In this document: positions 1-64,000 of the stretch, in pieces
Layout: the number at the start of each line of letters is the position of its first letter
Numbering within the stretch: position 1 is the stretch's first letter
Origin: an uncultured Rhodothermaceae bacterium
GTDB lineage: Bacteria > Bacteroidota > Rhodothermia > Rhodothermales > Salinibacteraceae
DNA: 64,000 nucleotides
Direction of reading: 5' to 3'
Assembly: GCA_913056335.1 (NCBI GenBank)
Contig: CAJXLX010000001.1
Coordinates: 1-64,000 of the forward strand
Program-made: the position numbers and the translations under genes
The notes under the pieces: generated by a model
The model's input: only the letters and a program-made list of their open reading frames with translations
Told to the model about the DNA's origin: nothing
The model's database searches: none

Positions 1-1164
1 GGCGTCGGCGACCGCGTTCGCGCGGCCCTGCGCCCACGCCAGCGCGTCGCCGGAGCCGTCGCCGCCCCACTTGGCGTACTGGATGTTCCCACAGTCGTCC
101 CACTCCTCGTCGGACCACTCCGACGGCGGGCCGTCCGCGGTGACATCCTCCTCGTGGGACGTGAGATAGGCGGCGACCTCCGCGACGACATCCGGGCCGA
201 CCTGATCGTTTCGGATCTGATCGGCGCGACTGTCGCCGACGCCGGTCCCACAGTCCGACCCGAGGCCCTCGTCGGATTTGCTCATGGCCATGTCGGCGGC
301 GTCGGCCATGTACGCGGGCGGCGTTATCTCGCCCGTCTCGTCGCCGACCTCGTACTCGGCACGGTCGCCGTCGACGCGAGCGGCCTGATCCTCTTTGGCC
401 TGCTCCCACGCGCCGCAGATCGCTTCCGCGTCCTCGCGGGACGTATCGGCGTCGTCGGAGATCGCAGCGACGCACGCGTCGAAGTCCTCGAACCGCTCCG
501 GGTCCTCCGGCGGGCCGAGCGGGCGGGCCGTCTCGACGGCGTCACGGACGCGCCGCACCAACCCCTCGCGGTCGGCGCCCGCTTCGACGGCGGCGCGGGC
601 CACCACTTCGGCGTCCTCGTCGCCGGTCGTCGTCCGCGGGTCCGCACCGATCCCGACGATCGACACTTCCATGAGGTCGACCCCGCCCGGAAAGTCCGGG
701 TCGTCCCGCCACCCGATCGACGCGTCCATCGGGATTCCGCGTTTCGCCTGCTCTTTGAGAATCCCGAGCGCCTGCCGATACGAGCCGAGGTCGGGCAGCG
801 TGTTCGGGTCAGGCATCCGCGCCGTCGCGAGGAGCACGTCCGCGCCCTCGCGCTCGTCAATCTCGGCGTCGCTCCAGACACCGAGTTTCTCGAACTGTGA
901 GTAGCGGCCGCCCGTCACGAGGCCGTCGTCGCCGTGACTGGGGAACACGCCGATCTGTCGGTCGCGGATCTGTGCGGCCATGCCGCGTAACTCCTCGCGG
1001 GTGAGCGGGTCGTCGCCCTCGTTGCGGACCTCGCCGAGCGACGCGACGGGCAGCCGCACCTCAAAGGTGTCGTCGCTGTCGTCGTCCGGCTCGCGGACGC
1101 GCATCGCGTCGCCGGTCGCGCGGTGGCGCGAGCGATACACCGGGCCGTCGGGAGTGTCGGTCAT
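1..1164 (-). CDS. Haloarchaeal-virus-like capsid maturation (prohead) protease, C-terminus beyond the left edge
   Basis: Open minus-strand frame with no stop from ATG (complement 1162-1164) to the window edge, absent from the ORF track: MTDTPDGPVYRSRHRATGDAMRV...MDASIGWRDDPDFPGGVDLMEVSIVGIGADPRTTT...FDACVAAISDDADTSREDAEAICGAWEQ...IRNDQVGPDVVAEVAAYLTSHEEDV...NIQYAKWGGDGSGDALAWAQ. The 'EVSIVG.GA' and '.W.LWGGD.G..WA'-like motifs are typical of phage prohead protease/XkdF-like proteins. Confidence 0.7.
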   Translation of the reverse strand, partial: MTDTPDGPVYRSRHRATGDAMRVREPDDDSDDTFEVRLPVASLGEVRNEGDDPLTREELRGMAAQIRDRQIGVFPSHGDDGLVTGGRYSQFEKLGVWSDAEIDEREGADVLLATARMPDPNTLPDLGSYRQALGILKEQAKRGIPMDASIGWRDDPDFPGGVDLMEVSIVGIGADPRTTTGDEDAEVVARAAVEAGADREGLVRRVRDAVETARPLGPPEDPERFEDFDACVAAISDDADTSREDAEAICGAWEQAKEDQAARVDGDRAEYEVGDETGEITPPAYMADAADMAMSKSDEGLGSDCGTGVGDSRADQIRNDQVGPDVVAEVAAYLTSHEEDVTADGPPSEWSDEEWDDCGNIQYAKWGGDGSGDALAWAQGRANAVADA

Positions 1165-1203
1165 AGGTCGGGGATCATCGCTCCGTGCGTACGCCTTGCC
1201 GGT

Positions 1204-1236
1204 GAAAAGGCATATTACTGGTTACGTACATACGTA
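1204..1236 (+). promoter_or_regulatory. Archaeal-type promoter and putative operator upstream of the RHH gene
   Basis: GAAAAGG-CATATTA (BRE/TATA-like) about 28 nt before the ATG, compatible with a leaderless transcript, followed by TACGTA-CA-TACGTA (1223-1236). Confidence 0.4.
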
Positions 1237-1242
1237 TGAATC

Positions 1243-1374
1243 ATGGGACGCAAACAGCGCGTGACGTTCTCGCTCGACCCGGATATTGTCGAGCGATTAG
1301 ACGAGCAGGTCGACCACGGCGAGCGGTCCGCCGCGGTTGAAAACGCCCTCGATGATTATCTCTGGGACAAATGA
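1243..1374 (+). CDS. Ribbon-helix-helix (CopG-like) small DNA-binding protein, 43 aa
   Basis: Translation MGRKQRVTFSLDPDIVERLDEQVDHGERSAAVENALDDYLWDK, a classic RHH pattern. Too short for the ORF track. Confidence 0.75.
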   Translation: MGRKQRVTFSLDPDIVERLDEQVDHGERSAAVENALDDYLWDK

Positions 1375-1472
1375 GCCGGTTCGATCCGCGGTTCTACTAC
1401 GTCCGTAAGGGTGGCGAGTGGGTGCCGAAAGCCGAGGCGACTACTGACGGCGGGCGCGACCGCGACGAATAG
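1371..1472 (+). CDS. Small hypothetical protein, 33 aa
   Basis: ATGA overlap with the RHH gene; MSRFDPRFYYVRKGGEWVPKAEATTDGGRDRDE. Confidence 0.5.
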   Translation: MSRFDPRFYYVRKGGEWVPKAEATTDGGRDRDE

Positions 1473-1507
1473 CTCACCAGTCCTGTTGATTCAGCGGTCG
1501 CAACCAG

Positions 1508-2302
1508 TTGAGCGAGACGCCCGTGCTGCCCGATGGCGACGAACGCATCCAGCCCGATGACCACCTGTTCATTATGACACGTCCGGCTGATGTGTCCACT
1601 GTAACCCGGCTTCTGGGAAAAGAGGACGTGCGCATCCGCCACATTATGATTGCGGGCGGCTCGCGCGTGGGCATGAGCGTGGCCCGGCGCATCGTGGACG
1701 ACTGCCCCGACTGCCAGGTGAAGCTCATCGAGCCCAATGCTGAGCGCGCTGAGCATCTGGCGGCTACCCTGCCCGAGGTGCTTGTGCTGCAGGGCGATAC
1801 CACCGATGTGGAGCTGCTCGTAGAAGAGGGGCTCAAGGATATGGATGCGTTTGTGGCGGTGTCGGAGGAGGAGGAAGCCAATCTCGTTACCTGCCTGATG
1901 GCAAAGGAGTACGGCGTCTACAAAACTGTTGCTCAACTCTCCAAAGCGGCGTACATCCCCATGAGCGAGCAGCTGGGGCTCGATGCTGCCGTGAGCACCA
2001 AGCTCGCCGTATCGCGCGAGGTGCGGCGCTACTTCCGCGGCCAGCATGTGCTCAGCGTGGCCACGGTGTACGGACTGAACGCGGAGATCTTGGAGGCCTA
2101 TGCCTCCCCCAACGCGCCTATTACGCATGCTCCGCTCCGCGAACTCGACCTTCCAGATGGGATGCTCGTGGGAGCGGTCAACCACAACGAGAGCGGCATC
2201 GAGATTGCCACGGGCGATACGCACATCCAGGCCAACGACCGGGTTATCGTCTTTGTGTTACCCACTTCGGCCCAGCACATCGAATCGCTCTTTGGCACGT
2301 AG
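1508..2302 (+). CDS. trkA: Trk potassium uptake protein TrkA, C-terminal half only
   Basis: Rossmann motif MIAGGSRVGMSVARR followed by a TrkA_C domain. Only 264 aa, N-terminal half absent, in-frame TGA at 1487. Confidence 0.8.
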   Translation: MSETPVLPDGDERIQPDDHLFIMTRPADVSTVTRLLGKEDVRIRHIMIAGGSRVGMSVARRIVDDCPDCQVKLIEPNAERAEHLAATLPEVLVLQGDTTDVELLVEEGLKDMDAFVAVSEEEEANLVTCLMAKEYGVYKTVAQLSKAAYIPMSEQLGLDAAVSTKLAVSREVRRYFRGQHVLSVATVYGLNAEILEAYASPNAPITHAPLRELDLPDGMLVGAVNHNESGIEIATGDTHIQANDRVIVFVLPTSAQHIESLFGT

Positions 2303-2359
2303 CGGGGCATCAACACGCGCAGCCCTCGTCCTCTCTTGCTCGCCGCTCCCTACTCTGCC

Positions 2360-3880
2360 ATGACCATACACTGGATTGCCATTGCCCGCACATTTGGCGG
2401 ACTGCTGCTCTTTGCCGGTGCCGCATTGCTTGCGCCTGCTGGGGTGGCGCTCGGATATGGCGAAGCCGCATGGTGGAGCTTCGGAGGGACCGCGCTGGGC
2501 ACGCTGGCCACAGGCAGCGCCCTGTGGTTCGGACTGGGGGGCGTAGCGCCGCAGGACAAAGACCTCGGCATCCGCGAGGGGTTCGTCATCGTAGCGCTGT
2601 CGTGGGTGGTGCTCTCGCTTGTCGGTGCGCTTCCGTTTGTGATTAGCGGTGTGCTCCCCACCTACACCGACGCGTTCTTCGAGACCATGAGCGGCTTTAC
2701 CACCACCGGCGCTACCATCTTTGGCGGCGGAGGCAACATGGATATTGAGGCCATGCCACGGGCCTTCCTCTTCTGGCGCAGCCTAACGCACTGGATTGGC
2801 GGCATGGGCATCATTCTGCTTACGCTGGCGATCCTGCCCATTTTGGGGGTCGGCGGCTTTCAGCTCTACCGCGCCGAAGTGCCCGGCCCCTCAGCCGACA
2901 AGCTGACGCCGCGCGTTCGCGAAACCGCCCGCCGCCTATGGCTCGTGTACGTGGGCATTACCGCGGTGCAGGTGCTCTTCCTTCTGCCTGCTATGAGCGG
3001 GTTCGACGCCGTCAACCACGCCTTTGCCACGATGGCCACCGGCGGCTTCTCCACCAAAAACGGCTCGGTGGCCGACTTCGACTCCGCTTACGTTGACAGC
3101 GTCATCACGCTGTTTATGATCCTGGCAGGGATGAACTTTGCCTTGCACTACCGCATGCTGCGCGGCAAGGCCATCACTGTCTGGCGGGATACGGAGCTGC
3201 GCGTCTACCTCGGCATTATTGCCGGGGCGACCGTGCTGCTCATCGCATCCACCTGGACCGCGTCGGGCGCGGGGCTCCCCGTCGCTTCCGAGGCCCAGAC
3301 CAGCTTCGCAGGCTACGAATCGCTGGGCGAGGCGCTGCGATACGGCGTGTTTCAGGCGGTGGCCATCATTACTTCGACTGGGTTTGGCACCGCCGACTAC
3401 GAGCTGTGGCCGCCGTTGGCTGTAGGCGTTGTCTTCCTCCTCTTCTTCTGCGGCGGTATGGCGGGCTCCACGGGCGGCGGGGTAAAAGTGATGCGCCATG
3501 TGGTGCTGGCCAAAAACGCCCTGAGCGAATTTAAGCAGCTGGTGCATCCGCGTGCGGTGCTGCGCACGCATCTCAACGGACAGCCCATTGCCCCTGCCGT
3601 GCTGCGCAACGTGCTGCTCTTCGTGGTGCTGTATGTGCTGCTGCTGTTCCTGGGCACGCTGGCGCTGGCCGCGCTGGGCCAGGATCTCTGGACCGCGTTC
3701 GGCGCGGCCCTCTCGTGTGTGGGCAACATCGGACCAGGCTGGGGCACGGTAGGTCCTACCGAAAACTACGCGCACCTGCCTGCCCTGAGCAAATGGATCC
3801 TCTCGTTCCTGATGATGGCCGGGCGCCTCGAAATCATCACGGTGCTCATCGTCTTCACCCCGGCGTTCTGGCGGCGGTAA
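2360..3880 (+). CDS. trkH: TrkH family potassium uptake protein
   Basis: Multi-TM protein with TMSGFTTTGAT, ITSTGFGTADY and GGMAGSTGGGVKV filter motifs. Confidence 0.9.
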   Translation: MTIHWIAIARTFGGLLLFAGAALLAPAGVALGYGEAAWWSFGGTALGTLATGSALWFGLGGVAPQDKDLGIREGFVIVALSWVVLSLVGALPFVISGVLPTYTDAFFETMSGFTTTGATIFGGGGNMDIEAMPRAFLFWRSLTHWIGGMGIILLTLAILPILGVGGFQLYRAEVPGPSADKLTPRVRETARRLWLVYVGITAVQVLFLLPAMSGFDAVNHAFATMATGGFSTKNGSVADFDSAYVDSVITLFMILAGMNFALHYRMLRGKAITVWRDTELRVYLGIIAGATVLLIASTWTASGAGLPVASEAQTSFAGYESLGEALRYGVFQAVAIITSTGFGTADYELWPPLAVGVVFLLFFCGGMAGSTGGGVKVMRHVVLAKNALSEFKQLVHPRAVLRTHLNGQPIAPAVLRNVLLFVVLYVLLLFLGTLALAALGQDLWTAFGAALSCVGNIGPGWGTVGPTENYAHLPALSKWILSFLMMAGRLEIITVLIVFTPAFWRR

Positions 3881-3966
3881 CAGGGCGAAATATCGTGGAC
3901 AGAGGATGGAAAATAGATGGCATTGCGCAAGATATGCCCCCAATCGATCCCTCCAGTCCGTCATCC

Positions 3967-4099
3967 TGAACTTGGTACGTGTTTAGCGTGGTTCAATAAC
4001 CGCCCGGGGATCGCTCGCATCCCCGGCGATCTTTGGGATGAATGCTATGGGCACCGCTTGCCTCACGCGTGATGGTACGCTAAACAGATACTGAACTTG
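3967..4099. mobile_element. MITE-like element (117 bp, 3975-4091) flanked by 8-bp direct repeats TGAACTTG
   Basis: TIRs GTACGTGTTTAGCGT / reverse complement of right end GTATCTGTTTAGCGT (13/15); TGAACTTG at 3967-3974 and 4092-4099; internal hairpin CCGGGGAT...ATCCCCGG. Confidence 0.75.
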
Positions 4100-4151
4100 A
4101 TTCAGGATTCAGCACATGCGAACCTGATCCGGAGACGAGCGCAGCCAACGC

Positions 4152-4730
4152 ATGCAGCAATCCATTCACGGCCTGAAACCCGCATTCCTACGTTTGGTAC
4201 AGGAAACATCCAACATCTGTGTCTCCCGATGTGGCTTCGTGGCGAACGCATCCCCCCGCTACCGGCTTGGCGTAGCATTTGTCCTGGTTGCTCTGTTGAT
4301 GAGCAGTCTGGCGCCTATGGTGCAGCGCGTCTGTGCGCAGATGAGTACGACGCATGCCCAGCACATGGACGCCGCGGCGCCCTGCTGCCATGCAGAACAC
4401 GCGGGCGCACACCACGATGGGGCTGCACCATGCCCCGAATCGACCGATCGGGATTCGGAGCCCAACTGCGAAGACCGCACCCGCGGCGCATCTCCCAACG
4501 CCACGCTTGGCACAGATCAGTGCTGCGACCTGCACCTTGATCAGCATAGCGCCGAGGCCACAGCGCCCCGCACGGTGCTCGTACCGGTGCTTCTCAGCGC
4601 ATTGGCCCCGGTCTCTGCTGTCGCGATCGATGTGCCCCCAGAGCGCCGCACGCGTGCCCTGTCGTCGCGCGGGCCCCCTCGCGCTGCTGCCCTCCCGCTC
4701 TTCCTGCACCACGCTGCACTTCTCCGCTAA
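4152..4730 (+). CDS. His/Cys-rich putative exported protein at the start of the metal efflux operon
   Basis: Hydrophobic segment followed by CCHAEHAGAHHDGAAPC and DQCCDLHLDQH; immediately upstream of cusA. Confidence 0.5.
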   Translation: MQQSIHGLKPAFLRLVQETSNICVSRCGFVANASPRYRLGVAFVLVALLMSSLAPMVQRVCAQMSTTHAQHMDAAAPCCHAEHAGAHHDGAAPCPESTDRDSEPNCEDRTRGASPNATLGTDQCCDLHLDQHSAEATAPRTVLVPVLLSALAPVSAVAIDVPPERRTRALSSRGPPRAAALPLFLHHAALLR

Positions 4731-4852
4731 TCTGTCGTCGTGGATCGCCTCGCTTCTTCGCTGAAGCGGAGCATCCACCGGGCGCGATGCCGTCTGCATC
4801 CGCCTGAACCGAGCCTTCTCCTGCCCTCCGTAGCTCGTTTGACGACGGTTCT

Positions 4853-7800
4853 ATGTCTTTTGTCGATCGCATCATTGCGTTTTTTCTGGATAACATGCTC
4901 ATTGCCGCTTTGCTGCTGCTCGCGCTGGTGGGATGGGGCGTGGCGACGGCGCCGTTTGATTGGGACATCGACCTGCTGCCGCGCGATCCGGTGCCGGTAG
5001 ATGCCATCCCCGACATTGGCGCGAACCAGCAGATTGTGTTCACCGAATGGCCGGGGCGCTCGCCGCAGGACATTGACGACCAGGTCACGTATCCGCTGAC
5101 GACCGAGCTGCTCGCGCTGCCGGGCGTGGAGGCGGTGCGCTCCAGCTCCATGTTCGGCTTCTCGATGATCAACATCATCTTTGAGGATGACATTGCGTTC
5201 TACTGGAGCCGCACGCGCATCCTCGAAACCCTGAACGCGCTGCCGCCCGGCACGCTGCCCGACGGCGTGCAGCCCCAGCTTGGACCCGATGCCACCGCGC
5301 TCGGGCAGATCTTCTGGTACACGCTCGAAGGCCGCGACAGGGACGGGAATCCGACCGGTGGGTGGGATCCGCACGAACTGCGCAGCATCCAGGACTTCCA
5401 GGTCAAGTATGCCCTTTCGTCTGCGACGGGCGTGGCTGAGGTCGCCAGCATTGGGGGCTACGTGCAGGAATATCAGGTCGATATCGACCCCGTGGCGATG
5501 CGCGAGAGCAAGGTGTCGGTGACAGACATCGCATCCGCCGTACGCCAGAGCAACCGCGATGTGGGCGCACGCACAATCGAGATGAACCGCGCCGAGTATG
5601 TGGTGCGCGGGCGCGGACAGATTGCGTCGATCGCTGACATTGAGCAGAGCGTGGTGGATGTGCGCGATGACAACACGCCCATTCGGATTCAGGATGTGGC
5701 GCGCGTGTCGCTGGGGCCGGCACAGCGGCGCGGCATGCTCGACAAGGGCGGCACCGAAGCCGTGGGGGGCGTGGCGGTAGCGCGCTACGGCGAGAATCCG
5801 CTGGCGGTGATCGAGCACGTCAAAGCTAAAATCGCCGAAATCGCACCCGGCCTCCCCAGCAAAACCCTGGCCGACGGCACCACCTCGCAGGTGAGCGTGG
5901 TGCCGTTCTACGACCGGGCGGGCCTGATCTACGAAACGTTGGGCACGCTCGAAGACGCGCTCTCGCTGCAGATCCTGATCACCATCATCGTGATTATGAT
6001 CATGGTGATGCATCTACGCGCCTCGTTGATCGTGTCGGCGCTGCTGCCCGTGGCTGTGCTCGTGGCGTTCATCCTGATGCGCTACGTGGGCGTGGATGCC
6101 AACGTCGTGGCACTCGCGGGCATTGCGATCTCCATCGGGACGGTCGTGGACATGGGTATCATCATGACCGAAAACATGCTCACGCATCTCGACGAGGCTC
6201 CCCCCAACAAATCGCGCCGCGACGTGATCTTTGAAGCCGCAAGCGAGGTGAGTCCCGCCGTCATTACTGCGCTGGCTACCACCATCGTCAGCTTCCTGCC
6301 CGTGTTCATGCTACAGGCCGAGGAGGGGCGCCTCTTCGGACCGCTGGCCTGGACGAAAACCTTTGTGCTGCTGGCCGCTCTCGTCATCACGCTGGCGCTC
6401 ATTCCGCCGTTTGCGCACTGGCTCTTTACGCGCACGATGGGCCGCCGCTGGGTCCGCACCGTGGGCAACGGCGCGCTCGTGGGGGGCGGCGGCGTGCTGT
6501 GGGTGTGGATGCCGTGGGCCGGATTCGTGCTGGTGGGACTGGGCGCGCTGGGGCTGGCGGTGCGCTTTGCCGACCGGCAATCGTGGGTGGATCCGAAGCG
6601 CCTGCGCACATGGCAGCCGTATATCGCAGTTGGCATCATCGTGCTCGGGCTCGGGTGGCTGCTGGCGGATGTATGGCTTCCGCTCGGACCCGACAATCCA
6701 CGCATCGCAAACCTTCTCTTTGTGATTGGAGCCGTGGGCGGCGTGCTGGGCGTGTTTCTGCTCTTTCAGCGCTATTACGAGCGCCTGATGCGCGTTTTCA
6801 TCGCTCGCAAGGCGCTCTTCTTGAGCATCCCGTTGCTCCTGCTTGTGGCCGCCGTCTTCAGCGCACAGACGCTCAACCGCGAGTTTATGCCCACGCTCGA
6901 CGAGGGCTCGTTCCTGCTGATGCCCACCGCTATGCCGCACGCCGGCACCGAAGAAGCCATCGACCAGATGCGCGCTATGGACATGCGCGTGAGCAGTATC
7001 CCCGAGGTGGACATGGTCGTGGGCAAAGCCGGGCGCGCCGAGTCGGCCCTCGACCCCGCGCCGCTTTCGATGTTCGAAACCGTGATTCAGTACAAAAGCG
7101 AGTACCGCACCAATGCCGACGGCCAGCGTGTGCGGTTTCGGGTGGATGACGAAGGCACCTTCGTACGCGATAGCACCGATGCGCTCATCCCCGACCCCGA
7201 CGGGCGCTACTATCGGCAGTGGCGCGACGGCATCCAGTCGAAAGACGACATCTGGGAGGAGATCGTGCAGGCCGCCAACCTGCCGGGGCTGACCTCGGCC
7301 CCGCGCCTGCAGCCCATCGAAACGCGCCTCACCATGCTGCAAACCGGTATGCGCGCGCCCATCGGCTTTCAGGTGTTCGGGCCCGACCTCGACACCATCG
7401 ACGACGTCTCCGTGGCCCTCGAAGATGTGATCCGCAGCGCCGACGGCGTACGCTCAGGATCCGTCTTTGCGGATCGCGTGGCCGGCAAGCCGTACTTAGA
7501 GCTGGACATCGACCGCGCGGCCATTGCCCGACACGGCCTCACCATCGACGATGTACAGGAGGTCATCCGCATCGCCATTGGCGGGGCACCGCTCACCACC
7601 ACCGTTGAGGGGCGCGAGCGCTATCCGGTGCGGGTGCGCTACGCCCGCGAGGCCCGCAGCACGCCCGAGCAGATCGAGCGCATCCTGGTGCCCACGCCCA
7701 CCGGCGCGCAGATCCCGCTGGGCCAGCTGGTGGATCTGGCGTATGTCGAAGGCCCCATGACCATCCGCAGCGAAGACACCTTCCTCGTCAACTACGTGAC

Positions 7801-8536
7801 GTTCGACGCCGCCGATGGGGCGTCCAGCATCGAGGCTGCCACCAACGCACGTGCTGCGGTCGAGGCTGCCATTGACCGTGGCGATCTGGAGATGCCCTCG
7901 GGTGTGACGTACCGCCTGGCCGGCGAGTTTGAGGACCAGCAGCGCGCGACCAACCGGCTCGCGCTCATTGTGCCGATTACGCTGCTGCTCATCTTCCTGC
8001 TTATCTACGTCCAGTTTCGGTCTACAACGACTGCGTTTATCATCCTATCAGGCATCGTGCTGGCATGGAGCGGCGGGTTTGTGCTGCTCTGGCTCTACGG
8101 GCAGAGCTGGTTCCTGAACGTCAGTGTGCTCGGCACCAACCTGCAAGCGCTCTTTCAGGTCGACCCGATCAACGTGAGCGTGGCCGTGTGGGTCGGCTTT
8201 CTGGCGCTCTTCGGCATTGCCGTGGATAACAGCGTGGTGCTGGCCACCTATCTGCATCAGCTCTTCGAGCGCAACGCCCCGCAGTCGGTCGCGGCCATTC
8301 GCACCACCGCCGTTGAGGCCGGCATGCGCCGCGTGCGCCCCTGCCTCATGACCACCGCCACTACGCTGCTGGCGCTGCTGCCCATCTTGACGACCCCCGG
8401 CAAAGGCGGCGCGATTATGGTGCCCATGGCCGTGCCCATCTTCGGCGGTATGCTCGTGCAGGTGCTCTCGCTCTTCCTCGTGCCTGTGCTCTACGCGCTC
8501 TGGAAAGAGTGGACGATAGACCCAACCGCCGCATGA
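4853..8536 (+). CDS. cusA: Heavy-metal RND efflux pump, CusA/CzcA family
   Basis: 1227 aa; [50 protein letters not shown]-type N-terminus, [33 protein letters not shown]. Confidence 0.93.
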   Translation: [1227 protein letters not shown]

Positions 8537-8585
8537 TGCCCCACGCGCATTTTCCACAGGCCTCCCACCGCTATCATTACAGTTC

Positions 8586-10061
8586 ATGCTTTCCACAACG
8601 AAGCGACGCACAAACAGCAGCGATTTTCTCACTACAGAGTCCCCCGGCCTTGAAGCGTCGGGCGGCGCGAATCGTCGAGGCCGGAGGAGACGCAAGTGGT
8701 CCAAATACAGAGAAGTATTCTGCTGCTCGATAATTACCCTGTGTATCGCGTTTGGCATATCCGTGTCTGCCACCGCCCAGGACCTTCCCTACAGCGACCT
8801 GCTCACAGAGCCCAGCCCCAACGCCCTATCTCCACTCGACGGCTATTTCGAAGACGCCCTTGCCAACAACGCGGCCCTGCAGGCCCAGTACCAGGAGGTC
8901 GTCGCCCAGTCCAATGTGGGCGCGCAAGTCGGCGCGCTGCCCGACCCCGAGATCAACCTCGCCTTCTTCGCGAATCCGCCCGATCAGGACGGCAGCCTGC
9001 CCGGACGCCTGTCGGGGTCGGTGATGCAGATGACCCCGTGGTTCGGCACCCGCAGCGCCCGCCGTAGCGCCGCCGATGCCCGCACCCGCGCTCTGCAGCA
9101 GCGCCTGCAGCAGCGCGCCCTCAACCTGATGCGCGACGTGCAGGCCACGTACGTTTCGTACTATCGCACGCAGCGTGCGGTGGAGCTCACCCAGCGCAAC
9201 CTGGAGCGGCTCGAATCGCTCGTCCCCACGGTAGAGGCGCGCTACGAAACCGGGCAGGCCCGCAGCGGACAGGTCGACCTGCTTCGCATCGAGATGGAGC
9301 GCGACGAGCTGCGTACCCGCCTCGCGTCCCTCCGCGAGGCCCGCCGTCCGCTCTGCGCCCGCTTCAACGAGCTTCTCAACCGCGCCGAAGACGCCTCCAT
9401 CACCCTGCCCGAGGGTCTGCCTGACATGCCGCTCATGCTGGCCGGACAACAGGTTCAGGCGGATGCCGAGGCGATTGCCGACCTGCTCATCTTGCGCAAC
9501 CCCGGATTGCAATCCTTCGAGGCGCAGCTCCGGGCCGCCGAACACACCGAGCGCGCCGCCCGCCTCGACGGATGGCCGCAGTTCGGACTGGGCGTGCAGG
9601 TCATGGGACGCGACTTCATGCAGATGCGCACCATGCAGCGCATGAACGAGGGCGTGTCGCTGATGGCCACCATTCAGGTGCCGCTTTTTCGTGGCGCCTA
9701 CCGCGCCCAGCAGCGCGAGGCCACCGCTCAGCGCCGCGCCACCCGGTACCGGCAGACGCAGCAGGAAAACGAACTGCGCACCACCATCGAAACGCACGTG
9801 CAGACCTACCGCGATGCCACCCGCCGCATCGAACTGCACCGCGAGCGCCTGCTGCCGCGTGCTGAGCAAGCGCTCAACATCCTGCGCGAAGACTACCAGG
9901 CGGGCGGCTCCGACATCGACGAGGTGATTCGCATGCAGCGCCAGATGCTCGACTACGCCATCGCCCTCGTCGAAGCTCAGGCCGACCAGCACACCGCCCG
10001 CGCCCGCCTCGAAGCACTCGCCCCCATGCCAACCCGCCCCACGCCCGATTTCGCTCCATAA
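8586..10061 (+). CDS. cusC: TolC-family outer membrane efflux protein
   Basis: Outer membrane efflux protein pattern: DPEINLAFF, long helices, RAEQALNILREDYQAGGSDIDEVIRMQRQMLDY; sits between cusA and cusB. Confidence 0.85.
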   Translation: MLSTTKRRTNSSDFLTTESPGLEASGGANRRGRRRRKWSKYREVFCCSIITLCIAFGISVSATAQDLPYSDLLTEPSPNALSPLDGYFEDALANNAALQAQYQEVVAQSNVGAQVGALPDPEINLAFFANPPDQDGSLPGRLSGSVMQMTPWFGTRSARRSAADARTRALQQRLQQRALNLMRDVQATYVSYYRTQRAVELTQRNLERLESLVPTVEARYETGQARSGQVDLLRIEMERDELRTRLASLREARRPLCARFNELLNRAEDASITLPEGLPDMPLMLAGQQVQADAEAIADLLILRNPGLQSFEAQLRAAEHTERAARLDGWPQFGLGVQVMGRDFMQMRTMQRMNEGVSLMATIQVPLFRGAYRAQQREATAQRRATRYRQTQQENELRTTIETHVQTYRDATRRIELHRERLLPRAEQALNILREDYQAGGSDIDEVIRMQRQMLDYAIALVEAQADQHTARARLEALAPMPTRPTPDFAP

Positions 10062-10145
10062 GATTCTGCTCCGTAAGATTTCGCCCACAGCCCGTACGGG
10101 CACGCCGCTGGCGTGCCCTGCCCACACACGTATCTCCTATCCCCC

Positions 10146-12041
10146 ATGCCCACAACACGAAATATCCTCATCGGCACCGCCCTCCTGGCTACCGGCTTGC
10201 TGCTGGGGGCCCTGCTCTTCGGCGGCTCCACAGCGCCCGCTGCGTCCGATACCGCCTCGAATGACACCGACACGACCGCCGCATCCGCCCAGCCCGAAAC
10301 CTGGACGTGCTCCATGCACCCCGCGGTGCGACAGGATGAGCCCGGCAGCTGTCCCATCTGCGGGATGGACCTGATCCCCGCCAGCCAGCCTGCGTCGGGC
10401 AGCGACGCCGCGGGCAACGACTCCTACCACATGGTGATGACCGACGCCGCCGTGCAGCGCGCGCAGGTGCAAACGACCGAAGCGGTGCGTGGTACGCCCA
10501 CCCGCGAGGTTACCCTCTCCGGGCGGCTCGCGGTCGATGAGCGCCGCCTCACCACCGTCACCGCGCATGTGGACGGGCGCATTCGCGAGCTGATGGTGGA
10601 CTTCACAGGCGCGCCGATTCGCGAAGGCGCACCAATGGCGACGATCTACTCCCCCGAACTGATCAGTGCCCAGCGCGAACTGCTGGAGGCGCTCAAGCAC
10701 GCAGATCGCACCCCGCGCATGGTCGAGGCGGCGCGGCGCAAGCTGGAGCTGTGGGAGCTGTCGGCGGAGACGATTCGCGGGATTGAGGAGGCGGGCGACG
10801 TGCAGACGGAGGTGCCCATTGTGTCGCCGGTGTCGGGCACTGTGATGGACCGCCGCGTATCCCGTGAGCAGCATGTGCAGGAAGGCGCCATCCTCTACGA
10901 AGTAGCCGACCTGAGCGCGCTCTGGGTGGTGTTTGAGGCGTATGAGGAGGACCTGCCGTGGCTGCGCGAGGGGCAGACCGTTACGTTTTCGATGCGCAGC
11001 AACGCCGGCAGCCCCCAGGAGGCCACCATCAGCTACATCGACCCAATGGTGGATCCGCAGACCCGTACCGCTCGCGTGCGGGCCACGCTTTCGAATCCGA
11101 ACGGACGCCTCAAACCCGACATGCTCGTGCGCGGCACTGTACAGAGTCCAATGGATGACGAGGCGCTGCTTGTGCCCGACAGTGCGGTGCTGTGGACCGG
11201 TCCGCGCTCGCTGGTGTACGTGCAAGATCGCGCATCCAACGCGCCCCGCTTTGAGGCGCGCGAGGTAGCTCTGGGGCCGCGGGTGGGCAACCGCTACGTC
11301 ATCAAAGACGGGCTGACGGAGGGCGAGCACGTCGTGACCCACGGGGCGTTTCGCATCGATAGCGCGTTTCAGCTTGCCGACCGCCGCAGTATGATGAACG
11401 TTGAGCCTGGCGAGATGGAGGATAGCGGGATGGACCATGACGAAATGGAGGATAGCGAAATGGAGGATGGAGCGATGGATCATAGTGAGATGGATCATGG
11501 CGAAGCAGATGACACTGCGCATCCTACCCAAATGCCAGGAGAGGGTACCCACGACGACCTCGCCACGCCCGACACGACCTTCCGCGATGCCGTGCCTGAT
11601 GCCTTTCGCGCCCAACTGACGGCTGTTGTTGAGGACTATCTTGATGTGCGGGATGCGCTCATCGCCTCCGACGAAGCCGCCGCCCGTTCGCATCTCCAAA
11701 ACATGCGCGACGCACTCGACCGTGTAGACATGGCGCTGCTCGACGATGCGCCTCACGACGCCTGGATGCAGGACCTGCGCGCTATGGAGTCGCACCTGTC
11801 GCACATTGGGACCACTGACGGGCTGCAGGGACTGCGGGCCGAGTTCAACACACTCTCGCTCGTGCTCGCCTACAGCATCCAGCGGTTTGGGGTGGATAGG
11901 CTGGTCTATCGCCAGTACTGCCCGATGGCCTTCGACGGAGACGGCGCCTACTGGATCAGCGACGAGGAAGAGATCCAGAATCCGTATCTGCCCGAGAATA
12001 TGCCGGGTTGTGGTGAAGTGATTGAGCGGCTGGGTGAGTGA
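10146..12041 (+). CDS. cusB: Efflux RND periplasmic adaptor, CusB family, with N-terminal heavy-metal-binding domain and DUF3347-like C-terminus
   Basis: TWTCSMHPAVRQDEPGSCPICGMDLIP domain, membrane-fusion core, Met/His/Asp-rich linker, C-terminal RQYCPMAFDGDGAYW. Confidence 0.9.
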   Translation: MPTTRNILIGTALLATGLLLGALLFGGSTAPAASDTASNDTDTTAASAQPETWTCSMHPAVRQDEPGSCPICGMDLIPASQPASGSDAAGNDSYHMVMTDAAVQRAQVQTTEAVRGTPTREVTLSGRLAVDERRLTTVTAHVDGRIRELMVDFTGAPIREGAPMATIYSPELISAQRELLEALKHADRTPRMVEAARRKLELWELSAETIRGIEEAGDVQTEVPIVSPVSGTVMDRRVSREQHVQEGAILYEVADLSALWVVFEAYEEDLPWLREGQTVTFSMRSNAGSPQEATISYIDPMVDPQTRTARVRATLSNPNGRLKPDMLVRGTVQSPMDDEALLVPDSAVLWTGPRSLVYVQDRASNAPRFEAREVALGPRVGNRYVIKDGLTEGEHVVTHGAFRIDSAFQLADRRSMMNVEPGEMEDSGMDHDEMEDSEMEDGAMDHSEMDHGEADDTAHPTQMPGEGTHDDLATPDTTFRDAVPDAFRAQLTAVVEDYLDVRDALIASDEAAARSHLQNMRDALDRVDMALLDDAPHDAWMQDLRAMESHLSHIGTTDGLQGLRAEFNTLSLVLAYSIQRFGVDRLVYRQYCPMAFDGDGAYWISDEEEIQNPYLPENMPGCGEVIERLGE

Positions 12042-12082
12042 GAACAGTGCGATTTCTCTTTTTCCATAGCACACTATTCGAC

Positions 12083-12310
12083 ATGGCTAACCACTCCAGT
12101 GACCATCACGACCACGACCACAGCGATCATGACCATCACAGTCCCGAGGCGTTTCGCGACCGGTTCTGGCTGAGTGTAGCGCTTACGCTGCCGATTCTCT
12201 ACCTGTCGGCAGAGCTGCAAGACGGGCTCGGATCCGAGGCCGCGTCATTCCCAGACAATAAATGCATTGCTTCAGTACTGGATACGGAGCTCTTTGTCTA
12301 CGGCGGATGA
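12083..12310 (+). pseudogene. Truncated N-terminus of a CopB-type Cu+ P1B-ATPase
   Basis: MANHSSDHHDHDHSDHDHHSPEAFRDRFWLSVALTLPILYLSAELQ...LDTELFVYGG then stop. The His-rich leader and first TM segment match CopB ATPases; no ATPase core follows. Confidence 0.75.
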
Positions 12311-12412
12311 TCATCAAAAGTAGCATTAGCATGGCGCTACGTGCAGGAACGCGTTGGCCCTGCACATCCGTTTGCAACGCTGTTCGTCATTGTTGAACTA
12401 AAATACGGCCTT

Positions 12413-13225
12413 ATGCCACCTCTGCACATCGACTGGAACGTAGACCCGGTACTGGTCGACCTGGGCATTGCCCAGATTCACTGGTACGGCGTCCTCTTTG
12501 CCACGGGCTTCTTCCTGGGCTATCTTGTGGTGCAGCGCATGTTTGTGTGGGAGGAGAAGCCCATGCGCGATCTGGAACCCCTCTTCTTCTACGTCATTGG
12601 TGGCGCGGTCATTGGGGCGCGGCTCGGGCACATCGTGTTCTACAACCTGACGTACTACGTGCTCAACCCTGTCGAAATCTTCTACATCCACCAGGGCGGA
12701 CTCGCCAGCCACGGCGGAGGCATCGGCATTATCATCGCGCTCTACTTCTATGCCCGCTCGCGTCCCGACCAGCCGTACCTGTGGGTTACCGACCGGGTGG
12801 TGGTGCCCATGGCGCTCGCTGGCATGTTCATCCGCATCGGCAACGTGTTTAACTCGGAGCTCTACGGCATGCCTGCCGATGTACCGTGGGCGTTTGTCTT
12901 CGAGCGGGTGGATGCGGTGCCGCGTCACCCCGTGCAGTTGTATGAAGCGTTGGCCTACGGGCTGATTTTCATGGTGCTTTTTCTGGTGTACCGATGGAGG
13001 ATCTACCCGCACACGCAGCAGGAGCAGCAGGGGGCAGCGCAGCATGGCCTGCTATCGGGGCTTTTTCTCGTCCTCGTATTCACCGCTCGTTTCGGACTGG
13101 AGTTCTTCAAGGCACCGGTATCGGACCTGGTGCAGGTGCTTCCCATCGACATGGGGCAGCTCTTGAGCATCCCTGCGGTACTGCTGGGGCTGTGGCTGCT
13201 GTGGCGGGTGCAGCGGCCTGCGTGA
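12413..13225 (+). CDS. lgt: Prolipoprotein diacylglyceryl transferase
   Basis: IQIHWYGV, GGLASHGGGIGI, RIGNVFNSELYG, RHPVQLYEAL. Confidence 0.92.
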   Translation: MPPLHIDWNVDPVLVDLGIAQIHWYGVLFATGFFLGYLVVQRMFVWEEKPMRDLEPLFFYVIGGAVIGARLGHIVFYNLTYYVLNPVEIFYIHQGGLASHGGGIGIIIALYFYARSRPDQPYLWVTDRVVVPMALAGMFIRIGNVFNSELYGMPADVPWAFVFERVDAVPRHPVQLYEALAYGLIFMVLFLVYRWRIYPHTQQEQQGAAQHGLLSGLFLVLVFTARFGLEFFKAPVSDLVQVLPIDMGQLLSIPAVLLGLWLLWRVQRPA

Positions 13226-13228
13226 ATG

Positions 13229-13867
13229 CTACTCGCCCCCCTCGGGCGAGGCCGATGAGGTAACGGGCGCTGCCGGGGCCGAAGCCGTCGATTCGGGTAC
13301 CTCGCCCGGCTGAAAGCAGTCGCGGCAGCGCGGCTCGTAGGCTTCGGTTGCGCCCAGTAGCACGCGGTCGTTGCCCGGCACAATGCGCTGCGAGTGGTTT
13401 GCCGGGGCGCCGCACTGCACACAGATCGCGTGCAGCTTGGTGACGTGCTCGGCAATTGCCATGAGCTGCGGAATCGGCTCAAAGGGCTGGCCCTTGTAGT
13501 CCTGGTCGAGCCCGGCCACCACCACGCGCACGCCACGCGCCGCCAGCGTCTGGCACGCCTCGACCAGATCGTTGCCAAAGAACTGGGCCTCGTCAATGCC
13601 TACGACGTCGGCGCCATCCGCCTGGCGGATCATCGAGGCAGCCGACTCTACGGGCACCGTGGGCAGGGCCGTTTCGTCGTGCGAAACCACTTCGTCGTCG
13701 CTATAGCGCGTGTCGAGCGCGGGCTTGAACGCAATGGTCTTCTGTCGCGCAATGCGCGCACGGCGCAGGCGACGAATGAGCTCTTCGGTTTTGCCACTGA
13801 ACATCGACCCGCACACGACTTCAATCCAGCCGGCGTTGCGGGTTCGGTCTACGATATGAGGCTCCAT
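13229..13867 (-). CDS. tdk: Thymidine kinase
   Basis: GWIEVVCGSMFSGKTEELIRRLRRA, VVGIDEAQFF, VAGLDQDYKGQPF, CVQCG zinc motif. Confidence 0.93.
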   Translation of the reverse strand: MEPHIVDRTRNAGWIEVVCGSMFSGKTEELIRRLRRARIARQKTIAFKPALDTRYSDDEVVSHDETALPTVPVESAASMIRQADGADVVGIDEAQFFGNDLVEACQTLAARGVRVVVAGLDQDYKGQPFEPIPQLMAIAEHVTKLHAICVQCGAPANHSQRIVPGNDRVLLGATEAYEPRCRDCFQPGEVPESTASAPAAPVTSSASPEGGE

Positions 13868-13999
13868 GAAACGCATTTTCCTCCAACAAAATATACGGGG
13901 GCCAGGCAGCATAGGCTGCCTGCTGTGTACAGGGTAGCATGTGGCCGGTGCAGATGCCACGCCCAATCGTCACATTCCGACGAAAAGCTGCGGCGCGGT

Positions 14000-15919
14000 T
14001 CACTCGGCCGGATGCGAAGCCGAATCTGAAAGCGCGGCGTCCAGGTGAAGCACGAGCGTGTGGGCGGCGTCGAGGGCTGCCAGTTGCGAGTCGTGCGACG
14101 GGTGGGCAGGACTGAAGCGGGCCTGGTCGCAGGCGTGCAACAGCTCTTCGGCGGTCTCGCGCACGGAGCGATCGATGCCATGCGCATCCAGCACAGCAAA
14201 CAGCTCGTGCCGGGCGAGTCCGTTGGGCGAGCGGTTAAGGCGTTGTGCAACCAGTTCCACAACGGCCCGCTCCAGCGCGCGGTAGAACGCTGCCGTGGTA
14301 CCGGCCCGCAACGCATGCTGGGCGGCATCAAGGTGGGTCTGGGCCTGCTTCATAGCAGGATCAGCGGCGGCAGCATCAATTTTTTCGGATGACTGTGACG
14401 CCTCTGCATCCCCCTGAACGGAGTCCTGTGACCCAGACGTACGCTGGCCCTCAGTGGAGTCTTGGCGTAGCCGCGTCAATAGCGCAGCGCCCCACTTCCA
14501 GTAGGCCCACACCCCGGCGGCTCCAAGAGCAAGCGTTCCCCCAAACACGAGTGCCCACTGCAGCCATCCGCCTGTGTTCGGGGACGACTGCGCAGGCGGC
14601 CCTGGCTCGGCCGATGCTACGCTGGAGGCGTTGGCGCGGGGCTGCACACGCACCGACACCGCCTCGGCATTGTGAGTGACAAACGACTCGGTCTCCGGGT
14701 CGAAGTGGCTCCACGATAGCGCGGGCACAACGAAGGGCTCCGCCGCGCGCGGCACCAGCGTGTAGGTAAACGTGCGCGTGCCGTACAGATGGCCCCGTGT
14801 TCGCTCGAATGTTGTTTCGGTGCGCGGCCCCATCACATCTACATGCTGCGGCAGACGCAGCGGCGGCGCCTCAACAGCGTAGAGGTTGCCCGTGCCTTCT
14901 ACAGTGAGCGTAACCGTAAGGCCCTTGCCAACGGCAACGTCGCTGGGCAGGGGGCGGCGCTCCCACTGAAATGTGCCCACCGCCCCGCGAAATGATGCCG
15001 GAGCGTCGTCTTCGGGGACGGTGCGGGCCGTCACCTGCACGGGCGGCGAGGCCAGCATGAGATCATCAAACGTGCGCTGCATGGGCATAATCTGGTCGGC
15101 TGAAGTCATGCCCAGACCAGGCGTAGCTTCGGTTTCCACGCGAAGCGGACGCACGCGCAGCGATCCGGCCCGCGTGGGAAACGTGGCCACCCGCTTGATT
15201 ACGATGTACCGATACGTGGCGTTGGGCGTATCGGGCTGCGGCTGGCCATTCACCTCCAGCTCCTCGCGCCAGAATCCGGGAGCCTCCCACGCCTCGGCCA
15301 GGCGGCTCTGGCGCAGGCGAATGCCGGGCCGAAAGTAGAGCCGGTACTCAATGGGCACCTGCTCCCCCACGAACACCGCCGTGTCAGCAGGCGTCACGTC
15401 AATGAAGAGATCGTCGTCGCCAATGAGGGGCTCCGTGGCAGCGTCGGTCTCGCGGCGGGACCCGCGTGCCGTTCCAGAGCTCCCCGAGCCATGCCCCACG
15501 GGAGGCATTCCAGCCCGGGTCGACTGCGGCACCACCTCCACGTCAATGGCACCCGTCGACACCGTTTGCGTGCCAAGCTGCACCGTGACCGGATCGAACG
15601 TCGCCGTACCCAGCCGCATGGGCCGGTAGCGCCACGAAAACGTGACCACCCGCTCAGAGCGTCCGTTACGTTCGTGCGCATGCTGCTCCGTAGCCGGGGT
15701 CGCATTCAGCAACACCAGGTTCGATGTTGGCGGCGGCTCAGGAGTACGAATGGATGCAAGCGGCGCGCCCTGTATCTGCAGCGAGTACGTGAGGCGCTCT
15801 TCCGAGCCAATCGTGTACGCATCGACCTGGGCCTCTACTTGCACGGCCGACTGCCCCTGCGCAGGAATAGCACTCCACAATGCCAGCACCACAATCCCGA
15901 ATAGAACGCGCACAGGCAT
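14000..15919 (-). CDS. batD: BatD-like (aerotolerance) protein
   Basis: Signal peptide, repeated Ig-like domains (DLFIDVTPADTAVFVGEQVPIEYRLYFRPGI), C-terminal TM and helical tail. Confidence 0.8.
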   Translation of the reverse strand: MPVRVLFGIVVLALWSAIPAQGQSAVQVEAQVDAYTIGSEERLTYSLQIQGAPLASIRTPEPPPTSNLVLLNATPATEQHAHERNGRSERVVTFSWRYRPMRLGTATFDPVTVQLGTQTVSTGAIDVEVVPQSTRAGMPPVGHGSGSSGTARGSRRETDAATEPLIGDDDLFIDVTPADTAVFVGEQVPIEYRLYFRPGIRLRQSRLAEAWEAPGFWREELEVNGQPQPDTPNATYRYIVIKRVATFPTRAGSLRVRPLRVETEATPGLGMTSADQIMPMQRTFDDLMLASPPVQVTARTVPEDDAPASFRGAVGTFQWERRPLPSDVAVGKGLTVTLTVEGTGNLYAVEAPPLRLPQHVDVMGPRTETTFERTRGHLYGTRTFTYTLVPRAAEPFVVPALSWSHFDPETESFVTHNAEAVSVRVQPRANASSVASAEPGPPAQSSPNTGGWLQWALVFGGTLALGAAGVWAYWKWGAALLTRLRQDSTEGQRTSGSQDSVQGDAEASQSSEKIDAAAADPAMKQAQTHLDAAQHALRAGTTAAFYRALERAVVELVAQRLNRSPNGLARHELFAVLDAHGIDRSVRETAEELLHACDQARFSPAHPSHDSQLAALDAAHTLVLHLDAALSDSASHPAE

Positions 15920-15995
15920 GGTCACGCAGCGTAGTGAGTAAAAACCAGCGACAACACTTCTACGATGCGCTTGCAACGGAGTTACACCCGCTGCG

Positions 15996-16769
15996 CTACC
16001 AATCGCGCCCCGTTTCGGGAGGAGCACCAAACGAACGCATCGCCCGCATCAGCGGCTGCCCCTGGGCCTCTACCAGCTGCAGGAGCGCCTCGGCCTGTGC
16101 CTGCGTCAGGGGCGTAACAGGTTGGGGGGATGCCGAGCCGGGCGATGACGCCGACGGGGGGTTCCGGACCTCCGTAGGCTCGGGCTCTGCTTCGGGCGGG
16201 GTCGCACGGGACGAGGGGTCTCCGTTCGAGCCCGGCTGTTGCGATGCAGTGCCCGGCGTACCCGCCTGCCCCGCGTCTCCATCCGACGGCGCATGGTCAG
16301 AACGCGAAGAATCGCCCTCCTCAGAGTTGGATGAAGGCGACTCATCGGGTTGTTGGCTGCCGTTGGTGCCGTCATCGGAGGCGTCGTCTGGGCGCCCGGC
16401 CGGGTCTTCGGATCCGCCCTGGTTGGCGTCGGCACCCTCGCCGTCTTCAGCGCCTGCTCCGGCGCCCGACTGGCCCGTCTCAGACGGATCGGGCTGCGGC
16501 GGCTGGCGCTCGATTTCGGCCTGTAGCGCCCGCAGCTTGGGGTGGTCGGGCGCCACGCGCAATCCTTCTTCCACGGCTTGCAGTGCGGCCTCGGCATCGT
16601 CGGCCAGGTAGTGCTGGGCAGCACGATGGAAGTAGGCAGTCCCGGCGTCACGGGAACGGTCCGACTGGGCGGCTGTGGGGCTGCTTCCGAGCAGACTCAG
16701 CGCGAGAAGCCCGAGCATCCACCCGAATACTCTGTAGCGGTGGGAACGTGGAAAGCTACAGGCACTCAT
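15996..16769 (-). CDS. TPR protein, BatC/BatE-like, with long low-complexity acidic linker
   Basis: TPR-like GTAYFHRAAQHYLADDAEAALQAVEEGLRVAPDHPKL, then a Ser/Pro/Glu-rich region; adjacent to batD. Confidence 0.6.
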   Translation of the reverse strand: MSACSFPRSHRYRVFGWMLGLLALSLLGSSPTAAQSDRSRDAGTAYFHRAAQHYLADDAEAALQAVEEGLRVAPDHPKLRALQAEIERQPPQPDPSETGQSGAGAGAEDGEGADANQGGSEDPAGRPDDASDDGTNGSQQPDESPSSNSEEGDSSRSDHAPSDGDAGQAGTPGTASQQPGSNGDPSSRATPPEAEPEPTEVRNPPSASSPGSASPQPVTPLTQAQAEALLQLVEAQGQPLMRAMRSFGAPPETGRDW

Positions 16770-17164
16770 GGCATCGGTACGCTCTGCGGCGACCACGTGA
16801 ATACGGACCAGGCCAGTAAGCCCCAGCCTACGATAAACGCCACGCCACCGATAGGCGCTACGGCTCCCAGGATGGGCGTATCGGTGAGCACAAGTGTGTA
16901 CAAGCTCCCCGAAAAGAATACGATACCTGTTAGAAAGCTGATGCCGGCCCAGAAAACTGTCGTAGCCGGAGCGCCCAGTGCAAGCAGCCCGCCCGCTGCT
17001 ACGAGGGCAAGGGCATGGTACATCTGGTACTGCACGCCCGTGTTGAACGTGTCGATGCGATCGGGCGAGACGCGCGTTTCGAGTCCGTGCGCGCCAAACG
17101 CGCCCAGTGCTACGGCGAGCCCTGCCAGCACCGCGCCCACGCCAAGAAAGAAGCGAATCGTCAT
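16766..17164 (-). CDS. DUF423 family membrane protein
   Basis: LAVALGAFGAHGLETRVSPDRIDTFNTGVQYQMYHALAL is typical of DUF423. Confidence 0.88.
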   Translation of the reverse strand: MTIRFFLGVGAVLAGLAVALGAFGAHGLETRVSPDRIDTFNTGVQYQMYHALALVAAGGLLALGAPATTVFWAGISFLTGIVFFSGSLYTLVLTDTPILGAVAPIGGVAFIVGWGLLAWSVFTWSPQSVPMP

Positions 17165-17206
17165 GATGCAGAACAGCAGTTGGTGCAACAAGTGACGGGA
17201 GGCGAT

Positions 17207-17674
17207 CTACGCATTGCCCGATGCCGCCGAAGCGAGCGCCTGCAGCAGCGCAACGTCCGAGGCATCCCCGTCGTCGGGCACATCGGCGCGGTCGGCATCG
17301 CCCCAGAGGCGTTCGATGTTATAGTGCGCGCGTTTTTCTTCGCTGAAGACATGGACCACCACATCCACATAGTCGAGCACGACCCACTCCAGCGCCTCGG
17401 TCCCTTCGCGCTGCCAGGGGCGCTCGCCGCATGTCTCCTCGATGTGATCCATCACCCCATTTGCAATAGCGCGGATCTGCACGTCTGAGCCGCCGGTGCC
17501 GAGCACAAAGAAGTCGGCCATAGCAGCAATAGAGCGCAGGTCAAGCACCACAATGTCTGTGGCTTTCTTCTCGGCCATAGCGTCAACGGCGTGGGCGGTG
17601 AGCGCATAGGCGGGGTTTTGAGGCGGGCGCCGCGTGGGCGCATCGGGTGAGGAAGGCGTGCTCGAGGTAGCCAT
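17207..17674 (-). CDS. rsfS: Ribosomal silencing factor RsfS
   Basis: KATDIVVLDLRSIAAMADFFVLGTGGSDVQIRAIANGV...WVVLDYVDVVVHVFSEEKRAHYNIERLWGDA. Confidence 0.92.
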   Translation of the reverse strand: MATSSTPSSPDAPTRRPPQNPAYALTAHAVDAMAEKKATDIVVLDLRSIAAMADFFVLGTGGSDVQIRAIANGVMDHIEETCGERPWQREGTEALEWVVLDYVDVVVHVFSEEKRAHYNIERLWGDADRADVPDDGDASDVALLQALASAASGNA

Positions 17675-17731
17675 GTAGTAGCAAATAACAGGAGTAGGGA
17701 AGGCGAGAGACGTCGGTGCCGGTGGAAGCAG

Positions 17732-18211
17732 CTACTCAGCCGTCTGGAAGGGCGGCAGCGTATCATAGTCGTGCCCAATGAGCACCGACGCGTCGAGATA
17801 CAGATCCGGGTTTACGTTTTGGTGCACATGCTCATCATCGACGCCCAGGGCTTGCGCCACGCGGCGGGCCGATTCGGGATCACCGATGCGATCAATCACC
17901 TGGGTGTGCTCGACATCGAAGCTGGTGTGATTGCCTACATCAACTACGTCGAAGCCCTTGTCGCGCAGATAGGACATCACGGTGGCGGCCAGCCCGTCGG
18001 CCCCAGCGGCATTGCGCACCTCCACCTGGATGACAGTGCCCACCAGATCGCCCGATGTGGCGGCGCGATCGGGGTTGGTTGGCGGGGTACGCCCGGGCTG
18101 CGCCACGAGTCCATAGACGAGGGCTGCACACATGAGGCCAAGCATGGCCAGCGCCACGTTGAGCGTTATGTCTTTAGCACGCGCGGCAGACCAACTCATA
18201 CGCAGGGCCAT
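17732..18211 (-). CDS. LytR C-terminal domain protein
   Basis: Single TM plus VIQVEVRNAAGADGLAATVMSYLRDKGFDVVDVGN...ARRVAQALGV. Confidence 0.75.
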   Translation of the reverse strand: MALRMSWSAARAKDITLNVALAMLGLMCAALVYGLVAQPGRTPPTNPDRAATSGDLVGTVIQVEVRNAAGADGLAATVMSYLRDKGFDVVDVGNHTSFDVEHTQVIDRIGDPESARRVAQALGVDDEHVHQNVNPDLYLDASVLIGHDYDTLPPFQTAE

Positions 18212-18269
18212 CTCGTACGCAGGGCAGGTGGCGCTACGCAGGACACGCGTAGCGGCTTGGTGGTACCCA

Positions 18270-18809
18270 TTAGTTGCGCCAGAACAGGTTGCTGGTGCCA
18301 GTGTGCGCTCTCATGCCCACATGGCTGCGGGGGCCGTACGGGCTGTACGCTGCGCCGTAGGGACTCATGTACGAGCCGTATGGACTCTGGCGCATCTGAA
18401 AGCGAAACTCCATGTTTTCGGAGGGGCGATAGGCCACCTCAGCGTTCCGCAAGAAGACGCGGGCGTCTTGCTCATTGGCAAAGGCGTTGCTTCCGCCAAA
18501 GGGCGAATGCGACAGGCTCACGTCTACGCGTGCGGCCCACTGCTCGTTGAACTGCCACATCATGGAGTTGGTGTACATGCCGAGCGATGCGGAATTGCCG
18601 CCAAAGCTCGACATGGACATCTCATATGCGTGCGACATCCGGAAGTGCTCGTCACTAAACAGCGTGTTCAGCAGGCTTCCTGCGGTAGAACCGTCGTCGT
18701 AGAGCGCCGCCGGAGCCGGGCGGCTGTCCGTGTCGCGTAGCTGCGCCTGGGCAGGCTGCATCACGCTAAGCAGGATCACTAAGCAGAGCAACGAAAAGAA
18801 AGCACGCAT
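18270..18809 (-). CDS. Exported protein with C-terminal SPYG repeats
   Basis: Signal peptide MRAFFSLLCLVILLSVMQPAQAQ; C-terminal QSPYGSYMSPYGAAYSPYGP. Confidence 0.6.
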   Translation of the reverse strand: MRAFFSLLCLVILLSVMQPAQAQLRDTDSRPAPAALYDDGSTAGSLLNTLFSDEHFRMSHAYEMSMSSFGGNSASLGMYTNSMMWQFNEQWAARVDVSLSHSPFGGSNAFANEQDARVFLRNAEVAYRPSENMEFRFQMRQSPYGSYMSPYGAAYSPYGPRSHVGMRAHTGTSNLFWRN

Positions 18810-19214
18810 AGGCGGTTCACCTCGGAAATCCAGGACGTAATGGGGAGAGCGGTTCATGGCAATGCCACGTTTAGCGGGTACCCGCCTTCTCCTTTTTTGT
18901 TCGATGCAGACCGACATACGTTGCGCCTTCTGCAAGGTCCTACGAACGCCTCTTGCGGAGCCGGTCTTCGATGCAAGGCCATACGTTCCGCACGCGGTTT
19001 CAACAGATCGGTTTTGCACAGATCCGAGTGCGCACAACGCGTCCATTACCCGGCTCCTTCATACCTACACACCGTCATCCCATGCTTTGAGTCGGTTTTG
19101 ACACATATAGTAAAACATTTGACACGCTCAGAAAAGCATTCGTCCGTCCGTACGGGTACGTTGGGAGCATCTACTTCCCGCCCTCGATTACGCGCACATG
19201 CTTCCTGCTGTGTT

Positions 19215-19697
19215 ATGGCTTCTACTGTCGAAGAACGGCTTCTGGCCAATGCCTCTTCTGTGCATGCTGCACGCTGGCAGCGTCTAATCCCGAACCAGCT
19301 ACGCCCCACTACGCATCCCGGCGTGCATCAAGTGTTAGACCATGTCATGCATCTGGATACGGCCCTGGATCCGCCCGTGTGGATGACGCTCTCGGAAGCC
19401 CGTTCGGTGCAGCAGCTGCGTGCGCGGTATCGGCAGCTTGCAGCTCAGCATGCTGCTCTGCCTTCGAGGGCGGGCTCCCCGGCGCCCGTTCCGTCTTCGG
19501 TGGCGCCGAAGGTGGATGCGCTGCTTCATTTTCTGCAAAACCAAGCGGCGCGCATCCCCGAGGAGCCTGTGCTCTTAAACACCCTGCATCAGCGCTGTCA
19601 GTGGATGTGGGTGGCCAGCACGCTGCACGCCGCATTTACGCATCCTACGCTCTCGGAGCTGAGCCGCCTGCGCCAGGGCAAGCCGCCGCGCAACTGA
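19215..19697 (+). CDS. Hypothetical protein
   Basis: Uninterrupted 160-aa ORF with plausible composition; no recognised domain. Confidence 0.5.
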   Translation: MASTVEERLLANASSVHAARWQRLIPNQLRPTTHPGVHQVLDHVMHLDTALDPPVWMTLSEARSVQQLRARYRQLAAQHAALPSRAGSPAPVPSSVAPKVDALLHFLQNQAARIPEEPVLLNTLHQRCQWMWVASTLHAAFTHPTLSELSRLRQGKPPRN

Positions 19698-19729
19698 CTG
19701 CCTCTGGCCTCTGGCAGGAGAGCGAGCGG

Positions 19730-21103
19730 CTATGTGACCCAAACGGTCTTCACGTTTACAAACTCGCGGATGCCGTGCGCGCCGAGTTCGCGTCCGTAGC
19801 CGCTGTCTTTGATCCCGCCAAACGGTAACCGCGGATCGCTCTTCACCATGCTGTTCACGAAGGCGCAGCCCACCTCCAACTGCTGCGCAATCTGCTCGCC
19901 GCGCGCTATGTCTTGCGTAAAGACCGCCCCGCCCAGTCCAAACCGCGTATCGTTGGCCAGAGCCACGGCGTCTTCGGCACCGGCGGCTATGACAATCGAT
20001 GCAACGGGGCCAAAAATTTCCTCGGTGAACGCCACGCTGCCCGGCACGACATCGGTGAGGAGCGTGGGCGGCATGTAGAAGCCGTCGGTATCGGTGGGCA
20101 CCGCGGCTTCGGCGACGATGGTGGCGCCGTCGTTCACGGCCCGATCGACCTGGCGGCGCACCGTATTGCGCAGGTCGGCGCGGGCCATGGGGCCGATGTC
20201 GGTGGCGGGGTCGGTCGGGTTGCCCACGGTGAGGGCGTCCACGGTTTCTGCGACGCGCTCGGTGAACGCCTCGGCAATGGGGGCTTCCACGATGAACCGC
20301 TTCGCCGCGATGCAGCTCTGCCCGTTGTTCTGCATGCGCGCCTGCACCGCTGTGTCCACCGCGGCATCCAGATCCGCATCCGCCAACACAATGAAGGGGT
20401 CGGAGCCGCCCAGTTCAAGCACGGTAGGCTTGACCTGGGCGGCCGCTTGCTGTGCCACCGCCTTGCCTGCGCCTACGCTGCCGGTGAGCGTAACGGCCTG
20501 CACGCGCCGATCGGCAATGCACGAGCGTACGGTGTCCTCGTCGATGCGAAGCGTCTGTACCTCGCCGCTGTCGAACCCCGCCTCCACACAGAGCTGCTCA
20601 ATAGCTTCCGCACAGCCCATCGTGTTCGGGGCGTGTTTTAGGAGCATGGTGTTGCCCGCCATGAGTGCGGGCGCGCCGAAGCGGATGCACTGCCAGAACG
20701 GGTAATTCCACGGCATAATCGCCAGCACCGTCCCCAGCGGCTCGTACCGCACGTAGGAGCGCTGGGCATCGGTCTCCACCGTCTTGTGCGATAGGATCTC
20801 AGCGCCGTGATCGGCATAGTGCCGACAGACCCACGCACACTTTTCGGCTTCGCCCTTGGCCTGACTGAGCGGCTTGCCCATCTCACGCGTCATGAGCGCG
20901 GCCCACTCGTCCGATCGCGACTCCAGCGCATCGGCCAGGGCATGCAGCCGCGCCGCACGCTCGGTAAGCGGACGCGATCTCTGGATAAGTGCCGCCTCGT
21001 GCGCCCGCTGCAAACGCGCATCCACCTCGGCGTCGGTGTGCGCGTCGTACGTATGGATGGGCGTATTCGTAGCGGGGTTGATCGATGTGAAGGATGTGGG
21101 CAT
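19730..21103 (-). CDS. NAD(P)-dependent (succinate-semialdehyde-type) aldehyde dehydrogenase
   Basis: LGTVLAIMPWNYPFWQ, TLTGSVGAGKAV, VLELGGSDPFIVL, NNGQSCIAAKRF. Confidence 0.9.
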   Translation of the reverse strand: MPTSFTSINPATNTPIHTYDAHTDAEVDARLQRAHEAALIQRSRPLTERAARLHALADALESRSDEWAALMTREMGKPLSQAKGEAEKCAWVCRHYADHGAEILSHKTVETDAQRSYVRYEPLGTVLAIMPWNYPFWQCIRFGAPALMAGNTMLLKHAPNTMGCAEAIEQLCVEAGFDSGEVQTLRIDEDTVRSCIADRRVQAVTLTGSVGAGKAVAQQAAAQVKPTVLELGGSDPFIVLADADLDAAVDTAVQARMQNNGQSCIAAKRFIVEAPIAEAFTERVAETVDALTVGNPTDPATDIGPMARADLRNTVRRQVDRAVNDGATIVAEAAVPTDTDGFYMPPTLLTDVVPGSVAFTEEIFGPVASIVIAAGAEDAVALANDTRFGLGGAVFTQDIARGEQIAQQLEVGCAFVNSMVKSDPRLPFGGIKDSGYGRELGAHGIREFVNVKTVWVT

Positions 21104-21214
21104 AGCAGAAGCAGGTTGAATTCGGGTGGATACGAACACGTGTATCCGAACGAGAGCGGTTTGCAGGGAGATCCGTGGAGGGTGGGCCTTGTACCGCGCT
21201 TCCTCCTCAAGAAT

Positions 21215-21242
21215 GTAGGGACACGGCGCGCCGTGTCCCTAC
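21215..21242. repeat. Dispersed 28-bp perfect palindrome GTAGGGACACGGCGCGCCGTGTCCCTAC, copy 1
   Basis: Perfect self-complementarity; identical second copy at 53645-53672. Confidence 0.9.
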
Positions 21243-21274
21243 GTAGGTGCTATGTTGCCTCCGAAAGAACTGCT

Positions 21275-23062
21275 TCACGCGCGAGCCGTCGCAACGCCAA
21301 TACGCCCCGCCGCCAGGTCGCGCAGGCGCTCCGAACCCGTCGGCTCGTTGGGCATCCACGGCGCGAGGGCGGTGCGCGGTGCGTAGTCGTTCTGCACGGT
21401 CTCGATCTGCGGCATCTCCGAATGGGCGCGCTCCACAAGCAGTGGATCTGTCGGACCGGCGGCGGCCAGGCTCTGGTTTACGATCCACGCATACGGCGTG
21501 ATGCCCGCCCGCTCCAGGTCGTCTTGCAACTGTTTGGCTTCGTGCACTGGCGTGGTTTCCGGCAGCGTCACCAGCAGCATCTTGGTGTAGTCCGGGTCCT
21601 GCAAGCGCATCAGCGGCGTGGTGATGCGATTTGCTTCCACATCCGAGGTGCGCAGCACTTCCTGGTGATAGGAACCCGTCGTATCCAGAAGCAGCAGTGT
21701 ATGGCCGGTGGGTGCCGTATCCACCACGACAAACTGCCGACGCGCCGTGCCTACCACCCGCGAGAAGGCCCGGAATACCGCCACTTCTTGCGTGCAGGGC
21801 GAGCGCAGGTCTTCTTCGAGCAGCTCGCGCTCTTCCGGATCCAGGTTCTTGCCTTTGGTCTTCAGCACGCGCTCGCGGTACTGCTCGGTGGCCTCGTTTG
21901 GGTCGATCGCCTCGACCGTCAGGTTCGGCAGGCTGTCGCCAATGGTGTCGTGGATGTGCGCGGCCGGGTCGGTCGTGGTGAGCAGCACGTCTTCGCCGCG
22001 CTCGGCCAGTTCCACCGCCACGGCAGCGGCAATCGTGGTCTTGCCCACGCCGCCCTTGCCCATCGTCATGATGAGCCCGTGCCCGTCGTCGGCAAAGTCG
22101 TCTACCAGGTCGCTTACCGACGGCAGATCCATCTGCGGCGGGTGGTCGGGACCTTCGGTGGTGGCGGCCGGGGATGCATCGTCGTCGAGCAGCGTGCGTA
22201 GCGCGTGGAGGCCGACCAGGTTGTGGCCCTTCAGCGACACGACGTCGCGCGGCAGAGCGGCGATCTCATCAGGGATCTGCGCGAACGCCTCGTCGGCGCG
22301 CTCCTGCATGGCGGCGGCCAGCGGATCGCTCGGGTCCTGCGCCTGAAAGACGCCATTCACCACCAGCTGCTGATTGGTGATGCCGAGATCGCGCAACTCG
22401 CCACTGGAGCGGGCCGCCTCGTTGAGCGCCGAGCGCTCTGGACGCGCCACGAGCACGAGCGTGGTGCGGTCGCCGTCGTTGAGCGCCTCCACCGCTTCGG
22501 TGTAGCGGTCCTGCTGCGCCTCCAGCCCCGAGACCGGACCCAGGCACGACGCACCCTCGGGGTTCTCCTCGATGAAGTCGCTCCACGCCGCAGGCAGCTC
22601 CAGCAAGCGCAGCGTGTGGCCGGTGGGCGCGGTGTCGAACACGATATGATCGTACGGAGCCGTCGCCTCCGAATCCGCCAGAAACTGCGTGAACTTGTCG
22701 AACGCCGCAATCTCGGTGGTGCAGGCCCCGGAGAGCTGCTCCTCGACCTGCGCGACGGTGTCGTCGGGCAGCACGCCCATCATCGGCTCAACAACCCGCT
22801 CGCGGTAGGCATCAGCGGCCTGTTCGGGATCGATGTTGATCGCCGACAGATGCGGCACCGTGTCTACCGCGGCCACCTCGGGCCCCACCGGCGCTTCGAG
22901 CACCTGCTCCAGGTTCGATGCGGGATCGGTGCTAATGAGCAATACGTTGTGGCCCGCGTCGGCCAGCTTCACCGCCGAGGCGCACGCGAGCGACGTTTTG
23001 CCCACCCCGCCTTTGCCGGTAAAAAAGAGATGGCGCGTGGGGCTGTTCAGGTAGGAGAGCAT
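21275..23062 (-). CDS. arsA: Arsenical pump-driving ATPase ArsA, two-domain
   Basis: Two P-loops: FFTGKGGVGKTSLACASAV and MTMGKGGVGKTTIAAAVAV; two DTAPTGHTLRLL/LLLL signatures. Confidence 0.92.
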   Translation of the reverse strand: MLSYLNSPTRHLFFTGKGGVGKTSLACASAVKLADAGHNVLLISTDPASNLEQVLEAPVGPEVAAVDTVPHLSAINIDPEQAADAYRERVVEPMMGVLPDDTVAQVEEQLSGACTTEIAAFDKFTQFLADSEATAPYDHIVFDTAPTGHTLRLLELPAAWSDFIEENPEGASCLGPVSGLEAQQDRYTEAVEALNDGDRTTLVLVARPERSALNEAARSSGELRDLGITNQQLVVNGVFQAQDPSDPLAAAMQERADEAFAQIPDEIAALPRDVVSLKGHNLVGLHALRTLLDDDASPAATTEGPDHPPQMDLPSVSDLVDDFADDGHGLIMTMGKGGVGKTTIAAAVAVELAERGEDVLLTTTDPAAHIHDTIGDSLPNLTVEAIDPNEATEQYRERVLKTKGKNLDPEERELLEEDLRSPCTQEVAVFRAFSRVVGTARRQFVVVDTAPTGHTLLLLDTTGSYHQEVLRTSDVEANRITTPLMRLQDPDYTKMLLVTLPETTPVHEAKQLQDDLERAGITPYAWIVNQSLAAAGPTDPLLVERAHSEMPQIETVQNDYAPRTALAPWMPNEPTGSERLRDLAAGRIGVATARA

Positions 23063-23128
23063 GGCTATGAAGTGTATGGGTTCAGGAGGATGCGGAGCGA
23101 TGCGGCAGGCAGCATCAAGTATACCGCG

Positions 23129-24298
23129 CTACGCGGGTTCGAGGCCCACGAGTTGGTTCAGTTCGTCGCGCGAAGGATAATCGCCGGTATGGACGATCTC
23201 GCCATCCACGAGGATCAGCGGCAGCACGTCTTGCCCGTCATCCATCAGCGCATCGTAAACGACCGCCGTATCCATAAACGCTTCGGGGGTGGTGCTCGGG
23301 TTGTAGCGCGTGACTTCTGCGCCGTGGCGCCGTAGTTTGCGCAGGGCGCCAGAGAACGCCACAAGCGTGTCATCGGCCTCGGGGCCACAGACGCCGGTAG
23401 AGCAGCACATGGGCGGGTCGAACACGTCGATGGTCGGCATAGTCGCCTCTTTAGTCATAGTCGCTTTGGTTCGGTTCGATGATGCTGAGGAGATAGCTGC
23501 TGGTTTGGTCCCCTGCACGGTGATGCTGAAGAGTCCGCTCTCGGCAAATGCCGCGTGGTCGGCCTTCGAGAGATCATCGGGGAGCGCTTCGTCCGGAATC
23601 TCGATGCGGCGCCGCGTGTGGATGTCCATGTCGTCGAATCCGGCAGCGGTGATGTGAGCGAGGTAGTCGGCCTCGTCCAGCGCGCCCGCTACGCATCCGG
23701 CATGCAGTTCGGCAGACTGGCGAATCGCGTCGGGGAGCGCGCCCTGCGATACGATATCAGACACCGTGAAGTGACCGCCGGGCTGTAGGATGCGGTGGAT
23801 CTCGGCGAAGGCGCGGGCCTTGTCGGGCACCAGGTTGAGCACGCAGTTGGAGAGCACCACATCGGCGGTGCCCGCTTCCAGCGGAATCTCCTCGATGTCG
23901 CCTTCGATGAACGAGACGTTGTCGAATCCAAGCTGCTCGGCATTCGCGGTAGCTTTGGCCACCATCTCTGGCGCAAAGTCCACGCCGACAACGCGTCCGG
24001 TGTCGCCTACAATGCGACGCGCTACGAACGCATCGAGTCCGGCGCCTGAGCCCAGATCTACGACGGTCTGTCCGGGCGCCAGTCCCGCATGTTCGGTGGG
24101 CACGCCACAGCCCAGATGCAGATCGGCCTCGGCTACGTAGCCGTCGACGGTGTCGTAGGCATCGCCGATCATGTCGGTGATGTCGCCCGCGGATCCGCAG
24201 CACGAGGGGCCGCAACCTGCTGTATCGCCACGGGCAATGGCTGCATAAGTAGAACGGACGGTGTTGCGAAGGGCGTCGTGCTCAGAAGAAGGAGGCAT
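23129..24298 (-). CDS. arsM-arsD: Arsenite methyltransferase fused to arsenic metallochaperone ArsD
   Basis: N-terminal SAM methyltransferase (GCGPSCCG, VVDLGSGAGLDAFVARRIVG, GCVAGALDEADY) continuous with ArsD (MPTIDVFDPPMCCSTGVCGPEADDTLVAFSGALRKL). Confidence 0.9.
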   Translation of the reverse strand: MPPSSEHDALRNTVRSTYAAIARGDTAGCGPSCCGSAGDITDMIGDAYDTVDGYVAEADLHLGCGVPTEHAGLAPGQTVVDLGSGAGLDAFVARRIVGDTGRVVGVDFAPEMVAKATANAEQLGFDNVSFIEGDIEEIPLEAGTADVVLSNCVLNLVPDKARAFAEIHRILQPGGHFTVSDIVSQGALPDAIRQSAELHAGCVAGALDEADYLAHITAAGFDDMDIHTRRRIEIPDEALPDDLSKADHAAFAESGLFSITVQGTKPAAISSASSNRTKATMTKEATMPTIDVFDPPMCCSTGVCGPEADDTLVAFSGALRKLRRHGAEVTRYNPSTTPEAFMDTAVVYDALMDDGQDVLPLILVDGEIVHTGDYPSRDELNQLVGLEPA

Positions 24299-24321
24299 CG
24301 CTGGATGGTGTTAGTTTCGTT

Positions 24322-24339
24322 TATCGTCGATATACGATA
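24322..24339 (-). promoter_or_regulatory. Putative ArsR operator upstream of arsM-arsD: TATCGT-N6-ACGATA
   Basis: Perfect 6-bp inverted repeat 24 nt upstream of the ATG; matches the site upstream of arsR. Confidence 0.55.
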
Positions 24340-24549
24340 TTGTGGTGCATGGGCAGTGGTTTCCCGCTGCAAACGCATTCATGAGTCGTTCATCGTATTT
24401 GTGCGATTAAGGTGACTGCTGGAAGAGATGCGCCGTTTCGTTCGCAGTTCGTCCTGGCGGTTCGTTTATTGATTGCACCTGCCCCCCGCCACCGGTTACG
24501 GCACGGCCTGTTCATTCGCTTGTCTCGTTCCCTCATATCCGTACGGCCC

Positions 24550-25347
24550 ATGCACTCCGACGAGAAGCTCTCCAAGAAACAATACAAGAAGGAACTCAAA
24601 CGCCTCCGCATTGAGTTGCGACGGCTGCAGAAGTGGGTTAAGATGCAGGGGATGCGCGTTGTGCTCGTGTTCGAGGGGCGCGATGCCGCGGGCAAGGGCG
24701 GCGCGATCAAGCGGCTCATCAAACCGCTCAATCCGCGCTTCTGCCGCGTGGTGGCGCTCGATAAGCCGACGGAGCGCGAGCAGACGCAGTGGTACTTTCA
24801 GCGCTACGTGGCGCATCTGCCCTCGGCGGGCGAGATTGTCATTTTCGACCGCAGCTGGTACAATCGGGCGGGCGTGGAGCGCGTGATGGGGTTCTGCTCC
24901 GACGAGGAGTACGAGCGCTTTCTGCGGGATGCGCCCACGTTCGAGCAGCTGCTCATTTCCTCGGGCATCTTGCTGATCAAGTACTGGTTCTCGGTCAGCG
25001 CCGAGGAGCAGAAGAAGCGGTTCAAAAAGCGCATCAACAGCGACACCAAGCGGTGGAAGCTCAGCGCGATTGACCTGGAGTCGCGGGCGCGCTGGCAGGA
25101 GTATTCGCGCGCCAAGGACACGATGTTCGCGCACACCGACACCGAGGAATCGCCCTGGTATGTGGTGCCGTCGGACATCAAGCGCAAGGCGCGCCTCAAC
25201 TGCATCCATCACTTTTTGAGCATGGTGGACTATGAGGATGCGGAGTTTGTGATGCCAGCCGAGATCGCGCTGCCCCCCAAACAAGACGAACTCGACTACG
25301 AGCGTCCGCCGATCGATTCGCAGCGGGTTGTGCCGCAGGTGTATTAG
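24550..25347 (+). CDS. ppk2: Polyphosphate kinase 2 family protein
   Basis: VVLVFEGRDAAGKGGAIKRLIKPLNPR, YVAHLPSAGEIVIFDRSWYNRAGVERVMGF. Confidence 0.93.
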   Translation: MHSDEKLSKKQYKKELKRLRIELRRLQKWVKMQGMRVVLVFEGRDAAGKGGAIKRLIKPLNPRFCRVVALDKPTEREQTQWYFQRYVAHLPSAGEIVIFDRSWYNRAGVERVMGFCSDEEYERFLRDAPTFEQLLISSGILLIKYWFSVSAEEQKKRFKKRINSDTKRWKLSAIDLESRARWQEYSRAKDTMFAHTDTEESPWYVVPSDIKRKARLNCIHHFLSMVDYEDAEFVMPAEIALPPKQDELDYERPPIDSQRVVPQVY

Positions 25348-25394
25348 GCGATGCCCAACCCGCTGGCGCATTCCGCACACATGCAGCCAGACGC

Positions 25395-26099
25395 TCACGG
25401 AAACAGGTCGTCCAGCAGGCCGCGCCCGTGAATCGTTACGCTTGGGATGAAGAGCACGGGGTTGTCGTTCGAGATATCGAGCGCGGGCTCGTCGTAGTAG
25501 AGGCCGACCTCGGGCGAGATGCCCAGCTGCTGGTCGCCAATGCGCAGCCCAAGAAAGCCGCCCACTGTGGGCGTATCCGACGCTGCCGACTCGCTTAGGG
25601 GAAGCGTCTGCATGATGCGCGATCCGCCGTAGGGCGTCAGCGTAGCGGCCTCGGGGCCCGACGCGATGAGCGTACCGCCAAAGTACCAGTTCTGCCCATA
25701 GTTGATGAACCCGGTGCCGCCCATCACGGCCATGGCGAAGCCGGACGTATCGGCGCCCACGAAGCGGCGCTTTACGTTGACCACAACGCCGCTAATACCG
25801 GGCAGGCGCACACCTACGTCGGTCTGCTCGTTGACGCCGAACCGGATTTCTGTGTCGAAGCCCATGTATCCGACCGCCTCTTCGTCATCGTTTTCGTCGA
25901 TACCGTCGAGTCCGTTGGGCACAGCATAGACGGTGGTGGTTGCGACCGGCCCGTCGGCCTCGTCGACCGGATGCGCGGTGGTTCCGGTGGCGTACGGCAG
26001 GCATCCGGTAAGGAGAAGCGCGCACGCGGAGGCGGCGAGCAGAGCGAACACGTACGCCGACGAGGAGCACGCGGGCACGGGACGGGGCACGATGGGCAT
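25395..26099 (-). CDS. Putative lipoprotein / outer-membrane protein
   Basis: Lipobox-like LLLTGC after a hydrophobic stretch; C-terminal region resembles a porin-like fold. Start chosen at MPIVPRP; the longer ORF overlaps the restriction-modification gene. Confidence 0.6.
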   Translation of the reverse strand: MPIVPRPVPACSSSAYVFALLAASACALLLTGCLPYATGTTAHPVDEADGPVATTTVYAVPNGLDGIDENDDEEAVGYMGFDTEIRFGVNEQTDVGVRLPGISGVVVNVKRRFVGADTSGFAMAVMGGTGFINYGQNWYFGGTLIASGPEAATLTPYGGSRIMQTLPLSESAASDTPTVGGFLGLRIGDQQLGISPEVGLYYDEPALDISNDNPVLFIPSVTIHGRGLLDDLFP

Positions 26100-26259
26100 G
26101 GCGAAGGGCGGCGCTGAGATGAGGGGGGACGCGTGGGGCTTCACGATGTTATTATAGTCAATAGCCGACTTCAAGTGCAACGCTGGCGCACCGTTTCTGC
26201 TAACCCGTCCATCCCTCCACCCTTCCGTACTTTCACCCTTCCACCCGTCCACACATCCC

Positions 26260-28866
26260 TCACCCCACAAACGCGCCATCATCCGTCGGCGTGAGGTGCC
26301 CCAGCGTGACCAGGGTGTCGAGCAGGTCGCGGACGGTGGCGCGGGGCGCGCGGTGGAAGTGCCGGGCCACTTGCTCGGGTGTGAGCGGATCGCCGGTCTG
26401 CTCCACAACCTGACGCACCAGTTGCGCCCGCTCGGCCAGCGTGCCGGGCCACGGCAGCGGCTCGACGGGCACGCCATCGCCGCCCACGTCGATCTCCAGA
26501 TTGAGGGCGCCTTGCGTGGTGGCGTCGGGGTCCTGGTAGGCGGGGCGCAGGTAGCGGATGTGCCCTTGCTCTTCTTCGGCACGCCGCTCGGCGTTCAGGT
26601 CCACCAGGCGCTGCAGGAGGGCGTCTTCCGGCAGGTCGGCGGGCCAGCCGTAGGCATCGGCGACGGCGGCGTCGAGGTCGTCGTGCAGGTCGCGGAGGAC
26701 GCCCACCAGCCCCTGTTCGTGGATCTGCCGCTCGTTGTCGCTCAGCGTTGCTCCGGCGCGCTCTTTGTCGAGCACGTTGTAGAGCCCGGTCATGGTGAGA
26801 CTGTCGTGCGCTGCCAGCCGCTCTTTGCGATGCCGATCCAACTGCTCGCCCAATTTGCGGATGCGCGCTTTCTGGGCCTCGCTCGCCGCCGGAAAGGGGA
26901 AGGGGTCGAAGCACTGGGTTTTGTTGTAAACTGGATCGTTGCCAACACCCATGCGCCCACCAGCCGCTAACGCCCAGATCACGTGGATTCGACTGGATAA
27001 AACACCGAGGTGGTATCCATCCTCCAGAGCAAACGCAATGAGCTTGTGGTCGGGTAGAATATCGGCGTCGAGAAATTGAAAAAAGCAATGTTTTGAAGTC
27101 TCCGGTGTTGCGATGTATCTGCTAAGACCTTCCATCGCATCACGTAGGTTTACGCGTGCTTCTCCAAAGATCCACCAATTCTCACGTGTCGACTTTCGTC
27201 GGTTTTGATCTCTCTCAGGTTTAACATGCTGCTTCACATGTTGATAAACTGCCGGGAATCTTTCTCTCACTTCGTCTGAGTCGAGCCCGAAAAGATCGAT
27301 TAGCATCAAGTCTCTCGACTGTTGCGTCAGATCCCGTCCGTGACGATAGGGTCGGATGTGTTTCTCCAAGCCTGGTATTTCCCCGAGTCCCAGTTCTCTT
27401 GCTCGGGCTGGCTTAACTTTGAATCCAGAACCGCTCAACATCATGCCAAAGGAAGCTATGTCGTCATTCGCTTCCAGCGGCTCCGCCCCCGTTACATCGG
27501 CCCCAATCGTCAAATCCGGCAAGATATTTCCGGTCTGGTCGTCCAGCTCCACATCCCAGTGAATGCCGGTGGATTGCTCTTCGCGCGTTACGGTTTGCAG
27601 CGTGCCCATGCCATCCATCACCGCCCCTACGGTCATCGCAATGCGCACATCCGAGCCATCGGCGGCAGCCACCCACGGATGATCGGGAATCGCAAACGTG
27701 AGACTGACAGGCGGGCTGGCTTTCATCTGTTTCTCCACCACCTTGCGGTTGAAGGTCTGCCGGATGCTGTTGGTGGTAATCAGCCCAAAGCACTCGGCGG
27801 CATCGTCCCAGCCGTCCAGTTTCCCGCGTACGGCTTTGGCGGCCTTGTACCACCAGAACATCACGAAGTCCGCGCTCTGTCGTACCTTGCGGTAGTACGC
27901 ATCGCGGAGCGCTTCAACATACCCATCACCAAGCACATCTCGCATGGCTTCTCCTTTACCGATAAATGGCGGGTTGCCCACGATGAAATCGGCTTCGGGC
28001 CATTCGGCGGGCTGCGGGTTGGTGTAGTCGTAGACCGGCTCCTGCGCGCTGGCATCGGGCACCATCTCGCCGGTGGTGGGGTCCTCTTTGTACGTGCGGC
28101 GATCCCAGCGCGTGATGGGCGTGCCGTCGTCGGCAGTGCGCGGCACCTTTTCATCGTAGGCAAGCACCGCATCCTGATGGCGGATGTTGTTGTAGCTTTT
28201 CAGGATGGGCGCGTCGAGGCGCTCGGCATCGCCGTAGGTGCGAAAGTGCCACTGCAGATAGCCAATCCAGAGCACCACATCGGCAATGGCCGCGGCGCGG
28301 GGGTTCACCTCCAGCCCCAGCAGCTGCTCAGGCGAGACGCGGTAGCCGCCCGTCATATCGAGCGACTGCTGTCCGGCATAGTCGTGCAGCACGTCGAGCA
28401 CCTCGGCTTCGAGGCGTTTCAGGTGCTCCAGCGTCACGTACAGGAAGTTGCCGGAACCGCAGGCAGGGTCGAGGATCCGCACGGAGCAGAGGCGGCGGTG
28501 AAACTGCACGATCTGCTCGCGGGCCTTGGCCTCGTTGCCGTTGGCCTCCATCGCCACGGCAGCGGCCTGGGCGGCTTCGAACTCGGACCGGAGCGGGGCA
28601 ATGACAGTGGGCACCACCAGGCGCTCCACGTAGGCGCGCGGCGTAAAGTGCGCGCCCAGCTTGTGGCGCTCGCGGGGATCGAGGGCGCGTTCGAGCAGGG
28701 TGCCAAAGATGGCGGGCTCGACTTCGGACCAGTCGGCGAGGGCGGCATCGATCAGGAGTTCGAGCTGGGCCTCGGAGACGGGCAGGGCCTCCGCATCCGC
28801 AAACAGCTGGCCGTTAAAGCGCCGGATGGTGGCCTGGAAGCTGGGTTCGAATCCGCCCTCGTCCAT
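26260..28866 (-). CDS. MmeI-like (type IIG/IIL) restriction-modification enzyme, C-terminal methyltransferase and specificity part
   Basis: FGTLLERALDPRERHKLGAHFTPRAYVERLVVPTV, DPACGSGNFLYVTLEHLKRLE, DFIVGNPPFIGKGEAM. Confidence 0.85.
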   Translation of the reverse strand: MDEGGFEPSFQATIRRFNGQLFADAEALPVSEAQLELLIDAALADWSEVEPAIFGTLLERALDPRERHKLGAHFTPRAYVERLVVPTVIAPLRSEFEAAQAAAVAMEANGNEAKAREQIVQFHRRLCSVRILDPACGSGNFLYVTLEHLKRLEAEVLDVLHDYAGQQSLDMTGGYRVSPEQLLGLEVNPRAAAIADVVLWIGYLQWHFRTYGDAERLDAPILKSYNNIRHQDAVLAYDEKVPRTADDGTPITRWDRRTYKEDPTTGEMVPDASAQEPVYDYTNPQPAEWPEADFIVGNPPFIGKGEAMRDVLGDGYVEALRDAYYRKVRQSADFVMFWWYKAAKAVRGKLDGWDDAAECFGLITTNSIRQTFNRKVVEKQMKASPPVSLTFAIPDHPWVAAADGSDVRIAMTVGAVMDGMGTLQTVTREEQSTGIHWDVELDDQTGNILPDLTIGADVTGAEPLEANDDIASFGMMLSGSGFKVKPARARELGLGEIPGLEKHIRPYRHGRDLTQQSRDLMLIDLFGLDSDEVRERFPAVYQHVKQHVKPERDQNRRKSTRENWWIFGEARVNLRDAMEGLSRYIATPETSKHCFFQFLDADILPDHKLIAFALEDGYHLGVLSSRIHVIWALAAGGRMGVGNDPVYNKTQCFDPFPFPAASEAQKARIRKLGEQLDRHRKERLAAHDSLTMTGLYNVLDKERAGATLSDNERQIHEQGLVGVLRDLHDDLDAAVADAYGWPADLPEDALLQRLVDLNAERRAEEEQGHIRYLRPAYQDPDATTQGALNLEIDVGGDGVPVEPLPWPGTLAERAQLVRQVVEQTGDPLTPEQVARHFHRAPRATVRDLLDTLVTLGHLTPTDDGAFVG

Positions 28867-28920
28867 GGTCGTCCACAGATGCTCCAGCGCCTGCGGGAAG
28901 GTGTCGAGGTGGCCGCGGTA

Positions 28921-29709
28921 CTAGTTCAGCATGTCGTAGAAGCGGCGCTCGGGCAACAGCCCCACGTCTTCGGCGAACATGGTAAAGAGGCAGCGCATCA
29001 GGAAGCCGGAGACGCGGTCGGCAGCGTAGCCATCGGCTTCGAGCGAGGCAGCGACCTGCGCCAGATTCTGCGCCAGGTTCACGGTGACTTCGGTGGCGCG
29101 GCGCGTGGGGTCGAGCGAGAGCGGCTCGGTAAATATGCGCCGCAGCCGCTCCTGAATGTCGGGGTCGGCCAGATCCTGCAGGTGGATGCGGTAGCGCTGC
29201 TGATCCGGAAACGGGACGTAGTTTTTGCCCTGCCGGGCGAAGTCGGAATAGACATCGATGCAGTGGCCCACATCAACAGTGATGAGAAACGGCGGCCAGC
29301 CGTCGCGGTCGGGCAGGGTTTTGGCGTAGCGAAACGCCTGATTTTTGGCGCGGATCATGGCGCGCTCCCAGGTGCGGGTGCCGCGGCGGGCGGTACCCAG
29401 CTTACGAATGGGCTCGCGCACGCCCAGCTGCTCAGCTTCGGTGGGCGTGGGGGCATCGCTGCCCTGCTTGGCTTCGAGGACAAAGCAGCCACGCTTGTAC
29501 AGGTCAATGAATCCGTGCGAGCGGCTGGCATCGTGGGCGTACTGAACGCGGCGCTCAAAGACGTAGTCGTTGGTGCGTGTGTTGTCAGAGGCAGGGTCGG
29601 GGCGCGGGACCTCCAGCACATCGCACAGCTCGCTCAGGAACAGCTGGTAGTTGACGCGCTCGGAGCCGCCGGAGGCCGACCAGCGCTCGATGAAGTGGGA
29701 GATGGTCAT
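28921..29709 (-). CDS. N-terminal nuclease part of the same MmeI-like protein, separated by an in-frame TAG
   Basis: SHGFIDLYKRGCFVLEAKQG fits a D-ExK nuclease motif. Same frame as 26260-28866; 18 sense codons (YRGHLDTFPQALEHLWTT) lie between the TAG and the downstream Met. Confidence 0.8.
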   Translation of the reverse strand: MTISHFIERWSASGGSERVNYQLFLSELCDVLEVPRPDPASDNTRTNDYVFERRVQYAHDASRSHGFIDLYKRGCFVLEAKQGSDAPTPTEAEQLGVREPIRKLGTARRGTRTWERAMIRAKNQAFRYAKTLPDRDGWPPFLITVDVGHCIDVYSDFARQGKNYVPFPDQQRYRIHLQDLADPDIQERLRRIFTEPLSLDPTRRATEVTVNLAQNLAQVAASLEADGYAADRVSGFLMRCLFTMFAEDVGLLPERRFYDMLN

Positions 29710-29810
29710 GGGTGACGGTGACAGGCGAAGCAGAACAGACGGTTATCGTATTCGCGATGTCGGCGCGGGGTTCGGGAGGAGGGATTGGGGGATGGATAGG
29801 GACTAAGTGG

Positions 29811-29876
29811 CGTGGCAATCTCCCTGCTGCATGAGATTGCTTCGTTGCGGTGCTCCTTGCAATGACATCAAAATGA
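29811..29876. repeat. Dispersed intergenic repeat of the GCAATCTC...GAGATTGC...GCAATGACA type
   Basis: ggcaatctccctgctgcatgagattgcttcgttgcggtgctccttgcaatgacatca. Translations include the 'ARSTATKQSH' string often seen where such repeats are mistranslated. Confidence 0.6.
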
Positions 29877-29976
29877 GTTGTGACACGCGACCGCGATCCA
29901 TGTCCCAACGGAGGGATGCGTTAACGGAGTGAGTTCGCTCTCAAGGGACGAATGGATTACTTCTTCCGGTAGTAGG

Positions 29977-30054
29977 TAGACGTTAAGTGATAGCTCTCCT
30001 GATAAAAAACCTTTCCTGGGGCGAACGGTCCTCCGCTCGCCTCCGCCGGAGACG
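29977..30054. repeat. Intergenic repeat family, copy A (second copy at 53689-53773)
   Basis: tagacgttaagtgatagctctcctgataaaaaacctttcctggggcgaacggtcctccgctcgcctccgccggagacg. Confidence 0.75.
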
Positions 30055-30132
30055 TCCGCGCCAGGGCGCTTCCCGGCTCCGGATCGCCGGCAACAGGGGC
30101 GCCTTGTCCGAAATAGCAATTAGGGCCAGAAT

Positions 30133-30166
30133 AGATCTGACAGGTCTTTGGAGACCTGTCAGATCT
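30133..30166. repeat. Perfect 15-bp inverted repeat AGATCTGACAGGTCT-TTGG-AGACCTGTCAGATCT
   Basis: Arms exactly complementary, 4-nt loop. Confidence 0.9.
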
Positions 30167-30239
30167 TTACCATCAATCCCGGATCTTCGCTTCGTTCGAG
30201 ATGACTTGAACACCCTGAGCCAACTCGGGGGCACTTCAT

Positions 30240-30680
30240 TCAAGACGCCTCTGATGGCGTCGCGTTCGGCGCAAAGGTCGCGGCAATCCAGTCCCCGATC
30301 TCGTCGCGCACGCGGCGGAAGACCGCCAGCTGCTCGGCTTCAGAGCCGGTAGCCGCCGAAGGGTCGTCGAACGACTGATGCATGTTCTGCTTGGTGGCGG
30401 GCAGGTACGGGCAATTCTCGCGCGCCGCGTTGCACACCGTCACCACATAGTCGAACGTGCGCCCCTCCGCCACCGTGTCGATGGTCTTCGAGGTGTGGCC
30501 CGAAATATCGATGCCGAGGTCGCGCATCGCCTGAACCGCGAGCGGACGCACATGTGTTTGTTCGGTCCCGGCGCTGTACACGTCGTACGTGTCGCCATAG
30601 CGATGGCGCAGCAGGCCCTCAGCCATCTGGGAGCGCGCGGAGTTGTGGGTGCAGATGAACAGCACAGACGGCATAGCCAT
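30240..30680 (-). CDS. arsC: Arsenate reductase, LMW-PTP family
   Basis: SVLFICTHNSARSQMAEGLLR (CX5R), FDYVVTVCNAARENCPYLP. Confidence 0.92.
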   Translation of the reverse strand: MAMPSVLFICTHNSARSQMAEGLLRHRYGDTYDVYSAGTEQTHVRPLAVQAMRDLGIDISGHTSKTIDTVAEGRTFDYVVTVCNAARENCPYLPATKQNMHQSFDDPSAATGSEAEQLAVFRRVRDEIGDWIAATFAPNATPSEAS

Positions 30681-30697
30681 AGCAGATCTGGGTCAGG

Positions 30698-31030
30698 TTA
30701 GCAGGTCGTAGCAGCCGACTCGTCGATCATATCGCCCAGAAATCCATCAAAGCGCTCACGCAGCAGTTGCAGCGCCGCCGGATCCAGGCAGTAGCACACG
30801 CTGGGGCCGTCGATCGTGCCCTGAATGAGCCCGGCTTTCTTGAGCACCTTCAAGTGCTGCGACACCGTGGACTGCGCCAGCGGCACATCGTCCACAATCT
30901 CGCCGCAGATGCAGCTCTCCTTCTGGGCAATCACCTGCAGAATCTGCAAGCGCGCCGGGTGCGAGAGCGCCTTGGCCTGCGTGGCCAGCTCGTTCAGATC
31001 GGTGGCGAAGTGGTCTGCTTTCGTGCGCAT
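30698..31030 (-). CDS. arsR: ArsR family transcriptional regulator
   Basis: [49 protein letters not shown]; CxC motif in the HTH region. Confidence 0.92.
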
Positions 31031-31053
31031 GTAGGACGTAGGCGTGTTGACAT

Positions 31054-31071
31054 AATCGTTATAAAGCGATA
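31054..31071 (-). promoter_or_regulatory. Putative ArsR operator upstream of arsR: TATCGC-N6-ACGATT
   Basis: 10/12 arm identity to the arsM-arsD site and the same 23-nt distance from the ATG. Confidence 0.55.
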
Positions 31072-31243
31072 GAGGGATACGCGGGGCAGGTTCCTGGTTA
31101 GGGCGTTGCGACAGCTATTACGGGCCATGGCCTGCCCCTGCATCCGGCCGTACCCGTACAGGCACAACGCGTTGGGCGATGCATTGAAGCATTTGTGCCG
31201 GGCTGGCTGCCCGTCGTGTTTTTCTCACTTGCTGCGCCTGTCA

Positions 31244-31960
31244 ATGTCGAATCCTGCCTCCGCACCCTCAGCCTCTGCGCTCCGCCCGCTCATTGGCGTG
31301 GTGGTCGACGACCTCACGCTCTACCACCGTGCGCTCACGCACCGGTCGTGCCTACGCGATCCGCATATCGATGTCGAGCACTCGAACGAGCGGCTGGAGT
31401 ACATCGGCGATGCGTTTCTGGATCTGCTGGTCGCTGTCGAGCTCTATGAGTACTTCCCCGAGGAGAACGAGGGATTTCTCTCGCGCATGCGAGCACGGCT
31501 GGTGAGCGAGACGCCCCTGGCCAACGCCGCGCGCCGCTGCGACCTGGGCCGGTACCTGCGCCTCAGTCCCAACGCAGAAAACAACGGCGGACGCAAGAAG
31601 CCCAGCATTCTCTCGGATGCCTTCGAAGCCTTTACCGCCGCGCTCTACCTGGATCAGGGCCACGATGCCGCCGCGCAGTTCGCCCGCCGGTACCTGCTCG
31701 ATCCCACGGATTTCAGTACGCTTGTGCACCGCAACCGCAACTACAAGAGCTTGCTGCAAGAGCGCTTGCAGGCTATGGCGCGCTCGTTGCCTACGTACAC
31801 GATGGTCGATCGCAGCGGCCCCGACCACGATGCCACGTTTGTGGTAGAGGTCGCGGTAGACGGCACCGCGCTGGGCCAGGGCCGAGCTGGATCCAAGCAA
31901 AAAGCCGAGCAGGAGGCCGCGCACGAAGCCATCAAACGCATGGATGGCGCGCTGTCGTAG
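31244..31960 (+). CDS. rnc: Ribonuclease III
   Basis: NERLEYIGDAFLDLLVAVELY, ILSDAFEAFTAALYLDQG, C-terminal dsRBD GRAGSKQKAEQEAAHEAI. Confidence 0.92.
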   Translation: MSNPASAPSASALRPLIGVVVDDLTLYHRALTHRSCLRDPHIDVEHSNERLEYIGDAFLDLLVAVELYEYFPEENEGFLSRMRARLVSETPLANAARRCDLGRYLRLSPNAENNGGRKKPSILSDAFEAFTAALYLDQGHDAAAQFARRYLLDPTDFSTLVHRNRNYKSLLQERLQAMARSLPTYTMVDRSGPDHDATFVVEVAVDGTALGQGRAGSKQKAEQEAAHEAIKRMDGALS

Positions 31961-32014
31961 CCCCCCCGAAAAACCACCCTGGGCCAACGGTCCCCTGATC
32001 GCCCACAGAGGGCG

Positions 32015-34624
32015 TCACGGCGCCTGTGGACCCACGAGCACGGCGTTTAGGAACAGGCGGTTGCCGCTGCGAACGTAGCCGCGGTAGTTCAGGTCTTCGG
32101 CAAACGCAATGACGCGTCCGCTGCCCACGCGCTCTTCGTAGGCAAACACCGCTCCGGGCACGCGTGCCTCCGACTCGCTCCACATGTGACCGCTGTACGT
32201 GAAGTCGCCTCCGGTGGCATAGCGAATACCGGCTCGCTGGCTCGGATTCGGCGGGCCGTCGGGCGGCAGGTACAGACGATTCGAATCCACCAGTCCGTGA
32301 AAACCGTCGGGCACGCCAGCGGTCAGCCAGTGATTGCGGTTGATGTTGGTAGCCACCATGGCGCCCGGCACGCTTACGCGCAGGCTGTCGGCGTGCTCTT
32401 CGTCGTCGTACCATGAGCGCAGAGCGATCAGCTCCAGGTCGCGGGCCACGTCGGTGCCCGAGCCAATCGTGACGAGCGTGCCGCCGTCGCGCACCCACTG
32501 GACGAGGCGCTCCAGTCCGGCCTCGCCCGCTTCGCGCTGCACCGCCTCGGTGCCGTAGGTTTCGGGCATCACAATGGTGTCGTATTCATCCAGGTCGGCC
32601 CCGCCCAGCGAGCGGGTGCGCAGGACCGAGGCGTCTACGTCGTACTGACGGTCGAGCGTAAACCAGGCCCATCCAAACGAATATGCCTGGATGCCTTCTT
32701 CCGCGAGTAGCGCCACCGAGGGCGTGTCGAGGTAGATGACTTGCCCCGATCCGAGCGAGGGACGGGTGCCCTCGGCCAGTCCGGTGCCCACTGCATCCAC
32801 CTGCAAACCGTACTGCGCAGCCACCTCGCGCATGTCGCTGTGCACGCTTGCGCCCGACTGCCCGGCGTACACAATGCCGGTGCCTGCGGTGTAATCCTGA
32901 CCGTTCAGACGCGTGCCTTCTTGCAGCATGGCCACACGGTGGCCGCGCTCGTTCAGGTGGATGAGCGCCGGCAGCCCTGCGGTCTGCGTGCCATCGATGA
33001 GGTAGGCGTAGCTGGCCTCGCCGCCGTTGATAGCGGATTCAGGGGCTGCAGATGCCGTGACGCGCTCGGCGCTGAGTCCGCTGTCGTCGGGGGTGCTGTA
33101 GCCCTCGATGCCAAAGAGCATCGGCAGCGACCACGCGGTGATGTCGTAGAAGCGCGGGTTTTCGCCCCGGTCGACGCGGGCGCGGGCGTCCTCCAGAAAG
33201 TCCTGGGGCACCGGCACGTTGGGCTCCAGCAGCGCACGGATGAGCCGGTTGCGCGGCTGCGCGGCATCAATCACGTAGGTGCCTTCCTCGAACGAGCGCG
33301 CCCCGACCGACGTGCCGGTACGATCTTGCACATTGCTCAGTTGGGCAGATGCAGTAAGCCGGTCCACTTCGACGCCATTGCGGCGCAAGAGGTCAACGGC
33401 CTCGGCCAGCAAATGCGGGTCGCCCGACGTATCCGTTAGCAGGTAGCGCTGGGCGCCTTCCTCGCCGTTGGCAATCGCCTCGCGGTGGGCTTGCACGTAC
33501 TCGGTAAGGAGCGTTTCGCGTTCGTTAGCAGTGTGCTCAAGGGCTGCAACAAACCCCGTGTATGGATTCTGAATCGCATCCTCCAGCGTACGTACCGTAC
33601 CATCGGGCCGCGTGAGGGCCAGGCCACGGCTGCTGCCCTGCTCGTAGAGCATGCCCACGGCGCCCTGGTAGCTCATGTACGAGGTCGTGTAGCCCGGGTA
33701 GAAGTAGTTGTAGCGCTCGCGCGTCATGTAGTCGGTGCCCAGCGTGTCGAGCGAGGCCGCGTGCGCCTCGTTGTACGACTCGAACCAGCGCGAGGCGAAC
33801 TCCGGAAAGAACGGGCCAACGGGTCCGGTAGGCGGATCCACGTAGAACTCCACATCCGAGCCCATCTCGTGGCTGTCGATGCCCGCTTGCGGGCGCCACG
33901 CCTGCAGCACCGGCACGCGGGCTTGCGTTTCCTTGTGCGTGTGCGCAAACCAGTCGCGGTTGATGTCGAAGTAGTAGTGGCTGGTGCGGTACTTCAGGGC
34001 CTCCCAGGCGGTAAAGTCGTTCGCCCAGTCCTGATTATCAGGATTCGCCTGTGCGCCCATGGTCTCATGGGTGCGATGCGCAAACGCGTCGCGTCCATCC
34101 GGATTCAGCATCGGGTCGATAATGACGACCGTGTTCTCCAGAATGGTCTGCGTGACCGCGTCGTCTTGCGTGGCGAGGCGCTCCAGCATCTTGAGCCCCG
34201 CTTCGGATCCCGACAGCTCAACCCCGTGAATCGACCCGCCGAACCAGAACACCGCAGGCTGATCTGCGATGATGGACTCAGCCTCCGCATCCGACAAGCC
34301 GCGCGGATCACCGAGTGCCTGTGCGTTGGACTGAATCTCGTCGAGGCGGGCGTGGTTTTCGGGTGCGGTGACGATCGCATGCATGAGCGGGCGCCCCTCC
34401 CACGAGGTGCCGCTCTGCTCCACGACTACGCGGTCGGAAGCCGCGGCCACGGCTTCCAGGTAGTCTTGCATCTGGTAGGCCTGCGTTACGCGCTCGCCAA
34501 ACGCATGGCCGGCGACCGATTCAAACGAAGGCACCTGCGCCTGCACGGGAGCAGGTCCGGCCCAAAGTACGGCAAGGACAAGCGACGCCGCGAAGTATGT
34601 AACGAAACGAGTGGCAACACGCAT
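32015..34624 (-). CDS. Secreted M14-family zinc carboxypeptidase
   Basis: Signal peptide; WFGGSIHGVELSGSEAGLKMLERL (HxxE-like), DPMLNPDGRDAFAHR, GIDSHEMG. Confidence 0.88.
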   Translation of the reverse strand: MRVATRFVTYFAASLVLAVLWAGPAPVQAQVPSFESVAGHAFGERVTQAYQMQDYLEAVAAASDRVVVEQSGTSWEGRPLMHAIVTAPENHARLDEIQSNAQALGDPRGLSDAEAESIIADQPAVFWFGGSIHGVELSGSEAGLKMLERLATQDDAVTQTILENTVVIIDPMLNPDGRDAFAHRTHETMGAQANPDNQDWANDFTAWEALKYRTSHYYFDINRDWFAHTHKETQARVPVLQAWRPQAGIDSHEMGSDVEFYVDPPTGPVGPFFPEFASRWFESYNEAHAASLDTLGTDYMTRERYNYFYPGYTTSYMSYQGAVGMLYEQGSSRGLALTRPDGTVRTLEDAIQNPYTGFVAALEHTANERETLLTEYVQAHREAIANGEEGAQRYLLTDTSGDPHLLAEAVDLLRRNGVEVDRLTASAQLSNVQDRTGTSVGARSFEEGTYVIDAAQPRNRLIRALLEPNVPVPQDFLEDARARVDRGENPRFYDITAWSLPMLFGIEGYSTPDDSGLSAERVTASAAPESAINGGEASYAYLIDGTQTAGLPALIHLNERGHRVAMLQEGTRLNGQDYTAGTGIVYAGQSGASVHSDMREVAAQYGLQVDAVGTGLAEGTRPSLGSGQVIYLDTPSVALLAEEGIQAYSFGWAWFTLDRQYDVDASVLRTRSLGGADLDEYDTIVMPETYGTEAVQREAGEAGLERLVQWVRDGGTLVTIGSGTDVARDLELIALRSWYDDEEHADSLRVSVPGAMVATNINRNHWLTAGVPDGFHGLVDSNRLYLPPDGPPNPSQRAGIRYATGGDFTYSGHMWSESEARVPGAVFAYEERVGSGRVIAFAEDLNYRGYVRSGNRLFLNAVLVGPQAP

Positions 34625-34798
34625 AAGCAGAGCACGAGCATCCAGAAAGACAAGGGGCGGACTGCATAGCATAGCGAATCCACCCGACGGGCGCAAAACT
34701 GATGCTGTGGACAATGTAACGGATTCGATTGGCATGGCGCTGCCCATCTTTTATATTGGGGATGCGCTGCGTTCTCTTGCATCCCCTTGCTGTTTGCC

Positions 34799-36160
34799 AT
34801 GCCCCACACGGATTCCTCTCGAACACGTGCTATCTTGAACGCCCTGGGTCCGGGTCTCATCATGGCCGGGGCCGCGATTGGCGTGTCGCACCTTGTGCAG
34901 TCCACACGTGCCGGCGCCGAGTACGGCTTTGTGGCGGCGGTGCTCATTGTGGCCGCCTGTCTGTTCAAGTATCCATTTCTGGAGTACGGGCCGCGCTATG
35001 CGGCTGCTACCGGCGAGAGCCTACTCGACGGCTACCGGCGCCTTGGCCCCTGGGCCACCGGCGTATTCGCGCTCATCACGGTAGGGACCATGTTCATCGT
35101 GCTGGCGAGCGTCACGGCCGTTACGGCGGGACTCATGGGCTGGCTCGTGGGCACGACGCCCAACCTGGCGCTGTGGAGCGGTGTGGTCCTGGGCCTGTGC
35201 ATCCTCATCTTGATGTGGGGGCGCTACCAGTTCCTCGACCGCGCTATGAAAGTGATCATGGCGCTGCTGGCGGTATCGACCGTGGTGGCCGCTGTGGCCG
35301 CACTGGTGGGACCGGCGCCTGACATGGTAGAGCCACCTGCCGGGCCGAGCGCGCTGCTCACCACCTCGGGCATCGCCTTCTCGCTTGCGCTTATGGGCTG
35401 GATGCCGGTGCCCATCGACATGGCCGCGTGGCACTCGTTGTGGACGCTGGAGCGCGAGCGCGACACGGGCACCCGCCTGGCCCTGCGCGACGTGCAGGCC
35501 GACTTTGCGATTGGCTATGCGCTCTCGCTGCTGATGGCGCTGGCGTTTCTGGTGCTGGGTACGGCCCTAATGTACGGCACGGGCACCGAGTTTGGCAGCG
35601 GTGCGGTGGCTTTTGCCACACAGGTGGTTGACCTCTACACCACCACACTCGGTCCGGGGGTGGGTACGCTTGTCGGCATTGCTGCACTCACTACGATGCT
35701 AAGCACCACGTTAGCGGTAACGGATGCGTATGGACGTCTCGTGGCCTGGTTTACCGCCTACCTACAGGGCACGCCGCTGGCGGCGCGCAGCCTGGCTCGT
35801 GCGCCCAAAGCTGTCGCCGTGGGATCGGACACGGCCCCCAGCCCCAAACCAGCCCCATCCTCTACGTCTGAAGGGGGCGACGTAGAAGCCCTGCAGCGCT
35901 ACTACCGATGGGGCCTCTTCATCACGCCCTTGGGGGCCTGGGCGATCTTGGCGCTGCTCGTACAGAGCCTCACTGCCCTGGTTGACGTGGCCACCACACT
36001 CGCCTTCTTGGCCGGACCCGTCCTGGGCGCCATGAACTACTACCTCGTATGCAGCGACCACATGCCCGAGCACGCACAGCCATCTACCGGGATGCGCGCG
36101 CTCTCCTGGGCCGGACTCGTCTTTCTGGTCGCGTTCTGCGTGGCGTACGTGGTGGTGTAA
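34799..36160 (+). CDS. Nramp family divalent metal ion transporter
   Basis: LGPGLIMAGAAIGVSHLVQSTRAGAEYGF and multi-TM profile. Confidence 0.85.
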   Translation: MPHTDSSRTRAILNALGPGLIMAGAAIGVSHLVQSTRAGAEYGFVAAVLIVAACLFKYPFLEYGPRYAAATGESLLDGYRRLGPWATGVFALITVGTMFIVLASVTAVTAGLMGWLVGTTPNLALWSGVVLGLCILILMWGRYQFLDRAMKVIMALLAVSTVVAAVAALVGPAPDMVEPPAGPSALLTTSGIAFSLALMGWMPVPIDMAAWHSLWTLERERDTGTRLALRDVQADFAIGYALSLLMALAFLVLGTALMYGTGTEFGSGAVAFATQVVDLYTTTLGPGVGTLVGIAALTTMLSTTLAVTDAYGRLVAWFTAYLQGTPLAARSLARAPKAVAVGSDTAPSPKPAPSSTSEGGDVEALQRYYRWGLFITPLGAWAILALLVQSLTALVDVATTLAFLAGPVLGAMNYYLVCSDHMPEHAQPSTGMRALSWAGLVFLVAFCVAYVVV

Positions 36161-36223
36161 GTGCGGCGGGAAATGAATGGTTAGTAGGACGCCAAGCACA
36201 CCACCGGCTCGGCGAGCGACTGC

Positions 36224-36523
36224 TCACGAGTAGACAGCGTCGTGCTCACACGGCCCCTGGCCGGTAACTTCCCACACGCCCATCGCCAGCCAGCTCTGAA
36301 ACTCGTGGCGCGGCCAGGCCTTGTAGCGGATCGCAGCCGGATATGCCACCTGGGCTCCGTCTTCGGCCAACCACTCAAAGCAGATATGCGTGGAGGTCTC
36401 AAACAAAACGCCGAGCAGGCAACCTTTGCCTTCAACAAAGTACTTGTACGTGGCATTCCCCGGACACGGGTGCGGCTGAAATCCCTCGGGCGCCGCTTTT
36501 ACGAAGGCCTCTAACGTGGACAT
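36224..36523 (-). CDS. Hypothetical protein
   Basis: 99-aa ORF MSTLEAFVKAAPEGFQPHPCPGNATYKYFVEGKGC... Confidence 0.5.
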   Translation of the reverse strand: MSTLEAFVKAAPEGFQPHPCPGNATYKYFVEGKGCLLGVLFETSTHICFEWLAEDGAQVAYPAAIRYKAWPRHEFQSWLAMGVWEVTGQGPCEHDAVYS

Positions 36524-36551
36524 AGGCGTTACAGCAGAGTTACTGGCTTAT

Positions 36552-36680
36552 TTAGACAGCATCTAATCTAATGGGAACGCGCCCCATCGCCAAGATATCG
36601 GCATGAAGTTCGATATAAATTGAGTAGCTGCGGCTTTGGGCATCCATTACAAGGCTATCCAATTTAGACCGCCTCTAAAT
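36552..36680. promoter_or_regulatory. Pair of inverted-repeat sites TTAGA-N5-TCTAA in a divergent intergenic region
   Basis: TTAGA-CAGCA-TCTAA (36552-36566) and ATTTAGA-CCGCC-TCTAAAT (36662-36680), one upstream of each divergent gene. Confidence 0.45.
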
Positions 36681-36785
36681 CCCGTTTGGCGTGGATCCTG
36701 GGTGGTTTCCTGCTGTTTCTAAAACAAATCTTTACAGAGCAAAGCGTTCTTGAATCCTGATACAACCTGACACGAGGTGAGTCTT

Positions 36786-36995
36786 ATGACCAATGAAATC
36801 CAATCTCAGTGCACAGCCTGCGCGCATCTTGACCGCACTGCGAACAGTGGGACTTGTGAAGCCTTTCCTGAAGGTATTCCCGAAGAGATTCTGACTAACC
36901 AGCACGACCACCACAAGCCTTACCCCGGCGACCAGCGTGTGCGGTTCGAGCTTGCGCCTATCCCCGAAGCCAAACGCAAAGCTGTTGCCTCGTAA
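36786..36995 (+). CDS. Small Cys/His-containing conserved protein
   Basis: MTNEIQSQCTACAHLDRTANSGTCEAFPEGIPEEILTNQHDHHKPYPGDQRVRFELAP; CxxCxH...C...H pattern of a widespread small protein family. Confidence 0.75.
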   Translation: MTNEIQSQCTACAHLDRTANSGTCEAFPEGIPEEILTNQHDHHKPYPGDQRVRFELAPIPEAKRKAVAS

Positions 36996-37027
36996 GGCAA
37001 CGCGTGTAACATAGCATACCCACGACG

Positions 37028-37065
37028 AAAAGCCGACGAGTCCACCACGGGGCGCGTCGGCTTTT
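37028..37065 (+). terminator. Rho-independent terminator-like hairpin
   Basis: AAAAGCCGACG...CGTCGGCTTTT directly downstream of 36786-36995. Confidence 0.7.
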
Positions 37066-37244
37066 GCATTGAGGTCCGTCCTGGTCCAGCAAAAAACGGC
37101 ACACCGCACCACGTTTCACAACGGACAGATCATACAACTTGTAAGCAGCCAGCAGATGTCCGCAGTTAACGGCGTTTTACGCATTTACCTGTGCTTCCAT
37201 ACGCGACAACACGCGGCCTTTACATCTGCCCCCCGCCCTCTGAT

Positions 37245-37718
37245 ATGTCTACCTCAACGTTTCAACCGAACGAAGACGCTGCGGAATCGACCACCCAGCC
37301 CGAAAAGCTAACCCGCTTTCTGGCATTGCTCATCGACTCTGTGCTAACCATGGTAGTGTCATGGATTCCGGTGCTTGGTCCGCTCTTAGGGGCGGGCTAC
37401 TTCCTGGTGCGCGACGGCCTGACGCTCGACTTCATGAATCAGCGCTCGATCGGAAAGCATGTGATGGGACTCAGAGTGAATCGGGCCGATGGGAAGCCCA
37501 TGGACATTGAGACCTCGGCCAAGCGCAACTGGATGTTTGCCATTGGCGGCGTCACCGCCCTGATTGCTGAGATTCCACTTATTGGCTGGCTGCTGGCCCT
37601 CCCCATTTCGCTGGCCGCGCTGGCCATTGGGTTGTACGAAGGCTACCGGGTACTTACGCGCAGCGACCAGAAGCGCTGGGGAGACGACATGGCCGATACA
37701 ACCGTTGTGAAAGCATAA
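37245..37718 (+). CDS. RDD family membrane protein
   Basis: TRFLALLIDSVLTMVVSWIP, GQRSIGKHVMGLRV-like segment, two TM stretches. Confidence 0.8.
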   Translation: MSTSTFQPNEDAAESTTQPEKLTRFLALLIDSVLTMVVSWIPVLGPLLGAGYFLVRDGLTLDFMNQRSIGKHVMGLRVNRADGKPMDIETSAKRNWMFAIGGVTALIAEIPLIGWLLALPISLAALAIGLYEGYRVLTRSDQKRWGDDMADTTVVKA

Positions 37719-37807
37719 CGTCAGAGCGGACGCTTGCTAAATATGCGAGCGCCCATGCGCAGAAGCCACCAACCGTATGCATCTCTCCAAGCAGATCTCC
37801 TTTAGGC

Positions 37808-37841
37808 CACCGCCGCTTTGTGTATGCAGAGCGGCGGTTTC
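37808..37841 (+). terminator. Terminator-like hairpin
   Basis: ACCGCCGCT...AGCGGCGGTTTCTTT. Confidence 0.55.
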
Positions 37842-38161
37842 TTTGTGGTGCGTACGCCACGTGACGAAAAGAGGTAGAAACGCCCTACTGCAGCGCACAA
37901 ATGTAACGAATTTAGCGAAAGGGTTGCATTCCTGTGCAATACGTACTACAGTAATGTGCAGTATTCATGCATGCCCTTTCACACTCCATATGCTCTTTCT
38001 GCGTTATAGTATAGTTTCCTCTACTTGCCGTCTTCTCAGCGAGTGCTCCTCTGCATGGAGGGGGAATGCACATGCATGACAACGCGCATGACAACGAACG
38101 GAGAAATCGTTGAGGGTGCAAACGTCCCGACTCTTTGCTTGCCACGGGTTTACTCAGTCCT

Positions 38162-39205
38162 ATGAAGATACGACACACTTTCGCGCGGACAATGCTTGAC
38201 CACCTGCAATATACACTTGCACTGGGAGCGCTTTTCCTAATGATCGGGTGGGGGCTCCCTGCGCAGGCACAGGAGGCGTTTGTGGACGACGCCACCTGTC
38301 CGAACACAGGCAGCGGTACATCGGGGGATCCGTACTGCGAAATCCAAACGGCCATTGATAACGCCAATTCAGGTGATGTGATTGACGTGGCTGCGGGGAC
38401 GTATGCGGAAGGCATCGTTGTGAATAAGGCGCTGACGATTCAAGGTAATAATGCTGGCACCCCGGGCAGCGGCACACGTGCCGAGGAAAGCACCATCGTC
38501 CCAGAGCCAAGCGAGGGAGGAGGTCCACCGCCGCCTTTTCTCATAAGTGTGGCATCCTCCAATGTAACAATCGATGGGTTCGAGTTCGATGCACAGAGCA
38601 ACGTGCCCACAGGAATAGGCGTACAATCAGGCGGTGAAACTCCTGTTGTTGAAAGCACAGTGATACAAAATAACGTATTCGAGAATTTCCCAAGCGGAGT
38701 TACGATCAGTATCTTTGAGACGACGATAGATATTCCATTTGGAGTGGGGATTGCAGGTGTTGGGCCGTCCACCGAAAATGAGTTTGCAAACAACCTCTTC
38801 CAGAACTTTGGGGACTACCAGCCGCCGACCGACAACGGTCCGGAGACAGAAGGTGAACCCGAGCGTGCCAGCATCGGGATAGCCGTTGTAGATGGGTTTG
38901 AGGCATCCATTGAGAACAATCGAATTGATAACGTAGCGTTTGGCGTATTGATGACGCAGGGCCGTCTTCCCATGCCGATGGGCGGGGGGCCGATTGGCGA
39001 ACCGATCTTGGGACAAGAGCCCGGAAGCAGAGATGCACAGGCACAGCCTGCAAACGCTGGCATTGCACACGTCAGCGGCGGCCAAATCACCAACGTTCAT
39101 CGTGGCATTGTCTTCTACCCCGGACAGCAAGACGCCACCTACTATGGTGGAGGGAGTAGAAATCAGTGGAGCCGAAGAGTTTGGCATTGTATCGTTCCGT
39201 TTTGA
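38162..39205 (+). CDS. Secreted right-handed beta-helix protein, N-terminal part (frameshifted)
   Basis: Signal peptide; ...DPYCEIQTAIDNANSGDVIDVAAGTYAEGIVVNKALTIQGNNAG; in-frame homology ends at GIVFYPGQQDATYYGG. Confidence 0.75.
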   Translation: MKIRHTFARTMLDHLQYTLALGALFLMIGWGLPAQAQEAFVDDATCPNTGSGTSGDPYCEIQTAIDNANSGDVIDVAAGTYAEGIVVNKALTIQGNNAGTPGSGTRAEESTIVPEPSEGGGPPPPFLISVASSNVTIDGFEFDAQSNVPTGIGVQSGGETPVVESTVIQNNVFENFPSGVTISIFETTIDIPFGVGIAGVGPSTENEFANNLFQNFGDYQPPTDNGPETEGEPERASIGIAVVDGFEASIENNRIDNVAFGVLMTQGRLPMPMGGGPIGEPILGQEPGSRDAQAQPANAGIAHVSGGQITNVHRGIVFYPGQQDATYYGGGSRNQWSRRVWHCIVPF

Positions 39206-41927
39206 CGGGGAAGAGGTCTATCAGCCTGCCCTTGGCGATGGGAGCAATGACATTACGGCTACGATCCGCAATGTCACGATCACCGATACCGGAAGTCCAG
39301 CAAGCTCGGGCGATGCGGCAGGCATCGCCACCAATGCGTTTTCGGGAACCGGATTGCTCACCACAACCATCGAGAACTGCACGATTCGTGATAATCAGAA
39401 CCGCGGGATCAATGCGCGAGGCGCCGATGATAGTGCGGTCTCAGTATCCGTAACTGGATGTGTTGTAGAAGGGAACGGGTATGCTCCGAATTCAAATGCC
39501 AACGCCAACGGAATTATCGCACAGCGCGGTGCTGAGATCACTGTGGAAAACAGTACTATAAGCAACGTATCCACCAACCAGTCGGCCCCCGAGGCTGATG
39601 CGGTGTCGGTAAAGAGTGAAGCGGAAGCGGAAGAGGGCGAGGGAGACCGTGACAACGGAAAAATGACAATCACAGATTCTCGGATCCTGGCTCCTGTGGG
39701 CCAGGCAGCCGTGGCGGCGTCTCCGGGTGGAGCTGGAGATCCCGGCTTCCTGGATGCTTCGGGCAACTGGTGGGGCAGCACCAATCCTGCAGCCTTTGAG
39801 ATTAGCGATGCAGAGGATATTGTCGACTACAGTCCCTTCCTGAACAGCGGCACGGACACCGACATGGGCACGCCGGGTTTTCAAGGCGACGTTTCAGTGC
39901 TCAGCGTGGACAGTGGAAGCCCGCAGTTGCAGGCCGGTACGCGCATCGAAGAAGCGGTTACGCTGGGGGGCGCTGCCGAGATTATTCTGCAGTCGACAAG
40001 CGGACAGTTTAACGTGTCTACCGACGTATCCGTGCCAGGCGACCTCGTTGTGGCGGGTGACATTGAGTTTGGGACAGTCAACGGCGACATCCAAATCGTT
40101 AACAACGAACTGGCCGTGGAAGGCGGCTCAGTCACCAACAGCCCGATGTTCGATGTGCAAAACCGCTTTGTGGGAGATCAGCCCGGCGGAAATGGTGATA
40201 ACGCCGGGTGGCGCCTGCTTTCCTCGCCCCGTGCGAGCGAATCCGCTGCGCTACTTGAGGATCTGCAGCAGGCCAATACCGGCACCATTCTGGCGCTGTG
40301 GGACGATGAAGTGCAAGAGTACGACTACATCAACTCTGTAAACGGAACCACGGATCTACCGCGTGGCGAGAGCTTCTTCGTCTACCTCTTCGACCTTGAC
40401 AATCCGATTGGAACAGAGGCCAGCGACACGTGCACTCCAAGTGATGCGTGCATTCGCACGAGCGGCCTGCTCAACGTTGGCAATGCCCCAACTGGTGGCT
40501 TCGGCACAAATACTGTAACGGTAGGCGTGTCGGATACAGAGAACACCAGCTCGACAGAGGCCGGATACCTGCTCGGTAACCCGTTTACCCAGTCGTTCGA
40601 TATTGCCAACCTGACGGTGCAGTCCACCGGGAGCCCCATCGGAACAGATGGTATCTTTGAAGGAGCGGTCACGGTGTATAATCCTCTAACTGATGAGTTT
40701 ACGCCGGTGAACGCCGATTCGAACCTGGAAAGCGAGGTGGCGCCCTGGCAAGGATTCTGGCTATTGCGTCAGCCATCCGAAGAGCCGCTGCAAGAAGAGA
40801 CACTCGTCTACGAAGAAGCCGGACGCACGCAAGGGGCGCCGTTTGTGCCCGCGAAGTCGACGATGGCCTCGTTCAACAGCGGGCAGCTCTTCGTAACGCT
40901 CGGGATAGAGCAAGGCGCAGAGGTGGTACAGCAGAGTCGGGCTTCCCTCTATGCCCGCGAAGGGGCCTCCACCGACCGCGACGCGTACGACCTGGCACGC
41001 ATTCAGCCAATGAGTGAAACATTTGCCCAGGTGTCGTTCCTGCGTCCCGACGGAACGCGGGCTTCGCAGTACAGCGTGCCGTACGCGCTTGAGGGTTCGG
41101 TCGACATCCCGCTGCATGCGGAAGGAGTCGGGGTAAGCGGTACCGCCCATATCTCGACGGAGGGCTGGACCCACATCCCAAATGATTGGGAACTGACGCT
41201 CACCGACACGCAGACTGGTGAGACTACGCCGCTCGTGCCGGGAGAAAGCTACACGTTCAACCTGAACGAGAGCGAGCCACAGCCCACAGCCCAGCCGGGG
41301 ATGCAGTCCAGTGAAGGAGAAGCCAATCCGCGCTTTGTTGTGACAGCGGGTCCGGTGGAGCCGCTTCCCGTTGAGCTTGCGCAGTTCACCGGACGCGCCG
41401 ACGGGACCAGTGCGGTGCTCGCCTGGGAAACCGCCTCGGAGACCAATAACGCGGGCTTCCGGGTGCAACGGCAGTCCAACGGCGGTTCCTTCGAAACGGT
41501 AGAGTTTGTAGAAGGCACCGGGACGACCGACGCGCCGCAGTCTTATCAGATCCGGGTGGAAGACCTCAACTACGGCACGCACAGCTTCCGCATTGAGCAG
41601 GTAGATACCGACGGGACGGCCACGCCGAGCGATCCAGTCGAGGTGGAGGTGCGTCTGCAGGAAGCGATGGCCCTATCGCCAGTTGCGCCGAACCCGGTGC
41701 AGGGGCAAAGTACAATCACGATGACGGTGCGCGAGACGCAGCCCGTGCAAGCCGCGCTCTACGACGCACTGGGCCGCCGGGTGCGGACGCTCTACGATGG
41801 CGAACTGAGTGGGCAACAGCCGAAGACGCTAACGATTGATGCATCGTCGCTTGCCAGTGGCACGTACTTCGTTCGGGTGCGCAGCAAATCGTCAATCCAA
41901 ACGACTCGTGTTGTGGTTGTCCGATAA
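39144..41927 (+). CDS. Beta-helix protein continuation with C-terminal T9SS type A sorting domain
   Basis: VEGVEISGAEEFGIVSFRFDG continues from the other frame; C-terminus LSPVAPNPVQGQSTITMTVRETQPVQAALYDALGRRVRTLYDGELSGQQPKTLTIDASSLASGTYFVRV. Confidence 0.8.
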   Translation: MVEGVEISGAEEFGIVSFRFDGEEVYQPALGDGSNDITATIRNVTITDTGSPASSGDAAGIATNAFSGTGLLTTTIENCTIRDNQNRGINARGADDSAVSVSVTGCVVEGNGYAPNSNANANGIIAQRGAEITVENSTISNVSTNQSAPEADAVSVKSEAEAEEGEGDRDNGKMTITDSRILAPVGQAAVAASPGGAGDPGFLDASGNWWGSTNPAAFEISDAEDIVDYSPFLNSGTDTDMGTPGFQGDVSVLSVDSGSPQLQAGTRIEEAVTLGGAAEIILQSTSGQFNVSTDVSVPGDLVVAGDIEFGTVNGDIQIVNNELAVEGGSVTNSPMFDVQNRFVGDQPGGNGDNAGWRLLSSPRASESAALLEDLQQANTGTILALWDDEVQEYDYINSVNGTTDLPRGESFFVYLFDLDNPIGTEASDTCTPSDACIRTSGLLNVGNAPTGGFGTNTVTVGVSDTENTSSTEAGYLLGNPFTQSFDIANLTVQSTGSPIGTDGIFEGAVTVYNPLTDEFTPVNADSNLESEVAPWQGFWLLRQPSEEPLQEETLVYEEAGRTQGAPFVPAKSTMASFNSGQLFVTLGIEQGAEVVQQSRASLYAREGASTDRDAYDLARIQPMSETFAQVSFLRPDGTRASQYSVPYALEGSVDIPLHAEGVGVSGTAHISTEGWTHIPNDWELTLTDTQTGETTPLVPGESYTFNLNESEPQPTAQPGMQSSEGEANPRFVVTAGPVEPLPVELAQFTGRADGTSAVLAWETASETNNAGFRVQRQSNGGSFETVEFVEGTGTTDAPQSYQIRVEDLNYGTHSFRIEQVDTDGTATPSDPVEVEVRLQEAMALSPVAPNPVQGQSTITMTVRETQPVQAALYDALGRRVRTLYDGELSGQQPKTLTIDASSLASGTYFVRVRSKSSIQTTRVVVVR

Positions 41928-41978
41928 TACAAGGCGCACACCCTACGCATCTCACTCCAACAAAACAGCCATAAATGT

Positions 41979-42173
41979 ATGTCCGCGACGCGCGATACAT
42001 CTCGGTCTCCCCGTTCCAAAGGAGCGGGTTCGTCCCGGCAGCACGACCCGGAATCTGACCAGGACGTCCCTGCAGGCTACACGCCGCCACAGGTACGTCC
42101 ACTCGGCACCCTGCCAGCGTCTACAGGTATGCCGCAGTCGGCGGGGGGGAAGCCTGGCCAAACACCGACATAG
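41979..42173 (+). CDS. Putative RiPP precursor with lasso-family leader motif
   Basis: MSATRDTSRSPRSKGAGSSRQHDPESDQDVPAGYTPPQVRPLGTLPASTGMPQSAGGKPGQTPT; YTPPQVRPLGTLPAST fits YxxPx(L/V)xxxGxxxxxT. Adjacent to the HprK/PqqD/B2 genes. Confidence 0.65.
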   Translation: MSATRDTSRSPRSKGAGSSRQHDPESDQDVPAGYTPPQVRPLGTLPASTGMPQSAGGKPGQTPT

Positions 42174-42266
42174 TAGCGAAACTTTGCTGAAATTTTTGGC
42201 AAACAGATGCTCTGGCCAAGGGATGCATCGCATCGATCTTCTGTTTCATATTGCCAATTGTAAGCA

Positions 42267-43319
42267 ATGAAGGTAACCCCGGCTGCCATCGAGGCCGGTC
42301 CTGTGTTAAAAATCCGTGTTGAAGAGCCGTCGCAAAGCAAAGCGCATACATTAATGTCTGCGGTCGATGCTCTGGCCTGGAAGTATTGCAAGCCAAACCA
42401 GGACCAGGTTCCGGACGGCCTCATCGACGTGTCGTCACAGCTTGTGGGGATTCCCCGGTCAGCAACGCAGGTGGAGCGTGACCAGCAAGGTACCGTCTGG
42501 AAGACATCACAGCATTGGTGGGTTGAACGTGCGGCGTACTGTGTTGCCTTAGAGCGGGACTCAGTTCGGGCTACGCTCTACATGGACCATACTGATCAAG
42601 AGATACAGGCATCGCTTGCATACGCAATCCGCGATATCATCACATTGCTTCTTCCACATACGGGTTGGATACCGCTGCACGCTGCGTGTGTCGTGCCTGC
42701 TGGCGCACCTGACGAGGGTGTACTACTTGTTGGAGCTTCCGGGGCAGGAAAGTCGACCCTTACACTGGGTATGCTCATGCAGGGCGCCCGGTGCGTTAGT
42801 GATGACCTGCTTCTTATAGCGCAAGAGCAAGCTCGTAAAAGCAAAAATACCCGATCCGGCGGTGTCGCCGTGTACAGCATGATGCGAGATATGCGGGTAT
42901 GTAACGATGCGTGGGAGCGCCTCGGCTTGTGTAAAGACCATGCTGGCTCATCGGGTGTATTTGCTATACATGCAGCAGTTGAGAAGCACACGCTAACAGC
43001 CGCTGCAATGTCGAAACGTTCTTCCACAGCAGAACTGAGAACCGCAAGTAGCAGTCCTACGCGCATATTGCTGCCAACAATCACCAGCCACCCTCGGAGC
43101 CGATTAGTACCCGTATCGCGGGCGGAGGCGCTACCTGATTTGCTTTCGCAGATGGTTCCGGCAACAATGCTGCCTGCTGACGTACAGCACGATCAATTGG
43201 AGCGTACTGCAGCGTTGCTCCGCCAGTGCACCGCCTACCGCCTGCACGCCGGGCGCGACCTCTACCACAACCCAGGGCACCTGGCGGCACTCCTGCAAAC
43301 TACAACAGCCTTCGCATAG
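42267..43319 (+). CDS. HPr kinase-like protein (RiPP cluster associated)
   Basis: LLPHTGWIPLHAACVV...GVLLVGASGAGKSTLTLGMLMQGARCVSDDLLLI: P-loop and HprK-like SDDL motif. Confidence 0.8.
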   Translation: MKVTPAAIEAGPVLKIRVEEPSQSKAHTLMSAVDALAWKYCKPNQDQVPDGLIDVSSQLVGIPRSATQVERDQQGTVWKTSQHWWVERAAYCVALERDSVRATLYMDHTDQEIQASLAYAIRDIITLLLPHTGWIPLHAACVVPAGAPDEGVLLVGASGAGKSTLTLGMLMQGARCVSDDLLLIAQEQARKSKNTRSGGVAVYSMMRDMRVCNDAWERLGLCKDHAGSSGVFAIHAAVEKHTLTAAAMSKRSSTAELRTASSSPTRILLPTITSHPRSRLVPVSRAEALPDLLSQMVPATMLPADVQHDQLERTAALLRQCTAYRLHAGRDLYHNPGHLAALLQTTTAFA

Positions 43320-43344
43320 CGTTCTACATCTGCCTTCCGTCATC

Positions 43345-43671
43345 ATGCCTGCGCCTTCTGCTTTCGCCAACGATGTGCCCGTACGCTGCGCCGTGCATGC
43401 CACCGCTACGGCCCTCGATGCCGACTCCGCGGTCGTGCTCGACCTCAAGAGCCAGACGTACTACGAACTCAACGAGACGGGATACGTGCTCTGGGCCTAC
43501 CTGCAGGAGCACGACCAGGCCACCGCCTCCGAGCTCGCCGAGGCGCTCTGTACTCATGCCAATGCCGACGCCGCCGGCGATTCCGTGCTCACGCCGGCGA
43601 CCGCCCGGACGCACACCAACACGTTTTTGCAATCCATGCGCGCGGCTCAACTCATTGTGCCTGCATCATGA
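43345..43671 (+). CDS. PqqD-family RiPP recognition element (lasso B1-like)
   Basis: ALDADSAVVLDLKSQTYYELNETGYVLWAYLQE. Confidence 0.85.
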   Translation: MPAPSAFANDVPVRCAVHATATALDADSAVVLDLKSQTYYELNETGYVLWAYLQEHDQATASELAEALCTHANADAAGDSVLTPATARTHTNTFLQSMRAAQLIVPAS

Positions 43672-44174
43672 TTGCCGACGAACCTCCAACCATAGCGACG
43701 CACATCCAGGAGTACGCTGCGCGTCCACGGTGGCACCGGGCCCTGGCCTGCGTACAGGTCCTGCCCCACGCGCTCTGGCTCTACGCTATCGTGGCACTGC
43801 ACCTCCGCCGCGTGCAGCAAGCCGCCACGCCGCGCACGCTCCCCGACGCACTGAAGCGTCTGCCCCCAACTGTGCTCCATACAACATGGCGCGGATTTGG
43901 CCCGCCGCTTGCATTGGGGGCATGCCTGACGATAGCCTACCGGCTTACCACACGCGGGCACTCCGGCCGCTGCCTGCCACGCGCACTCCTTCTATTCGGG
44001 CTGGTGCAGCGCACCGAACACGCACCCGTGCATTTCTGCATCGGTGCCCAACGCAACCGTCCGCATGAGCACCTGGCCCACGCCTGGGTCGAGGTGGGCG
44101 GCACGGCGCTGGCCGAACCCGTCAGTCCGCGCACCACCCACCGCCTGCTCTACCGCTACCCGACCACTTCGTGA
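43668..44174 (+). CDS. Lasso peptide biosynthesis B2-like (transglutaminase-like) leader protease
   Basis: HSGRCLPRALLLFGLV...HAWVEVGGTALAEP (Cys/His). ATGA overlap with the PqqD gene. Confidence 0.85.
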   Translation: MIADEPPTIATHIQEYAARPRWHRALACVQVLPHALWLYAIVALHLRRVQQAATPRTLPDALKRLPPTVLHTTWRGFGPPLALGACLTIAYRLTTRGHSGRCLPRALLLFGLVQRTEHAPVHFCIGAQRNRPHEHLAHAWVEVGGTALAEPVSPRTTHRLLYRYPTTS

Positions 44175-45436
44175 TGGCTGCTCCCGATGCTGTCTCCGAA
44201 ACCGCCGTTCAGGTGGGATGCGCCGCGCTCCGCCACGCTCTCCAGGTCGATGCAAAGGAGACATGGACGGCCACGCTCAACAGACATGGCCCTGCGTGCG
44301 AACCCCGTCACCTGATGGCGTGGGCCCAGCATCACAACGTGATCCCTTCGGTGTATCGCGCGCTTGCGGCTGTAGACCACCCAGATGCCGCTCCCCTGCG
44401 AAATGCGCTTGCCCCGCATGCACAGACCGTGGCGGCTGCCGGACTCCTACAGGCCGAGGCACTCGCCGACATCCTGCACGCGCTGGACCGCCACAACATC
44501 GACGTGATTCCGCTGAAAGGCGTGCACCTGGATGTGCGGGCGTACGGCGGTCCCGGAAAACGCAAAGACGGCGATCATGACCTGCTCATCCGCCCCGAGC
44601 AGCTTACCGACGCCGTCGCCGTGCTGCGCAAACTTGGCTATGCGTCCACCGACCCCGACCGTCCGGTCGAAACGTGGCGCGAGACCGTGCCGATTCACCA
44701 CGGGCCGCCGCTCGTGAAGCAAGACGGTCCAATGCCAAGCTGGATCGAGATGCACTGGCATACCGCGCCCGCAACCGAAGGGCTGCGCCTGCACAATCCA
44801 GCACAGCGCACCGCCAACGTATGGCGCCGCTCGCATCTGGCAACCCTACGCGGCGCACCGATCCGCGAAATGGACCCTGCCGACGAGGTGGCGTACCTGG
44901 CGCTGCACGCCATCCGCCACATGGCGCAGCATACGCGTGGGCTTTCGCTGCGCTTTTCGATGCTCGAAGACCTCTACCGCCGCATCCAGTCGCTGCCGGC
45001 TCTCTCGGGACGAACGCTCCGAACGCGTATCCAGGCACTGGGGCGGGTGGATGTACAGGGGCCGCTGCACTACGTGTGGACAACCTTGCTCGGCGCTCCG
45101 CAAGACGCGCTCTGGCCCAACGGTACGGGCGCTGTGGCGCCGTGGCCGCGCCAGGGGTGGGAGCGGAGGCTCTTACCCCTGGCGTTTCTGCGCAGCGCGC
45201 CCCATCCCGATGGCCCCTCGAAGCGGCGCTGGCATCGCGAAAAGGCGTGGGGACTGCTTCTGCATACGCTTCTGTTGCCCCACTGGCGCGACCGAGCAGC
45301 GCTCATTGCACGCGACCTACTCGGTCCGCTGGTGCAGGTGAACGAGAACGACCGCGCGGTAGCACCGACGTTGCCTGATGCACTGCTGCTTCCCGTGCGG
45401 TGGGTGCGGCTGGGCTGGCAGGTGGTACGTGGGTGA
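44174..45436 (+). CDS. Nucleotidyltransferase family protein (NTP_transf_5-like)
   Basis: LLQAEALADILHALDRHNIDVIPLKGVHLDVRAYGGPGKRKDGDHDLLIRPEQLTDAVAVLRKLGY. TGATG overlap with the B2 gene. Confidence 0.85.
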   Translation: MAAPDAVSETAVQVGCAALRHALQVDAKETWTATLNRHGPACEPRHLMAWAQHHNVIPSVYRALAAVDHPDAAPLRNALAPHAQTVAAAGLLQAEALADILHALDRHNIDVIPLKGVHLDVRAYGGPGKRKDGDHDLLIRPEQLTDAVAVLRKLGYASTDPDRPVETWRETVPIHHGPPLVKQDGPMPSWIEMHWHTAPATEGLRLHNPAQRTANVWRRSHLATLRGAPIREMDPADEVAYLALHAIRHMAQHTRGLSLRFSMLEDLYRRIQSLPALSGRTLRTRIQALGRVDVQGPLHYVWTTLLGAPQDALWPNGTGAVAPWPRQGWERRLLPLAFLRSAPHPDGPSKRRWHREKAWGLLLHTLLLPHWRDRAALIARDLLGPLVQVNENDRAVAPTLPDALLLPVRWVRLGWQVVRG

Positions 45437-45528
45437 GAGGGCGTCTTTTGTTTCCATTGGGTAGGCACCGGCGCGCTTGTATCCCTACGGCTACGTGGTC
45501 GCGGATACGATTGCATCAGAAGAACGGC

Positions 45529-46839
45529 TTACGCCACGAGAACGCCGGCAATGGTCGCGGTCATCCAGGAAGCAAGGGCACCGCCGAGGACTGCGCGCAG
45601 CCCCAGTGCGGCGATTTCGCCCCGGCGTTCGGGCGCGATGCCGCCAATGCCGCCCAGCTGAATGGCAATGGAGGAGAAGTTGGCGAATCCACACAACGCA
45701 TACGTGCCAATGATGATGGAGCGCTCGCTCATCACACCGCGCAGTTCGCTCAGCGAGGCAAACGCGATGAACTCGTTAACAGCCACTTTTTCGCCCATGA
45801 GGGTCCCGAAGCTGAGAATGTCGGCTGTTTCCACGCCCATCGCCCAGGCCAGCGGGGCAAATACAAACCCGAAGATCGACTGGAGCGAGAGCGCTTCAAA
45901 CCGCTGATTGGACCATTCGGCCACCAGCGTGTTGATGTCGTAAAGCTGCGTGCCCCCCACCGTAGGCCCGCCGAGCCACCCGAGTCCGGCATTGATGACG
46001 CCAATCAGCGCAATGAACGCCAGCAGCATGGCGCCTACGTTCAGCGCCAGCTTGAGTCCCTCGGAGGCCCCATCGGCGGCAGCATCCAGAATGTTATCGC
46101 TGGGCTGCTCATAGTTGATGTCGCCAGCGCCGGCTGTTTCAGGCGTCTCGGTTTCGGGGATTAAGATTTTAGCCACGACGATAGCGGCGGGGGCGCTCAT
46201 CACCGAGGCCGACAAGAGATGCTTCGCAAACAGGACGCGCTCAGCCTCCGACTCGCCCCCTAAGAATCCGATATACGCGGCCAGTACGCCCCCCGCGATC
46301 GTAGCCATACCGCCCGACATGAGCACGAACAGCTCGCTTTTCGTCATGCCTTTGATATACGGCTTAATTGCCAAGGGCGCTTCGGTCTGCCCAATAAACA
46401 CGTTCGAGGCGGTAGCCAGCGACTCCGCTCCCGAGATGCCGAGGGTCTTCTGCATAATCCAGCCCGCACCGCGTACCACCGGCTGCACCAGACGTAAGTA
46501 GTACAGCACGGCCATCAGCGAGGCGAAGAAAACGATGGTGGGCAGCACATGGAAGGCAAATGGCCCTTCAGCCGGACTCCCCAACGCATCCCCAAAGATA
46601 AATGTGGACCCCTCGTAGGTGAACGACAGCACCGTGTTAAACAGGCTGGCCAGCGTATCGAAGACGACCTCGCCAGGTCCGGTTTTTAAGACGAGAAGGG
46701 CAAACACCAACTGCAAGGCAATGCCCGACCCCACCAGCTTCCAGTCGATCGCCTTTCGGTTAGTAGAAAATATATACGCAATGCCAACAAACACGGCCAG
46801 ACCAAACGCGCCGCGTAGCAACGCAACAGAAAACGACAT
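45529..46839 (-). CDS. NupC/CNT family nucleoside transporter
   Basis: FAFHVLPTIVFFASLMAVLYYL, NVFIGQTEAPLAIKPYI, ALCGFANFSSIAIQLGGIGGIAPERRGEI. Confidence 0.92.
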   Translation of the reverse strand: MSFSVALLRGAFGLAVFVGIAYIFSTNRKAIDWKLVGSGIALQLVFALLVLKTGPGEVVFDTLASLFNTVLSFTYEGSTFIFGDALGSPAEGPFAFHVLPTIVFFASLMAVLYYLRLVQPVVRGAGWIMQKTLGISGAESLATASNVFIGQTEAPLAIKPYIKGMTKSELFVLMSGGMATIAGGVLAAYIGFLGGESEAERVLFAKHLLSASVMSAPAAIVVAKILIPETETPETAGAGDINYEQPSDNILDAAADGASEGLKLALNVGAMLLAFIALIGVINAGLGWLGGPTVGGTQLYDINTLVAEWSNQRFEALSLQSIFGFVFAPLAWAMGVETADILSFGTLMGEKVAVNEFIAFASLSELRGVMSERSIIIGTYALCGFANFSSIAIQLGGIGGIAPERRGEIAALGLRAVLGGALASWMTATIAGVLVA

Positions 46840-46999
46840 ACACAGGTGGGGTTATCCGCAGAGAATACGTCCGCATAAGATACGGAATGAAACGAAGATG
46901 CCAAATGCCACGAAGGCATTCATCCACTTAAACGGACGTCTACGGCATCGCTCACACGTTATTCACGGGATGCCTGGGCTTATACTGGTTTTCGTGGCG

Positions 47000-48586
47000 T
47001 TATCGATAGCACCGCTCTACCGCGTTGGTGAAGTTGACAGCGGCATCGCTGTAGATATTGATCTTGTTACGCCGAAATACATCTTGCGCAATGATCTGCG
47101 ACGCCTCGCGCCACGACGTGGCATCGCCCAGCGCGCTTAAGATCTTCGCATAGCGCGCGGTTGAGCCATCGAAGAGCTGATCGACAAAGAGGCGCCGCTG
47201 TCCGGCATCAAGATCGCCGAGCGCGTCGGACTCCAGCGCCTCAAGCTGGTCGGGGGTAGGAGACGCCGACGCATTGTCGCCCGAAGTGTCTTGGGCGGTG
47301 CTACGCTGCCCAAACTGCTTCCAGCGCGCCGTCCCCCCCGCCGCCGACTCGTTTGATGTCGAGGTGGCTTGAGATGAAGCGCGTTCTGAGGACTGATGAA
47401 ACTGCTTCCATCGGGGCGTGGGCCCGTTGGACGGGGCGTCTTCGGACGCTGGCGCCGATTCGTTTGAAGAGACCGGACGCGGGCCGCTGGGGACGTCCCA
47501 GGTGGGCTCGTGCGGGTCGTTGCTGCGCGCAGCATCGCGCTCTGTTCCTGCGTTGCTCTGCGAGGCCGAGGCGTCACCTGCATCCTCCGATGCATCCGCA
47601 TTCCGCTCAGCGGGGCGGCCCCACAGCGACGCGGTGTCGGAGGCGGCGGCGTCCGCAGCGTCTTCCGTGTCAGACGATGTGGCCGAGTCCGGCTCGAAAG
47701 ACGACGGCGTGCGGGGCGTTTCGTTCGAGGTAGGCTCGGCCGGTGGGGGCGCGTTGTCTGCCTGTGCGTTTAGCGTATCTTCTGGCGGAGTAGAGGATGC
47801 CGTAGAACGCGCTACGGACTGGGGGGGCGAAGCGGCGCCCCCCATATCTGCAAGCACCGACCGCAGCTCATTCTGTGTGAGTGAGCGGTTGTCATCGAGC
47901 GCACGCAGCCGGTCGGCGTAAACGGTCTGCTCTTTGTGTGCAAAGAACGGGTGCAGCACGCGCACCGGGCAGCCCGGGTCGCCATAGGCAGCCTCAGCCG
48001 CGTCGAAGAGGGGCTGCAACGTATCCAACCAGCGGTCGACCGAGTAGTCGCGCGTGAGGATGCGGTCGACTTTCAGGAGGGTCTCGCGAAAGGTGTTCGC
48101 ATCCAGCCGTTGCACCTCGCGGTGCCGCGCAAACGCGTCCAGTCCCTTGCGCAGATACTCGTACGGCGCCAGTGCCTGCATCCGGTACGCAATGTACGCG
48201 ACCGAGAGCGTGGTGTCGCGGCCCTCAAACAGATAGGCAGTGGCCGTGGGCACAGGACGGACCAGGTACGAGATGCCCACATGGGCGGCCTGCCGCACCA
48301 TGCGTGGCCAGTCGGATTCGGGGATCTGCCCGTTGGCCCGGAGCGCCTCCTCAAACGCCGCGCGCGCCGACTCCAACTCGGGATCGCTGTCATTGACCCA
48401 GGCCATCTCTTCCTGGCGCATGCTATGAATCACTTCGTCAAGCTGCTCCAGCAGCCGGTGTTGCAAGAACGACTGCACCACACTCGGCACCGCAGCGGTG
48501 CGCCAATCGTCGGGCACATAGGGTTGATTCGGGGGAAAGGCGCGCAAGAGGCGCTGCTCAAGAGCTTTAGCCGTGGCGTTGGGCAT
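47000..48586 (-). CDS. Hypothetical protein with long low-complexity Ser/Asp/Pro-rich middle region
   Basis: 528-aa ORF, structured ends, disordered middle. Confidence 0.65.
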   Translation of the reverse strand: MPNATAKALEQRLLRAFPPNQPYVPDDWRTAAVPSVVQSFLQHRLLEQLDEVIHSMRQEEMAWVNDSDPELESARAAFEEALRANGQIPESDWPRMVRQAAHVGISYLVRPVPTATAYLFEGRDTTLSVAYIAYRMQALAPYEYLRKGLDAFARHREVQRLDANTFRETLLKVDRILTRDYSVDRWLDTLQPLFDAAEAAYGDPGCPVRVLHPFFAHKEQTVYADRLRALDDNRSLTQNELRSVLADMGGAASPPQSVARSTASSTPPEDTLNAQADNAPPPAEPTSNETPRTPSSFEPDSATSSDTEDAADAAASDTASLWGRPAERNADASEDAGDASASQSNAGTERDAARSNDPHEPTWDVPSGPRPVSSNESAPASEDAPSNGPTPRWKQFHQSSERASSQATSTSNESAAGGTARWKQFGQRSTAQDTSGDNASASPTPDQLEALESDALGDLDAGQRRLFVDQLFDGSTARYAKILSALGDATSWREASQIIAQDVFRRNKINIYSDAAVNFTNAVERCYR

Positions 48587-48749
48587 GAAGACAACACGCT
48601 ATAGATGGACGATACGCGGCGTGCCAGAGGCACCAAGAAGACGGCAACGCGAAGAGCTATTATGGAACGGCCGCAGCCGGGAACGTGCCCTCGTGACCCT
48701 GCGTGCATGAGCGTCCCCGCCATTGCTGATCCAGATGCTCTGACTGCTC

Positions 48750-49976
48750 GTGTCGTTGTACGCCCAACTCCGTGCTCGTTCTCCGCTGGTGCTGGGCGCG
48801 TATGGACTCTTGGTCACGGTGGTATGTATCATTGTGGCGCAAGCGGTGTTCTCTGCGCCTCCAGAAAGCCATGCCTCCCTGATGCGATACTGGGGGCTCG
48901 TGAGTGCAGCGGTGGTGTCGGTGGCGGCGTCGAACATGCTCTTTCCGGACCGCATGGCCCCGGGCATGCAACTGCTGAATCCTCCACCCAAGGCGCTGCT
49001 GCGCTATCAGTTGACGCGCTGGACAGCTACGGCTGGGGTGCTTGTTGTACCTGCTGTGCTGCTGGCCGTGCTCTCGGGCGGAGCCCCCGCTCCACAGATC
49101 AATGGCGTGCTGGTGGTGCTCGGCGTGGCACTGTACGGGTTTGCGGATACGGTGGCGCTGGGGCCGGTGTCGCAAGCCTGGAGCAGCGGCACGGCGGGGC
49201 AGTGGTACGCCCGCATGCGTGAAACCAGCGGTGCAGGCTTTAGCGTGCCCCGCGGACTGGTGCCGTATCTCTTCAGCACCAGCCGGTGCTTTCTCTTGGG
49301 CGCAGCGGGCGTGTTGGGCGAGGGCCTGCTGCGCGCAGCGGGCCTGCCGGGCGTAAGCGTTGCTGGCGGACTGGGCGTGCTCGGATGGGCCGTATGGCGC
49401 CTGCGTCCGCTCGCCGCCGCATTCGACCGCTTTTATTACCGCACGCATGCCTTCTTTCAGGAAGTGCTGGGCGGCAGCATGGGTGTCTCTGACCGCGACC
49501 CGATTCCGTACGACAGCCTGTACTGGGTGCCGTCGCGGTGGCGCCCGGCCACGTGGGCCGCACTGCGTCAGCTCGACCGGCGGCTGCCGCTGGGACGATT
49601 TGTGGCGCTGGGGCACGTCCTGTTCTGGGCGCTCGTCTATCAGGGCGTGGCCCCCGTTGTAGTAAGCGGCTACCTGGCGCTGTTTGTGCTCGTACAGAAC
49701 GGCACCGTGCTGCTGCTTACGCGTCCTGAGTTGGCCCCGGCGGCGCTGCACCTGTCGCTTCAGCGTCCGCTCGACTGGATCATCACCCGCTGGTTTGTGG
49801 CTGCCCGCTGGCTCGGGCCGTTTGCGGGAAGCCTGGGCCTGGTGGCCTGGGCCAGCGGTTCGTACACCACCACCGATATGCTGGTATGGACTGCGATCTA
49901 TGCTGCGGTAGCGGTAGGCACGGCGCTGTGGGCTACTGCGCGCGTCGAATGGGCCCACCGCCGCCAGCTGGCATAA
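48750..49976 (+). CDS. Multi-TM membrane protein, probable ABC transporter permease
   Basis: Many TM helices; 61 bp before an ABC ATPase in the same orientation. Confidence 0.6.
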   Translation: MSLYAQLRARSPLVLGAYGLLVTVVCIIVAQAVFSAPPESHASLMRYWGLVSAAVVSVAASNMLFPDRMAPGMQLLNPPPKALLRYQLTRWTATAGVLVVPAVLLAVLSGGAPAPQINGVLVVLGVALYGFADTVALGPVSQAWSSGTAGQWYARMRETSGAGFSVPRGLVPYLFSTSRCFLLGAAGVLGEGLLRAAGLPGVSVAGGLGVLGWAVWRLRPLAAAFDRFYYRTHAFFQEVLGGSMGVSDRDPIPYDSLYWVPSRWRPATWAALRQLDRRLPLGRFVALGHVLFWALVYQGVAPVVVSGYLALFVLVQNGTVLLLTRPELAPAALHLSLQRPLDWIITRWFVAARWLGPFAGSLGLVAWASGSYTTTDMLVWTAIYAAVAVGTALWATARVEWAHRRQLA

Positions 49977-50037
49977 CAAGCGCGCATTCTGCTATTCGTA
50001 TTCGTTGTCCCTGTCTCCCTCATCCTCTTTGCCTGCC

Positions 50038-50691
50038 ATGGCCGATGCGCTCACTGCCGACGCTGTCACCAAACGATACGGACGCCAGGCGCCGGTCCTG
50101 CGCGACTTCTCGCACCGCTTTGCGCCTGGCACGCTTACCGTGCTCACTGGGCCCAACGGATCCGGCAAGACCACGCTTATGCGGCTGCTCTCGGTCTTGG
50201 CCACGCCGTCAGAAGGCACCATCCGCTACGGTACACAGGTTATCCACGACGCGCCGCACCGCTACCTGCGCCACGTAGGTATTGTGCATGCCGAGGCCGT
50301 GCTGCCCGAACAGCTTACGGCGGTAGAACTGCTTCAGTGGGTGATGCGATCGCGGGGCGCGTGGACCGACGACACCGGCGCAGCCACCGTACGCCGGTGG
50401 CTCAACCGCGTAGCCCTCGACGAGCGCCGCGAACAACGCATCGCCACCTACTCCAGCGGCATGGTCAAGAAAACGCAGATCGCCGCGGCTTTTGTGGCGG
50501 CCCCCGATGTGCTGCTGATGGACGAGCCGCTGCGCAGCCTGGATGCTCATGCCCGCACCGCCACGCTCGATGCCCTCACCACCTTTCGCGACGACGGCGG
50601 CCTCGCCATTGTGGCCAGCCATCTCACCGACGATCTGCTTGCGCGTACCGACACCCATCTTGAACTGGCCACGCCCACGCCTTCCGCGTAG
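50038..50691 (+). CDS. ABC transporter ATP-binding protein
   Basis: LTGPNGSGKTTLMRLLSVL, YSSGMVKKTQIAAAFVAAPDVLLMDEPLRSLD. Confidence 0.9.
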   Translation: MADALTADAVTKRYGRQAPVLRDFSHRFAPGTLTVLTGPNGSGKTTLMRLLSVLATPSEGTIRYGTQVIHDAPHRYLRHVGIVHAEAVLPEQLTAVELLQWVMRSRGAWTDDTGAATVRRWLNRVALDERREQRIATYSSGMVKKTQIAAAFVAAPDVLLMDEPLRSLDAHARTATLDALTTFRDDGGLAIVASHLTDDLLARTDTHLELATPTPSA

Positions 50692-50910
50692 CACCTTCAT
50701 TCAGCCGTCTCCGTCGAAATCGCTCTGCTGAATCGGAGTGGACGTTCTCCACCCCAACACATATCTTACATGCGTGTGCAGATTTCGTGGGGAAAGCAGG
50801 AATTGTGTTGGCGTACGCTTATTTACGAGCATGAAGGCACGACCATACGACTTAGGCGTACAGCTGTGTAGATTCCTCTATCATGCCGAATGCAAGTGCT
50901 GGATACTGCG

Positions 50911-51480
50911 ATGGATGCTGAACTACTCACGTGGATCTTCCTGCTCGGCGGCGTACTGCTGATGATCCTCGAAACCGTACTGCCCGGCGGCGTCGCCTTC
51001 TTTCTGGGCGTGGGCGGGCTCCTCACAGGTGGGCTACGCCTACTCGGACTCGTGTCGGATCCGGTAGCGTCTGTGATTCTGTGGATGTTTGTCTCTACCG
51101 GCCTCACCATTGCACTGCGCCCCTTGGCCGTGCGCTACCTGGGCGGCGACTTTTCGTTTGCCATGACGGACGAGGATGCCGAGGCCATGGGCCAAACGGT
51201 CACCGTGGTCGAACCCGTCGATGACGAAAGCGCAGGCCGCATTCGCTTTCGGGGCGCTACCTGGGATGCTCGCACCACCGAGGGCCGCCTGCCCAAGGGG
51301 GCTGAGGCGCGCATCCTCTATCGCGACAACCTGACCTGGATCGTAGAACCCGTTGACCATGCCGCACTCGACGAGGAGTTCTCTGATGCGATCAACACCG
51401 AGCGCTCCAGCTCCGAGGCAGATTCATCGGGCGAAGACAGCGGGTCGACGCGTTCCTCCAGCGCCTCTCGCACGTCATGA
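50911..51480 (+). CDS. NfeD family membrane protein
   Basis: TWIFLLGGVLLMILETVLPGGVAFFLGVGGLLTG; upstream of SPFH genes. Confidence 0.8.
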   Translation: MDAELLTWIFLLGGVLLMILETVLPGGVAFFLGVGGLLTGGLRLLGLVSDPVASVILWMFVSTGLTIALRPLAVRYLGGDFSFAMTDEDAEAMGQTVTVVEPVDDESAGRIRFRGATWDARTTEGRLPKGAEARILYRDNLTWIVEPVDHAALDEEFSDAINTERSSSEADSSGEDSGSTRSSSASRTS

Positions 51481-51608
51481 CGTCTCCATGCCTCCGCTTG
51501 CATCCTCCCGCTGCATCGCATTGTCCGCCTCGACGTCTGCTATACGCACCTGATAGGTGAGGACGTACGAGGCCTCCGCTTTTACTTTCCTGACTTCCTG
51601 TTGCTGCT

Positions 51609-52523
51609 ATGTGGACCATTATCCTTGTTCTGATTGGGCTTGCGCTCTTCATCCTCTACAAGATGTTTATTGTGGTGGAGATGCGCGAAGAGGTGATCTT
51701 GGAGCGCTTCGGCAAGTACCGTGAGACGCTCAAACCGGGGCTTCACTTCCTTATTCCGTTTGTAGATCGCGTCGCGTACCGCCAGGAGATCCGCGAGCAG
51801 GTCATCGATGTGCCGCATCAGAAGTGCATCACAAGTGATAACATCGAAGTGGAGGTAGACGGCATCATCTACGTGAAGGTGATGGATGCGTACAAAGCCA
51901 GCTATGGTATCAACGACTACAAGCTCGCCTCCATTAACCTGGCGCAGACGACGATGCGGAGCGAGGTGGGCAAGATTACGCTCGATGACACCTTCAGCGA
52001 GCGCGATAAGATGAACGAAGCGATCGTCGAGGAGCTCGATAAGGCGTCGGATCCCTGGGGCGTGAAGGTGATGCGCTACGAGATCAAAGACATCCAGCCG
52101 TCGGAAGACATTGTGCTGACGATGGAGAAGCAGATGGAGGCCGAGCGCGAGAAGCGCGCCGAAATCACCGAGTCGACCGGCGAGCGCGATGCTCGCATCA
52201 ACGTATCGGCCGGGAAGCGGCAGGGCGCCATCCTGCTGTCGGAGGGCGAGCGCGAGAAGCGCATCAACGAGGCCGACGGCCAGGCGCGCGAGATGGAGCT
52301 GCTGGCCGAAGCGACAGCGTACGGCATCGAGCGTATTGCCGACGCCATTGCACAGCCTGGCGGCTCGCTTGCCGTGAAGATGCGCCTCACCGAGCAGTAC
52401 ATCGACGAGTTTGAGGGTATCGTGGAGAATGCGAACGTGTCGGTGCTTCCGGTTGAGGCGGCCAATCTGAAGACTTTCTTTGAGGGCGCTGCGCAAATTA
52501 GCAATCAAACGAATCCGTCGTAA
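51609..52523 (+). CDS. SPFH/band 7 family protein
   Basis: VVEMREEVILERFGKYRETLKPGLHFLIPFVDRVAYRQEIREQVIDVPHQKCITSDNIEVEVDG. Confidence 0.9.
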   Translation: MWTIILVLIGLALFILYKMFIVVEMREEVILERFGKYRETLKPGLHFLIPFVDRVAYRQEIREQVIDVPHQKCITSDNIEVEVDGIIYVKVMDAYKASYGINDYKLASINLAQTTMRSEVGKITLDDTFSERDKMNEAIVEELDKASDPWGVKVMRYEIKDIQPSEDIVLTMEKQMEAEREKRAEITESTGERDARINVSAGKRQGAILLSEGEREKRINEADGQAREMELLAEATAYGIERIADAIAQPGGSLAVKMRLTEQYIDEFEGIVENANVSVLPVEAANLKTFFEGAAQISNQTNPS

Positions 52524-52574
52524 CGGGTTGGCGCCTCCTGCCCACTACCTTTGAGCTTTTCACCCTACCGTGCT

Positions 52575-53609
52575 ATGTACAACTCTATCGAAATGATAAG
52601 CGGCACCATCCTGGCGCTGCTGGCTGTGTACGTGCTGTTCCAGTTCCTGAAAGCCATCCGGCTGGTGCCGCAGCAAGAAGCCTACATTGTAGAGCGCCTG
52701 GGCAACTACCACAAGACGATTGAAGCCGGATTCCACGCGCTCGTGCCGTTCATCGACCGGGTGCGCTACAAGCAAGACCTCCGCGAGCAGGCCATTCCGG
52801 TGGAGCCGCAAGACTGCTTCACCAAAGATAACGTGCGCGTGCGCGTGGATGGCGTGATCTACCTGAGCGTGATGGACCCGGTAAACGCCAGCTACGGCGT
52901 CACCGACTACCGACAGGCCGCCATTCAGCTTGCGCAGACCACCACGCGCTCGGTCATTGGGCGGATGGAACTGGATACGACGTTTCAAGAACGTGCGCTG
53001 ATCAGCTCCAAGGTCGTCGATGTGCTCAGTGAGGTGGAGCAGACCTGGGGCATGAAAGTGCACCGCTATGAGATCAAAAACATCGACACGCCCCGTACGG
53101 TGCAGAAGGCTATGGAGCGTCAGATGACTGCCGAGCGCGAACGCCGCGCCACGGTCGCGCGCTCCGAAGGTCGCGAAGAGTCGAGCATCAACGACGCCGA
53201 AGGCGAAAAGCAGGAGCTCATCAACGAGTCGGAAGGCGAGCGCGAGAAGCGCATCAACGAGGCCGAGGGCCGCGCCGAAGAGATTAAGGCGATTGCCGAT
53301 GCCACCGCCGAGGCCATCGAGCAGGTAGCACGTGCGGTGAACACACCGGGGGGCGAGGAGGCCGTGAAGTTGCAACTGGCCGAGCAATATCTGCACGCGC
53401 TGGCCCACCTCGGACGCAAAGAAAACCAGATCTTGCTGCCGACCGACCTGACGCGCTACGACCGCATCATCGACGGGCTGGCGCTCGACGACTTCAAGGT
53501 CGAAGCGATCACCGAAGCCCAGGGCGACGGCGCGCCGGGGGCGCTTTCGGGCGATGATGAACCCTCCGGTTCCGAATCTGCGAGCCCCGAGCGGGAGCCC
53601 GAAGGGTGA
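52575..53609 (+). CDS. SPFH/band 7 family protein, second paralog
   Basis: VPQQEAYIVERLGNYHKTIEAGFHALVPFIDRVRYKQDLREQAIPVEPQDCFTKDNVRVRVDG. Confidence 0.9.
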   Translation: MYNSIEMISGTILALLAVYVLFQFLKAIRLVPQQEAYIVERLGNYHKTIEAGFHALVPFIDRVRYKQDLREQAIPVEPQDCFTKDNVRVRVDGVIYLSVMDPVNASYGVTDYRQAAIQLAQTTTRSVIGRMELDTTFQERALISSKVVDVLSEVEQTWGMKVHRYEIKNIDTPRTVQKAMERQMTAERERRATVARSEGREESSINDAEGEKQELINESEGEREKRINEAEGRAEEIKAIADATAEAIEQVARAVNTPGGEEAVKLQLAEQYLHALAHLGRKENQILLPTDLTRYDRIIDGLALDDFKVEAITEAQGDGAPGALSGDDEPSGSESASPEREPEG

Positions 53610-53644
53610 AGGTAGATCGCGTTCAATTCTTTCCCCAAACGACA

Positions 53645-53672
53645 GTAGGGACACGGCGCGCCGTGTCCCTAC
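53645..53672. repeat. Dispersed 28-bp perfect palindrome, copy 2
   Basis: Identical to 21215-21242. Confidence 0.9.
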
Positions 53673-53688
53673 GTTTGTTGGTGGTGGA

Positions 53689-53773
53689 TAGACGCTAAAT
53701 GACACTTCTCCTAATCACAACCTTTCCTGGAGCGAACGGTCCCCCGTTCGCTCCCGTCAGTTCTGCCGGAGAC
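53689..53773. repeat. Intergenic repeat family, copy B
   Basis: tagacgctaaatgacacttctcctaatcacaacctttcctggagcgaacggtcccccgttcgctc...ccggagac; collinear with 29977-30054. Confidence 0.75.
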
Positions 53774-53841
53774 CGTCCCCCATCACGTAACGCTGAGCTG
53801 GCCCCCGTTTGTTGCGGGGCCGACAATGGGACATCGCGGAC

Positions 53842-56733
53842 CTACGCCACGCGCTCCACACCCTCTTTGTACGCCTCCATCGGTGGGCAGGCGCAGATGA
53901 GGTTGCGATCGCCGTAGGCATCGTCAACGCGGCGCACTGTGGGCCAGAACTTGTCGGTGCGGAGGCGCTCCACCGGAAAGGCTGCCTGCTCGCGCGTGTA
54001 CGGCTGCGTCCACTCGTTCGCCGCTACGCTTGCGGCGGTGTGGGGCGCTTCGGTAAGAACGTTGTGCTCTGCATCCGCCATACCCAACTCGACGGACTGA
54101 ATCTCGGAGCGGATGGCAATCATCGCCTCACAGAAGCGGTCGAGCTCGTCTTTCGCTTCGCTCTCGGTGGGCTCAATCATGAGGGTGCCCACCACCGGCC
54201 AACTCATCGTGGGGGCGTGGAAGCCATAATCCATCAGCCGCTTGGCCACGTCTTGCTCACTGATGTCCAGCTCCTTACGGAAGGTGCGCAGATCGAGGAT
54301 GAACTCGTGCGCCACACGGTTATTCGCGCCGGTGTACACAATGTCGTAGTGTGCACTCAGGCGCCGCGCCACGTAGTTCGCGTTCAGAATAGCGTGCTTG
54401 GTGGATGCAGTGAGTCCCTCCGCGCCCAACATCTTGATGTAGCCCCACGAGATCAGCAGGATGAGCGCGCTGCCGTATGGCGCCGCAGAAACAGGCGAAA
54501 TCGCATGCTCGCCGCCGACGTCCGCAAGCGGATGGCCCGGTAGGAATGGCGCCAGATGCTCAGCCACGCAGACGGGGCCCACGCCGGGTCCGCCGCCGCC
54601 GTGCGGGATGCTGAACGTCTTGTGCAGATTCAGGTGGCACACGTCCATCCCGATTTCGCCGGGCCGGCACACGCCCACCATCGCGTTCATGTTGGCGCCA
54701 TCCATGTACACCTGCCCGCCGTGCTCATGCACGACATCGCACACCTCGCGGATGTGCGTCTCAAAGACGCCGTGCGTAGATGGATACGTAACCATCAGCG
54801 CAGACAGGTTGTCGCTGTACTTCTCGGCCTTGGCCGTCAGGTCCTCCAGGTCAATGTCGCCATTTTCGGCACAGTCCACCGTAACCACCTTCATGCCCGC
54901 CATCGAGGCACTCGCGGGATTGGTGCCGTGGGCCGACTCTGGGATCAGGCAGACGTCGCGGTGGCCTTCGCCGCGATGCTCGTGGTACGCCCGGATGAGC
55001 AAGAGGCCCGTGTACTCGCCCGATGCGCCCGAATTGGGCTGCAGCGACACATCGTCGAATCCGGTAATCTCAGCCAGCCACGTCGACAGTTCGTCGATCA
55101 CCCTGTGGTAGCCTTCGGCCTGCTCGGCGGGCGCAAAGGGATGCATTTGGCCAAAGCGCGCATCGGAAATCGGCATGAGCGACGCCGTTGGGTTCAGCTT
55201 CATGGTGCACGACCCGAGCGGAATCATGCTCGTGGTGAGCGACAGGTCTTTGGACGAGAGCCGGTGAATGTAGCGCGTCAGCTCCGACTCTGAATGATAG
55301 CTGTTGAAGACCGGGTGCGTGAGGAAGTCCGTAGTGCGGGAGAGCGGCCCGTTGTATCCGCTATCGAGCTCAGCAGCCAGCGTTTTGGCATCGAGCGAGC
55401 GTCCGTTCTGGGCCCCGAAGATGCGAAGCAGCGCGTTGAGTTCGTCGGTCGTGATGGCTTCGTCGAGCGCGACGCCGACCGAGCCGTCGTCGTAGTAGCG
55501 CAGGTTGATTGCCTCGCCCTGCGCGGTGCGGCGAATCTCCTCAGCAGAGAGCCCGTCGGGGTCGATGCGGAGCGTGTCGAAGAACGCCGTATGCTGCAGC
55601 GAGTGCCCCAGGCGGCGCAGCCCGTCGGCCAGCGTCTTGGTAGCGTCGTGGATGCGCGTGGCGATCTGGGTGATTCCGTCGGGCCCGTGGTAGACCGCGT
55701 ACATACTGGCCATGACGGCAAGCAGTACCTGGGCGGTGCAGATGTTTGAGGTGGCGCGTCCTCGGCGGATGTGCTGCTCGCGCGTCTGCAGCGCCATGCG
55801 CAACGCGAGGTTGCCCTCCGCATCCTTCGAAACGCCGATCATGCGGCCCGGCATCTGGCGCTTGTGGGTTTCTTTGGTGGCGAAGTAGGCCGCGTGCGGC
55901 CCTCCGTAGCCCATGGGCACGCCAAAGCGCTGCGTGCTGCCGAGCACCACATCGGCGCCCCAGGAGCCTGGCGCTTCGAGTAGCGAGAGGCTCATCAGAT
56001 CGGCAGCCACGGCCACGTAGGCGTCGTGGGCATGCGCATCATCGCAGAACGCCTCGTAATCGCGAATGGCGCCGTCGGTAGTGGGGTACTGTACGAGTCC
56101 GCCAAAGAAATCGTCGGAGAAGTTAAACGCCTCGGCATCCCCTACAACGACCTCAATACCCAGCGGCTCAGCGCGGGCCTCCACCACCTCAATGGTCTGC
56201 GGGTGGCAGTCGGCAGCCACAAAGAACCGGTTGGCGTCTTGGCGACGTGTAACGCGGTTCAGCATCATCATAGCCTCGGCGGCAGCGGTGGCCTCATCCA
56301 GGAGCGAGGCATTGGCGATCTCCATCCCCGTCAGGTCGATCGTCATCGTCTGGAAGTTCAGCAGCGCCTGCAGGCGGCCCTGCGAAATCTCGGCCTGATA
56401 CGGCGTGTACTGCGTGTACCACGACGGATTCTCCAGAATGTCGCGCTGGATGACCGGCGGCGTCACGGTTTCGTGGTAGCCCAACCCAATGAACGAGCGG
56501 TGCACGTCGTTGTCGGATGCGTAGGCGTTCGCCTGTGCAAGCAGGTCGCGCTCGGTGACGGCCTCGGGCAGGTCGAGCGGACGGTCGCTGCGGATTGCCG
56601 CCGGAATGGCTTCGTCGATCAGCGCATCGAGCGAGTCGGCGCCGATGGCATCGAGCAGCGCTGCGCGGTCGTGCGCCGCCGGCCCAATGTGGCGGTGGGC
56701 GAAAACATCGGTCGAACGGAGGTCAATAGGCAT
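53842..56733 (-). CDS. gcvP: Glycine dehydrogenase (decarboxylating), P protein
   Basis: [92 protein letters not shown]. Confidence 0.95.
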
Positions 56734-56974
56734 GGGGATACGTGGCAGTGGCCGGGAGAAGAGGTAGTAGGAATCGACACCGATGCAAACGAACCGACAA
56801 ATGCCGGGTTCATTCTGCAGGCAGTGAAGCGGTGCCAGAATGTTGAAGAATATGGCATTTGTGCTGCGGTACTCGGCGGCTTGCGGACTTGCTCTGCCGC
56901 CGAGTTCGCATCTGCCTGTAGCAACACCTATCTTGCAAAAAAGCGCTTTCCCTGATCACCTCCCACCGTACTTT

Positions 56975-58666
56975 ATGACTCGTTTGATAACATCCCTCTA
57001 TGCCGCGTTCAGTGCTGTTTTTCTGCTGGGTCTGCTGGCAGGGCCGCGTGTGGCGGCGGCGCAAGCCGACTTGGTCGTACACAACGCGACTATCTACACG
57101 ATGACATCAGCACAGCCCACCGCCGAAGCGATGGCCATTCAGGGCGAACGCATTCTCATGGTGGGCACCACCGACCAGGTCCGCAACGCCTACCCCGAAG
57201 CAGCTACGTTGGATGCTGAAGGCCGCGCCATTGTGCCGGGTCTGATTGACGCGCACGGCCACCTCATGGGGCTGGCGGAAACCTTCGTGCAGGCCGATCT
57301 GGTGGGCGCCGAATCGGTCGGCGACGTGGTGGAGCGGCTGGAGGCATTTGCCGAGGACCTGCCCGACAATGCCTGGCTCGAAGGCCGGGGCTGGGACCAG
57401 AACGAGTGGCCGGGTGAGGGCGACTTTCCCACCCGCCAGGACCTGGACGAAGCGTTTCCCGATCGGCCCGTCTACCTGGTCCGCGTTGACGGGCACGCGG
57501 CATGGGTCAACACCGCAGCGCTCAACGCTGTGGGGATGGATACGATTGCCGAGATGGAGGACCCCGAAGGCGGCACGATCCGCCGCGATGAAGGCGGCCA
57601 ACCCACCGGCATCCTGATTGATGCCGCCATGGAGATTGTAAGCTCCGATATCCCCGAACCCACCAATGCTCAGCTCGATGGCGCGCTCGAAGAAGCGCTT
57701 GCCACCACCGCTCGCCTGGGCCTGACGGGCGTGCACGACGCTGGAGCGAGCCGCGCCGACATCGAGCGGTTCCAGCGGTTCATCGACACCGACCGCTTTC
57801 CGCTGCGCCTGTATGCCATGGTGGGCGGACGCGGCGATACGTTCGACTACTTCTGCGAAAATGGCTTGATGCACGACTACAAAGGCCGCCTGAGCGTGCG
57901 CAGCGTGAAGTTCTACATGGATGGCGCACTTGGAAGCCGGGGCGCCGCGCTGCTTGAGGATTACCACGACGATCCCGGCAACCGGGGCCTGCTCATGCGC
58001 TCCCCCGAGGGGCTACAGGAGGATGTAGAGGCGGCGCTGGCCTGCGGATACCAGGTCAATACGCACGCCATTGGCGACCGTGGTAACCACGAAGTGCTTG
58101 ACGCCTACGCCAATGCACAGTCCGAACAGGGCACGGGGCCGGGGCGCCACCGCATTGAGCACGCGCAGGTCCTAACATGGTCGGACATGAACCGCCTGTC
58201 CGAGCTCGACATCATTGCGTCGATGCAACCGAAGCACGCCACCAGCGACAAGGGCTGGGCCGCAGATCGCCTGGGCGAGGACCGCGTGCAGGGCGCCTAC
58301 GCCTGGCAGTCGCTCAAGGAGCGCGGCGTGCCGTTGGCCTTCGGCTCCGACTTTCCCGTTGAGCCGGTCGACCCAATTCAGGGGTTCCACGCCGCCGTAA
58401 CGCGCCAGGATGCCGACAACGAACCGGCAGGCGGATGGCAGCCGCTGGAACGCATGGCGCGCTTTCAGGCGTTGCGCGGCTTTACGCATGGTGCAGCGTA
58501 CGCGGCCTTCCAGGAAAACAACCGCGGCCAGCTGGCTCCTGGCTACTATGCAGACTTCGTTATTCTGTCTGACGACATTATGCAGATGCCGGCAACGGAG
58601 ATGCTGAACGCAGAGGTCGTTGCCACCTATCTGGGCGGCACGCCCGTCTACGAGCGCGAGGAGTAA
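56975..58666 (+). CDS. Secreted amidohydrolase family protein
   Basis: Signal peptide; IVPGLIDAHGHLMGLAETF, VNTHAIGDRGNHEVLDAY, PLAFGSDFPVEPVDPI. Confidence 0.9.
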   Translation: MTRLITSLYAAFSAVFLLGLLAGPRVAAAQADLVVHNATIYTMTSAQPTAEAMAIQGERILMVGTTDQVRNAYPEAATLDAEGRAIVPGLIDAHGHLMGLAETFVQADLVGAESVGDVVERLEAFAEDLPDNAWLEGRGWDQNEWPGEGDFPTRQDLDEAFPDRPVYLVRVDGHAAWVNTAALNAVGMDTIAEMEDPEGGTIRRDEGGQPTGILIDAAMEIVSSDIPEPTNAQLDGALEEALATTARLGLTGVHDAGASRADIERFQRFIDTDRFPLRLYAMVGGRGDTFDYFCENGLMHDYKGRLSVRSVKFYMDGALGSRGAALLEDYHDDPGNRGLLMRSPEGLQEDVEAALACGYQVNTHAIGDRGNHEVLDAYANAQSEQGTGPGRHRIEHAQVLTWSDMNRLSELDIIASMQPKHATSDKGWAADRLGEDRVQGAYAWQSLKERGVPLAFGSDFPVEPVDPIQGFHAAVTRQDADNEPAGGWQPLERMARFQALRGFTHGAAYAAFQENNRGQLAPGYYADFVILSDDIMQMPATEMLNAEVVATYLGGTPVYEREE

Positions 58667-58699
58667 CTCCAGTAGCCCCAACTCTCACAGTACAACATC

Positions 58700-58741
58700 A
58701 AAAGCCGCCCGGCAGGAGTTGTCTCCACCGGGCGGCTTTTT
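58700..58741 (+). terminator. Rho-independent terminator
   Basis: AAAAGCCGCCCGG...CCGGGCGGCTTTTT just after the amidohydrolase gene. Confidence 0.8.
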
Positions 58742-58820
58742 GGTATGTCTCTTATTGTTGGGCAGGTGCGCTACGCACGAACGGCGCGTGCGAGCAGCAC
58801 AGTCCGTAATGCCCGTACGG

Positions 58821-59714
58821 TTATTCGCACTCGTTTTCGAGATAGTGCTGCGCACGGGCTCGGTAGTCGCCATACGCGGCATCTTCGAAGGTCATGCAGG
58901 CCGCTTCCGTATCACCGCTCTGAAACTGCGACTCCGCAATCACAAAGTGGTACCGTGCCGCATCCGACCGGCTGCCGCTGTGCAAATCGAGCCCCTGGCG
59001 GGCATTTTCGATTGCGCCTTGGTAGTCGCTACTTTCGAACAGGGCTACGGCGCGGTAGAAGTAGGAGCGATCGCTTGGGTCTACGTACTCTTCGAGCGTG
59101 TCGAGCGCTTCGAGCGCCGCTTCGATATCGCTCGACGTGACGTTGTCTTTGCTGAGCGAGGCGGATGCACGAGCCACGTACTCATCACGAACCCGATCAG
59201 TGGCAAGACTCACTGTGCGCTGGTCGCCGGTTTCCTCGCCAGTGCGGATGGCGTCTTGCATATGCTGCATGGCCTCCTCCTCATTCTCAAGACGCAGCTG
59301 CGCCACGCCCATGCCATAGTAGAAGTAAGCATCATCGGGGGCATACTCGACGCCGGTCTCAAAGTGCATGAGCGCGTCCTCATAGTTTTCATTTTCGAGC
59401 GCATTGTTGCCCCAATTCTTCGCCATGCGCGTCAGGTTATCCTGAATCTGGCGACGGGCATTTTCTTGCTCTTCCTGCTCCGCCAGTTGGATAGCTTCAG
59501 ACAGGTTGTTGTAAGCCACCTCGTGGTTCCCTTGCTGGCCGGCCTGCATGCCCTGTCGGTATGACTGCTCCAACTGCTGCATTGCGTTGTCGCCGCCTTC
59601 GCTCTGCGCAAGCGACGGAAGGGCCGTAAATGCGGCCATCATGAGGAACGCAAGGCTGGCAACCGACAGGCTGCGCAGCGCACTACGGTATGAAAAAGAA
59701 ACGGAAGTAGCCAT
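58821..59714 (-). CDS. Exported TPR protein
   Basis: Signal peptide; repeated TPRs such as NNALENENYEDALMHFETGVEYAPDDAYFYYGMGVAQL. Confidence 0.75.
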   Translation of the reverse strand: MATSVSFSYRSALRSLSVASLAFLMMAAFTALPSLAQSEGGDNAMQQLEQSYRQGMQAGQQGNHEVAYNNLSEAIQLAEQEEQENARRQIQDNLTRMAKNWGNNALENENYEDALMHFETGVEYAPDDAYFYYGMGVAQLRLENEEEAMQHMQDAIRTGEETGDQRTVSLATDRVRDEYVARASASLSKDNVTSSDIEAALEALDTLEEYVDPSDRSYFYRAVALFESSDYQGAIENARQGLDLHSGSRSDAARYHFVIAESQFQSGDTEAACMTFEDAAYGDYRARAQHYLENECE

Positions 59715-59849
59715 GGATAGAAGAGTTCGTGGGAAAAATACGATCGCGGAGTTTTTCGGCGTCAACCGAACGTTCATAGGACGATGGATCTTTTGATGTT
59801 TCATATAGAACGCCGAACAACAGCGCATGCTTCCAGCAGGTGCAAATTG

Positions 59850-60536
59850 TTACTGTTGTTCACGCTGTACCTGTTGGCGATATTCCTCGCTGGCATAGAT
59901 GGCAACTTCAACGCGCCGGTTCTGCTGGCGTCCGGCTTCGGTCTCGTTGGAGGCTACAGGCTCATCCTCACCTCGTCCCAGTGCGGTAATGCGGCTGGGC
60001 TGCACGCCCTGGCGGGCCAAGTACTGGTAGGCGGCGTCGGCCCGGCGCTCCGACAGGTCCTGGTTGTACGAGGCGCTGCCTTGCGAATCAGTATGGCCTA
60101 CAACCATGAGCTCAGTCTCTTCGAAGTCGCGTACACTGGCGGAAAGGTCGTCAAGGTTGCGTCGTGCCGCTGGGCGCAGCTCCGACGAGTCAAAATCAAA
60201 CAGAATCCCCGAGTCAAACGTCACCTTAATGCCTTCGCCGACGCGTTCCACCTCGGCGTCTTCAAGCTCTTCGTCAAGTTCCTCGGCCTGCCGGTCCATG
60301 CGTTGCCCAATAATGGCACCAGCCGCCCCCCCGATGACCGCGCCCAAAATAGCTCCTTCGGCTGTGCCGCCCGCTGCGCGTCCAATAGCCGCCCCGGCGG
60401 CGCCCCCTGCTCCGCTCCCAATGAGCGCCCCCTGCTCCGTATTACTGAGCGATTCGCAGCCCGTCCAAATAAGCGGGCCAGCAAGAAGCAAGAGCGCAAC
60501 AAGCGCAATGGAAGACGCGCGGGCAGTGCGGCGCAT
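59850..60536 (-). CDS. OmpA family lipoprotein with glycine-zipper domain
   Basis: Lipobox LIWTGC, glycine zipper, ILFDFDSSELRPAARRNLDDL...VVGHTDSQGSASYNQDLSERRADAAYQYL. Confidence 0.9.
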   Translation of the reverse strand: MRRTARASSIALVALLLLAGPLIWTGCESLSNTEQGALIGSGAGGAAGAAIGRAAGGTAEGAILGAVIGGAAGAIIGQRMDRQAEELDEELEDAEVERVGEGIKVTFDSGILFDFDSSELRPAARRNLDDLSASVRDFEETELMVVGHTDSQGSASYNQDLSERRADAAYQYLARQGVQPSRITALGRGEDEPVASNETEAGRQQNRRVEVAIYASEEYRQQVQREQQ

Positions 60537-61015
60537 AAGCAGAGGTAAAACAAGTCAGCAAATGAGTGAACCGTGGGGCAGAACACAGGCACAGGAACGG
60601 CTCGTGGTGAGCCGGTGCAGCGCTCCTGTCTGTATGACGCATACCTGATGACGCATACCTGCTTGTCGCAACTACACGGGCACAGGTTCACTACAACCCA
60701 CGTGCCAAGCCGTTCACTGGCAGGTTACAGACTGCAACTAAGCGATGTGGACGCCGTACCGTCCACTCCATATCGAATCCGACGTACACAATACTGTACA
60801 ACACAGCAACGTACGCTGCCCCGCACAGGCAAGCCCTCGCCCCAAAGCATTCCTGACGGGGTTTGATCAGATTTTATCGGTAGTTCTGCTCTGGTTTGGG
60901 CTATTATGGCGGATGCGGATGGCTCCGCCTCGTTGCGGAGGGCTATCGTGTAGCGGACGCTGGTTCATCCGTGCGGATTCTTCTCGTTTTCTGTAGACTG
61001 TTCTCTGGTACTGCT

Positions 61016-62023
61016 ATGAAGCTCATTATTCCAATGGCAGGGCGCGGCACGCGCGTGCGCCCTCACTCTCACGTAACACCGAAGCCGCTGCTTTCGGTGC
61101 GCGGCACCTCTATCGTCGAGCGCATCGTCGACACGTTCTCCGAAGCCATCGAGGCCAATATCGACACGGGCGTATTCGTGCTCGGGCCCGACTTTGGCCA
61201 GGGCGTGCGCGACGACCTGACAGCAATCTGCGAGCGCAACGATATGGAGGCGCAGTTCGCGGTGCAAGAGGAAGCCCTGGGCACCGCCCACGCTGTAGGG
61301 GCAGCCGCCGATTATCTCAGCGGCAGCGGCATTGTCGTTTTTGCCGACACGCTCTTTGGCATGAGCGAAACTGTCTCGCTCGAAGGGGCCGACGTAACCA
61401 TGTGGGTACGCGAGGTCGACGACCCCAGCCGCTTTGGCGTAGCCGTGCGCGAGGGCGAGCAGGTCGTGCGCCTCGTCGAGAAGCCCGACGAGCCCATCTC
61501 GAACGAGGCGATCATCGGCATCTACCATGTGGATGACCTGGCGTGGCTACATCAGGAAATCAAGTATCTGATTAAGAACAACATCCGCGGCAAGGGCGGC
61601 GAGTACCAGCTCACCGATGCCTTCGACCGGATGCTGCAAGACGGCGCCGTGTTCAAAACCGCCTCGGTCGATGCGTGGATGGACTGCGGTACCATTCCGT
61701 CGCTGCTCAACACCACGCGGCGCATGCTCGAACGCGAGTCCGACGCTAACCGCCAGGGCACCGTCACCAACAGTATCATCCACGAACCGGTGTATATCGG
61801 GCCGGATGCGGAAGTCAAAAACGCCGTTGTGGGACCGAACGTCTCTATCGAGCGGGGCGCAACGGTTGACGGCAGTGTAGTGCGCGATAGCATCGTGTTT
61901 GCTGAGGGCACGGTATCCAATGCGGTGCTTAAAGACACGCTCGTTGGTCAGCATGCCACGGTGGATCCGGGGGCTACGGTGCTCAACGTAGGCGATCACA
62001 GCTACGTAGGCCCGCGGTCATAG
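61016..62023 (+). CDS. NDP-sugar nucleotidyltransferase family protein
   Basis: MKLIIPMAGRGTRVRPHSHVTPKPLLSVRGTSIVERIV; C-terminal left-handed beta-helix-like repeats. Confidence 0.88.
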   Translation: MKLIIPMAGRGTRVRPHSHVTPKPLLSVRGTSIVERIVDTFSEAIEANIDTGVFVLGPDFGQGVRDDLTAICERNDMEAQFAVQEEALGTAHAVGAAADYLSGSGIVVFADTLFGMSETVSLEGADVTMWVREVDDPSRFGVAVREGEQVVRLVEKPDEPISNEAIIGIYHVDDLAWLHQEIKYLIKNNIRGKGGEYQLTDAFDRMLQDGAVFKTASVDAWMDCGTIPSLLNTTRRMLERESDANRQGTVTNSIIHEPVYIGPDAEVKNAVVGPNVSIERGATVDGSVVRDSIVFAEGTVSNAVLKDTLVGQHATVDPGATVLNVGDHSYVGPRS

Positions 62024-62211
62024 CACGGCTCCGCACGTTTCGTACTGCGGAATCGCCATACCATGCGCATCATGAACCTGTAAATTAGCCGTCGAACTGG
62101 GCGCGGCATGGAGCCTGCCACGCCTCCTCTCGTTGAGCACACGCGGTCGATGCCAGAACGCTCTGCGCATCGACCGTCGCTCGTTTGTGCCATGCTGACA
62201 CGCTGTGTAGG

Positions 62212-64000
62212 ATGCATACGTATCCCGATTCCATCGAAGACAAACTCGGCTTCACCCTGGTGCGCCGCCGCCTGGGGCAGCTCGTAAAAGGGCCGCTGGG
62301 TGAAGAGCGCCTTGAGGGCATGCGCCCGGCCCGCTCGCGCGAGTGGCTCGAAGCGGAGCTGCAGCGCGTGCACGAGGCCCAAGAGGCGCTGCGCTACGAC
62401 CGCGGCATCCCGCTACAGCACGTGCACGATGTGCGCGGCGTACTGCGCAACGCCCGTCCTGAAGATGCTTACGTGTCTGCCGATGCGCTACACGCGGTCC
62501 GCCAGATTCTGGTGACGGGTCAGCGCCTGTCGCGCTACTTTGCAGATCGCAAGCACGACTACCCGTCGCTGCAGCGCAGCACGCGCCGCATCGAGCCGCT
62601 CAGCGACCTGGAGGCGCACCTCGGCGCCATCATCGACGACGACGGCTCAATCCGCGACGATGCCTCCGACGCGCTGCAGCGCATCCGTCGCCAGATTCGG
62701 GAGCGGCAGAGTGCGCTACGCACGACGCTGAACCGTGAGCTGCGCAAGGCTGTGAGCAAGGGCTATGCGACCGAAGACCAGCCTACGCTGCGTGCCGGGC
62801 GCATGGTTATTCCCATTCGGGCCGAAGCAAAGCGCAAGGTAGATGGCTTCATCCACGACACCTCGGCCACGGGGCAGACGGTGTACATTGAGCCGGCGGC
62901 GTGCCTCCAGCTGAATAACGAGGTGAGCGAGCTCAAGGCCGATGAGCGGAACGAGGTTGAGCGCATTCTGCGCGCGGCCACATCGCGCGTGCGGAAACAC
63001 ATTGCATCCATTGAAACTAATTTGGAGGTGCTCGGGCAGTTCGATCTGCTGCAGGCCAAGGCCCGTATGGCGAACGAGATCGAGGCCCATGTGCCCAATC
63101 TGAACGACGAGGGCCACGTGAAGCTCGAAGATGCCCGCAATGCCGCGCTGGTGCTGCACCGGCTTCACGGCGACTCGCCCGACTCGGATGAGCCGGTGGT
63201 GCCGCTTTCGCTGGAGCTGGGGCGCGACTTTACAACGCTCGTGATTACCGGGCCGAACGCGGGCGGCAAGACGGTGGCTATGAAAACCGTGGGCCTCTGC
63301 TCGCTCATGACGGCGTATGGGCTGCCCATCCCCGCCGCGCCGCACAGCACGGTGCCGCTCTGGTCGAAAATTATCGTCGATATTGGCGACGAGCAGTCGA
63401 TCGAAGACGACCTCTCCACGTTTAGCTCGCATGTGGCCAACCTGCGCCACATGATGCGGCAGGCCACGCCCAACACGCTGGTGCTGATTGATGAGGCCGG
63501 TACCGGTACTGACCCCGAAGCGGGCGGCGCGCTGGCACAGGCGCTGCTGGAGCGCCTCACCAAAACCGGCGTGCGCACGATGGCCACCACGCACCACGGC
63601 GCGCTCAAGGCCTATGCCTACGAAGCCGATGGCGTGGAAAACGGGTCGATGGTGTTCGACCAAGAGACGCTGGCGCCTACGTATCAGTATCAGCAGGGCG
63701 TGCCGGGGTCGTCGTATGCGTTTGAGATTGCGGAGCGCATGGGGCTGGATACGGGGCTGCTCGACCGGGCGCGCACCCTGGCAGGCGAGCAGATGTCAGC
63801 GCTGGAGGACCTGGTGAAGACGTTCGAGACGCGCACGCAGAAGCTGGAAAAACAGGTGCGCGAGGCTGAAGAAGCCAAGCGGCGGGCACAGTCGGAGCGC
63901 GAGCGGATGCAGCAGAAGCGTACCTCGATCGAGAAAGAGCGCGAGGAGTACCGGCAGCAGGCGCTGGAGGAGGCCGAGCGCATCGTGAATGAGGCGAATG
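62212..64000 (+). CDS. mutS2: Endonuclease MutS2, C-terminus beyond the right edge
   Basis: Open frame to the window end, absent from the ORF track: MHTYPDSIEDKLGFTLVRRRL...TLVITGPNAGGKTVAMKTVGLCSLM...STFSSHVANLRHMM...LVLIDEAGTGTDPEAGGALAQALLE. Confidence 0.93.
   Translation, partial: MHTYPDSIEDKLGFTLVRRRLGQLVKGPLGEERLEGMRPARSREWLEAELQRVHEAQEALRYDRGIPLQHVHDVRGVLRNARPEDAYVSADALHAVRQILVTGQRLSRYFADRKHDYPSLQRSTRRIEPLSDLEAHLGAIIDDDGSIRDDASDALQRIRRQIRERQSALRTTLNRELRKAVSKGYATEDQPTLRAGRMVIPIRAEAKRKVDGFIHDTSATGQTVYIEPAACLQLNNEVSELKADERNEVERILRAATSRVRKHIASIETNLEVLGQFDLLQAKARMANEIEAHVPNLNDEGHVKLEDARNAALVLHRLHGDSPDSDEPVVPLSLELGRDFTTLVITGPNAGGKTVAMKTVGLCSLMTAYGLPIPAAPHSTVPLWSKIIVDIGDEQSIEDDLSTFSSHVANLRHMMRQATPNTLVLIDEAGTGTDPEAGGALAQALLERLTKTGVRTMATTHHGALKAYAYEADGVENGSMVFDQETLAPTYQYQQGVPGSSYAFEIAERMGLDTGLLDRARTLAGEQMSALEDLVKTFETRTQKLEKQVREAEEAKRRAQSERERMQQKRTSIEKEREEYRQQALEEAERIVNEAN

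Follow-up and report, generated by a model that had tools for sequence, protein, structure and literature searches.

The 64-kb stretch of DNA analysed here (the window) carries five co-oriented genes directly behind a gene for type IX secretion system (T9SS) cargo. The open reading frames of the five, first described in a sequence-only reading, were confirmed at their positions, and Pfam and NCBIfam models name the HprK-like kinase, PqqD, B2 and NTP_transf_5 products. The features are as follows:

38994..41927, + strand: T9SS cargo gene, right-handed beta-helix with a C-terminal Por_Secre_tail sorting domain (PF18962, 1.4e-10; Beta_helix, 1e-6).
41979..42173, + strand: precursor-like peptide of 64 aa, with a 64-aa ortholog in Longimonas halophila.
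42078..42095, + strand: predicted RRE-binding motif Y34-T-P-P-Q-V39, that is Y(-17), P(-14), V(-12); Y-x-P-P is invariant in 6/6 aligned copies and the spacing equals that of BsfA.
42123..42128, + strand: predicted leader end for B2 cleavage, T49(-2)-G50(-1); T-G is invariant in the alignment.
42129..42170, + strand: predicted core MPQSAGGKPGQTPT, free of Asp/Glu (sequence and alignment).
42138..42140, + strand: Ser54 (core Ser4), the predicted phosphorylation site and sole invariant core Ser/Thr.
42267..43319, + strand: HprK-like kinase with His138, Lys162, Asp179 and Asp180 (PF07475, 4.7e-7, below the Pfam cutoff), placed in the cyclase-less kinase clade.
43345..43671, + strand: PqqD family protein, a discrete RRE (B1; PF05402, 2.6e-11).
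43668..44174, + strand: B2 cysteine leader peptidase, Cys102 and His138 invariant (Transglut_core3, PF13471, 5.3e-10).
44171..45436, + strand: NTP_transf_5 nucleotidyltransferase (NTase; PF14907, 1e-34), predicted to act on the phosphopeptide.

The tight coupling noted for the last three genes is real on both sides, with an ATGA overlap (43668-43671) between PqqD and B2 and a further overlap between B2 and the NTase. The end of the PF18962 match in the cargo gene lies 61 bp upstream of the peptide start. This cargo gene is itself split over two frames (5' part at 38135-39205, the rest at 38994-41927), which looks like a frameshift, either from sequencing or real. The strict lasso leader motif Y..P.[LVI]...G.....T, recognised in the peptide from the beginning, has a single occurrence in the ORFs of the whole window, where simulated windows give 0.05. 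If this leader, like those of characterised systems, ends in T(-2)-G(-1), the core begins at Met51 and not, as had been proposed, at Gly50; its lack of Asp/Glu stands. Among the features of the lasso class, the locus has the YxxPx[L/V] leader with T(-2), the PqqD-type B1 and the B2 leader peptidase; it has neither an in-cluster macrolactam cyclase nor a small core residue 1 with Asp/Glu at positions 7-9. No Asn-synthetase-like ORF is found anywhere in the window, as the first description of a cyclase-less cluster had it. The best match of the PqqD profile is a lasso RRE, TbiB1 (5v1u, 7.9e-22), and the B2 protein scores 34.1 bits against the NF033537 lasso B2 model (cutoff 33). The cassette has no exporter gene, and the operon has B2 in place of any SpI/SipW-like leader peptidase. 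A promoter scan returned no promoter-like site, terminators were not clearly above chance, and a plasmid search found none. A Treacle match on the peptide was discarded as low-complexity noise.

The host genome (G000) is Longimonas-like and 86% complete. L. halophila (NZ_PDEP01000009) has the same gene order; it was the sole find in a contig scan across genomes with the window NTase. Protein identity between the two is 91% for the NTase, 82% for B2, 79% for PqqD, 45% for the kinase and 52% for the peptide, while the window NTase is 37% identical to that of G022, a member of another genus. DNA identity to L. halophila falls sharply at ~43,200, inside the 3' end of the kinase gene: the kinase region (42267-43200) is of lower GC and ~50% identical, and the rest of the cassette ~80-90%. 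The GC3 of the window kinase is 0.56 versus 0.70, and the peptide has dN 0.48 and dS 1.36. Allele exchange in the kinase region is possible, and the kinase and its substrate peptide apparently either were exchanged as a pair or are diverging in step.

The peptide is one member of a dispersed family, with 15 copies in 10 genomes (profile search, E < 1e-3) that all have the spacing Y/F(-17), P(-14), V/I/L(-12), G(-8) and T/A(-2). The profile search added copies on contigs C139 and C148 of the host, C2 of L. halophila, and C38 and C79 of G022. Repeating it with the peptides of G037 and G048 added revealed a third subfamily, spread over five species of the genus g11; GSFNFS and GVFSFS are examples of its predicted cores. 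In the Longimonas/G022 alignment (six copies), Y-x-P-P, G-T, T-G-M and one core Ser are invariant, so that every aligned core begins with Met. Predicted cores across the family have 6, 8 or ~14 residues with one conserved Ser, and cores this short speak against a lasso product. The window peptide ends in Thr and other Longimonas ends vary; a C-terminal Ser acceptor occurs in genus g11 only. In 7/7 pairwise comparisons dN is below dS (ratio ~0.15-0.45), which shows purifying selection and marks the copies as real genes. A search across the phylum (396 genomes) found no copy outside the order.

Why should so small a gene keep such constant company? In 13/13 readable copies (G000 C1 and C139; G001 C9 and C2; G022 C38; G037; G048 C342 and C219; and five g11 species) a T9SS sorting-domain gene lies directly upstream on the same strand, at ~20-150 bp. 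Two copies fall outside this count: C79, which has no upstream sequence, and C148, at a contig edge that reads ...VVR-stop, the usual sorting-domain ending. T9SS sorting-domain genes number 29 in G000, 42 in G001 and 17 in G022, so cargo makes up ~1% of genes, taking gene totals as an estimated ~3,000; at that frequency the adjacency is not due to chance, even with orthologous loci counted once. The cargo gene, first read as the border of the cluster, is instead a conserved upstream partner of the peptide and, because all 13 readable copies stand directly behind one, is counted here, from gene order, as belonging to the unit. No single kind of cargo stands upstream: the proteins are beta-helix, POMP repeat, weakly LTD-like or unclassified. 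In G044, a looser relative, a T9SS gene, a 67-aa peptide, a kinase, an NTase, PqqD and B2 form one run, and T9SS genes are also found near many other cassettes that have no cyclase.

Most peptide copies are not adjacent to a cassette, so peptide and cassette are tied by co-occurrence and the leader motif only. Among 250 genomes of the class, the A2 profile has strong matches in G000, G001 and G022 only, exactly the genomes with a close kinase, B2 and NTase. In genus g11, peptide and kinase are found together in the same 5 genomes, and the g11 genomes G052 and G077, which have no peptide, are absent from the kinase matches. G052 retains PqqD, B2 and a 66-aa NTase piece with no kinase (L131, G052:C1:404000-423500), an apparent cassette remnant. 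In G042, with the peptide at 1.107 Mb and the cassette at 1.84 Mb, the two are so far apart that the cassette, if it serves the peptide, must act in trans. The G022 cassette itself contains no motif peptide, and some Rhodothermales cassettes have no B2 or no NTase.

The catalytic His-Lys-Asp-Asp needed in lasso-tailoring kinases (PMC9266682) corresponds to H138, K162, D179 and D180, invariant in an alignment of 9 kinases. These residues are shared with the PadeK/ThcoK-type kinases; the C-terminal Ser acceptor of that type is missing from the window peptide. The kinase tree separates, with 100/100 support, a clade whose kinases are mostly associated with a cyclase from one whose kinases mostly are not; the sampling lacks the kinases of the C68 type described below, probably because their match is split into two domains. 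The row L123_18679, tagged CYC, comes from a separate cassette near a lasso cluster: locus L123 (G020:C1:236000-255900) holds two cyclase-bearing lasso clusters within 16 kb and a separate kinase-PqqD pair. The L044 and L052 kinases fall in the cyclase clade, yet have no cyclase nearby. Beside a kinase and an NTase, these two loci (L044:11103-11294; L052:3844-4047) carry precursors of a further type, also cyclase-free, whose cores have the pattern AEYGxL (KAEYGDLTTAKYGDLFG; QAEYGGLDAATHGLLF), and the L052 copy also stands behind a T9SS gene.

A genome-wide search did reveal one lasso cyclase in the host, on contig C68 (NF033535, 8.8e-104, below the curated cutoff), so the absence of a cyclase does not extend to the whole genome; the enzyme belongs to a separate and complete lasso cluster (L033, G000 C68:1605-9494) with three precursors, a kinase, PqqD, B2, an NTase and an ABC transporter, syntenic in L. 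halophila (C2, L035). All three C68 precursors end in DCS, and because a C-terminal Ser is common to them, their sequences suggest paeninodin-like phosphorylation. In each of the Longimonas genomes the C68-type cyclase is the sole PF00733 protein, and there are two B2 proteins, each belonging to one of the systems. The 93% complete genome G022 contains the peptides, the cassette and one B2, and no full-length PF00733 protein was found in it. The NCBIfam lasso-leader models match the C68 peptides; against the family described here they give no match (E 0.1; three paralogs, E 10; other subfamilies, E 0.01).

Taken together, we consider it reasonably probable that the locus represents a cyclase-free RiPP system of lasso-leader type, whose products are short, linear, phosphorylated and perhaps glycosylated peptides with a link to type IX secretion. 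The small precursor gene stands immediately downstream of a T9SS cargo gene, and the leader it encodes would be bound by the PqqD/RRE protein through Y(-17)xxP(-14)xV(-12). The HprK-like kinase would then phosphorylate the conserved core Ser, the Ser phosphate may be extended by the NTase with a nucleotidyl group or a sugar, and B2 would cut after T(-2)-G(-1), giving a linear peptide of ~14 residues, or of 6-8 in other families. Several dispersed precursors would be served in trans by a single cassette. We infer these steps from the BsfA spacing, the TbiB1 match, the kinase residues and characterised enzymes: T(-2) is a known determinant of lasso B2; BsfK and LppK phosphorylate core Ser3 (PMC10368454 and PMC9266682 for Bsf; PMC13381572 for Lpp); and PsmN, annotated as a nucleotidyltransferase, puts a hexose on phosphoserine in pseudomycoidin (PMC9266682, PMC10368454). 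The NTase step is uncertain because LppN had no visible effect in the study of its system (PMC13381572). In B2, the residue downstream of HAW is Glu in Longimonas and Asp in G022 and C68, a difference that counts against this reading. The sequence-only proposal of a lasso-type leader-processing module with kinase- or nucleotidyltransferase-based maturation is supported, its chemistry at the level of prediction, and neither of the two findings it named as contrary was made: the 64-aa ORF is conserved in the syntenic L. halophila cluster, and the sole genomic cyclase sits in a cluster of its own, with G022 bearing peptides and no cyclase.

Could the peptide nonetheless be an ordinary lasso precursor? 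The host does have one NF033535-like cyclase and the leader motif is of lasso type, but maturation by the C68 cyclase in trans is hardly credible, since that cluster has its own precursors, PqqD, B2, NTase and transporter and keeps them in L. halophila, the window core is free of acids, aligned Longimonas/G022 cores begin with Met, and related cores have merely 6 or 8 residues. With such cores, and with G022 lacking the enzyme, we reject it. A decaying lasso cluster that has lost its cyclase would explain why all the remaining parts are lasso parts, and such clusters are reported to show patchy gain and loss. It is nevertheless very improbable: the genes are intact and under purifying selection, the arrangement recurs in three families, the kinases form a separate clade, and several precursor copies are intact.

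The remaining alternatives concern the link with the T9SS. The small protein might assist the T9SS and have nothing to do with the cassette, its leader-like motif having another use; a T9SS gene does precede every readable copy and most copies are distant from a cassette, but the exact lasso-leader spacing in three families, the close co-occurrence with the cassette and the frequent T9SS neighbours of cyclase-free cassettes make this quite unlikely. Alternatively, the product may be a free secreted phosphopeptide (a signal or bacteriocin-like) whose T9SS neighbour reflects co-regulation only. This shares its chemistry with the preferred reading and differs in role, and the biological role of the Lpp products is not established either; we think it somewhat unlikely, as the cassette has no exporter and the adjacency is constant while the cargo varies, hinting at more than shared expression. 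Within the preferred, T9SS-coupled system, it is conceivable, though a long shot, that the processed peptide, with a free N-terminal amine and a phospho- or sugar-bearing Ser, would be joined to the T9SS cargo and act there as an anchor or cap made by the ribosome. In Porphyromonas, T9SS cargo is anchored through a seryl linking sugar, and the abstracts on this anchoring describe a sugar linker and no peptide (PMC7468200, PMC13086638), whereas here T9SS cargo genes are the constant partners of a peptide.

Among described systems, the closest is that of the Linear Polyphosphorylated Peptides (LPP), from Paenibacillus alginolyticus and further Bacillota (2026; PMC13381572), which give the cyclase-free kind a precedent. 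Both systems lack a cyclase and have a YxxP leader, a discrete RRE, an HprK-like kinase and an NTP transferase; a core Ser near the N-terminus is phosphorylated in LPP, and here a Ser is conserved at core position 4. The peptidase in LPP is the SipW-like LppS, in contrast to the B2 cysteine peptidase here, and LPP has an MsbA-like transporter where this cassette has no exporter. The LPP leader is YxxPxVLxHQxIxFETxxS, with YxxPxV alone common to both; the LPP core studied has 45 residues, whereas those here are short. LPP genes often lie in capsule loci of Bacillota, unlike the dispersed precursors behind T9SS genes in Rhodothermales, and no T9SS link is reported for LPP (PMC13381572). Phosphorylated lasso peptides (paeninodin, pseudomycoidin, Bsf; PMC9266682, PMC10368454) share PqqD-B1, B2 and the His-Lys-Asp-Asp kinase, sometimes with an NTase that adds hexose to phosphoserine, and an NTase is present here too. 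The leader positions of BsfA are those of the window peptide (Y(-17), P(-14), V(-12) and -2), with Ile at -2 in BsfA and Thr here; the systems differ in that the present one has no macrolactam cyclase, no ring acid and a core that is Met-first or too short. An HprK-related kinase and a PqqD family protein also occur in the HPr-rel-A system (TIGR04352/TIGR04353), to which B2 and the T9SS link are added here; both proteins score below the curated cutoffs (38.8/200 and 24.8/35 bits). New with respect to LPP are the B2 peptidase, precursors scattered over the genome and the coupling to T9SS. The literature searched contains no paper with both T9SS and lasso peptides.

RRE-Finder lists ~8,000 discrete lasso-type RREs, of which ~4,000 co-occur with a leader peptidase and cyclase; the remainder were treated as possible false positives. 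Some of these cyclase-less lasso-type RREs may instead serve linear, cyclase-free peptides. The system described here would carry the LPP idea outside Bacillota, with an ordinary lasso peptidase, and would tie RiPP processing to type IX secretion. If the anchoring idea were true, a RiPP would replace the seryl linking sugar of Porphyromonas cargo anchoring, and proteins would be held at the surface through a RiPP. The system is carried by a cultured species, L. halophila KCTC 42399, whose candidate phosphopeptide is MQVSAPSNPPTPTP, and is thus directly testable.
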